A DNA stretch of 38,409 nucleotides from an uncultured Alistipes sp. (GTDB lineage: Bacteria > Bacteroidota > Bacteroidia > Bacteroidales > Rikenellaceae), in NCBI GenBank assembly GCA_900542505.1, contig UQNV01000019.1, positions 1-38,409 on the forward strand, written 5' to 3'. Position numbers and translations under genes: made by a program. The first letter of the stretch is position 1. Every line of letters starts with the position of its first letter. This document shows, piece after piece, positions 1 to 38,409 of the stretch. The notes beneath the pieces were generated by a model. The model did no database searches. It saw only the letters and a list, made by a program, of their open reading frames with translations, and was not told the DNA's origin.

Positions 1-296
1 GCCGGGATGAAGTCGGGGTGAGGCCGGAGTGGTTCCGGAGCGGGGCCAGAGGGCAAGGCCGGGGCGGACCGAAGTTCCCCGGTGCCGAACCGCAGCGACC
101 GTCGGCAGGCATCCAGAACCGCCGGCAGGCGACTCGCAACACAGGCAGCCAGAACCGTCGGCGGACGGCCGAAGCAATGGCGGACATCCAGAACCGCCGG
201 CAGGCAACTCGCAACACCAGGCATCCAGAACCGACAGTAGGCGGCAGCAGACGGCAACAAGCAACAACGGGCATTTCCTGTCCCGGTGCGGCGGCC
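1..296. repeat. Non-coding contig start with four degenerate 36-39 bp repeats
   Basis: No convincing gene lies here. The core CCAGAACCG occurs at 113-121, 149-157, 188-196 and 225-233, at intervals of 36, 39 and 37 bases. Copies one and three are nearly identical over about 38 bases (110-147 and 185-223), and the others have drifted. The flanks are GC-rich and carry related pieces such as GGCAGGC. Open frames across it are low-complexity and rich in Pro, Gly and Arg, as expected of GC-rich repeats and not of genes. The unit resembles the CCGGAACCG core found near 1469 and 23101. Confidence 0.55.
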
Positions 297-701
297 CTAA
301 TGCCCGGCGGAGGCCCCGTGCGCAGCCTCGTAGCGGCGACGGTGGTCGACGATTTCGCCCATGTGCTCCTGAGCCCAGCGCGTCAACTGTCCGATTAGCG
401 GCACGAGCGAACGCCCGGTCTCGGTCAGCCGGTACTCCACGCGCGGCGGCACGACCGGATAGACCTGCCGGTCGACCAGCCCGTCGGCTTCGAGCATGCG
501 CAGCGTCCCCGAAAGAACCCGCGACGAGATGTCCGGAATCAGGCGGCTCAACTCGTTGAAACGCAGCACCCCGCTCTCGTCGAGCAGCAGAATCACAAGC
601 AGCGACCACTTGTTGCCGAACCGGGCAACGACGTTGCGCACGGGGCAGATTTCCACGAGCGAATACTTCGCGGCGGAGTTTTTTTGCACAGGTTTTTCCA
701 T
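297..701 (-). CDS. HxlR-family (DUF24) winged-helix transcriptional regulator
   Basis: This 134-residue protein matches HxlR/DUF24 regulators such as YodB, HypR and QorR, which are small dimeric winged-helix repressors or activators that often sense electrophiles or oxidants. The family core is clear: ICPVRNVVARFGNKW near residues 18-32, then FNELSRLIPDISSRVLSGTLRMLEADGLV as the recognition-helix region, and a wing with VEYRLTETGRSL. Cys19 sits where the redox-active Cys of one-cysteine HxlR proteins lies, so thiol-based sensing is plausible. I chose the ATG at 701, which begins MEKPVQKNS. An upstream in-frame extension to 833 has no family similarity and would run through the promoter region. 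The gene is divergent from the cupin gene, which is its likely target. No perfect promoter was seen for it; CAAAGTGA at 715-722 is a weak -7 match on the minus strand. Confidence 0.9.
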   Translation of the reverse strand: MEKPVQKNSAAKYSLVEICPVRNVVARFGNKWSLLVILLLDESGVLRFNELSRLIPDISSRVLSGTLRMLEADGLVDRQVYPVVPPRVEYRLTETGRSLVPLIGQLTRWAQEHMGEIVDHRRRYEAAHGASAGH

Positions 702-844
702 ACGATTTACAAAACAAAGTGACTCTCTTCCGCAAAGTAACTGCAAAATCGGAAGAAATGCACCACCGAGGGTCGAAAAAATTCCTCTTTTTTTGCTCCG
801 CGCAAATCGGTCATTTTCAGCAAAACCGAGCAAAAGGTTACCAT

Positions 845-860
845 GTTACCGAAACGTAAC
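845..860. promoter_or_regulatory. Candidate regulator operator (inverted repeat GTTAC-N6-GTAAC)
   Basis: GTTAC at 845-849 and GTAAC at 856-860 form an inverted repeat with a 6-base centre. An extra GTTACC directly precedes it (837-842). The site lies immediately upstream of the -33 box of the cupin promoter and between the two divergent genes, which is where an HxlR dimer would be expected to bind. Binding is inferred from position and symmetry only. Confidence 0.45.
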
Positions 861-863
861 TTC

Positions 864-894
864 TTGACGGACAACAAATAAACACATAACTTTG
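864..894 (+). promoter_or_regulatory. Bacteroidetes-type promoter for the cupin gene
   Basis: TTG at 864-866, 20 bases, then TAACTTTG at 887-894 match the TTG/N19-20/TAnnTTTG promoter of the Bacteroidetes primary sigma factor. Transcription should start near 901 and give a leader of about 110 bases before the cupin ATG. Confidence 0.75.
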
Positions 895-1009
895 CCGCCG
901 TATTCCGGGTCATTGGCACACACGGCGCCCCCCATTCGGGCCGTTGCACAGGGACGACAGCCTCAACCGGGAACCGACACTGCGCAAACCTCAAAAAAAC
1001 GATACGAAC

Positions 1010-1459
1010 ATGAAACAGATGAAACAGATTGCGGCGGGCGAGCACTTCACCGCCGTCGATGCGGGCGAGATGGCCCGATTGGGCGAATACCGGCTGCCGC
1101 TGGGACCCGACGCAGAGCTTCCCGGCAAGGTCTTCGGCGGAGCCGCCGTCGGCGCGACGGGCGCCGAGTTTTCGTTCCAGAGCTTTGCCCCCGGCACCGA
1201 GACCGGCTTCCTGCACACCCACCGCACCCACGAGGAGCTCTACTTCTTCCTGAGCGGACAAGGCGAATTCCAGGTCGACGGCCAGAGCTTCCCCGTCGGC
1301 GAAGGGAGCGTGGTCCGCGTGGCGCCGGCCGGACGCCGTTCGGTCCGCAACACCGGCCGGGAGCCGCTGGTGATGCTCTGCATCCAGTACCGCGGCGGCA
1401 CCTTCACGGCCGAGGACGCCACCGACGGCGACATCCTCCGGGAGCCCGTCCGCTGGTAA
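1010..1459 (+). CDS. Small single-domain cupin protein
   Basis: This 149-residue protein has a double-stranded beta-helix (cupin_2) fold. Cupin motif 1 is well preserved, with HTHRTHEELYFFLSGQGEF providing two His and a Glu for metal binding. Motif 2 reads PAGRRSVRNTG, and the usual His of that motif is absent, so the fourth metal ligand is missing or supplied differently. Substrate and reaction cannot be told from the sequence. The start at 1010 follows an A-rich stretch typical of Bacteroidetes ribosome-binding regions; an earlier in-frame ATG at 944 adds no conserved residues. It stands alone, divergent from the HxlR regulator, and probably responds to the signal that regulator senses. Confidence 0.85.
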   Translation: MKQMKQIAAGEHFTAVDAGEMARLGEYRLPLGPDAELPGKVFGGAAVGATGAEFSFQSFAPGTETGFLHTHRTHEELYFFLSGQGEFQVDGQSFPVGEGSVVRVAPAGRRSVRNTGREPLVMLCIQYRGGTFTAEDATDGDILREPVRW

Positions 1460-1464
1460 CGGGC

Positions 1465-1489
1465 GGCTGCCGGAACCGCTCCGGCAGCC
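1465..1489 (+). terminator. Hairpin just after the cupin stop codon
   Basis: A perfect 10-bp stem (1465-1474 with 1480-1489) encloses a 5-base loop, 5 bases after the stop codon. There is no T-run after it, so it may stabilise the 3' end more than terminate transcription. It overlaps the first of two GCCGGAACCGCTCCG copies. Confidence 0.4.
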
Positions 1490-1627
1490 CTCCCCACCGG
1501 CGGCCGGAACCGCTCCGACGCACCTGCAGCCCGTCGTGCCGGCTGCAGGGCTGCCTCCCGGCCGTCGGCCGGTAGACGACCGTCGGCACCGACACCGCTC
1601 CGACATCCGCAAAAAACGCCGTACACG

Positions 1628-1660
1628 AATCCGGCAGCCGCTCTCCCGGCTGCCGGATTT
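1628..1660 (+). terminator. Probable intrinsic terminator after the cupin gene
   Basis: AATCCGGCAGCCG (1628-1640) pairs perfectly with 1647-1659 across a 6-base loop, giving a 13-bp stem. It is followed by a broken T-tract (TTGTCGTTT). Confidence 0.55.
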
Positions 1661-1824
1661 GTCGTTTCCGCATCTCCCTCCGGCGAAAGCCCCGCCCCGC
1701 CGGCCGCACGCGGAGTTCCCGCCGGCACACCCCGCGCAAAGGGCCCGACAGGGGGCTCCGCGCCTTAATTTGCCCGATTCGGGGAAAAACGCCGCCGGCC
1801 GTAGGCCGCATCACTTTTTTTGCC

Positions 1825-1832
1825 TATCTTTG
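1825..1832 (+). promoter_or_regulatory. -7 promoter element for the LysE/cmk/ispH run
   Basis: TATCTTTG fits TAnnTTTG and lies 24 bases before the exporter ATG. No clear TTG is seen at the -33 position, so the assignment rests on the -7 box and its place. Confidence 0.5.
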
Positions 1833-1856
1833 TTTCCTAAAACCCGATGAACCGAC

Positions 1857-2534
1857 ATGGGATTCGAGATTATAGAAGTTTTGTTCCGAGGCATCTGCGT
1901 AGGTATCGCAGCCTCCATCACCGTGGGCCCCGTGGCCGTGCTCTGCATCCAGCGCACGCTCTCGAAGAGCCGCCGCTCGGGCATTGTCTCGGGCATCGGC
2001 GTGGCCTGTGCCGACAGCTTCATGGCCATCGTCGCCTTCTTCTTCTACTCGATGCTGCAGACCCAAATCGAGCAGTACAACACCCTGCTGCGCATCATCG
2101 GCGGCATCTTCGTGGTCATCGTCGGCGTCTACATCTTCGCCCAGAACCCCGTGCCGCAGATTCGCCGCAACCGTGCCGGCAAAACCAGCCTCTGGCAGGA
2201 CTTCGCCTCGATTTTCGGCCTCACCATCGCCAACTTCATCATGGTGATTCCCTACATCCTGGCCTTCTTCGCCGTCTTCAAGGTCTCGAGCACCGATGTC
2301 GGAGGCAACGACGTGGCGGGCATCTTCCGCGCCATCTTCGTCATCATCGGCTTCTTCTGCGGCGCCTGCGTCTGGTGGACGCTGCTGGCCTGCGTCATCA
2401 ACCTCTTCCGCCGCCGCTTTCGCCCCCGCCACATGCTCACCATCAACCACGTGGCCGGCCTCATCATCGGCTTCCTGGGCATCTACACGATACTATCCAC
2501 ATTTTTTGACATATTCCCCAATGTCGGACACTGA
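1857..2534 (+). CDS. LysE/RhtB-family amino-acid exporter
   Basis: This 225-residue integral membrane protein has about six hydrophobic segments. The family's N-terminal signature is recognisable: a first helix followed by ITVGPVAVLCIQRTLSKSRRSGIVSGIGVACAD near residues 20-52. LysE/RhtB proteins export amino acids or similar small metabolites across the inner membrane; the substrate here cannot be predicted. A charged loop (RRNRAGKTS, about 103-111) precedes the second half. Its 3' end overlaps cmk by 14 bases, so the two are translationally linked. Confidence 0.88.
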   Translation: MGFEIIEVLFRGICVGIAASITVGPVAVLCIQRTLSKSRRSGIVSGIGVACADSFMAIVAFFFYSMLQTQIEQYNTLLRIIGGIFVVIVGVYIFAQNPVPQIRRNRAGKTSLWQDFASIFGLTIANFIMVIPYILAFFAVFKVSSTDVGGNDVAGIFRAIFVIIGFFCGACVWWTLLACVINLFRRRFRPRHMLTINHVAGLIIGFLGIYTILSTFFDIFPNVGH

Positions 2535-3228
2535 ACAGAAAATCATAATCGCCGTCGACGGCTTCTCGTCGTGCGGCAAGAGCACCTTCGCCAAAGCCAT
2601 CGCCCGCCGTCTGGGCTACATCTTCATCGACACGGGTGCCATGTACCGCGCCGTGACGCTCTATGCGCTTGAGCACGGCGCCATCCGCTCGGGCATCGTC
2701 GACGAGGAGGCGGTGGTCCGGCTGCTCGACCAGATTGCCATCACCTTCCGCTTCAACCCCGACCGCGGCGCAAGCGACATCTACGTCAACGGCGACCTGG
2801 CCGAGGGTAAAATCCGCACCATCGAGGTCTCGAACTGCGTGAGCCGCGTGAGCGCCATCCCCGAGGTGCGCAGCAAGCTGGTGGCCATGCAGCAGGAGAT
2901 GGGCCGCCGCAAGGGGGTGGTCATGGACGGCCGCGACATCGGCACGGTGGTCTTCCCCCACGCCGAGATGAAGCTCTTCATGACGGCCGACCCCCACGTG
3001 CGCGCCCTGCGCCGCTACGACGAGCTACGCGCCAAGGGCGACGACGTCTCGCTCGAGCAAATCGAGGAGAACGTCCGCTCGCGCGACAAGGCCGACATGA
3101 ACCGCGCCGTCTCGCCGCTGCGCCAGGCCGACGACGCTATCGTACTGGACAACAGCCACATGACCGTCGACGAGCAGATGGAGTGGTTCATGGAACAGCT
3201 CCGCCGCCTGCGCGCCGCCAAGCAATAG
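2521..3228 (+). CDS. cmk: Cytidylate kinase
   Basis: This 235-residue enzyme phosphorylates CMP and dCMP with ATP in the cytoplasm. The Walker A loop is GFSSCGKS at residues 14-21, followed by the CMP-kinase motif IDTGAMYRAVTL, VVMDGRDIGTVVFPHAEMKLFMTA and the Arg-rich lid RSRDKADMNRAVSPL. Length is normal for the family. The ATG at 2521 begins just before the conserved P-loop and inside the end of the exporter gene; an upstream in-frame extension to 2296 is only the shadow of the exporter. The cmk-ispH order is common in Bacteroidetes. Confidence 0.97.
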   Translation: MSDTEQKIIIAVDGFSSCGKSTFAKAIARRLGYIFIDTGAMYRAVTLYALEHGAIRSGIVDEEAVVRLLDQIAITFRFNPDRGASDIYVNGDLAEGKIRTIEVSNCVSRVSAIPEVRSKLVAMQQEMGRRKGVVMDGRDIGTVVFPHAEMKLFMTADPHVRALRRYDELRAKGDDVSLEQIEENVRSRDKADMNRAVSPLRQADDAIVLDNSHMTVDEQMEWFMEQLRRLRAAKQ

Positions 3229-3277
3229 AGCCGCCCCGGAGCACAGCGCCGGACGGCGGTACAACGCCACGCATGCC

Positions 3278-4276
3278 ATGAACATCGAAATCGACGACAA
3301 ATCGGGATTCTGCTTCGGAGTGGTCCGGGCAATCACGGAGGCCGAAAAGGCCCTCGCCGGGGGCGGCACGGTCTATTCGCTGGGCGATATCGTCCACAAC
3401 CGCATCGAGGTGCAGCGGCTCGAAGAGCTGGGGCTGCGGACCGTCACCCACGAGGAGATGCCCCGCCTGGCGGGCAAGCGGCTCTTCATCCGCGCCCACG
3501 GCGAGCCGCCGACCACCTACCGCGAAGCAGAGCGGCTGGGCATCGAACTCATCGACGCCACCTGTCCGGTGGTGGCCCGGCTGCAGAAGCGCGTCGTGCG
3601 GGCGCACGAGGAGATGCGCCCCGTCGGCGGACAGGTGGTCATCCTCGGCAAGCGGGGCCACGCCGAGGTGGTGGGGCTCACCGGCCAGGTCGAGGAGCCC
3701 ACGCTGGTCATCGAACGCGAGGAGGAGCTCGACCTGCTCGACTTCTCGCGCCCCATCTTCTTCCTCTCGCAGACCACCCAGAGCATCGCCCTCTTCGAGC
3801 GGCTGGCCGAAGGCATGCGCCGCCGCGCGGCCAACCCCGACGACGTGAAGGTGGCCGACACCATCTGCCGCCAGGTATCGAACCGCGAGGAGCATCTGGC
3901 GGCCTTTGCCCGGCGCTTCGACGTGGTGCTCTTCGTCTGCGGCCGCAAGTCGTCGAACGGCAAGGTGCTCTACGAGGTGTGCCGCACGGCCAATCCCCGC
4001 TGCCACAACATCGAGGAGGCGGCCGAGCTGCGCCCCGAATGGTTCGCCGGCGCGGAGTCGGTGGGCATCTGCGGCGCCACGTCGACCCCCAAGTGGCTCA
4101 TGCAGCAGGTCGCCCGCGCCGTGGCGTCGCTCACGGACAACCCGGAGGCCGCAATCCCCCGGGCCGGCTGTCCGGTCGACGAGAAGGCCGGCGGCGGCCA
4201 GACCGGCGACAACCCGGCCGACAAGACGACCGGCGGCAACCACACCGGCGACAACCCGGCCGGCGGGAAGGCGTAG
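3278..4276 (+). CDS. ispH: 4-hydroxy-3-methylbut-2-enyl diphosphate reductase
   Basis: This is the last enzyme of the MEP isoprenoid pathway, reducing HMBPP to IPP and DMAPP with a [4Fe-4S] cluster. The three cluster cysteines are Cys12 (SGFCFGV), Cys96 (DATCPVV) and Cys197 (DTICRQVSNRE). His40 and His74 (DIVHN, IRAHG) and the SSNGK and GATSTP substrate motifs are also present. The catalytic domain ends near residue 290. The remaining 40 or so residues are a Gly/Asn/Thr/Lys-rich tail encoded by an imperfect 42-bp repeat, which is not typical of IspH. The start at 3278 precedes the conserved MNIEIDDKSGFCFG. Confidence 0.97.
   Translation: MNIEIDDKSGFCFGVVRAITEAEKALAGGGTVYSLGDIVHNRIEVQRLEELGLRTVTHEEMPRLAGKRLFIRAHGEPPTTYREAERLGIELIDATCPVVARLQKRVVRAHEEMRPVGGQVVILGKRGHAEVVGLTGQVEEPTLVIEREEELDLLDFSRPIFFLSQTTQSIALFERLAEGMRRRAANPDDVKVADTICRQVSNREEHLAAFARRFDVVLFVCGRKSSNGKVLYEVCRTANPRCHNIEEAAELRPEWFAGAESVGICGATSTPKWLMQQVARAVASLTDNPEAAIPRAGCPVDEKAGGGQTGDNPADKTTGGNHTGDNPAGGKA
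4202..4262 (+). repeat. Imperfect 42-bp direct repeat in the ispH 3' end
   Basis: ACCGGCGACAACCCGGCCG occurs at 4202-4220 and again at 4244-4262, a spacing of 42 bases (14 codons). It encodes two TGDNPA segments in the IspH tail. Confidence 0.7.
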
Positions 4277-4355
4277 CCGTCCCAGAGACTTTTCCCGCGC
4301 GGGGGCACCGCACGGGCAGCAACCGAATCAACAACAAACCAAACAATTCCATACC

Positions 4356-4829
4356 ATGAAACGTTATCTCATCCGCTCGGCAAAATATTTCGTCGCCCTC
4401 TGCGTTCTATGTGCGGCCATCATGCTCCTGAACCAGCTCTACGGCGCGACGCTGAGCTTCTCGCAGACGCTCTACGTGATGTTCCACACGCCGCGCGGGC
4501 TGCTGCTGCCGGCGGTCATCGTCCTGCTGTCGCTCTTCTACTACCCGCGCTTCGGCTTCATCGTGCGCGATGTCGAGGGCGACATCGAGGAGCACCGCCA
4601 GCAGATTGTCAACGCGCTGCGCAACTCGGGCTTCGAGCTCCGCGGCGAGGAGGATGGCGTGCTGATTTTCCGCGCCGGCACCCTGTGGCGGAGGCTGCTC
4701 ATGCTGGGCGAGGACGAAATCCGCGTCTCGCAGTACGGACAGTGGATTCGGCTCGAAGGCATCCGCCGCGGCGTAGCCCGCGCGGCATACCGGCTCGAAT
4801 CCTTCATCGAACGAAGAAGAAATGAATAG
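4356..4829 (+). CDS. Small membrane protein of unknown function
   Basis: This 157-residue protein is not recognised. Residues 10-27 (KYFVALCVLCAAIMLLNQ) and about 48-63 (LLLPAVIVLLSLFYYP) are probable membrane helices. The remainder is a soluble, mixed-charge domain (DVEGDIEEHRQQIVNALRNSGFEL onwards, with a Trp/Arg-rich middle) that probably faces the cytoplasm. An A-rich leader (AACAACAAACCAAACAATTCC) precedes the ATG, as in other strongly expressed Bacteroidetes genes. Its stop overlaps the S41 protease start by 8 bases, so it may be made together with that enzyme. Confidence 0.75.
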   Translation: MKRYLIRSAKYFVALCVLCAAIMLLNQLYGATLSFSQTLYVMFHTPRGLLLPAVIVLLSLFYYPRFGFIVRDVEGDIEEHRQQIVNALRNSGFELRGEEDGVLIFRAGTLWRRLLMLGEDEIRVSQYGQWIRLEGIRRGVARAAYRLESFIERRRNE

Positions 4830-6486
4830 AAGACTCTTTTTACGCACGGCGGCAATCGCCGCGGCGCTGCTCGTCGGGGCCGGCGCGCTGCTCTGGGGCA
4901 AGCGCAACGACTTCGGTCTGGGGCGCAACATCGAAATCGCCGTCAACATGATGCGCGAGCTGTCGCTCTACTACGTCGACGAGATTGACCCCGACCACCT
5001 GATGGAGGGGGCCGCCGAGGGAATGGTCGGCGACCTGGACCCCTATACCGAATACATGCCCGAAGAGCAGATGTCGTCGTTCGAGCTGCTCACCACGGGC
5101 AAATACGGCGGCGTGGGTGCGCTCATCCGCCAGAAGGACGACTACGTCATCATCGCCCGCCCCTACAAGGATTCGCCGGCCGACCGCGCCGGGCTGAAAA
5201 TCGGCGACCGGATTGTGGCCATCGACGGCGAGGACGCCCGCGGCCTGACCACCGACAAGGTGAGCGCACGGCTCAAGGGCACGCCCGGCTCGACGGTGAA
5301 GGTCACCGTCGAGAGGCTGCTCGACGGCAGCCGCGAGGAGGTGACGCTCCGCCGCGAACGCATCGCCATCCCGGCCGTCCCCTATGCCGGCTGGCTCAAC
5401 GACTCCATCGGCTACATCCAGCACAGCGACTTCACCGAGGGGTGCTACGAGGAGATGCGCGCGGCCGTCGACCGGCTGCGCACGGAGGGCAACCTGCGGG
5501 GTCTGGTGCTCGACTACCGCGGCAACGGCGGCGGCATCATGCAGGAGGCGGTGAAGATTCTCTCGATGTTCGTCCCCAAGGGGACCGAGGTGGTCTCGAC
5601 GCGCGGCCGCAGCGAGCAGAAGAGCTACCGCACGCAGTCGGAACCCATCCTCGCGGAGCTGCCGCTGGCGGTGCTCGTCAACGGCAACACGGCCTCGGCG
5701 GCCGAGATTGTCTCGGGTGCGCTGCAGGACCTCGACCGCGCGGTGCTCATCGGCCAGAAGAGCTTCGGCAAGGGTCTCGTGCAGTCGACGCGCCCGCTGG
5801 GCTACAACGCCTACCTCAAGCTGACGACGGCCAAATACTACATCCCCTCGGGGCGCTGCATCCAGGCCATCGACTACTCCCACTCGCAGCAGGGCGAGGT
5901 GAAGAGCGTCCCCGACTCGCTCATCCGCGAATTCACGACCGCCGCCGGCCGCAAGGTCTACGACGGAGGCGGCATCATACCCGACATCCGCACCGAACCC
6001 GAATACATCAGCCGCTTCGCGGTGACGCTCTATGCGCTGGGCTTTGTCGAGGATTTCGTCGACGGCTACATGCGCCGGCATGCCGGCGAGCCCTTCGACC
6101 TGAAGGGCTTCGCGCTCGACTCGGCGACCTACGACGACTTCGTCGCCTTCATGAAGGACAAGAAGGTCCCCTACGAGTCGGAGACGCGCCGCGCGCTCAA
6201 GAGCCTGCGCAAGGCTGCCGAAGGGGAGCGCTACACGGAGCTGGACAAGCGTCTGGAGGAGCTCGAGGCCGAGGTCCGCGACGACACGCAGACCAACCTG
6301 GAGACCTACCGGCAGGAGATTTCCGAGACGCTCGAGAACGAAATCATCCTGCGTTACGCCTATTCGCAGGGGGTCATCGAACACTCGCTGCCCGGCGACG
6401 GGGAGGTGCAGCGCGCCGTCGAGGTGCTCTCCTCGCCCGACGAGTACCGGCGCATCACCCGCGAGCAGGACACGGCCCGCAAATAG
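4822..6486 (+). CDS. S41-family C-terminal processing protease (CtpA-like)
   Basis: This 554-residue periplasmic serine protease has an N-terminal signal or anchor helix (residues 9-26). A PDZ domain spans about 95-180, with KYGGVGALI as the carboxylate-binding loop. The S41 catalytic domain follows, with Ser292 in NGNTASAAE and Lys317 in KSFGKGLV, 25 residues apart as in CtpA. A helical, charged C-terminal part (about 445-540) may form coiled coils. Such enzymes trim or degrade envelope proteins from the C-terminus. The substrate is unknown. It lies in a plus-strand run between a small membrane protein and a histidine kinase. Confidence 0.95.
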   Translation: MNRRLFLRTAAIAAALLVGAGALLWGKRNDFGLGRNIEIAVNMMRELSLYYVDEIDPDHLMEGAAEGMVGDLDPYTEYMPEEQMSSFELLTTGKYGGVGALIRQKDDYVIIARPYKDSPADRAGLKIGDRIVAIDGEDARGLTTDKVSARLKGTPGSTVKVTVERLLDGSREEVTLRRERIAIPAVPYAGWLNDSIGYIQHSDFTEGCYEEMRAAVDRLRTEGNLRGLVLDYRGNGGGIMQEAVKILSMFVPKGTEVVSTRGRSEQKSYRTQSEPILAELPLAVLVNGNTASAAEIVSGALQDLDRAVLIGQKSFGKGLVQSTRPLGYNAYLKLTTAKYYIPSGRCIQAIDYSHSQQGEVKSVPDSLIREFTTAAGRKVYDGGGIIPDIRTEPEYISRFAVTLYALGFVEDFVDGYMRRHAGEPFDLKGFALDSATYDDFVAFMKDKKVPYESETRRALKSLRKAAEGERYTELDKRLEELEAEVRDDTQTNLETYRQEISETLENEIILRYAYSQGVIEHSLPGDGEVQRAVEVLSSPDEYRRITREQDTARK

Positions 6487-6561
6487 CGCCGCCGGAGGCG
6501 ATGAGTGAAGGGGTCGGGACCCGGAGGGGCAGCCGGCCGTGAAGGAGCAAACCTGAAAACC

Positions 6562-7755
6562 ATGAAATTCGGACGCAACATATTATCGTTCCGCAACTTT
6601 TCGTTCCGCAACCGCGTGGTCGTCATCATCGTCGGCCTCGTGCTCGGGACGCTGTCGCTGCTCTACACCAACAACATGGCCCAGCGCCTCAAGGAGAAGG
6701 AGCAGCACGACGTGGTGCTCTGGACCCACGCCATGGAGCGGGCCAACCGCGACGTGATGGGCAACTCGGCGCAGGACCCCCTCATCCAGGACATCATCAA
6801 CAACAGCAACAACATCCCCTTCATCATCACCGACGAGAACCTCAAGGTCCACTACTCGCACCTGGTGCCCGACGAGATTCTCGACCACCCCGACAGGCTG
6901 CGCCACCAGATTGACCGCTTCACCGACGAGAATCCGCCGGTGCAGATTCGCTACTGGTGGTCGAGCGAACACTACCACATCATCTTCTACGGGCAGTCGG
7001 CGCTGCTCAAGTCGCTCTACTACTTCCCCTACATCCAGCTGTTGGTCATCACGGCATTCATCCTGCTGGGATTCATCGCCTTCCGCTCGACGAAGCACGA
7101 CGAGCAGAACCGCGTATGGATTGGCCTGGCCAAGGAGACCGCCCACCAGCTGGGCACCCCCACCTCGTCGCTGCTCGGATGGCTCGAATACCTGCGCACG
7201 CAGCCCGTCGACCAGAGCGCCGTCGACGAGATGGGCAAGGACCTCGCCCATCTGATGAAAATCGTCGACCGCTTCTCGAAAATCGGCTCCGAGACCCCGC
7301 TCACCCCCGCCAACATCAACGAGGTGGTGGGCGAGTCGGTCATGTACTTCCGCAAGCGCATCCCGCGCAACGTGACGCTCGACTACAACGGGCTGGCCAT
7401 CGCCCCGGTGCAGGCCAACATCAACGCGGCGCTCTTCGAGTGGGTGGTCGAAAACCTGATGAAGAACTCGCTCGACGCACTGCAGGGCCACGGCGCCATC
7501 GACGTGCGCATCTCGTCGGACGACAAATACGTGATGGTCGACGTGCGCGATACGGGCAAGGGTATCCCGAAGAGCAACTGGAAGCGGATTTTCGAACCGG
7601 GCTTCACGACCAAGACCCGCGGCTGGGGCCTCGGCCTCTCGCTCTCGCGGCGCATCGTCGAGGAGTACCACGGCGGGAAAATCGCCGTCATCGATTCGGA
7701 AATCGGCAAGGGTACGACCATCCGCGTCACGCTTAAACGCAGCTTCGAACAATGA
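6562..7755 (+). CDS. Orphan membrane sensor histidine kinase
   Basis: This 397-residue kinase has two transmembrane helices (about 18-36 and 157-175) bracketing a periplasmic sensor of about 120 residues. There is no HAMP domain. The dimerisation helix carries the phospho-acceptor His195 in the variant box KETAHQLGTPTSS. The ATPase domain has the N-box ENLMKNSLDAL (297-307), the G1 box DTGKG (330-334) and the G2 box GWGLGLSLSRRI (354-365). No response regulator is adjacent. I chose the ATG at 6562; the in-frame ATG at 6505 would add a low-complexity lead. The stop overlaps the next ATG by four bases (ATGA), coupling it to the DUF4271 protein. Confidence 0.92.
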   Translation: MKFGRNILSFRNFSFRNRVVVIIVGLVLGTLSLLYTNNMAQRLKEKEQHDVVLWTHAMERANRDVMGNSAQDPLIQDIINNSNNIPFIITDENLKVHYSHLVPDEILDHPDRLRHQIDRFTDENPPVQIRYWWSSEHYHIIFYGQSALLKSLYYFPYIQLLVITAFILLGFIAFRSTKHDEQNRVWIGLAKETAHQLGTPTSSLLGWLEYLRTQPVDQSAVDEMGKDLAHLMKIVDRFSKIGSETPLTPANINEVVGESVMYFRKRIPRNVTLDYNGLAIAPVQANINAALFEWVVENLMKNSLDALQGHGAIDVRISSDDKYVMVDVRDTGKGIPKSNWKRIFEPGFTTKTRGWGLGLSLSRRIVEEYHGGKIAVIDSEIGKGTTIRVTLKRSFEQ

Positions 7756-9077
7756 ACTTCTCCGTCATGACATACCTCCCCGTTCCGACGGCCGGAACGG
7801 GTTCCACGGCATCGGAAGGAGGGCTTCCCGTCCTCGGGGAGTCCGCCGCACCGCAGCATCCGGCGCCGTCCCGGACCGACGCAGACAGCATGACAACGGC
7901 GTTTCGGGAGGCTCCGTCACAGCCCGGCGCAACCCCCGGCACCGCATCCGACGGCTCCGCACGCCCCATGCCCGCATCGGGCGGCGATGCGACCCACGGC
8001 AATACCGGCCCCGGCAATGCGGCCCATGACAGTGCGGCCCACAGCGCCGCTCCGCATCGGGGCGAGCGGCCCGACAGCGTGACGCTCCGCCCGGCCGCAA
8101 CGGCCGGGGCATCCTCCCCCGCCCCGGCCGTCCGCAGGGACTCCCTGCAGGCCGACATGCCCGACTCGCTCCGCGGGGCCGACTCACTCGGCGCACAGGC
8201 GGGCGACTCGCTCTGGCAGAACCCGCTGAATGCCTTCATGCCGGGCGATTCGCTCTACAAGACGGCCACCTCGTTCCACTACCTGCCCGACGGCACCCCG
8301 CTCGAGGAGTTCCGCACGGTCGGCGCCGAGGAGCTCTTCGGCACGCAGGCCACACTGGCCCTACCGGACAGGATACCGGCACCCGCCCTGCCGCGGCTGA
8401 CCGACGAGGTTTCGTTCCAGGGGCTGGTGCTGCTGCTGAGCGTCATCTTCGGACTGCTGCTCTACCAATACCCCAACGACATCCGCGCGCTCATCGCCCG
8501 CGTCGCCTTCGAACGGCGCCAGTCGGAGCGCTCCTCCGAGGAGACGGGCAACGCCGGCTTCACCCGCTTCCTGAACATCGCCCTCGTACTGGGCATCCTC
8601 TTTGCGGGCGTCTCGGCCGTACGGCTCTGCGACCGGCCCGAAATCGGCCCGGCGCTGCTCCGCGAAGCGGGCGGCGGCGTCTCGCTGCTGCTGACACTGG
8701 GCGTCGCCCTGGCCTCGCTCCTCTTCTACCTCTACGGCATCCTGCTGCTGCGCATCGTCGGCGGAGTGACCCTCACGGGGCCCTTCGTCACGCAGCTCAT
8801 CCGCATCAAGCGGGGCTACGCGGCACTCGGCGCGGTATCGCTCGCCCCCGTCGTGCTGCTCTTCGCGCTGAGTCCGCAGGGCAGCGACGCAGTCTGGATT
8901 TCGCTGCTCGCTGCCGGATTGTTCATTACGTTCCTCCTGTACCTCAGGGAGACTTTTGCGCTCTTTATCAGCAAAAAAGTTTCGATTTTGCATTGGATTT
9001 TGTACCTTTGCGCCGTGGAAATCTTTCCCGTCAGTCTGTTGTGGCAGCTCGTCGTGAGATTGGGCGCCCAACCGTAA
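7752..9077 (+). CDS. DUF4271 multi-pass membrane protein with a disordered N-terminus
   Basis: This 441-residue protein has a C-terminal half that matches the DUF4271 family of Bacteroidetes, with about six hydrophobic helices from residue 215 to the end. The function of the family is unknown. The first 200 residues are low-complexity, rich in Ala, Gly, Pro, Ser, His and Asp. They include a run of DSL motifs (RRDSL, PDSL, ADSL, GDSL, GDSL) before the first helix. Family members usually carry a much shorter front. It is coupled by ATGA to the histidine kinase and is followed directly by hemD, an order seen in related genomes. The hemD promoter lies inside its last 100 bases. Confidence 0.8.
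   Translation: MNFSVMTYLPVPTAGTGSTASEGGLPVLGESAAPQHPAPSRTDADSMTTAFREAPSQPGATPGTASDGSARPMPASGGDATHGNTGPGNAAHDSAAHSAAPHRGERPDSVTLRPAATAGASSPAPAVRRDSLQADMPDSLRGADSLGAQAGDSLWQNPLNAFMPGDSLYKTATSFHYLPDGTPLEEFRTVGAEELFGTQATLALPDRIPAPALPRLTDEVSFQGLVLLLSVIFGLLLYQYPNDIRALIARVAFERRQSERSSEETGNAGFTRFLNIALVLGILFAGVSAVRLCDRPEIGPALLREAGGGVSLLLTLGVALASLLFYLYGILLLRIVGGVTLTGPFVTQLIRIKRGYAALGAVSLAPVVLLFALSPQGSDAVWISLLAAGLFITFLLYLRETFALFISKKVSILHWILYLCAVEIFPVSLLWQLVVRLGAQP
8980..9010 (+). promoter_or_regulatory. Promoter for hemD/rnpA/yidD inside the DUF4271 gene end
   Basis: TACCTTTG at 9003-9010 is a full TAnnTTTG box. An imperfect TTTCG at 8980-8984 sits at about the -33 place. Local base composition falls sharply to AT-rich. 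The start would be near 9017, about 63 bases before the hemD ATG. Confidence 0.6.
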
Positions 9078-9079
9078 AA

Positions 9080-9949
9080 ATGGTTAGAGCATTGAAAGTT
9101 AGTAAAGTTTTAGTATCGCAGCCTCGTCCTGCAATCATCGAGAAGTCCCCATTCTACGAACTCTCCCGGAAGCACAACGTCGCCATCGAATACAAACCTT
9201 TTATCCGCGTCGTCGGCGTCTCGCTGAAGGAGTTCCGCGGCCAGCGTGTCGAGATTCTCGACCATACGGCCGTCATCTTCACCTCGCGCACCACCATCGA
9301 CAGCTTCTTCCACATCTGCGAAGAGGCCCGTATCACCGTGCCCGAAACCATGAAATACATCTGCCAGACGGAGGCCGTGGCGCTCTATCTGCAGAAATAC
9401 ATCGTCTACCGCAAGCGGAAAATCTCGTTCGGCGACGGTTCGTTCACCTCGCTCATCGAGCTCATCGTCAAGCACAAGGAAGAGAAGTTCCTGCTCACGC
9501 TGAGCGAGCCCCACAAGCCCGAACTGCCCGAGACGCTGGCCAAGCTCAAGCTGTCGTTCCACCCGGTCATTCTGGCCCGTACGGAGGCTTCGGACCTGAG
9601 CGAGCTCAACCCGACGGAGTTCGGTCTGCTGGCACTCTACTCGCCGTCGGACGTCAAGGCGCTCGTCGAGAAATTCGGCACCGAGGAGCTGCCCTCCATC
9701 GCCGTCTTCGGCGAGGGTACGCTGCGCGCGGCGCTCGACGCCGGACTGAAGGTGCGTGCCAACGCCCCGACGCCCGAGGCGCCGTCGATGGCCAAGGCCG
9801 TCGACATCTTCCTGACGAAGGTGGCCGGCGGCGAGGAGCCCGACACCGTGGAGATGACCACCGACACCCGCAAGGAGGAGTTCATCCGCATCCAGCAGCA
9901 CAAACTCGCCAAGAAGAGCCGCGTACGCCGTACGGAGGCCGCCAAATAG
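9080..9949 (+). CDS. hemD: Uroporphyrinogen-III synthase
   Basis: This 289-residue protein matches the HemD fold, which closes and isomerises hydroxymethylbilane to uroporphyrinogen III. Visible pieces include VLVSQPRPAI near the start, DHTAVIFTSRTTIDSFF, the interdomain KYICQTEAVALYLQKY, and ALYSPSDVKALVEKFG in the second half. Members are poorly conserved, so assignment also leans on the Bacteroidetes gene order DUF4271-hemD-rnpA-yidD. The C-terminus adds a basic tail (KLAKKSRVRRTEAAK). The ATG at 9080 follows GTAAAA and fits the conserved start; the longer frame from 8993 begins within the promoter. Confidence 0.85.
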   Translation: MVRALKVSKVLVSQPRPAIIEKSPFYELSRKHNVAIEYKPFIRVVGVSLKEFRGQRVEILDHTAVIFTSRTTIDSFFHICEEARITVPETMKYICQTEAVALYLQKYIVYRKRKISFGDGSFTSLIELIVKHKEEKFLLTLSEPHKPELPETLAKLKLSFHPVILARTEASDLSELNPTEFGLLALYSPSDVKALVEKFGTEELPSIAVFGEGTLRAALDAGLKVRANAPTPEAPSMAKAVDIFLTKVAGGEEPDTVEMTTDTRKEEFIRIQQHKLAKKSRVRRTEAAK

Positions 9950-9965
9950 TCCAAACCACCGCCGC

Positions 9966-10343
9966 ATGATGCAGCATCCCCACGCCCTTCGCCCGTCGGA
10001 GCGGCTCCGCTCGCTCGGAGCCGTACGCAGGCTGTTCCAGCACGGCGAGGGGGGCTTCGTCTTCCCGTTCCGGTATGTCTGCTACGCCGAACCCGACGTC
10101 GAGCCGTCGGTCGAGGTGCTCTTCTCGGTCCCCAAGAAGTTCCACAAGCGGGCCAACCGCCGCAACCTGCTGCGGCGCCGCACGAAGGAGGCATACCGTC
10201 TGCAGAAGCAGCTGCTCACGAACCATTGCGGTCAGTCGAACGTCGATTTGGCGCTGATTTACTCCTCGAAGGAGGTGCTTCCCTACAAGACCATCGCCCA
10301 TGCCGTCCGCCGGATTCTGGAAAACGTTGCGGGACGGCTTTAA
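9966..10343 (+). CDS. rnpA: Ribonuclease P protein component
   Basis: This 125-residue basic protein binds RNase P RNA for 5' maturation of tRNA. The diagnostic helix [17 protein letters not shown] is present, along with FPFRYVCY and [10 protein letters not shown]. The family start LRPSERLRS supports the first ATG at 9966, or the adjacent one at 9969. It lies 16 bases after hemD and overlaps yidD by 44 bases. No rpmH lies beside it, so the usual oriC-linked rpmH-rnpA order is not kept here. Confidence 0.95.
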
Positions 10344-10560
10344 GCGCATCGCCGCCCTTCCGCTGCTCGTGCTGGTGCAGTTCTACCGCTACTGCATCTC
10401 GCCCTTCACGCCCCCGTCGTGCCGCTTCACGCCCACCTGCTCGCAGTATGCCGTCGAGGCGCTGCGCAAGTACGGCCCGCTGAAGGGAAGCTGGCTGACG
10501 CTGCGCCGTCTGGCGCGGTGCCATCCGTGGGGAGGCAGCGGCTACGACCCCGTCCCCTGA
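10300..10560 (+). CDS. yidD: Membrane protein insertion efficiency factor
   Basis: This 86-residue protein has the YidD signature: [54 protein letters not shown]. It includes the three conserved cysteines and the amphipathic N-terminal helix ([13 protein letters not shown]). YidD helps YidC/Sec insert inner-membrane proteins. It starts inside rnpA, as in many bacteria. A strong terminator follows at 10636. Confidence 0.95.
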
Positions 10561-10635
10561 CCGGCACCGGCAGGAGGTCCGCCCGACGACGGGCGGTCGG
10601 CGCCCCGTCCGTCGCAGCCACCCGCACTCACACAC

Positions 10636-10671
10636 AAAGCCCCGCATCCATCGGAGGATGCGGGGCTTTTT
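10636..10671. terminator. Strong bidirectional terminator between yidD and the CDF exporter
   Basis: A 14-bp perfect stem (10636-10649 with 10656-10669) closes a 6-base loop. A-rich bases lie before it and T's after it, so it can end transcription from both convergent operons. Confidence 0.85.
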
Positions 10672-10704
10672 CCCTTCGCCTTACCCTGCGGCCGCGGGCG
10701 GCAC

Positions 10705-11616
10705 TCAGAGGTCATGCGGTTCGCGGCAATGCTCCTGCGCCGTCTCGAATTCGAGCGTGGCGTGGCGGATGCCCTCTTCGCGGAGCAGCTCCTTGAGCCG
10801 GTGCTTCACCTCCTCCATCCGCCCGAGCTCGTCGAGCACAACGTGGGCCGTCAGGGCGTTTTCGGTGGTGCTGATGGCCCAGACGTGGATGTGGTGGACG
10901 CCGCGCACCCCCTCGACCGCCTCCATGCTCCGCGCGACCTCCTCGATGCGGATGCCGCCGGGCACGCCGTCGAGCGAGAGGCGCAGACTGTCGCGCAGCA
11001 GCGACCAGACCGAGCCGACGATGACGGCCGCCACGGCAAGGCCCACAATCGGGTCGATGAGCGTCCAGCCCGTCCACGAGATGACGACGCCCGAGAGGAG
11101 CACGCCGACCGAGACGAGCGCATCGGCCGCCATGTGGAGGTAGGCGCCGCGGACGTTGAGGTCGCGCCCCTTGTCGCGCATGAAGAGCCACGCCGTGAAG
11201 CCGTTGACCACGACACCGACGCCGGCCGTCCAGGCGATGGCGTCGCCCGTGACCGTCTCGGGATGGAGCATGCGGCCGATGCTCTCGGCCACAATCACGC
11301 CGACGGCGATGAGCAGGATGAGCGAGTTGAGCAGCGAGATGAGCACCGTGCTCTTCTTGTAGCCATAGGTATAGCGCGGCGTGGCGGGGCTCTGCGCCAG
11401 CCGGAAGGCGAGCATCGCCAGCAGCAGGCCGGCCACGTCGCTCAGGTTGTGCCCCGCATCGGAGAGCAGCCCCATCGAGCCGTAGCAGAGGCCTACGACG
11501 AACTCGACGATGACAAAGAGCAGGTTGAGCGCGATGCCCAGCCGGAATGCCCGGTTGAGCGACGAGGCGTCGGCCGGGAGGTGGTGGTGATGATGGTGAT
11601 GGTCTTCGTGTGACAT
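10705..11616 (-). CDS. Cation diffusion facilitator exporter (Zn-type)
   Basis: This 303-residue inner-membrane antiporter has six helices and a C-terminal ferredoxin-like metal-sensing domain (about 215-295). The transport site is His56/Asp60 in SDAGHNLSD of helix 2 and His161/Asp165 in HMAADA of helix 5. That HD-HD set is typical of the zinc (and cadmium) ZitB/ZnT type; iron and manganese exporters usually carry an all-Asp helix 2. The N-terminus has a run of seven His (6-12), probably a cytoplasmic metal buffer. It is the last gene of the operon with the LuxR regulator (3-base gap) and the hemerythrin gene. Confidence 0.93.
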   Translation of the reverse strand: MSHEDHHHHHHHLPADASSLNRAFRLGIALNLLFVIVEFVVGLCYGSMGLLSDAGHNLSDVAGLLLAMLAFRLAQSPATPRYTYGYKKSTVLISLLNSLILLIAVGVIVAESIGRMLHPETVTGDAIAWTAGVGVVVNGFTAWLFMRDKGRDLNVRGAYLHMAADALVSVGVLLSGVVISWTGWTLIDPIVGLAVAAVIVGSVWSLLRDSLRLSLDGVPGGIRIEEVARSMEAVEGVRGVHHIHVWAISTTENALTAHVVLDELGRMEEVKHRLKELLREEGIRHATLEFETAQEHCREPHDL

Positions 11617-11619
11617 GGG

Positions 11620-12228
11620 TCAGATGTCGGCTATGGAGTCCTTGACGTCGGAGAGTTCGACCAGCTTGTTGACGATGGCATAGATGGTCAGACCGGCCGA
11701 CGAGTGAATCTGCAGTTTGGAGACAATGTTGCGGCGGTGGGTGATGACCGTATGCGCCGAGATGCAGAGATGGTCGGCTATCTGCTTGTTGGTCATACCC
11801 TTGACGATGCAGACGACGATTTCGCGCTCGCGGGCCGAGAGGGGTTCCTGACGCTCCTGCGCACCGCGCCCCTCGCCCAGCCGGAGCATCTTGGCGCGGA
11901 GCTGCTCCTCCGAATCGTAGAGCGAGAAGGTCTCGTCGTAGGCGTTGAGCACCGAGGAGTCGGTCATCGCCAGCGGCAGCGCCACGCACTTCAGCCCCTC
12001 GCAGCCCGACTGTTCGCGCAGTTGGCGCGGCGTGCAGAGCCCCAGCGAGGCGGGGTTGACCACCAGCACGTCGGGCCGGTGGCGCGCAAGCAGGGCCGAC
12101 AGGCGCGACATGTCGCCGATTTCGAGGATGTCGAGATTCATCCCCGGCAGCCCGCGCAGCAGGGCGAGCAGCCCGCAGCGGATGATGGCCGAGGGCTCGG
12201 CGACGGCGAGTTTCAGCACCTTGCTCAT
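11620..12228 (-). CDS. LuxR/FixJ-type regulator with a degenerate receiver domain
   Basis: This 202-residue protein has a C-terminal LuxR helix-turn-helix (about 128-190; LSAREREIVVCIVKGMTNKQIADHLCISAHTVITHRRNIVSKL). The N-terminal domain aligns with a response-regulator receiver but lacks the key residues. The phospho-acceptor place holds Asn58 (DVLVVNPAS), and the acidic pair is reduced to Glu11. Phosphorylation is therefore unlikely, and the domain may instead bind a partner or ligand. The gene overlaps the hemerythrin gene by four bases (ATGA), so that protein is a natural candidate partner. No kinase is adjacent. Confidence 0.88.
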   Translation of the reverse strand: MSKVLKLAVAEPSAIIRCGLLALLRGLPGMNLDILEIGDMSRLSALLARHRPDVLVVNPASLGLCTPRQLREQSGCEGLKCVALPLAMTDSSVLNAYDETFSLYDSEEQLRAKMLRLGEGRGAQERQEPLSAREREIVVCIVKGMTNKQIADHLCISAHTVITHRRNIVSKLQIHSSAGLTIYAIVNKLVELSDVKDSIADI

Positions 12229-12917
12229 CGCACGCCTCCTTCCTCCTCGCGGCGCTTGATGGCCGGGATGAAGAGCCGGTCCTCGACGGCGTTGTGCGAG
12301 GCGAGGTCCTGCTCGCAGGTGAAGATGTCGAAGAGTACGCCGTTGAGCTCGTTGGTCCCCTGGGCCGGGTAGTAGCGAATCAGGATGCGCTTGAACTCCG
12401 AGAGTTTCGACTCGACCTGGTCGTGGTGGCGGCGGAAGACGTCGATGGAGTAGTCGGCCGGGCGGTCACCCGCGAGCAGCGCCCGCACGTAGGGGAAGAC
12501 CCGCTCCTCCTCGTAGGCCATGTGTTTCTGCACCTCGGCCACATAGGCGTCGAAGAAGCGGATGACCACCAGCGCCACGTCGCTGCTGCAGTCGACCGCG
12601 TCGATGAGCTTGCGGCGGATGGCCGGCAGGCGGAAATCGAGGAAGTAGCCGTGCGAATTGTGGAGGTAGCCCAGCAGCGCCTCAACCGAGACGGCTGCAG
12701 GGTCGGCCGCCGGCAGGGTGTCGCCCCCGGTCAGCATGTTGACCACCGCCAGGAAGGTCGCCGTATCGACCCCCGCCCCGCGGCATACCTCGCCGATGGA
12801 GGCGTCGTCGAATCCGAGCGAGATGCCGAAGCGGCTCATGACCAGCAGCACGGCGTAGTTGTCGCACACCAGGTCGCACATGCGGTCGTCGGCATCGTAT
12901 TTTCCCAATCTGTACAT
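12225..12917 (-). CDS. Hemerythrin-domain di-iron protein (RIC/YtfE-like)
   Basis: This 230-residue protein has a hemerythrin four-helix bundle at about 80-225. Likely iron ligands are His86 or His89 (HNSHGYF), His132 and Glu136 (HMAYEEE), His164 or His165 (FRRHHDQVE), and His208 and Glu212 (SHNAVEDRLF). This spacing is close to YtfE/RIC proteins that act in nitric-oxide and oxidative stress. The N-terminal 60 residues resemble the helical lead domain of that family but lack its usual CC pair, carrying Cys14 and Cys18 (MCDLVC) instead. I chose the ATG at 12917; the upstream extension to 13016 crosses the promoter. It heads the operon with the LuxR regulator and CDF exporter. Confidence 0.88.
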   Translation of the reverse strand: MYRLGKYDADDRMCDLVCDNYAVLLVMSRFGISLGFDDASIGEVCRGAGVDTATFLAVVNMLTGGDTLPAADPAAVSVEALLGYLHNSHGYFLDFRLPAIRRKLIDAVDCSSDVALVVIRFFDAYVAEVQKHMAYEEERVFPYVRALLAGDRPADYSIDVFRRHHDQVESKLSEFKRILIRYYPAQGTNELNGVLFDIFTCEQDLASHNAVEDRLFIPAIKRREEEGGVR

Positions 12918-12985
12918 AGTTCCGAGTTTTGCTCCCCCGCACCGCGCCGCAGAGGCCCGGGGCAGAGCGTTTTGGTTGCATCGCC

Positions 12986-13016
12986 CAAAGTTAGCCATCC
13001 TGCGCGAGGCGTGCAA
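12986..13016 (-). promoter_or_regulatory. Promoter of the hemerythrin/LuxR/CDF operon
   Basis: Read on the minus strand, TTG (13016-13014), 20 bases, then TAACTTTG (12993-12986) fit the Bacteroidetes consensus exactly. Transcription would start near 12979, about 62 bases before the ATG. Confidence 0.75.
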
Positions 13017-13083
13017 TCCCCATTTTCAGGTATTTTCCGGCCGCAAAGGGTCTCGTGCAACCGGGGCCGTCGCCCGGGACGGC

Positions 13084-14964
13084 TCAGCGCCGGTCGATAT
13101 CGACGTAGGTCGTCTGCAGCAGCGTGCGGCCCACGTCGAGCAGCTCGGGCGAGGTGACCGAGACGGCGCGGTCGGCGGCACAGTCCCACACCGCCTCGCC
13201 CGAGGCGTCGGCCACGCCGAACCCTTCGTTGAAGGTGTAGTAGGCGAAACGCCGGGGCTGGGAGACCGTATCGAAGAGGTCCTTGCTGTAGTCGAACTCC
13301 CGATGGTCGACGCCCATGCTTCCCAGCAGCGTCGCCGCCAGGTCCATCTGCGACGCGTAGTCCCCAACCACACGCGGGCGGGCGACGGCGCCGCCGAGCC
13401 ACAGGAGCGGGATGCGGTGGCGCAGCGGGATGTTGTAGGCGATGCCGTCGGGATAGGGATAGCCGTGGTCGGCGACCAGCACCAGCAGCAGGTTCTCCCA
13501 TGCGGGCGAGTCCTTCAGCCGCCCGACCATGCGCCCGATGCACTCGTCGGTGAAGGCCATGGCGTTGAGCACCTTGTTGTCGAAGCGCTCGTAGGGGACG
13601 TCGAAGGGGGTGTGGCTGCTCAGCGTGAGCAGTCCGGCGAGGAAGGGCCGACCCGCAGCGTCGAGTTCGATGACGCGGTCGGCGAAGAAGTCGCACATCA
13701 CCGCATCGTCGTAGCCCCAGTCGGCCGGCGGCGTATCGAAACGGAGGTTGCGCTGCCAGAGGAGCTCCTGCCACCCCGTGGCGTAGAGGTACGAGGCCTG
13801 GTTGGTGAAGTTGAGGTCACCGCCGTAGGTGAAGCTCGTCGCATAGCCCTCGCGGACGAGCGAGCGGGCGATGGAGGGGAGCGTGGCGGCCTTGGCCGGG
13901 AGCTTCATCACCGAGAGGAGCGTCTGCGCCGGGAAGCCGCTCAGCACGGCCACCTCGCCGCGGTCGGTGCGGAACGAGTTGGCGAAGAAGTTTTCGAACC
14001 AGACCCCCTCGCTCTTGAGCCGCTGCATGTTGGGCATGACGGGCTCGCCGTCGACATCGGCATCCATCACCGTACGGCCGAAGCTCTCGAGCAGCACGAC
14101 GACCACGTTGGGACGCCGCACGCGGAGCACCGGGTCGAGGGCCGCCGAATCGGCCGCCGGGGCTGCAACGGCGGACAAAGAGTCCGCCCGAGCGGCGGGG
14201 TTGCCGCGCAGCGCCTCGAAGCGGGCGGCGCGCTCCTCCTCGGGGAAGAAGGGATAGGCGTCGGCATAGGAGTCGTTATCGCCCAGCGTCGAGAGGAAGG
14301 AGAAGAGGGGGTTGACGGCCGCCTGGTTGAGGAACATCTCGGAGCTGAAGGCGACCTTCGAGACATTGGCCACCGAGGCGCCGACACCGCCGCGGATGGC
14401 CAGGAAGTCGAAGCCCCCGAGCAGAAGCAGCACGAGGCTCCACACCCCGCGCAGCGGCACGCGGCCCGCCGGGACGAAGAGCCGCAGCACCAGACGGCGG
14501 TAGAGCCAGACGAGCAGTGCGCCGCAGGCGGCGAAGAAGAGCGTCTGGCGGAGGCCCATCCACCAGTCGACGTTGGCCAGCACCTCCTTCGGCGAGTCGA
14601 GATACATCAGCGCCGAGGCATCGAGGCGGAAGCCCCAGTGTTCGTAGAGGGCCAGGTCGACGGCGAAAATCAGCGCCGCAACCAGCGACACCGCACCGAA
14701 GTAGATGCCGAAGATGCGCCGCCACGCGCGGTCGGAGAGCGGGAGCCAGAGCGAAAGGAGCGTGAGCAGCAGCGGCAGGGCGGTGATGTAGCCCGCCACG
14801 GTCATGTCGAGCGAGAGTCCGTGCCAGAGGACCCGGCACCAGTCGCCGAAGCCGTATGAGGATGCCTGGGCGGCGTAGTAGAGCAGGAACACGGGTTTCT
14901 GCAGCGCCATCACGAGGGTGGTGGCACCGAAGACAGCGAGGGGGAAAAGGAGTCTTTTCTGCAT
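13084..14964 (-). CDS. LTA-synthase-family membrane phosphotransferase / sulfatase-fold protein
   Basis: This 626-residue protein has five N-terminal membrane helices (to about residue 192) followed by a periplasmic alkaline-phosphatase-fold domain. Metal and catalytic residues of the LtaS/OpgB type are visible: Glu293 in LLESFGRT, the nucleophile Thr333 in NSFRTDRGE, and VADHGYP near the end. In Gram-positives LtaS polymerises glycerol phosphate; Gram-negative relatives add phosphoglycerol or phosphoethanolamine to glycans or lipids. The acceptor here is unknown. An Ala/Ser/Asp-rich linker (about 255-280) joins the two parts. A sulfatase gene lies upstream on the same strand, but about 370 bases separate them. 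Confidence 0.9.
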   Translation of the reverse strand: MQKRLLFPLAVFGATTLVMALQKPVFLLYYAAQASSYGFGDWCRVLWHGLSLDMTVAGYITALPLLLTLLSLWLPLSDRAWRRIFGIYFGAVSLVAALIFAVDLALYEHWGFRLDASALMYLDSPKEVLANVDWWMGLRQTLFFAACGALLVWLYRRLVLRLFVPAGRVPLRGVWSLVLLLLGGFDFLAIRGGVGASVANVSKVAFSSEMFLNQAAVNPLFSFLSTLGDNDSYADAYPFFPEEERAARFEALRGNPAARADSLSAVAAPAADSAALDPVLRVRRPNVVVVLLESFGRTVMDADVDGEPVMPNMQRLKSEGVWFENFFANSFRTDRGEVAVLSGFPAQTLLSVMKLPAKAATLPSIARSLVREGYATSFTYGGDLNFTNQASYLYATGWQELLWQRNLRFDTPPADWGYDDAVMCDFFADRVIELDAAGRPFLAGLLTLSSHTPFDVPYERFDNKVLNAMAFTDECIGRMVGRLKDSPAWENLLLVLVADHGYPYPDGIAYNIPLRHRIPLLWLGGAVARPRVVGDYASQMDLAATLLGSMGVDHREFDYSKDLFDTVSQPRRFAYYTFNEGFGVADASGEAVWDCAADRAVSVTSPELLDVGRTLLQTTYVDIDRR

Positions 14965-15064
14965 GAGTCGTCACATTTCGGGGACCGCACGGCAGCGGCC
15001 CGGGTCCGGGGCCTCCCCTATGGCCGGCAATCCGGCGCCGCACGGCAGCGGCGGAGGTTCGGCG

Positions 15065-15072
15065 CAAAGGTA
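15065..15072 (-). promoter_or_regulatory. -7 promoter element for the phosphotransferase gene
   Basis: On the minus strand this reads TACCTTTG, a TAnnTTTG match 101 bases before the ATG. A TTG at the -33 place is not evident. Confidence 0.45.
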
Positions 15073-15199
15073 CGATTTTGTCGCGAAAAAGCGCTCCGGT
15101 GACCCCGTTTCGCGACCTTCGGAGGATGAAAACCGACCGGATGCGGCACCGCCGGCTGCCCCGGCGGCGGGGCGGGCCGCGAAAACTGCCGTGGCGGCC

Positions 15200-15298
15200 G
15201 GGATTATGCCTGCGAAGCCGGCAGCGTCAGGCGGGATTATGTCTGCGGGGCCGGCCGTGGCCGACGGGATTATGCCTGCGGGACGGGCGACGGAGCCG
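15200..15298. repeat. Three tandem 33-bp repeats
   Basis: GGGATTATGYCTGCG begins at exactly 15200, 15233 and 15266, a period of 33. The second half of each unit is a diverged GCCGGC-rich stretch. On the minus strand one frame would read an 11-residue repeat (AGIIP...), but that frame has no gene support. Confidence 0.75.
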
Positions 15299-15338
15299 CC
15301 TGCCCCGGTCCGGCCGGGGCCCGCCGGGGCACGGGACG

Positions 15339-16907
15339 CTATCGGGCCGGCTGCTGCGCGACCGGGTCGCCGTAGAGCTGCTGCAGACGGCGCAGCTCCT
15401 CGTGCAGCGCAGCCTCGGTATCGGCATAGGCGGGATTCCCGCAGAGGTTGTGCAGCTCGTGGGGGTCGGCCTCCAGGTCGTAGAGCTCCCACCAGTCGAT
15501 GTCGTTGTAGAAATGGATGAGCTTCCAGCGTTCGGTCCGCACGCCGTAGTGGCGCTTGACCATGTGCTCGGCCGGGAATTCATAGAAGTGGTAGTAGAGC
15601 GAGCGGCGCCAGTCGTCGGGACGTTCGCCCCGCAGCAGCGGCAGCAGCGAGCGGCCCTGGATGTCGTCGGGAACCGGCACGCCGGCCAGCTCGAGGAAGG
15701 TGGGCGCATAGTCGATGTTCTGCACCAGGGCTTCGATGTCGCCCTGCGCACCACCCGGCAGACGCATTACGAGCGGCGTGCGCATCGACTCCTCGTACAT
15801 GAAGCGCTTGTCGAACCAGCCGTGCTCGCCCATGTAGAAGCCCTGGTCCGAGGTGTAGACCACCAGCGTATGGTCGGCCAGACCCGACGCCTCGAGGTAG
15901 TCGAGCAGCCGGCCGACGTTGTCGTCGAGCGAGCGGAGCGTCTTCAGGTAGTCGCGCATGTAGCGGTTGAACTTCCACTGCGCCCGTTCGCGCCCCTGCG
16001 GTTCGCGGCGGTAGAACTCCTCGATGAGCGGGCCGTAGAAACGCTCCCAGGCGGCCCGCTGCTCGGGATTCATGCGGCCGAGCATCTGCTCGTAACCGGC
16101 GCTCAGGCGGCTTTGGACACCCTCGCGCCACATCTTGAGGTCGTAGACCGGGTCCATGTCGTGGTCCGAGGCGATGGACATCTCCTGCGCGGCGGCCGCC
16201 GGACGTCCCTCGTAGTCGTCGAAGAAGGTCTCGGGCAGCGGGAAGTCGCAATCCTCGTAGAGGGCCAGGTTGCAGGTGTCGGCCATCCAGTTGCGGTGCT
16301 GCGCCTTGTGGTGCACCAGGAGGCAGAAGGGTTTCGTCGTATCGCGGCCGTGCTCGAGCCACTCGATGCTCTTGTCAGTGATGATGTTCGTCAGATAGCC
16401 CTCGCAGAGGGTCGTGTCGCCGCTCTGGCGGATGAAGAGCGGGTTGTAGTAGTCGCCCTGACCGGGTACCACCTCCCAGTAGTCGAAGCCCGTGGGAAGG
16501 CTGCCCAGATGCCACTTGCCCACGACGGCCGTCTCGTAGCCGGCCCCCTGGAGCAGTTTGGGGAAGGTCTGCTGCGAGGCGTCGAACGGCGCGCAGAAGG
16601 TGTTGTCGGTGTAGCCGTTGGCGTGGGAGTGCTTGCCCGTGAGCATGCAGGCGCGGCTCGGACCGCTCAGCGAGTTGGCCACGAAGCTGTTGGTGAAGCG
16701 CACCCCTTCGCGGGCGATGCGGTCGAGGTTGGGCGTCGAGGCGTAGCGGTCGTCGTAGCAGCTCATCATCTGCGACGTATGGTCGTCGGTCATGATGTAG
16801 AGGATGTTCATCGGGCGCCGGGGCGCCTCGGGACGGTGGCTGCAGCCGGTGGCGGCCGTCGCCACCGCGGCAATGCCGCCGACAAGCAGGGCAGGGTTCG
16901 TTTTCAT
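15339..16907 (-). CDS. Lipoprotein sulfatase of the Ser type (S1 family)
   Basis: This 522-residue secreted lipoprotein has a signal peptide with lipobox AATGC ending at Cys22. The S1 sulfatase start MNILYIMTDDHTSQ follows, with Asp41 and Asp42 as calcium ligands. The active-site motif is SGPSR at 81-85, so the formylglycine would be made from Ser81, which needs an anaerobic sulfatase-maturating enzyme not present here. Further motifs are GKWHLG and TSDQGFYMGEHGW. The pattern resembles GlcNAc-6-sulfatases of gut Bacteroidetes that act on mucin or heparan fragments; that specificity is inferred. The ATG at 16907 starts the signal peptide, while the longer frame to 16952 adds a charged lead. 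Confidence 0.93.
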   Translation of the reverse strand: MKTNPALLVGGIAAVATAATGCSHRPEAPRRPMNILYIMTDDHTSQMMSCYDDRYASTPNLDRIAREGVRFTNSFVANSLSGPSRACMLTGKHSHANGYTDNTFCAPFDASQQTFPKLLQGAGYETAVVGKWHLGSLPTGFDYWEVVPGQGDYYNPLFIRQSGDTTLCEGYLTNIITDKSIEWLEHGRDTTKPFCLLVHHKAQHRNWMADTCNLALYEDCDFPLPETFFDDYEGRPAAAAQEMSIASDHDMDPVYDLKMWREGVQSRLSAGYEQMLGRMNPEQRAAWERFYGPLIEEFYRREPQGRERAQWKFNRYMRDYLKTLRSLDDNVGRLLDYLEASGLADHTLVVYTSDQGFYMGEHGWFDKRFMYEESMRTPLVMRLPGGAQGDIEALVQNIDYAPTFLELAGVPVPDDIQGRSLLPLLRGERPDDWRRSLYYHFYEFPAEHMVKRHYGVRTERWKLIHFYNDIDWWELYDLEADPHELHNLCGNPAYADTEAALHEELRRLQQLYGDPVAQQPAR

Positions 16908-16957
16908 GGTTGTGCGGTAGTTTTTCGAGCGGGGCCGGACCTCGGCCCGCACAAGGG

Positions 16958-16965
16958 CAAAGATA
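16958..16965 (-). promoter_or_regulatory. -7 promoter element for the sulfatase gene
   Basis: On the minus strand this reads TATCTTTG, 50 bases before the sulfatase ATG. No TTG is seen at the expected -33 place. Confidence 0.5.
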
Positions 16966-17029
16966 CGACTTTTCCCGTGACGGCGTATCCCGCAGCGGCC
17001 CCCCGGAACCGATTTAACCGCCGAAAAGT

Positions 17030-17060
17030 TTTGCCGAAGCGGCGGGATTCGTTATTTTTG
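17030..17060 (+). promoter_or_regulatory. Promoter of the lpxB operon
   Basis: TTTTG (17029-17033) and TATTTTTG (17053-17060) with 19 bases between them fit the consensus. The predicted start near 17067 leaves a leader of about 53 bases before lpxB. Confidence 0.7.
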
Positions 17061-17119
17061 TCTCGCGGAGGGGCGGCCGGACACCACACCGGCCCCTTCG
17101 CGACACAACACGACCGCAC

Positions 17120-18268
17120 ATGAAATACTACCTCATCGCAGGCGAACCCTCGGGCGACCTGCACGGCGCAAACCTCATCGAAGGGCTCCGCAAGGCCGAC
17201 CCCGAAGCACAGTTCCGCTTCTGGGGCGGCGACCGGATGGCCCGTGCGGGCGGCGAGCGCAACCTGGCGAAGCACTACCGCGAGACCTCGTTCTTCGGCA
17301 TCGTGCAGGTGCTCCGCAATCTGGGGACCATCCGCCGCCAGATGCGCGAATGCCGGCAGGACGTCGCCGCCTTCGCCCCCGACGCGCTGATTCTGATTGA
17401 CTACCCGGGCTTCAACATGAAGATGGCCCGCTGGGCCCACGAACAGGGCATCCGCACCTTCTACTACATCGCCCCCAAGGTGTGGGCCTGGCGCGAACAC
17501 CGCGTGAAGTCCATCCGCCGCTACGTCGACCGCCTCTTCATCATCTTCCCCTTCGAACGGCAGTACTTCGCCTCGAAGGGCATCACGCCCATCTTCGAGG
17601 GCAACCCGCTGGTCGACGCCATCGACCGGCGGCTGCCCGAGCTCCCCTCACCCGAGGAGTTCCGCCGCCGCAACAGCCTCGACAGCCGCCCCATCGTGGC
17701 GCTGCTGGCCGGCAGCCGCGCAGGCGAAATCCGCGACAACCTGCCGCTGATGGCCCGGCTGGCCGAACGCTTCCCCGAACGGCAGTTCGTCGTGGCGGGC
17801 GTCTCGTGGCTCGACCGCTCGCTCTACGAGCGCTACATGGCCGGGAGCTCCATCCGCTACGTCTGCGACCAGACCTACGAGACCCTCGCGGCAGCCGAGG
17901 CGGCCGTCGTCACCTCGGGCACGGCGACGCTCGAGACGGCACTGCTGGGCATCCCCGAGGTGGTGGTCTACCGCACGCTCTGGTTCCAGGTCAAGCTGCG
18001 CCCCTATGTGCTGAAGGTGCCCTGGGTCTCGCTCGTCAACCTCAACCTGGGGCGCGAGGCGGTGCGCGAGCTCATCCAGTCGGACCTCGACATCACCGCG
18101 GCCGAGCGCGAGCTGCGCGCCATCCTCGAGGGGGGCGCCGGACGAGGCCGCATGCTCGACGACTTCGACCAGCTGCGCCGCATCATCGGCGGCCCGGGAG
18201 CCAGCGACCGCTTCGCCCGCCGCATGGTCGGGGAGCTGCGCCGCGACCCCGCCGCAACCGACCGATAA
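17120..18268 (+). CDS. lpxB: Lipid-A-disaccharide synthase
   Basis: This 382-residue GT19 glycosyltransferase condenses UDP-diacylglucosamine with lipid X to form the lipid A disaccharide at the inner face of the membrane. Motifs visible include YYLIAGEPSGDLHGANLIEGL at the start, LIDYPGFN, YYIAPKVWAWR, LLAGSRAGEI and VVTSGTATLETALLGIP. Length is normal. It leads an operon with the FAH-family hydrolase (14-base gap) and probably maf. Confidence 0.97.
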   Translation: MKYYLIAGEPSGDLHGANLIEGLRKADPEAQFRFWGGDRMARAGGERNLAKHYRETSFFGIVQVLRNLGTIRRQMRECRQDVAAFAPDALILIDYPGFNMKMARWAHEQGIRTFYYIAPKVWAWREHRVKSIRRYVDRLFIIFPFERQYFASKGITPIFEGNPLVDAIDRRLPELPSPEEFRRRNSLDSRPIVALLAGSRAGEIRDNLPLMARLAERFPERQFVVAGVSWLDRSLYERYMAGSSIRYVCDQTYETLAAAEAAVVTSGTATLETALLGIPEVVVYRTLWFQVKLRPYVLKVPWVSLVNLNLGREAVRELIQSDLDITAAERELRAILEGGAGRGRMLDDFDQLRRIIGGPGASDRFARRMVGELRRDPAATDR

Positions 18269-18282
18269 AAAAGAGACGACCC

Positions 18283-18915
18283 ATGAAAATCATCTGCATC
18301 GGACGCAACTACGCCGCCCACGCCGAGGAGCTCCACCACCAGACGGGGCTCGCCGCCACAGGCGACGAACCGCTCTGGTTCCTCAAGCCCGACACGGCGC
18401 TGCTGCGCAACAACGCCCCCTTCTACGTCCCCGACTTCTCGCAGGAGGTGCACTACGAGTGCGAGCTGGTGGTGCGCATCGACCGCGTGGGCAAGTGCAT
18501 CGAGGAGCGCTTCGCCCACCGCTACTACCGCGAGGTGGGGCTCGGCATCGACTTCACGGCGCGCGACGTGCAGCGCGAGGCCATCCGCCAGGGGCTCCCC
18601 TGGGAGCGGGCCAAGGCCTTCGACCGCTCGGCGGCCCTCTCGCCGCACTTCATCCCGCTCGAGGAGCTGGGCGGCGACGTACAGCGGCTCCGCTTCGAGC
18701 TGGAGCTCAACGGTCGGGTGTGCCAGCGCGGCGACACGTCGCTCATGCTCCGCACGGTCGACCGCCTCATCGCCTGCGTCTCGCGCTACATGACCCTCAA
18801 GATGGGCGACCTGCTCTATACCGGCACGCCGGCCGGCGTGGGGCCCGTCCATCCGGGCGACACGCTCCGCGCCACGCTCGAGGAGCGCGAGCTGCTCAAT
18901 TTCGACATCCGCTGA
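18283..18915 (+). CDS. Fumarylacetoacetate-hydrolase-family protein
   Basis: This 210-residue protein has the FAH fold, covering acylpyruvases, oxaloacetate decarboxylases and related enzymes. The metal site is formed by Glu59 and Glu61 (HYECELVVRI) and Asp90 (GLGIDFTARDVQ); KAFDRSAALSP and LYTGTPAGVGPVHPGD are further family motifs. The substrate is not predictable. The ATG at 18283 starts MKIICIGRNYAAHAEEL, a conserved opening. A longer in-frame read from 17482 is a shadow of lpxB. Confidence 0.9.
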   Translation: MKIICIGRNYAAHAEELHHQTGLAATGDEPLWFLKPDTALLRNNAPFYVPDFSQEVHYECELVVRIDRVGKCIEERFAHRYYREVGLGIDFTARDVQREAIRQGLPWERAKAFDRSAALSPHFIPLEELGGDVQRLRFELELNGRVCQRGDTSLMLRTVDRLIACVSRYMTLKMGDLLYTGTPAGVGPVHPGDTLRATLEERELLNFDIR

Positions 18916-19007
18916 CGGACCATACGCAACATAAGGACCGACACCAACCCCGTGCGGCTCCGGAACCCGCGCCGCGGGGCCGGCCGCCACGACAACGACA
19001 CAAGACC

Positions 19008-19625
19008 ATGCTGCTGCACGAACGACTCCGCAACTACCGCCTGCTGCTGGCCTCGCAGTCGCCCCGCCGACGCGAGCTGCTGAGCGGCTGCGGTCTCCCC
19101 TACGAACTCGCCCCGCGCTACGACTGCGAGGAGCGCTACCCGGCCGACCTTCCGGCCGAGGAGGTGCCGCGCTACCTGGCCCGGCTCAAGAGCGAGGCCT
19201 ATCCCCATCCGCTCGCCGAGGGCGACATCCTGCTCACGGCCGACACGGTCGTGGTGCTCGACGACCGCGTGCTGGGCAAGCCCCGCGACCGCTCCGACGC
19301 CGTCGCCATGCTCCACGCCCTTGCGGGACGGTCGCATGTGGTGGTCTCGGGCGTCACGTTCCGCACGACGGCCGCCAGCCACACCTTCACGGCCCGCAGC
19401 GAGGTGTGGTTCCGCCCCCTGCGCGACGAGGAAATCGACTACTACGTCGACACCTTCCGCCCCTACGACAAGGCGGGCTCCTACGGCATCCAGGAGTGGC
19501 TCGGCTATGCGGCCATCGAGCGCATCGACGGCTCGTTCTACAACGTCATGGGGCTGCCCATACAGCGGCTCTACGTCGAGCTGGAGCGCTTCCTCGACGC
19601 CGCACCCGAAGAGGGGAGGCCATAG
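19008..19625 (+). CDS. maf: Maf-family nucleotide pyrophosphatase (dTTP/UTP type)
   Basis: This 205-residue house-cleaning enzyme hydrolyses non-canonical or surplus nucleoside triphosphates to monophosphates. The motifs are LASQSPRRRELLSGCGL, ADTVVVLDDRVLGKP, and DKAGSYGIQEWLG. SPRR and GSYGIQ fit the YhdE/dTTP-UTP subgroup; the YceF subgroup reads differently. It lies 92 bases after the FAH gene. The ATG at 19008 is close to the conserved start; upstream read-through is a frame shadow. Confidence 0.93.
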   Translation: MLLHERLRNYRLLLASQSPRRRELLSGCGLPYELAPRYDCEERYPADLPAEEVPRYLARLKSEAYPHPLAEGDILLTADTVVVLDDRVLGKPRDRSDAVAMLHALAGRSHVVVSGVTFRTTAASHTFTARSEVWFRPLRDEEIDYYVDTFRPYDKAGSYGIQEWLGYAAIERIDGSFYNVMGLPIQRLYVELERFLDAAPEEGRP

Positions 19626-19852
19626 GCCGGCGACGCCGCGGCCGGGACCCGGGGCCCGCATCCCGCCGGGGACGGAGCCGGGAACGGAGCCGGGGCCTGC
19701 GGCCGGGTGTGCCACGCCCGCGGCGGCACCCAGCGCCCGACCGACGGAGAGGCCCTGCAAACCCGCATCGCCCGAACCGCCCGCTGCCGGGAGCGCCGCC
19801 CCGCCACAAAAACCACGAAAACCACGAAAACCCCACAAAAAACCAACGAACC
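19626..19852 (+). other. Leader region before the S46 peptidase
   Basis: About 170 bases of GC-rich sequence without a gene are followed by an A-rich stretch with repeated ACCACGAAA (near 19810-19830). That stretch probably serves as the unstructured ribosome-loading region. No TAnnTTTG box is seen, so the peptidase may be read from the upstream operon. Confidence 0.4.
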
Positions 19853-21838
19853 ATGTTCAAACGTACGTTTCTGACCCTCGCCGTGCTGCTGCTGACGCTG
19901 CCCGCGCTGGCGGACAAGGGGATGTGGCTCCCGAGCCTCATCTCTTCGCGCATCGACGACATGCGCGCCAAAGGCTTCCGCCTCACGGCCGAAGACATCT
20001 ACAGCATCAACCGCGCCTCGCTCAAGGACGCCGTGGTCCTCTTCGACGGAGGATGCACCGGCGAATTCGTCTCGGACGAAGGGCTGCTGCTGACCAACCA
20101 CCACTGCGGCTACGACTACATCCAGGCCCACTCGTCGCTCGAGAACGACTTCCTGACCTATGGCTTCTGGGCCCGCTCGCGCGCCGAGGAGCTCCCCAAC
20201 AAGGGGCTCAACGTGCGGATACTGGTCCGCATGGAGGAGGTGACCGACCGCATCGCCGCGGGCGAGAGCCCCGAGGAGATTTGCCGCAAGGCCGAAGCCG
20301 AGGGCAAGGGCTACCGCGCCTCGGTCGAGCAGATGTACTACGGCAACCAGCAGTTCCTCTTCCTCTACGAACAGTTCGACGACGTCCGTCTGGTAGCCGC
20401 CCCGCCCTCGTCCATCGGCAAGTTCGGCGGCGATACCGACAACTGGATTTGGCCGCGCCACACGGGCGACTTCTCGGTCTTCCGCGTCTATGCCGGCAAG
20501 GACAACCGCCCGGCCGACTATTCGCCCGAGAATGTCCCCTACCGTCCGGCGCGCCACTTCAAAATCTCGCTGCGCGGCATCGGCGAGGGTGACTTCACGA
20601 TGATTTACGGCTTCCCGGGCAACACCCAGGAGTACATCCTCTCGGACGCCGTGGACTACATCGCCCGACGCTCCGACCCGGCCAAAATCGCCATCCGCAC
20701 CGGCCGCCTCGACATCATCTCCGAGGCGCAGGCGAGCGACCCCGAGCTGCGCATCCACTACGCCGCCAAGCACGCCACCATCGCCAATGCCTGGAAGAAG
20801 TGGCAGGGCGAGCTGCTCGGCATCAACCGTCTGGGCACGGCAGCCAAGAAGCGCGACTACGAGGAGCGCTTCGCCGCCTGGGCCGCCGACCGCGAGGAGT
20901 ACCGCACGGTAGTAGCGGAGCTCAAGGCCGAATACGCCCGCATCACCGACGCCTACTTCGCCTACGAGCTCCTCTCGGAGACGCTGGCCGCACTGCCCTC
21001 CTCCTACGACGAGGAGGAGCGCGCCGAGGCGGTCTTCGAGCGGCGCCGCGCCACCGAGCAGGCGCTCTTCGAGTTCCTTGCCGCGGAGTACGCCGCGCGC
21101 TGCCCGGCCCCCTACCTGATTCCCGAGTTCCTCGACGGCCTCCACACGTGGGGCAGCCCCGAGGCCTATGCGCGCCACCTCTTCGAGGAGGTGTGGAGCG
21201 GCCGCAAGTCGGCCGACGTCGAGGCGCTGACGGCCGGCATCAAGCGCATGCGCAGCCACATCGTCTGGCTGCTGGGCACGCGTTCGCTGCGCAACCTCAC
21301 CAGCAAACGCCTCAACGAGCTCTACACCACCTATATCCGCGGACTGCGCGAGTGGGACACCGAGCGGGCCTTCTTCCCCGACGCCAACCTCACGCTGCGC
21401 GTGGCCTACGGCTCCATCGCCGGCTACGAATATGCCGACGGCGAGTACCACAAGCCGCAGACCACCATCGACGGCATCATCGCCAAGGACAACCCCGAAA
21501 TCTACGACTACGACATCCCGCAGCAGCTGCGCGACCTCTACGCCTCGAAGGATTACGGCCGCTGGGGTATCACGCTCGACGGGCGGCGCACGGTGCCCGT
21601 CTGCTTCCTGGCGACGAACCACACCACGGGCGGCAATTCGGGCTCGCCCGTCATCAACGGCCGCGGCGAGCTGGTGGGCATCAACTTCGACCGTACGTGG
21701 CGCTCGACGATGAGCGACATCGAGTTCGACCCGGAAATCTGCCGCAACATCGGCGTCGATATCCGCTACGTGCTCTTCGTCATGGACCGCATCGGCGGCG
21801 TGGACTATCTCTTCCGCGAGATGGATTTCGTCCGCTGA
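19853..21838 (+). CDS. S46-family dipeptidyl peptidase, DPP11-like (Asp/Glu specific)
   Basis: This 661-residue exopeptidase removes dipeptides from peptide N-termini in the periplasm. A Sec signal peptide ends at Ala20 (LPALA-DKGMW). Catalytic residues are His84 (LTNHHCGYD), an Asp in the TDNWIWPRHTGDFS region, and Ser596 (GGNSGSPV). The residue 18 after the Ser is Arg614 (INFDRTW). In Porphyromonas gingivalis the same spacing gives Ser655 and Arg673 in DPP11, while DPP7 has Gly there. Specificity for acidic P1 residues is thus predicted, which suits an amino-acid-fermenting gut anaerobe. Confidence 0.94.
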   Translation: MFKRTFLTLAVLLLTLPALADKGMWLPSLISSRIDDMRAKGFRLTAEDIYSINRASLKDAVVLFDGGCTGEFVSDEGLLLTNHHCGYDYIQAHSSLENDFLTYGFWARSRAEELPNKGLNVRILVRMEEVTDRIAAGESPEEICRKAEAEGKGYRASVEQMYYGNQQFLFLYEQFDDVRLVAAPPSSIGKFGGDTDNWIWPRHTGDFSVFRVYAGKDNRPADYSPENVPYRPARHFKISLRGIGEGDFTMIYGFPGNTQEYILSDAVDYIARRSDPAKIAIRTGRLDIISEAQASDPELRIHYAAKHATIANAWKKWQGELLGINRLGTAAKKRDYEERFAAWAADREEYRTVVAELKAEYARITDAYFAYELLSETLAALPSSYDEEERAEAVFERRRATEQALFEFLAAEYAARCPAPYLIPEFLDGLHTWGSPEAYARHLFEEVWSGRKSADVEALTAGIKRMRSHIVWLLGTRSLRNLTSKRLNELYTTYIRGLREWDTERAFFPDANLTLRVAYGSIAGYEYADGEYHKPQTTIDGIIAKDNPEIYDYDIPQQLRDLYASKDYGRWGITLDGRRTVPVCFLATNHTTGGNSGSPVINGRGELVGINFDRTWRSTMSDIEFDPEICRNIGVDIRYVLFVMDRIGGVDYLFREMDFVR

Positions 21839-21892
21839 GGCGGCACCCTCCGACGGCCGGAGGCGAGGTGACAAGCCCCGGCGCACACACTT

Positions 21893-21928
21893 CGGGACCG
21901 TTCTCCCCACGACGGGGGAACGGTCCCG
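21893..21928 (+). terminator. Hairpin after the S46 peptidase
   Basis: An 11-bp stem (21893-21903 with 21918-21928) extended by four further C-G pairs lies 55 bases after the stop codon. Only a short GTTT follows. Confidence 0.55.
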
Positions 21929-22110
21929 CCGTTTCGGCGGAGGGGGCGCGGCGCGGCATCGACAGCGGCAACGGTACTGATATCGGCGCCGGCAACGGCG
22001 GGCAGGGGCCCCGGAAGGCTGCCTCGGGGCTCCGGAATGTGCCCTGCAAAGCCTCCACGGCGGATTCCGCCCGAAAAAAATCTTTTTTTCGACACAAATC
22101 CGTCGAAAAT

Positions 22111-22141
22111 TTGGCGATTTCAAATATTAACTCTATATTTG
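22111..22141 (+). promoter_or_regulatory. Promoter of tRNA-Leu
   Basis: TTG at 22111-22113, 20 bases, then TATATTTG at 22134-22141 form a perfect consensus. The predicted start is about 25 bases before the mature tRNA. Confidence 0.8.
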
Positions 22142-22171
22142 CACACCCGAAATGAGAAATTCGGCAGTGTC

Positions 22172-22255
22172 GCCCAGGTGGTGAAATTGGTAGACACGCT
22201 ACTTTGAGGGGGTAGTGAACATTAGTTCGTGCAAGTTCGAGTCTTGTCCTGGGCA
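22172..22255 (+). tRNA. tRNA-Leu (anticodon GAG)
   Basis: The 84-base cloverleaf is complete. The acceptor stem GCCCAGG pairs with CCTGGGC, and the discriminator is A. The anticodon loop is TTGAGGG with GAG at positions 34-36. A long variable arm with a GAAC/GTTC stem is typical of leucine tRNAs, and the T-arm is GCAAG-TTCGAGT-CTTGT. The CCA end is not encoded. It reads CUU and CUC codons. It has its own promoter and terminator. Confidence 0.96.
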
Positions 22256-22258
22256 CTG

Positions 22259-22294
22259 AAAACCGCGTTAAACGAAAGTTTGACGCGGTTTTTT
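22259..22294 (+). terminator. Intrinsic terminator of tRNA-Leu
   Basis: A stem of 15 pairs (22259-22273 with 22278-22292, one G-T pair) closes a GAAA tetraloop and runs into six T's. Confidence 0.9.
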
Positions 22295-22932
22295 CATACC
22301 CCGTATCCGCCGAAAAGCCGCAGACACTCTTTCCGCCACACCCTCCATCGCGGCCTCACTCCCGGCCAAACCACGTAAAATCACGCCGACTGCCACCAAA
22401 CAATCCAATTCGAACCACATATACCTTATTATAATAGGCCATGCCATAGAGCCTAATATTACTATTTGAAATCAAAAACCGGCATACAGCATAAACGCTG
22501 AAATATCAAGCTTCTAAAATCATAAAAACTAACATTATTGCATCCCCCAAAAACAAACCGAGAAAAAATCATCGAAACATCTTACAATTTATAACCAAAA
22601 AACCCTTACGGCTGGAAAAAACACACTTTGTAGCATATTCCACCACCCTGTGCAAATTCAGACGAAGCACTCAAAAAAGCAGGCTGGGAAGCGACCAAGG
22701 ATTTTTTTCGACACGCCTGAATCCTATTTCCAGCGAAAGGATGCACGAAAATTACCGGACACACGGAAGAGTATACGATACACAATAATCTGCAAATTAG
22801 CAATATACACCACAATACAAATATCCACGGCCCATCACATTCCATCTTCGGATACTCCTGTTCATACCTCTATCCCCGCCACCGTTTCATCAAGTCGTTT
22901 CACAAAATGGATATACAAAATCAATAGTAATA
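22295..22932. other. AT-rich non-coding stretch after tRNA-Leu
   Basis: From about 22370 to 22975 the DNA drops to roughly 35-40% GC by eye, against well over 60% around it. Short open frames on both strands (108 codons at 22650-22976 plus, 79 codons at 22606-22845 minus) have no recognisable similarity, no clear ribosome site and biased composition. It may be decayed foreign DNA or a long regulatory spacer. No direct copy of the tRNA 3' end was found at its far side. Confidence 0.5.
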
Positions 22933-22964
22933 TTTGGATTTTCCGCTTAAGTTTTCTAATTTTG
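22933..22964 (+). promoter_or_regulatory. Perfect promoter before the repeat leader and lipoprotein genes
   Basis: TTTG at 22933-22936, 20 bases, then TAATTTTG at 22957-22964 match the Bacteroidetes consensus. The start would be near 22971. No closer promoter to the lipoprotein gene was seen, which implies a leader of about 490 bases, or a separate small RNA. Confidence 0.65.
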
Positions 22965-23070
22965 TTAGGTAATTAGCTACTACGAAAATGTAAGCAGCCG
23001 TCCGAAAAGGGCCCGAAAGAGGCTGCCGGAGCCGCTCCGAAGTCCCGCGCGACAAACGGGGAAAGCGGCG

Positions 23071-23310
23071 GTCCCGAGACCGCAAAAGCCCCGCAGGGCA
23101 CCCGGAACCGGACCCGGAAAACGCACCCCGCAGGAGACCCGGAACCGGACCCGGAAAACGCACCCCGCAGGAGACCCGGAACCGCGTCGGGAAACGCACC
23201 CGGAAAGCCTCCCGGAGCCGCGTCGGGAAACGCACTCCAGAAGGGCAATCCGAGGCCGGAACCGGGAAACGCACCCGAAAAGCCCCTCGGGGCAGGGTCG
23301 GGAGAAGCGC
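23071..23310 (+). repeat. GC-rich 36-37 bp tandem repeat array
   Basis: Units begin at 23101, 23138, 23175 and 23211, with a further partial unit near 23255 and a degenerate one before 23101. The first two are identical over 37 bases; later ones share CCGGAACCG and GGGAAACGCAC. All three minus-strand frames are open through it, giving Pro/Gly/Arg/Phe-rich nonsense and not a gene. It lies in the predicted leader of the lipoprotein operon. Confidence 0.8.
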
Positions 23311-23464
23311 TTCCGGGAAAGGGCGAACGGCAGCACACCGGACAGGAAAAAAGCCGAACATTGCAGAACGGTTCCCATGGCGTAGGGAACCCCAGGGCCG
23401 TCCCGCCGCACGGTACCCGGCCCAAGACAAACATCCGAGAAAATGTAGTTCAAATCCCCCTCAT

Positions 23465-25749
23465 ATGATGAAAAAACTTTACCTCTTTCTGCTGCTCTTC
23501 CTCACAGGAACATTCAGCGCAACCTTCACATCGTGCGACTCGGACGAGGACGGGAACGGTCCGTTAGTCGTTCCCGCAAACTCCTTCGCCTACAACAGAG
23601 ACGTCCAGCCGTTCGCCTCCGTACTTTATGTCTATATGTCTATGACGAGGTGGAGGGCATCTACACCTTCTACTTCTCGCCCTCCGACGGCATCACCGAC
23701 CTCGATGCCATGTGGCAGGCCAACGACTACATCCGAATCATCACCCCGATGCCCGCAGGCGACGTAAATCTGCTTGAAGAGGGCAATGAGCTCTCCTACA
23801 ACGAACTGATTGTTTCGCCCGCAACGGCCGAAAACATGGTGCAGAACACGCTCTCGCTGCGTCTGCCCAAGCTGAGCGAGGTGAAGATGTCGCTCAAGGT
23901 CGAGACGGCCGACGGCCAGACGCTCGACGCCAACTACAGCGGCACCTGCATCCGCATCACCAAGGAGCGCGAACAGGGCCCCGCCGTCGAGCTCGACACC
24001 CCGATGTTCAGCTGGTACATCGGCAAATCTTCGGCCGGCACCAACAACATCTACATGGCCATGGGCAACGCCCCCTACTCGATTTACCTCGGCACGCAGT
24101 TCTCCTACAAGGAGGATGCCGACGCCCTGGTGCTCGACTGCTTCATCGACAGCGGCGACGAGTGGCAGACCTTCCCCACGGGCACCTTCAAGAGCAGCGT
24201 CCGCTACGGCGACCATACCTTCCACGCCTCCAACAGCTACGTCCTGCGCTATGAGGGCGGCAGCTACACGCAGTTCCCCATCACCAGCGACGTGGTCATC
24301 GAGCGCGAGGGCAACATCACCACCATCACCACCGCCTACGTCGACGGCTACGGCGTCGAGCACGAGGTTACCTTCACGGGCGACCTGCGCGTGGGCAACG
24401 GTCTGAGCATGCCGCAGAACGCCCATCTGATGCGCGACATCGACTTCGTGGGCGACTACGGCGAAGGCACCTACCACGGCGACCTGTTCAAATGCGGCAG
24501 CGGCATCTCGGAGGTAACCATCTACGACGAGGAGAGCGACAACGACGAGCCCGACAGCTACGCCGTCAATCTGGTGCTCTTCAGCACGAAGTTCCTCGAC
24601 CCGAAGAACGAGCGCAAACTCGTCGAGGACGAATACGTCTACTCGGAATCCTACGAGCAGGGAACCTGGATGCCGACGGCCGAACTGGAGGTCCTCGGTG
24701 TAATCTTCCCCTTCGGCACCTACGGTGTGTTTGCCGACGGAAGCTCGCAAACGGGCTTCTACTCCTATGCCACCGGCGGCACAATCAACATCAAGGAGCT
24801 CGGCAACACCGACTACGAAATCACCTTCGACCTGGTAGCACAGAGCGGCTACAACATCAAGGGCAGCTTCACGGGTGACATCTTCCTCACCGACGCGTCG
24901 AACGACGACGAAAACGACGGTTCGTCGACGCTGACCGAGGACCTGCACCTCGACGTGGATTACATCCAGCAGGCCCGCTGCTACCCGCAGACGGAGATTT
25001 ATGTCGCCGGCATGGGATACATCCCCGTGGATGAAATCACCACCATCGCCCAGCCGGCCGCCATCGCGCCGTGCGGCTACCAGTATATCGACATCGGTCT
25101 GGCGACGGGCACCTACGAGCATGACCCGACGGGCGAATACGTCGACCCGGGCAAACTCCACGAGGGTGACATCATCCGCCTCGACCTGCTCGTCGAGCCG
25201 GGCGACCAGGACAAGATTACGACGGGTACCTACACCATTACGCGTAACCGCTACCTGAACACGCTCCAGCCCGGAGCCTGCTACCGCGGCTACCAGGCCA
25301 CGGACCATATCGGCACCCGCTGGCTCTACATCTCCAGCGCTATCGGCAACGGCAAGCCCCGCTACTACCATGACCCCAACTACATGGTACAGAACGACTG
25401 GCTCAACATCCCCTCGATGACCGGTTACGCAAGCCTCTACGAAGGCACCGTCACCATCACGAAGGCCGACGGCGGCGACAACTGGTACACCTTCGAAGTC
25501 AACGGCGAGGATGTGCTGCACCACAAGATTACCGGCTCGTGGACCGGACCGGTCGTACTGGGCGGCTCCGACACGCCGGTGGCCGACTCGGGCAAGCACT
25601 TCGACGAGGAAGACTCCGCATCGAGCGGTGCCATCGACGGAGGTTCGACCACCCAGCGCGAGCTCCGCAAAAAGCCCATCGAGAATCTGCGCGAGTATGT
25701 GACGAAGCCCGTCGAGAGCCAACCGTTCAAGCGCGCCGAATTCCGGTAG
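23465..25749 (+). pseudogene. Surface lipoprotein gene, frameshifted by an 8-bp duplication
   Basis: The 5' frame encodes MMKKLYLFLLLFLTGTFS with lipobox FTSC at Cys24. An acidic DSDED follows, of the type that directs Bacteroidetes lipoproteins to the outer surface. At 23627-23642 TATGTCTA is present twice in tandem. The original frame then runs on in nonsense and stops at 23767 (100 residues). Removing one copy joins VLYVY to DEVEGIYTFYFSP and restores a protein of 758 residues. The paralogue downstream reads SAIYELDDNDNYAFYLSPTAGIT at the same place, which supports the repair. The long body is beta-rich, without catalytic motifs I recognise. The gene is off as sequenced; slipped-strand switching could restore it. 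Confidence 0.85.
23627..23642 (+). repeat. 8-bp tandem duplication (TATGTCTA x2) that breaks the lipoprotein frame
   Basis: Copies lie at 23627-23634 and 23635-23642, followed by TGACGAG. A net gain of 8 shifts the frame by two. The first copy starts on a codon boundary of the signal-peptide frame, and dropping either copy gives TAT GTC TAT GAC GAG. Confidence 0.9.
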
Positions 25750-25772
25750 AGCACCTCTCCCCGAACCTCACC

Positions 25773-25807
25773 GAAGAGCGCGGGAGCCATCCGCACCCGC
25801 GCTCTTC
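25773..25807 (+). terminator. Hairpin between the two lipoprotein genes
   Basis: A perfect 12-bp stem (25773-25784 with 25796-25807) with an 11-base loop lies 24 bases after the first stop codon. The following sequence is pyrimidine-rich without a clean T-run. It may attenuate transcription into the second gene, for which no separate promoter was seen. Confidence 0.5.
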
Positions 25808-25842
25808 TTCCTCCATTTTCTCACCATCAAACCCCCGAACTC

Positions 25843-27732
25843 ATGAAAGCAAATTATTGGACAGGACTCCGCGTCCTGACATGGTCCGTATTATTTGCGG
25901 CAGGAGGTTTTGCATCCTGCTCGGATGACAACGAACAGGGTGAACCCACGCCGCCGCCCGTCGTCCTGAACAACCAAATCGAACTCGACGGCGCAACGCC
26001 CGTCGACATCCGCTCGGCCATCTACGAGCTGGACGACAACGACAACTACGCCTTCTACCTCTCCCCCACGGCCGGCATCACCCGCATCGAGGAGATGGAG
26101 GCCGCGAACGACTACCTGCGCGTGACGGTGGACGACCCCAAGGGGCTGTTCGACCCGGCAGCCGACGCCTTCGAGTTCTCGTACGGCGGCATTACGGTCT
26201 CCGACCGCACGATGTCGACCGTCGAATCGCTCGAGCTGGAGGTGGGCTACACGGAGGCCTCGGCCCGGCTGAAGCTCGTCATCGAGCTCAAGACGGCCGA
26301 TGAACGCTCGCTGCGCGTGAACTACGACAACACCTGCAACGTGGCCGCCCTTCCGATACTGGAGAACGAGTATGAGCTCGACGGCACGCCGACGGCCATC
26401 GGCAGCGCCGTGGCCCGGAAGAACCCCTCGGAGGGTCTGACGACCTACGGCTTCTATGCCGAGAGCGGCGTGACGGAGCCTTCGGAGGATATCCAGGGGC
26501 TGACCATCGTTCTGGGCGAGGTATCGACGACCGAAATCGACCTGTCGACGGCCGACCCGGCACAGGTATCGGTACGCTGCGGCGACTTCACCAACGGCGA
26601 GGGCACGACCGGCACGCTCCACATCGGCACCGACGCCAACGGCAAACTGACCCTCACGCTCGATGCCGAGCGCGACGGACTCCGCCTGCGCGCCGCCTAT
26701 ACGGGCGACTACACCATGAGCTACGAGGGCAACCGCTTCCTGCGCGTCACCCAGGGCAGCGAGGTCACCGAGACTCCCCTGACGAAGATTTTCGCCACGT
26801 CGGGCACCTCGAGCGTGCTGATGTTCGGCACGGCCGATGTCGAATCGCCCGAGCAGCTCGCGGAGGGAGACTATGCCGTTGCACTGACGTTGACGGCCAA
26901 CCAGCTCAAGGGCGGCACCTTCGGAACCGGCGATTTCCGCATCCGTCTCTTCGACTACAAGACCTACAAGACCTACGACAACTCGAAAGTCGATGAGCTG
27001 ACCGGCTCGCTGACGGTTGCCCGCATGGAAGACGACAAGACGCTCTTCCTGCAGCTGGAGGTGACCTTCCCCGACGGCCCGAAGATTGAAAGCGAATGGC
27101 TTGGCACGACTACGGCCGTCGACATGGAGCCCGACCTGACTCCCGTCGCCCCCTTCCGTTCGCACTTCACCCTCACGGCGGCCGACGGCACGACCGTCCA
27201 TCTGGACAAGGATTTGGGTTCGGTCGAGATGCGCATGCAGAAGAACTACAAGCTGCGCGGCGGCGACCCCGCGTATGGCGGCGCGACCTTCGACGCCTAC
27301 TTCTTCTACTTCCGTCCGGCGGGCGAGGAAACGACGAGCATCACCGACACCTACACCATCCCGCAGCTGATGCTCTGCGCGTCGGCCGTTCCGACCGACG
27401 GAGAACTCGACCTGGCGTCGGGCGACGAGGCGCTCCACTGGAACTTCAAGTACACGACCGAAAAGAGCAAGCTCTACTTCACCGAGTACTTCGAGAACTA
27501 CCAGATGTTCGGCAGCTGGACCTACCGCTGCCCGGACGACGTGAAGGTGACCGTTGTCAAGAACGACGACAAGACGTGGAAAATCACCTTCCGCATGGTT
27601 GACTACGGCCGCTTCAGCAACTACTCCTCCACCAAGGAGGGTACGCAGGGCACCGTGCTCATCGAGTGGGAGGGTCCAATGACCAAGTACTCGGGCTCGG
27701 AAACCAACGACCTGACCGACGCCGACTATTGA
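25843..27732 (+). CDS. Surface lipoprotein, paralogue of the preceding gene
   Basis: This 629-residue protein has a signal peptide and lipobox GFASC (Cys26), followed by SDDNEQGE, an acidic surface-export signal. After a Pro-rich spacer, residues of about 45-110 align with the same region of the upstream gene product (FYLSPTAGITRIEEMEAANDYLRV against FYFSPSDGITDLDAMWQANDYIRI). The rest is predicted beta-sheet-rich from its alternating pattern and Thr/Asp/Glu content. I do not recognise a named domain. The pair arose by duplication. Surface binding or adhesion is possible but unproven. It ends at a strong terminator. Confidence 0.85.
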   Translation: MKANYWTGLRVLTWSVLFAAGGFASCSDDNEQGEPTPPPVVLNNQIELDGATPVDIRSAIYELDDNDNYAFYLSPTAGITRIEEMEAANDYLRVTVDDPKGLFDPAADAFEFSYGGITVSDRTMSTVESLELEVGYTEASARLKLVIELKTADERSLRVNYDNTCNVAALPILENEYELDGTPTAIGSAVARKNPSEGLTTYGFYAESGVTEPSEDIQGLTIVLGEVSTTEIDLSTADPAQVSVRCGDFTNGEGTTGTLHIGTDANGKLTLTLDAERDGLRLRAAYTGDYTMSYEGNRFLRVTQGSEVTETPLTKIFATSGTSSVLMFGTADVESPEQLAEGDYAVALTLTANQLKGGTFGTGDFRIRLFDYKTYKTYDNSKVDELTGSLTVARMEDDKTLFLQLEVTFPDGPKIESEWLGTTTAVDMEPDLTPVAPFRSHFTLTAADGTTVHLDKDLGSVEMRMQKNYKLRGGDPAYGGATFDAYFFYFRPAGEETTSITDTYTIPQLMLCASAVPTDGELDLASGDEALHWNFKYTTEKSKLYFTEYFENYQMFGSWTYRCPDDVKVTVVKNDDKTWKITFRMVDYGRFSNYSSTKEGTQGTVLIEWEGPMTKYSGSETNDLTDADY

Positions 27733-27782
27733 CGGCGCACGACCTCGGCCGCAGGGCTCCTGCGGTCGGGAGCGGTACGAAG

Positions 27783-27814
27783 AAAACCCCGGCATGGAAC
27801 CATGCCGGGGTTTT
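27783..27814. terminator. Strong bidirectional terminator between lipoprotein and nuo operons
   Basis: A 14-bp stem of AAAACCCCGGCATG and its complement (27783-27796 and 27801-27814) encloses a four-base loop. A's lie before it and T's after it, serving both convergent operons. Confidence 0.88.
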
Positions 27815-27939
27815 CCATATTATCATCGCTCGGGCGCGGATACAGGAACAACACGTGCGCAGGCGCATGCAGGCCGAGCGCTCCGGAGGGGCCGTGAAGG
27901 CCGCGGGTCGGAGGGCCGCCCGCCGCCCCGAGGGGCAGG

Positions 27940-29367
27940 CTACATGCCGAAGGCGTGGAGGCCGATGCCGTCGTAGACGGCGCTCACCACGCCGAGCAGC
28001 AGCACGCCCGCCAGGCAGAGCACCAGCGCCGCGCGCGTATAGCCGTCGCTGCGGAACGATGCGATGGGCGAGTCGTTGGGGGTGATGTACATCGCCTTGA
28101 CCACCAGCAGGTAGTAGTAGAGCGAGATGACCGTATTGAGCAGGGCGATGAAGACCAGCACGTAGAATCCCTCGCGGAAGGCGGCGGCGAAGATGAAGAA
28201 CTTCGAGAAGAAGCCCGCGAAGGGCGGGATGCCCGCCAGCGAGAAGAGCCCCAGCGTCATGACCAGCGTAAGGCGCGGATTGGTGCGGTAGAGGCCGTTG
28301 TAGTCGTCACGCAGCACCTTGCCGCTGTGCTGCTCGACCGTCGAGATGACCCCGAAGACAGCCAGGTTGGCCGCCAGGTAGACCAGCACGTAGAAGACCA
28401 GCGAGGTCATGCCGAAGGCCGTACCGCCGATGACGCCCAGCATGATGTAGCCCGCCTGCGAGATGGACGAGAAGGCCATGAAGCGCTTGAGGTCCTGCTG
28501 CCGGATGGCGAAGAGGTTGGCCACCGTGATGCTGAGGATGATGACCCAGTAGAGGAGCGTCTGCCACTCGCGGACCATCGGGCCGAAGACCTTCACGAGG
28601 ACAGCCATCAGCACGAAGGCCGCCGCACCCTTCGAGACCACCGAAAGGTAGGAGGTCACCGCCGTGGGGGCACCCTGGTAGGTGTCGGCCGTCCAGAGGT
28701 GGAACGGCACGAGCGAGAGCTTGAAGCCCAGGCCGGCAAAGAAGAAGACCAGCGCCATGATTTGAAGCGGCGAGCCGGTGATGCGGGGCACCATGTCGTC
28801 GAAGTAGAGCGTACCGGTGGTGCCGTAGAAGAACGAGATGCCGTAGAGCATCAGACCGCTCGCAAAGAGGGCGCAGAGGATGTATTTGGCCCCCGCCTCG
28901 GCCGAGTGGTGCCTGTACTTGTCGAAGGCGACCAGACAGGCCATCGGCACCGAGGCCAGCTCGAGGCCGATGAAGAAGAGCAGGAAGTTGGCCGCGCCAA
29001 TCATGAAGTACATGCCCAGCAGCGTCGAAAGGGTGAGGATGTAGAACTCACCCTGCTTGTGGGCCGTATCCTCACGCCGCAGCCACGCGGTGGCCTGCAT
29101 GCAGACCACCAGCGCGCCGATGGAGAGGACACTCTTGATGACCGTGTGCATGGGCACATAGCGGAACATACCGCCGAAGAGGTCGCACGACGACGCCTTG
29201 GGGACGATGTTGAGCAGAATCGCCACGGTGAGCAGCGTGCAGGCTACGGCGGCGAAGTAGCGGCGGCCCCGTTCGCCGGCAATCAGGTCGTAGAGGAAGA
29301 GCAGGACGATGACCGCAATGAGCGACAGCTCGGCCTGCATGTAGGTGAATATGTTGCTGTATTCCAT
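27940..29367 (-). CDS. nuoN: Complex I-like subunit N (antiporter-like)
   Basis: This 475-residue membrane subunit has about 13-14 helices and belongs to the Mrp-antiporter-like proton-pumping subunits. Family motifs include [49 protein letters not shown] and [16 protein letters not shown]. It is the last gene of the operon, starting 9 bases after nuoM. A short empty stretch and the terminator at 27783 follow it. Confidence 0.95.
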
Positions 29368-29376
29368 AGGACCGAA

Positions 29377-30861
29377 TCAGTTGATGAGGTGCGCGATGAT
29401 TTCCGACACGCTCGAGCGGAGCATGTCGCTGACCCACAGCGGTGCAAGGCCCAGGCCTGCCACTGCGGCGATGAGGCAGATGACCGAGAGGCGCTCGTCC
29501 CACGTGGCGTCGGAGAGCTTCAGGTGTTCGGGGTTCTCGCAGGTGCCGTAGAGGATGCGGCCGATGACCCGCAGGATGTAGACCGCCGTGATGACAATCG
29601 AGGTGCAGGCGATGACGGTCACCACGCGGTGGAAGGTGTCGTCGTGCATGAAGGCGCCGTTGAAGATGGTCATCTCGGCCACGAAGCCGCTCAGGCCCGG
29701 CAGTCCGAGGTTGGCCAGGCCGGCGATGACGTAGCCGACGGCCAGGAAGGGCATGACGCGCATCAGGCCGCGCAGCTGGCGGACGTCACGCGTATGGGTG
29801 CGGCCGTAAATCATGCCGATGAGGGCGAAGAAGAGGGCCGTCATCAGTCCGTGGCTCAGCATCTGGAGGATGGCGCCGGTCGCCGCCGTGGTGTTCATCA
29901 TCAGGATGGCGAAGAGCACCAGTCCGCAGTGCGAGACGGACGAGTAGGCGTTGATATACTTCAGGTCGGTCTGCACGCAGGCCGAGAGTGCGCCGTAGAC
30001 CACCGAGATGGCGGTCAGGATGATGAAAATCCAGCTCAGCTCCTGTGCCGCGTCGGGCAGCAGGTACATCGCCACGCGGAAGCAGCCGTAGCCGCCCAGC
30101 TTCATCAGCACGCCGGCGTGGAGCATCGAGACGGCCGTCGGGGCCGAAGCGTGGCCGTCGGGACTCCACGTATGGAAGGGGAAGAGCGCCCCCAGCACAC
30201 CGAAGCCCACGAAGACGAGCGGGAACCAGACGCGCTGCAGCGAGAGGGGGATGTTGTGCAGCGCGGCGATTTCATTGATGTTCATCGTCGTGGCGCCTGC
30301 ACCGAAGTAGATGCCCAGGATGCCGATGAGCAGCAGTGCCGAGCCGCCCATGAGCATCAGCGTGAGCTTCATGGCCGAGTACTCCTTGCGGCCGCTGCCC
30401 CAGACGCCGATGAGCAGGTACATGGGGATGAGCGCCACCTCGTAGAAGAGGAACATCGTGAAGAGGTCGACCGAGATGAAGAACCCGAAGACGCCGACGC
30501 TCAGCAGGCTGTACCAGAGGAAGTACTCCTTGACCTGGTCCTTCATCTGCCACGAGGCGAAGGTGCCCGTGAAGACGATGATGGCCGAGAGCAGCAGCAT
30601 GGCCACCGAGATGCCGTCGACACCCACCGCATAGTGGATGTTGAGCGGCGCATACCAGACGTGGCTCTCCGTGAAGAGCATGGCGGCGCTCTCGCCCGCC
30701 TCCCTCAGCCCGAGGTAGCGGAAGACAAGCAGCACGGCCAGCGCCAGAAGCAGCGAGGCGCCCGTCACCATGACGGCATGAATCTGCCGCGTGCTCTTCG
30801 AGAGCCAGAGGCCCAGCATCATGAGCAGCGGGATGGCGGGGAACAGGGATAACATATTCAT
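29377..30861 (-). CDS. nuoM: Complex I-like subunit M (antiporter-like)
   Basis: This 494-residue subunit is homologous to NuoL/N and forms a proton channel in the membrane arm. Motifs include FFISVDLFTMFLFYEVALIPMYLLIGVWG, FHTWSPDGHASAPTAVSMLHAGVLMKLGGYG and NAYSSVSHCGLVLF. It starts 13 bases after nuoL. Length is normal. Confidence 0.96.
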   Translation of the reverse strand: MNMLSLFPAIPLLMMLGLWLSKSTRQIHAVMVTGASLLLALAVLLVFRYLGLREAGESAAMLFTESHVWYAPLNIHYAVGVDGISVAMLLLSAIIVFTGTFASWQMKDQVKEYFLWYSLLSVGVFGFFISVDLFTMFLFYEVALIPMYLLIGVWGSGRKEYSAMKLTLMLMGGSALLLIGILGIYFGAGATTMNINEIAALHNIPLSLQRVWFPLVFVGFGVLGALFPFHTWSPDGHASAPTAVSMLHAGVLMKLGGYGCFRVAMYLLPDAAQELSWIFIILTAISVVYGALSACVQTDLKYINAYSSVSHCGLVLFAILMMNTTAATGAILQMLSHGLMTALFFALIGMIYGRTHTRDVRQLRGLMRVMPFLAVGYVIAGLANLGLPGLSGFVAEMTIFNGAFMHDDTFHRVVTVIACTSIVITAVYILRVIGRILYGTCENPEHLKLSDATWDERLSVICLIAAVAGLGLAPLWVSDMLRSSVSEIIAHLIN

Positions 30862-30874
30862 AGTGCGACTCGTT

Positions 30875-32767
30875 TTAGCAGATTAACAACAGGAGCAGCG
30901 TGAAGCCCATCGCGCCGCCGAGGAACCAGATGCAGTAGCGCTGCACGTTGCCGCTCTGCATCTCGCGGATGGCCCACGAGGCGCTCTGCGTCGCCGTGGC
31001 CAGCAGGTTGAGGAAGCCGTCGACCACGTGGCGGTCGAACCAGGCGATGGGGGTCGAGATGCAGCCGAAGATGATGCGGTGGGTGACGAACTGATAGACC
31101 TCGTCGATGTAGAAGCGGTGGTAGGCCGCGCGGTGGAGTCCCGCAAAGCGCTCGGCCAGGCGGTCGGCCACGGGCTGCTTCTCGCGGGCATACATCCAGG
31201 TGGCCAGCGCGATGCCCGCAACGGCCACGCAGAGGCTCAGCGCAGCGACGCCTCCCTCGATGTGGATGTCGTACGACGTGCCGTCGGAGGAGATGAAGTG
31301 TCCGAAGGGGAGCCAGCCGGCGACGAGCGTCACGACGCCGAGCACCACCAGCGGCAGGGTCATCGTCCAGGGGGCCTCGTGGGGCGTGTGGGCGGCGTGG
31401 AGCTCGCGGTTCTCGCGGCCCCAGAAGATGCCGTAGTAGAGGCGGAACATGTAGAAGGCGGTCATGCCGGCGATGAGGGTCATCACCCACCCCATCACGG
31501 GGCTGAACGAGAAGCAGGCCGCAAGGATTTCATCCTTCGAGAAGAAGCCGCTCAGGGGCCAGATGCCGGCGATGGCCAGGCAGGCCACCAGGAACGTGAC
31601 GTGCGTCAGGGGCATGTAGCGCCGCAGGCCGCCCATGGCCGACATCTCGTTGGAGTGGACGGCGTGGATGATGCAGCCGGCGCCGAGGAAGAGCAGCGCC
31701 TTGAACATGGCGTGGGTGAAGAGGTGGAACATCGAGGCCATGTAGCCCAGACCTCCGGCGTGGGGGTCGGCCGAGGTGCAGACGCCCAGCGCCACAATCA
31801 TGAAGCCGATTTGGGAGATGGTACTGAAAGCCAGCACGCGCTTGATGTCGCTCTGCACGCAGGCCACCGCGGCGGCGTAGAGCGCCGTGAAGGCGCCGAT
31901 GTAGGCCGTCCAGTGGAGCACCTCGGGGGCGCAGCCGACGAACAGGGGGAACATGCGCGCCACCAGGTAGACGCCCGCAACGACCATCGTCGCGGCGTGG
32001 ATGAGCGCCGAGACGGGCGTCGGGCCCTCCATGGCGTCGGGCAGCCAGATGTGGAGCGGGAACATGGCGCTCTTGCCGGCGCCGCCGACGAACATCAGCC
32101 CCAGCGCCAGCGGAATCATCGCACCGGCCGAGGCGAGCAGCCGCGCGTCGGGCGTGAAGGAGAAGGTGCCGGCGTAGTAGCCGTAGACGAGGATGCCGAC
32201 AAGGAAGCCCAGGTCGGCGAAGCGCGTCACGATGAAGGCCTTCTTCGAGGCGGCGATGGCCTCGGGCCTGGTGTAGTAGAAGCCGATGAGCAGGTAGGAG
32301 CTGACGCCCACCAGCTCCCAGAAGAGGTACATCTGGAAGATGTTCGTCGCCACGACCAGCCCCATCATGCTCATGGTGAAGAGCGACAGGAAGGCGTAGT
32401 AGCGCTGGAAGCCCCGCTCGCCCTTCATGTAGCCCAGCGAGTAGATGTGGACCATGAGCGAGACGGTCGATATGACGACGAGCATCATCACCGAGATGGG
32501 GTCGAGCAGCACGCCCAGGTCGATGTGGAGCGACTCGCTGATGGGCAGCCAGACGCTGTTCCACGGGATGAGGGTCGGATAGAGCCCCTCGGCGTCGCGT
32601 CCGGCGCCGAAGTAGGCTGCGGCCGTCCACCAGCTCACCAGCGCCACGACGGCCACCACGGCCGTACCGACGGCTCCCGCGGCGGCGGGTTTGAGCTTCA
32701 TGCCGAAGAGCCCCAGGAAGAGGAAGCTCAGCAGCGGAAGCAGCAGGATGAGAATCGTATATTCCAT
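30875..32767 (-). CDS. nuoL: Complex I-like subunit L (antiporter-like, with lateral helix)
   Basis: This 630-residue subunit is the distal pump of the membrane arm, with a C-terminal amphipathic extension and final membrane helix. Motifs include FFWELVGVSSYLLIGFYYTRPEA in the form YLFWELVGVSS, HIWLPDAMEGPTPVSALIHAATMVVAGVYLVAR, and LAFSTISQIGFMIVALG. It follows nuoK by 22 bases. It is an ordinary NuoL and not an MrpA or NDH-F variant, as judged by gene order and length. Confidence 0.96.
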   Translation of the reverse strand: MEYTILILLLPLLSFLFLGLFGMKLKPAAAGAVGTAVVAVVALVSWWTAAAYFGAGRDAEGLYPTLIPWNSVWLPISESLHIDLGVLLDPISVMMLVVISTVSLMVHIYSLGYMKGERGFQRYYAFLSLFTMSMMGLVVATNIFQMYLFWELVGVSSYLLIGFYYTRPEAIAASKKAFIVTRFADLGFLVGILVYGYYAGTFSFTPDARLLASAGAMIPLALGLMFVGGAGKSAMFPLHIWLPDAMEGPTPVSALIHAATMVVAGVYLVARMFPLFVGCAPEVLHWTAYIGAFTALYAAAVACVQSDIKRVLAFSTISQIGFMIVALGVCTSADPHAGGLGYMASMFHLFTHAMFKALLFLGAGCIIHAVHSNEMSAMGGLRRYMPLTHVTFLVACLAIAGIWPLSGFFSKDEILAACFSFSPVMGWVMTLIAGMTAFYMFRLYYGIFWGRENRELHAAHTPHEAPWTMTLPLVVLGVVTLVAGWLPFGHFISSDGTSYDIHIEGGVAALSLCVAVAGIALATWMYAREKQPVADRLAERFAGLHRAAYHRFYIDEVYQFVTHRIIFGCISTPIAWFDRHVVDGFLNLLATATQSASWAIREMQSGNVQRYCIWFLGGAMGFTLLLLLIC

Positions 32768-32789
32768 AGGAAGACGTTTTTCGGAGCGT

Positions 32790-33098
32790 TTACCACTTCA
32801 TTTCGCGCAGGCTCTTGACGCGGATGTTGCGGATGTTGCGGTAGATGTTGATGATGATGGCGATGGCCACGGCCGTCTCGGCCGCGCTGATGCCGATGGC
32901 AAAGAGCGTGAAGAAGAATCCCTCGAGGTGCTCGGGGAAGAGGAAACGGTTGAAGACCACGAAATTGATGTCGACCGAGTTGAGAATCAGCTCGACCGAG
33001 ATGAGCATCGCCAGCAGGTTGCGCCGCGTGACGAAACCGTAGAGTCCCACGAACATCATGATGGTCGAGAGGACGAGGTAGTATTCCATGTGTATCAT
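32790..33098 (-). CDS. nuoK: Complex I-like subunit K
   Basis: This 102-residue, three-helix subunit resembles MrpC. The two conserved membrane Glu residues lie in LISVELILNSV and SAAETAVAIAI, which carry the quinone-to-pump proton relay. The start may be the ATG at 33098 (MIHMEYY) or the in-frame one at 33089. Confidence 0.95.
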   Translation of the reverse strand: MIHMEYYLVLSTIMMFVGLYGFVTRRNLLAMLISVELILNSVDINFVVFNRFLFPEHLEGFFFTLFAIGISAAETAVAIAIIINIYRNIRNIRVKSLREMKW

Positions 33099-33113
33099 AG
33101 TCGCAGGCTTTTT

Positions 33114-33623
33114 TTAACGTTTGCGGGCGATGAGGATGCTGCCCACGATGCAGGCCAGCAGCAGGATGCTGATGACCTCGAACGGAAGGGCGTAGCCGTA
33201 CTTCGAGGTGCTCATCAGCGTATGGCCGATTTCGCTCACCGGCAACTCGCCGTGGACGAAGTGTTCGGGGCGGAAGTCGTGGCGCAGCGTCACGTAGAGG
33301 CAGATGCCCAGGCTGAGCAGCGTCGCGGCCAGTCCGACGAAGAGTTTATAGCCCTTCAGCTCCTCGGTCTTGTCGCCCTCGCTCGAGGTGAGCAGAATCG
33401 AGAAGACGTAGAGCACGGTGATGCCGCCCGCATAGATGAGCAGCTGCACGGCACCCAGGAACGAGTAGTTGAGCTGGAAATAGATGCCCGCCGTGCCGAA
33501 AAGCACGAACAGCAGGTAGGTCGCCGCACGCAGGATACGGCGCGTCGTTACGGCCAGCAGCGCACTGACGGTCGTGAAGAGCGCCAGCACGATGAAGACG
33601 ATGAGTTCGAGTGTTATCTCCAT
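33114..33623 (-). CDS. nuoJ: Complex I-like subunit J
   Basis: This 169-residue subunit has five predicted helices. The conserved NYSFLGAVQLLIYAGGITVLYVFSILL segment near the third helix contains the pi-bulge region of NuoJ. It lies 3 bases after nuoI. Confidence 0.94.
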   Translation of the reverse strand: MEITLELIVFIVLALFTTVSALLAVTTRRILRAATYLLFVLFGTAGIYFQLNYSFLGAVQLLIYAGGITVLYVFSILLTSSEGDKTEELKGYKLFVGLAATLLSLGICLYVTLRHDFRPEHFVHGELPVSEIGHTLMSTSKYGYALPFEVISILLLACIVGSILIARKR

Positions 33624-33626
33624 GGC

Positions 33627-34067
33627 TTATTGCTTGTTCAGGGTTTTGACCAGTTTGTCGCGCGTATAGACCGCATGTTCGAAGGCGGTCGAGAAGCGGA
33701 TGGCGTCGTGCGGGCAGGCGTTGACGCACAGGTGGCAGAACATGCACGACCCCAGGTCGTACTCGTAGCGCACCAGACGGCGGCGGCTCTTGCCCGTTTC
33801 GGGGTCGGTGACCGTCTCGGTGGTGATGCGGATGGTGCCGTTGGGGCAGGCCGCCTGGCAGAGGCCGCAGGCGATGCAGCGGTTGTGGCCCTCGGCGTCG
33901 TGGGGCATGGTCAGCTCGCCGCAGTAGCGGTCGAACATGCGCAGCGTCGCCCGGTTTTCGGGGTACTGCTCGGTGACCTTCGGGGTGAAGAATTCGCGCC
34001 CGGTCACCTTGAGGCCCGTCAGCAGGGAGCCCAGCCCCTGGAAGAACCCTTTGATATAGTTGCTCAT
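33627..34067 (-). CDS. nuoI: Complex I-like subunit I (two [4Fe-4S] clusters)
   Basis: This 146-residue ferredoxin-like subunit carries clusters N6a and N6b, with motifs CIACGLCQAACPNG and CMFCHLCVNACPHDA. It passes electrons to NuoB. The ATG at 34067 begins MSNYIKGFFQGLGSLLTGLKVT, the conserved amphipathic lead; a longer frame to 34193 is a shadow of nuoH. The gap to nuoH is two bases. Confidence 0.96.
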   Translation of the reverse strand: MSNYIKGFFQGLGSLLTGLKVTGREFFTPKVTEQYPENRATLRMFDRYCGELTMPHDAEGHNRCIACGLCQAACPNGTIRITTETVTDPETGKSRRRLVRYEYDLGSCMFCHLCVNACPHDAIRFSTAFEHAVYTRDKLVKTLNKQ

Positions 34068-34069
34068 AA

Positions 34070-35146
34070 TCAGAAATGCAGTTTGAATACGACGACGAAG
34101 ACCATCAGCAGCAGGTTGACCAGCCCGATGGGCACCAGATACTTCCACTCGAGCGTCAGAATCTGGTCGACGCGCAGGCGGGGGAAGGTCCACTTAATCC
34201 ACATGAGCAGCCACACCACGAAGAAGGCCTTGCCGAAGAACCAGACGAAGCCCGGGATGTAGTCCATCACCGTGTTGAAGCCCTCCCAGCCGGCGATGTG
34301 GAGCGGCATCCACCCTCCGAGGAAGATGGTGGCCGCAACGCCCGCGATGATGAAGAGGTTGACGAACTCGGCCACGTAGAACAGACCGAAGTGCATGCCC
34401 GAATACTCGGTGTGGTAGCCGGCCGTCAGCTCCGACTCGGCCTCCGGCAGGTCGAACGGGCCGCGGTTGACCTCGGCATTGCCGGCGATGAGGTAGATGA
34501 CGAAGGCCACGAAGGCGGGCAGATGGCCCTTGAAGATGAACCAGCAGTCGGCCTGGCGCTCGACAATCTCGGAGAACTGCATCGTATCGGTCAGCACGAC
34601 GATGGTCAGAATCGACAGGCCGATGGAGAGCTCATAGGAAATCATCTGCGCGCCGCTGCGCATGGCGCCGATGAGCGAATACTTGTTGTTGGAGCTCCAC
34701 CCCGCCAGCAGGATGCCCACCACGCCGATGGACGAGGCGGCCATCATGAAGAAGACGCCCACGTTGAAGTCGAGCACCTCCATGCCGCGGTTGATGGGCA
34801 GGCACGAGAAGGCGAGCACCGAGGCCAGGATGACGATGTAGGGGGCGAGGTTGTAGAGGAACTTGTCCGCATGGCGGATGGTGATGACCTCCTTGGTGAG
34901 CATCTTGAGGATGTCGCAGACGAGCTGCAGCGTTCCCCACGGACCGACGCGCACCGGGCCCAGACGGCACTGGAAGGCGGCGCAGACCTTGCGCTCCATG
35001 AAAATCATCAGCACGGCAATCACCGCATACATCACCAGCAGGAAGACTCCCACGATGAGGCACTCGATGAAGACGGCCAGTCCGACGGGCATGAGCGAGG
35101 TGAGCAGGTCGTGGACCCAGGAGGTTACGATACTGAAATCAAACAT
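34070..35146 (-). CDS. nuoH: Complex I-like subunit H
   Basis: This 358-residue membrane subunit forms much of the quinone channel. Visible are FMERKVCAAFQCRLGPVRVGPWGTLQLVCDILKMLTKE, FDLPEAESELTAGYHTEYSGMHFGLFYVAEF and the C-terminal RLRVDQILTLEWKYLVP. It directly follows nuoCD, so nuoE, nuoF and nuoG are absent from the place they occupy in 14-gene operons. Confidence 0.96.
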   Translation of the reverse strand: MFDFSIVTSWVHDLLTSLMPVGLAVFIECLIVGVFLLVMYAVIAVLMIFMERKVCAAFQCRLGPVRVGPWGTLQLVCDILKMLTKEVITIRHADKFLYNLAPYIVILASVLAFSCLPINRGMEVLDFNVGVFFMMAASSIGVVGILLAGWSSNNKYSLIGAMRSGAQMISYELSIGLSILTIVVLTDTMQFSEIVERQADCWFIFKGHLPAFVAFVIYLIAGNAEVNRGPFDLPEAESELTAGYHTEYSGMHFGLFYVAEFVNLFIIAGVAATIFLGGWMPLHIAGWEGFNTVMDYIPGFVWFFGKAFFVVWLLMWIKWTFPRLRVDQILTLEWKYLVPIGLVNLLLMVFVVVFKLHF

Positions 35147-35172
35147 GGTTTATAATCACTTTCTGCGTTAAC

Positions 35173-36795
35173 TTATCGGTCGATATCGGGCACCACGTAG
35201 TCCACCGTGCCGCCGATGGCAATCAGGTCGGCGATTTTCGCTCCGCGCGAGATGGTCTCCATGCAGGAGACCAGCGGGAGGCCCGTCGAGCGGAACTTCA
35301 TGCGGTAGGGCGACTTGTCGCCGTGGCTCTCGATGAAGACGCCGAACTCGCCGCGGCTCCCCTCGACGGCGGCGTAGTAGGTGCCTTCGGGGATGCGGAT
35401 GACGGGCTTCATCTTGAGTTGGTAGTCGCCTTCGGGGATGTTGTCGATGAGCTGCTCGATGATGCGCAGGCTCTGCTCCACCTCGTGCATGCGGACCATG
35501 TAGCGGGCCAGGCAGTCGCCCTCGGTGAAGAGCACCTCGTCGAAATCGACCTTGCCGTAGGCGGCATAGGGATGGCGCTTGCGCACGTCGCAGGCCCAGC
35601 CTGCGGCGCGGCCCGTACCGCCCGTGGCGCCGAACGAGATGGCGTCCTCGCGGCTCAGCACGCCCACGCCCTTCAGACGCTCGCGGGCGATGACGTTGCC
35701 GGTGAAGACCTCGTGGTACTCGCGCAACATGGGGCGCAGGTAGGCGATGAGCTCCTTGACGCGGCGCACGAAGTTGGGGTGGATGTCGGCCTGCACGCCG
35801 CCGATGGTGTTGTAGCACTGAATCAGACGGCCGCCGGTGGTCTCCTCGAGGATGTCGAGCACCTTCTCGCGGTCGCGGAAGCCGTAGAAGAAGGCCGTCA
35901 GGGCACCCATGTCCATGCAGAGGCAGGAGAAGAAGAGCAGGTGCGAGTCGATGCGCTGCAGCTCGTCCATGATGGTGCGGATGTACTGCACGCGCTCCGT
36001 GACCTCGACGCCCAGGCCCTTCTCGATGCACATGCAGAGGGCGTGGCGGTTCTGCGAGGCGCCCAGATAGTCGAGGCGGTCGGTCAGCGCCAGCGTCTGG
36101 GGATAGGTCAGGCTCTCGCACATCTTCTCGATGCCGCGGTGGATGTAGCCGCAGTGGACGTCGAGCTTGCGGATGATTTCACCCTCGAGCGAGACGCGGA
36201 AACGCAGCACGCCGTGCGTGGCCGGGTGCTGGGGACCGATGTTGATGACATACTCGCCCTCCTCGAACAGGAGACTGCGCTTGCGGATGAAGCTGCCGTC
36301 GGGCATCAGCTCGAACGAGGCCGTACTGTCGCGCGAGACCTCGTTGCTCATGCGCAGCGGGTTGAGCGACTCGTCGTAGTCCTTGCGCAGGGGGTGTCCC
36401 ACCCAGTCGTCGCGCAGGTAGAGGCGCCGCATGTCGGGATGGTTGAGGAAGCGGATGCCGAAGTAGTCGAACGCCTCGCGTTCGTTGAACTCGGCCCCCT
36501 TCCACAGGTCGCAGACCGACGGGAGCACGCACTGCGTGCGGTCGGGTGCGACCGTGCGCAGGACGACGTTCTCGCCCGTCGAGGTTGACTCGAGGTGGTA
36601 GACCGCGCCGAGGCCCTCTTCGCCCCAGTCCATGCCCGTGAGGCTGCGCAGGAAGTCGAATCCCGCCTCGTGACGGAGCCGGGAGGCAAGTTCGTGGAAC
36701 CGCTCGACGGGGACGGTATAGAGGCCGTCGCCCTTGTCGGACCACACGGCCGCGGGTTCCCAGGCCGTTATTTTTTTGTTGAGCGTCATATTCAC
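35173..36795 (-). CDS. nuoCD: Fused complex I-like subunits C and D
   Basis: This 540-residue fusion has a NuoC domain at about 1-150 ([28 protein letters not shown]) and a NuoD domain at about 180-540 ([40 protein letters not shown], and C-terminal [12 protein letters not shown]). NuoD lines the quinone-binding pocket; its His and Tyr for quinone head-group contact are in PQHPATHG and DYLGA. C-D fusions are known in several bacteria including E. coli. It overlaps nuoB by four bases. Confidence 0.96.
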
Positions 36796-37460
36796 TTGTT
36801 TTCTTCTTCAGGTTGGGATTGCACTTCGACGTTGAGCTCGTTGCGTTCGGCCGTGAGGTCGCGCTGCAGCAGCCGTTCGTACTCCTTGCGGTCAATCTGC
36901 TTGTTGACCCCGCCGAAGAAGCGCTGCAGGCGCACCTTGCGCTGGAGCTGCATCAGACCGTAGAGCATCGCCTCGGGGCGGGGCGGGCAGCCCGGGATGT
37001 AGACGTCGACGGGCAGGATTTCGTCGACGCCCTTGACCACGTGGTAGGACTTCTTGAAGGGGCCGCCGCTGATGGCGCAGCCGCCCACGGCAATCACGTA
37101 CTTGGGGTCGGCCATCTGATCGTAGAGGCGCCGGAGCACGGGGGCCATCTTGTGGGTGATGGTGCCGGCGACCATGATGAAGTCGGCCTGGCGCGGGGAG
37201 GCGCGGGTCACTTCGAACCCGAACCGGGCAAAATCGTAGCGCGCGGCGCCCACGGCCATGAACTCGATGCCGCAGCAGCTCGTGGCGAAGGTCAGCGGCC
37301 AAAGGCTGTTGCTGCGGCCCCATTCAATCAGGTTGTCGAGGCAGCCCACCACAACGTTGGTTCCGTTGCCGCGCAGCTCCTGCACCATCTGCTCGAGGTA
37401 TTCGTTGTCGTTGAAATCCTCGTAGCGCATCGACTTTATATCGGGCTTTCTCATTTCCAT
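36792..37460 (-). CDS. nuoB: Complex I-like subunit B (cluster N2)
   Basis: This 222-residue subunit binds the terminal [4Fe-4S] cluster N2. Its ligands are the tandem cysteines in TSCCGIEF, the Cys of VGGCAISGG and the Cys of [10 protein letters not shown] chose the ATG at 37460 ([10 protein letters not shown]), which is preceded by AAGGAG at a good spacing; an ATGA overlap with nuoA would allow the in-frame ATG at 37454. A C-terminal extension after [13 protein letters not shown] is charged and not part of the core. Confidence 0.95.
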
Positions 37461-37801
37461 TCGAGTGCTCCTTTCCGCCAGGCATAGGCCAGGCCCAAAA
37501 CCAAAATCAACAAAAAGAAGAGGATGCTCACCAGTCCGTAGATACCGAGGTCCTGCACGACGACGGCCCACGAGAAGAGGAAGACCGTCTCGACGTCGAA
37601 CATCAGGAAGAGGATGGCGAAGAGGTAGTAACCCACCTTGAACTGCATCCACGACTTGCCCCGGGTGGGAATACCGCACTCGTAGGCTTCGCCCTTCTGG
37701 AGGTTGTACGACCGGGGAGCGATGGCCCGGGCCACACCCAACGCCACGGCGACCAGCGCAATGGCCGTGAGGATGACGACAACCAGCAAGGTAAAATACA
37801 T
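37451..37801 (-). CDS. nuoA: Complex I-like subunit A
   Basis: This 116-residue subunit has three helices. The conserved loop [40 protein letters not shown] is intact, including the Cys that reports on the active/deactive state in relatives. It is the first gene of the operon. A weak promoter lies at about 37930-37960. Confidence 0.95.
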
Positions 37802-37929
37802 AGACGTACGTTTTTAGAATGTTGGCGGAGTGCACCGGCACGCGGCCGGGCTTCCGGTTGAATCCGTTGAAACAGCAATGCAACGGCACCCGCAAAGGCC
37901 CGTCGCGACGGCGGATGCCGCCTTCGAAG

Positions 37930-37960
37930 CAAAGGTCAAATCAGAATACGCCGCAGCGAA
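37930..37960 (-). promoter_or_regulatory. Weak candidate promoter for the nuo operon
   Basis: Read on the minus strand, TTCG (37960-37957), 19 bases, then GACCTTTG (37937-37930) match the consensus with one mismatch in each box. The start would be near 37923, giving a leader of about 120 bases. Read-through from the upstream small gene is an alternative. Confidence 0.35.
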
Positions 37961-38319
37961 TAGACGTAGTAGTCGACGGGGCGGAAACGCCCGGTCCGGT
38001 CGGCGGCCCGAAGCTCGGGCATGGGGGCGACGCAATCCTCGTGGGAGTGGCGCGGCAGCGGACGGATGTCGGGCGAGGTCTTGTGGTCGGAGTGGGAAAC
38101 CGAGGTCTCGGCGGGAAGGGCCCCGCGGCAGAGCGGAAGGATGAGGCAGTCGTCCGAACCCGGGAGAGAGAGCTCCTGGTCCGATGCGGAGAGCACGTCC
38201 CGCTCCACGAAGGAGCCGCGGAACAGACGGTCGCCGTCGTTGCGTGCAAGGGTCAGGTTCGTGCCGCCGAGCAACATGAACAGCCACACCCACAGCATAT
38301 TTCGCAACAGACCGTACAT
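37936..38319 (-). CDS. Small exported protein of unknown function upstream of nuoA
   Basis: This 127-residue protein is not recognised. Residues 1-25 ([25 protein letters not shown]) look like a Sec signal or anchor, followed by a polar region. Features are a short His/Asp stretch ([18 protein letters not shown]) and a C-terminal [16 protein letters not shown] chose the ATG at 38319; a GTG at 38325 is in frame but leaves a very short leader after the -7 box at 38343-38350. It lies 134 bases before nuoA on the same strand. Confidence 0.55.
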
Positions 38320-38342
38320 CCTCACCGAAGATTTTCCGGCCG

Positions 38343-38350
38343 CAAAGATA
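38343..38350 (-). promoter_or_regulatory. -7 promoter element for the small exported protein
   Basis: On the minus strand this reads TATCTTTG, 23 bases before the chosen ATG. The matching -33 box cannot be judged because the genome sequence ends at 38363. Confidence 0.5.
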
Positions 38351-38363
38351 CACTCTTTCGGGA

Positions 38364-38409
38364 CTGTCTCTTATACACATCTCCGAGCCCACGAGACATC
38401 TCAGGATCT
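38364..38409. other. Illumina Nextera adapter read-through (not genomic)
   Basis: CTGTCTCTTATACACATCT at 38364-38382 is the Tn5 mosaic end used in Nextera libraries. It is followed by CCGAGCCCACGAGAC (38383-38397), the read-2 adapter, then eight bases ATCTCAGG in the i7 index position and ATCT, the start of the flow-cell sequence. The true contig ends at 38363. Confidence 0.98.

What the first reader, a model, noticed from the sequence alone, without database searches (positions are those of the whole stretch)
23627..23642. 8-bp tandem duplication switches a surface lipoprotein gene out of frame
TATGTCTA is present twice, back to back. With both copies the signal-peptide frame ends after 100 codons; with one copy it joins exactly to a 700-codon frame whose first residues align with the paralogue downstream. 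Short tandem repeats that alter frame in surface-protein genes are a classic way to vary expression, but an 8-base unit with only two copies could also be a recent mutation or an assembly slip. The downstream frame is otherwise intact over about 2.1 kb with no other lesion, which argues for recent or reversible loss.
Basis: partly seen in the sequence, partly recalled or inferred. Interest (0 to 1): 0.7.

Follow-up and report, generated by a model that had tools for sequence, protein, structure and literature searches.

The report
Surface lipoprotein gene repeatedly knocked out
In a gut bacterium related to Alistipes, an eight-letter stutter in the DNA cuts short a probable cell-surface protein, and a close relative carries a different eight-letter stutter in the same gene, which suggests that losing this protein is repeatedly favoured rather than that the stutter is a built-in switch.

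Summary
TATGTCTA stands twice at 23627-23642; the signal-peptide frame closes after 100 codons and an intact 701-codon frame follows. A natural uninterrupted 757-residue form exists (99% identical, cluster of 288).

The switch reading is only partly supported. There is no repeat tract, and some exact 8-bp tandem is expected 0.83 times per shuffled window. The nearest held genome (Alistipes sp. Marseille-P5061) has no tandem at that place. Yet its orthologue is also out of frame, with a different exact 8-bp tandem in its signal-peptide codons. In that genome none of the 20 judgeable in-gene 8-bp tandems shifts the frame; 97 could not be judged. Public proteins include three truncated forms of the gene, one ending at the window's site.

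The gene evolves fast (dN/dS 0.65 against 0.10-0.18 in three neighbours), has an upstream promoter-like site, and its tandem partner gene is intact.

Best reading: a real, recent loss of a surface lipoprotein under recurrent selection for loss, by ordinary small indels that may rarely revert; not an evolved simple-sequence switch. Reads were unavailable, so switching is untested.

The parts
23627..23642 (+). Exact 8-bp tandem duplication (TATGTCTA twice); periodic run of 17 bases, so about 1 base of junction homology
   Evidence: run length read
23465..23767 (+). Gene 1, upstream frame: lipoprotein signal peptide (lipobox FTSC, then acidic residues) and about 56 native residues, then an out-of-frame tail to the stop
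23643..25749 (+). Gene 1, body frame after the tandem: 701 codons without a stop, near-identical to the rest of natural protein P0001
25843..27732 (+). Gene 2: intact 629-aa paralogous lipoprotein gene directly downstream
22933..22964 (+). Bacteroidota-type promoter-like site (TTTG, spacer, TAnnTTTG) about 500 nt upstream of gene 1; consensus recalled, use not shown
   Evidence: 3 matches in the window, 0.04 expected in shuffles
23089..23311 (+). GC-rich imperfect repeats in the long leader between promoter-like site and gene 1; role unknown

Best explanation
This is a real and recent knock-out of a fast-evolving, probably surface-exposed lipoprotein of an Alistipes by a short tandem duplication, in a gene that is hit again and again. 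Shown: the frame break; the natural uninterrupted form; a second, different 8-bp tandem with a frame break in the orthologue of the nearest genome; truncated predicted proteins of the same gene in public data. Inferred: the protein is exposed and recognised by something (phage, antibody or competitor), so that loss is favoured in some hosts and presence in others. Ordinary small indels supply the losses. The OFF state can be undone only by rare slippage or by recombination with intact alleles.
For: Frame break and intact relative. Orthologue in L005/G001 also out of frame: its ATG frame closes after 36 codons, the body frame has no ATG, GTG or TTG before 7983, and TGCTCTTC stands twice at 7859-7874. 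Of the four closest loci (window, G001, G073, G024) gene 1 is out of frame in 2 and gene 2 in 0. In G001, 0 of 20 judgeable in-gene 8-bp tandems and 3 of 81 such 7-bp ones (one of the 81 a strand change) show a duplication-type shift, so such breaks are rare there. Three truncated forms of this gene in public data, 36, 15 and 4 members. dN/dS 0.645 for gene 1 and 0.489 for gene 2, against 0.096-0.18 for three neighbours on the other strand. Adaptive loss and reversion in gut Bacteroides is argued in PMC11379459 (passages).
Against: Only two DNA-level cases. In L005 the start-to-cysteine distance is 71 nt against 66 in the window, so that lesion is net +5 against the known relatives and its direct ancestor was not seen. 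No control gene was searched for truncated forms, so an excess is not shown. High dN/dS can also mean relaxed constraint. The start-proximal scan gave control-type shifts about as often as duplication-type ones overall. Surface exposure rests on sequence; the export-like motif is clear in the window and P0001 but not in P0002 (CEKND).
Confidence: 0.6

Rival explanations
1. Reversible phase variation by short tandem duplication: the duplication arises and is lost often enough that one clone holds ON and OFF cells, as reported for pneumococcal capsule genes.
For: Two different exact 8-bp tandems, each with a frame break, in orthologues of two strains; a truncated form ends at the window's site (P0034); uninterrupted forms common.
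Against: Different sites in the two strains; two short units revert slowly (recalled); 8 bp is not over-represented against the trend in intergenic DNA of G001 (excess 23.5 for 7 bp, 23.1 for 8 bp, 9.8 for 10 bp). Reversion untested.
Confidence: 0.17
2. Neutral decay: the gene is dispensable and is being lost, with no selection for loss and no way back.
For: Several broken forms; high dN/dS fits relaxed constraint; a match in only 16 of 180 genus genomes.
Against: No second lesion in the 701-codon body; promoter-like site present; uninterrupted clusters are large (288, 973 and 1298 members for P0001, P0002 and P0013); a block with dS 0.015-0.045, below the neighbours' 0.10-0.18, suggests recent exchange of alleles.
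Confidence: 0.14
3. Assembly or sequencing error: the cell has one unit.
For: The window's own assembly and reads are not held, so it cannot be excluded here.
Against: An exact 8-bp duplication is an unusual error, and a separate assembly has an analogous lesion in the same gene.
Confidence: 0.05
4. Footprint of a mobile element: an insertion with 8-bp target duplication was excised and left both copies.
For: Both tandems are 8 bp with 0-1 base of junction homology (run 16 in L005; 17 in the window).
Against: A rough scan of insertion-sequence-sized repeats in G001 found flanking duplications of 4-6 bp or none, never 8 (edges within 2 bases only); such footprints are rare in bacteria (recalled).
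Confidence: 0.04

Closest known systems
Spontaneous tandem duplications in pneumococcal capsule genes (Waite et al. 2001, 2003; seen only as citations and one sentence in PMC4022640, otherwise recalled)
   Same: Tandem duplication inside a surface-trait gene, no pre-existing repeat tract, sites differ between strains, gene off.
   Different: Lipoprotein gene of a gut commensal; reversion not shown here; units only 8 bp.
Adaptive loss of function with reversion in gut Bacteroides (PMC11379459, passages)
   Same: Recurrent loss in envelope genes of Bacteroidales, attributed to fluctuating pressures such as phage.
   Different: That work reports stop-codon mutations; here short tandem duplications and probable small indels. 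Selection not measured here.
Simple-sequence-repeat contingency loci (review PMC11868660, passages)
   Same: Frame change by repeat units in a surface-protein gene.
   Different: Two units only, no tract shared with the orthologue, no evidence of hypermutability.
Invertible promoters of Bacteroidales surface genes (listings and passages)
   Same: Surface gene in Bacteroidales; a 15-nt inverted repeat touches the promoter-like site.
   Different: The lesion is in the coding region; inversion not demonstrated.

Membership tests
Simple-sequence-repeat contingency locus | Repeat tract longer than chance would give | tested here: not met
   Two 8-bp units; 0.83 such tandems expected per shuffled window
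Simple-sequence-repeat contingency locus | Tract at the same place in orthologues with varying copy number | tested here: not met
   No tandem at the homologous place in L005; one orthologue with DNA close enough to test
Simple-sequence-repeat contingency locus | High-frequency reversible switching | not testable with these tools
   No reads, no cultures
Tandem-duplication phase variation (pneumococcal capsule type) | Tandem duplication within the coding region that breaks the frame | tested here: met
   Window; also a tandem with frame break in L005
Tandem-duplication phase variation (pneumococcal capsule type) | Precise reversion at measurable rate | not testable with these tools
   Needs reads or passage
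Recurrent adaptive loss of function | Independent broken alleles of the same gene in different lineages | tested here: met
   Window and L005 at DNA level; P0033, P0034, P0035 as predicted proteins only
Recurrent adaptive loss of function | More breaks than in comparable genes | tested here: inconclusive
   G001 scan suggests rarity elsewhere, but only a minority of tandems could be judged and no control gene was searched in the protein collection
Surface-exposed Bacteroidota lipoprotein | Lipobox cysteine followed by an acidic export signal | tested here: met
   Read from the sequence: CDSDED in the window, CDSDDD in P0001; similar to CS(D/E)2 in PMC6222051 (passages); P0002 has CEKND, less clear
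Transferrin-binding-protein-like fold | Shared fold of the N-terminal domain | tested here: inconclusive
Invertible promoter | Inverted repeats flanking the promoter, with both orientations found | tested here: inconclusive
   14 of 15 inverted repeat at 22452-22466 and 22923-22937; 7 of 200 simulated sequences did as well; orientations not tested

The most novel reading that the evidence does not exclude
Two exact 8-bp duplications with almost no junction homology, in one gene of two strains, could come from a process that makes 8-bp staggered cuts and fills them in at this locus (an abortive transposase- or integrase-like activity), acting as a gene-specific OFF generator.
Probability: 0.05. 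Interest if true: 0.8.

Novelty: new member of a known kind. Interest (0 to 1): 0.42.

Why it matters
It points to a surface-type lipoprotein family that matches no Pfam or NCBIfam family, in a common gut genus, as a probable repeated target of loss, hence a candidate phage receptor or antibody target. It gives strain collections a concrete locus at which to test adaptive loss and reversion in gut bacteria. It also warns that gene callers can hide such breaks by starting the protein inside the body frame, where both broken genes have long open frames.

Tried and rejected
Genetic code 4: the kin are Alistipes and table 11 fits. DNA hairpin at the tandem: z 0.48, none. Programmed frameshifting: no X XXY YYZ heptamer in the proper frame at 23500-23767. 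Internal restart (for example ATG 23749): possible, but the product would lack the signal peptide. Viral contigs: no match. The first frame-break scan of G001 was too loose: duplication-type and control shifts were equally common (43 and 48 for 8 bp), so I replaced it by a codon-usage test and a start-proximal test. One search, units of 7 bp or more and no start of the body frame itself: five duplication-type and three control-type rows; only C4:101854 (this gene) has a lipoprotein-type start, and the C2:303840 row has a membrane-like start. 8-bp specificity genome-wide: rejected. Hot spot at the window's site: P0034 ends there too, but with four breaks in about 120 sampled codons this is not rare (my estimate, about 0.15). 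Function from fold: Foldseek matches have TM-scores near 0.1 and identify nothing; folds not listed by VIA-align are not excluded.

Truncated proteins, all 17 (read): nine have out-of-frame-looking tails (P0033, P0035, P0038, P0039, P0046, P0047, P0048, P0049, P0050), three have sequencing-adapter-like tails (P0037, P0041, P0043; adapter look recalled), two end without a tail (P0040, P0042: nonsense or contig end), one has an in-frame gap (P0044), two are unclear (P0045, P0051). Five of the nine (P0046, P0047, P0048, P0050 to the paralogue, P0049 to P0002) are not of the window's own clade. No control gene was run, so these are not used as proof of excess.

Full report
What is there. TATGTCTA is present twice, back to back, at 23627-23642. 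The frame that begins at ATG 23465 or 23468 encodes a lipoprotein signal peptide and closes at 23765-23767. A second frame is open from after a stop at 23446 to 25749, 701 codons of it after the tandem. The two frames match consecutive parts of one natural protein, P0001 (757 aa, 99% identical by BLASTP over 96% of the query, cluster of 288 sequences). The tandem by itself is not remarkable: shuffled windows hold 0.83 exact 8-bp tandems on average.

Where it is. The window's own assembly is not held; the nearest genome held, G001, shares 27% of sampled 31-letter words. Genes 1 and 2 form a tandem pair of related lipoprotein genes between tRNA-Leu (22172-22256) and nuo-type genes on the other strand (30875-32767 is NuoL-like by Pfam; the two nearer ones at 27940-30861 are named by position only). 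The pair is also present in G073 and G024. In the genus survey 16 of 180 genomes had a match at E <= 1e-10; beyond G001, G073 and G024 these are distant relatives.

A second broken orthologue. In L005 the orthologous gene begins at ATG 7837, but that frame closes after 36 codons, while the body frame has no ATG, GTG or TTG before 7983. TGCTCTTC stands twice at 7859-7874, inside the signal-peptide codons. It is the only exact 8-bp tandem in that 18,756-base locus, and its 16-base string occurs once in the genome. There is no tandem at the place homologous to the window's. The distance from ATG to the lipobox cysteine is 71 nt, against 66 in the window and residue 23 in P0001 and P0002, so the lesion is net +5 against those relatives. 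An 8-bp duplication in a signal peptide one codon shorter is the simplest reading, but its direct ancestor was not seen. Of the four closest loci (window, G001, G073, G024) gene 1 is out of frame in two and gene 2 in none.

Is this unusual in the genome? I joined the fetched stretches of G001 and scanned exact tandems. With codon usage trained on 751 long ORFs, 20 of 117 8-bp tandems could be judged as lying in a gene and none of the 20 shifts the frame. For 7-bp units, of 242, 77 keep the frame, 3 shift it as a duplication would, 1 changes strand and 161 could not be judged. A second test for tandems close to a start codon left this gene as the only one with a lipoprotein-type start, although control shifts were about as common overall. 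So a gene broken by a short tandem seems rare there, and finding the orthologue of the window's gene among the few is unlikely by chance (below 1% if about 4 of some 2,000 genes are hit; my estimate, the genes were not counted). Units of 8 bp are not special: the intergenic excess is 23.5 for 7 bp, 23.1 for 8 bp and 9.8 for 10 bp. Insertion-sequence-sized repeats showed no 8-bp flanking duplication in a rough scan.

Other truncated forms. A search with the 100-residue broken frame found three proteins among nine candidates, each a truncated form of this gene: P0033 (132 aa, 36 members), P0035 (132 aa, 4 members) and P0034 (56 aa, 15 members), which ends at the window's site. A profile search over N-terminal parts of the family and its paralogue found 17 proteins, of which nine have out-of-frame-looking tails. 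Their DNA was not seen and no control gene was searched, so I use them as support for recurrence, not for excess.

Evolution of the locus. In 250-base steps the neighbouring DNA is mostly 93-99% identical to L005, but genes 1 and 2 drop to 69-88% over most of their length, with blocks of 98-99% at 25001-25500 and 95-96% at 27251-27750. dN/dS is 0.645 for gene 1 and 0.489 for gene 2, against 0.18, 0.096 and 0.165 for three nuo-type genes. In codons 400-600 of the gene 1 alignment dS is 0.015-0.045, lower than in those neighbours (0.10-0.18), which suggests exchange of alleles. A Bacteroidota-type promoter-like site is present at 22933-22964. This fits a diversifying surface protein whose loss here is recent, though relaxed constraint is not excluded.

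How it most likely works. Step 1, shown: the reading frame is broken and no signal-bearing full-length product can be read in one frame. Step 2, inferred: the surface protein is absent while the partner gene remains readable. Step 3, inferred: loss is favoured when something targets the protein, and intact alleles persist elsewhere, the pattern argued for gut Bacteroides in PMC11379459 (passages). A repeat-tract switch fails two tested criteria. A switch by spontaneous short duplication, as cited for pneumococcal capsule genes (passages of PMC4022640), remains open because reversibility could not be tested.

What is in print. The phase-variation review PMC11868660 (passages) has no occurrence of the word duplication in its held text. 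Searches for Alistipes with phase variation and for Alistipes with frameshift, surface and lipoprotein counted 17 and 13 papers, of which 17 and 10 were listed. From titles and starts of abstracts none appears to treat this gene; I opened none of them. A term search for pneumococcal tandem sequence duplications found no paper.

Noticed in passing
22452-22466 and 22923-22937: A 15-nt inverted repeat (14 of 15) encloses 456 nt upstream of gene 1, and its right arm overlaps the TTTG box of the promoter-like site: a candidate invertible segment. 7 of 200 simulated sequences did as well.
   Followed up: partly
23089-23311: GC-rich imperfect repeats of about 37 nt in the long leader of gene 1.
   Followed up: no
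22256-23464; L005 943-7836: Between tRNA-Leu and gene 1 the window has 1.2 kb and the relative 6.9 kb of non-matching DNA, so this may be an insertion hot spot beside a tRNA gene.
   Followed up: partly
window 25001-25500 against L005: Block 98-99% identical inside otherwise 69-88% identical genes, with dS below that of neighbouring genes: probable recent allele exchange.
   Followed up: partly
G001 C2:303827, C3:308413, C3:504432: Three 7-bp exact tandems with a coding-frame shift of the duplication type: candidate broken genes in the relative.
   Followed up: no
window 25843-27732, residues 377-414 of the product: Gene 2 shows a sub-threshold match to Rib-type domains (RibLong E 0.00076, YPDG_rpt E 0.0005, both under their cut-offs).
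   Followed up: no
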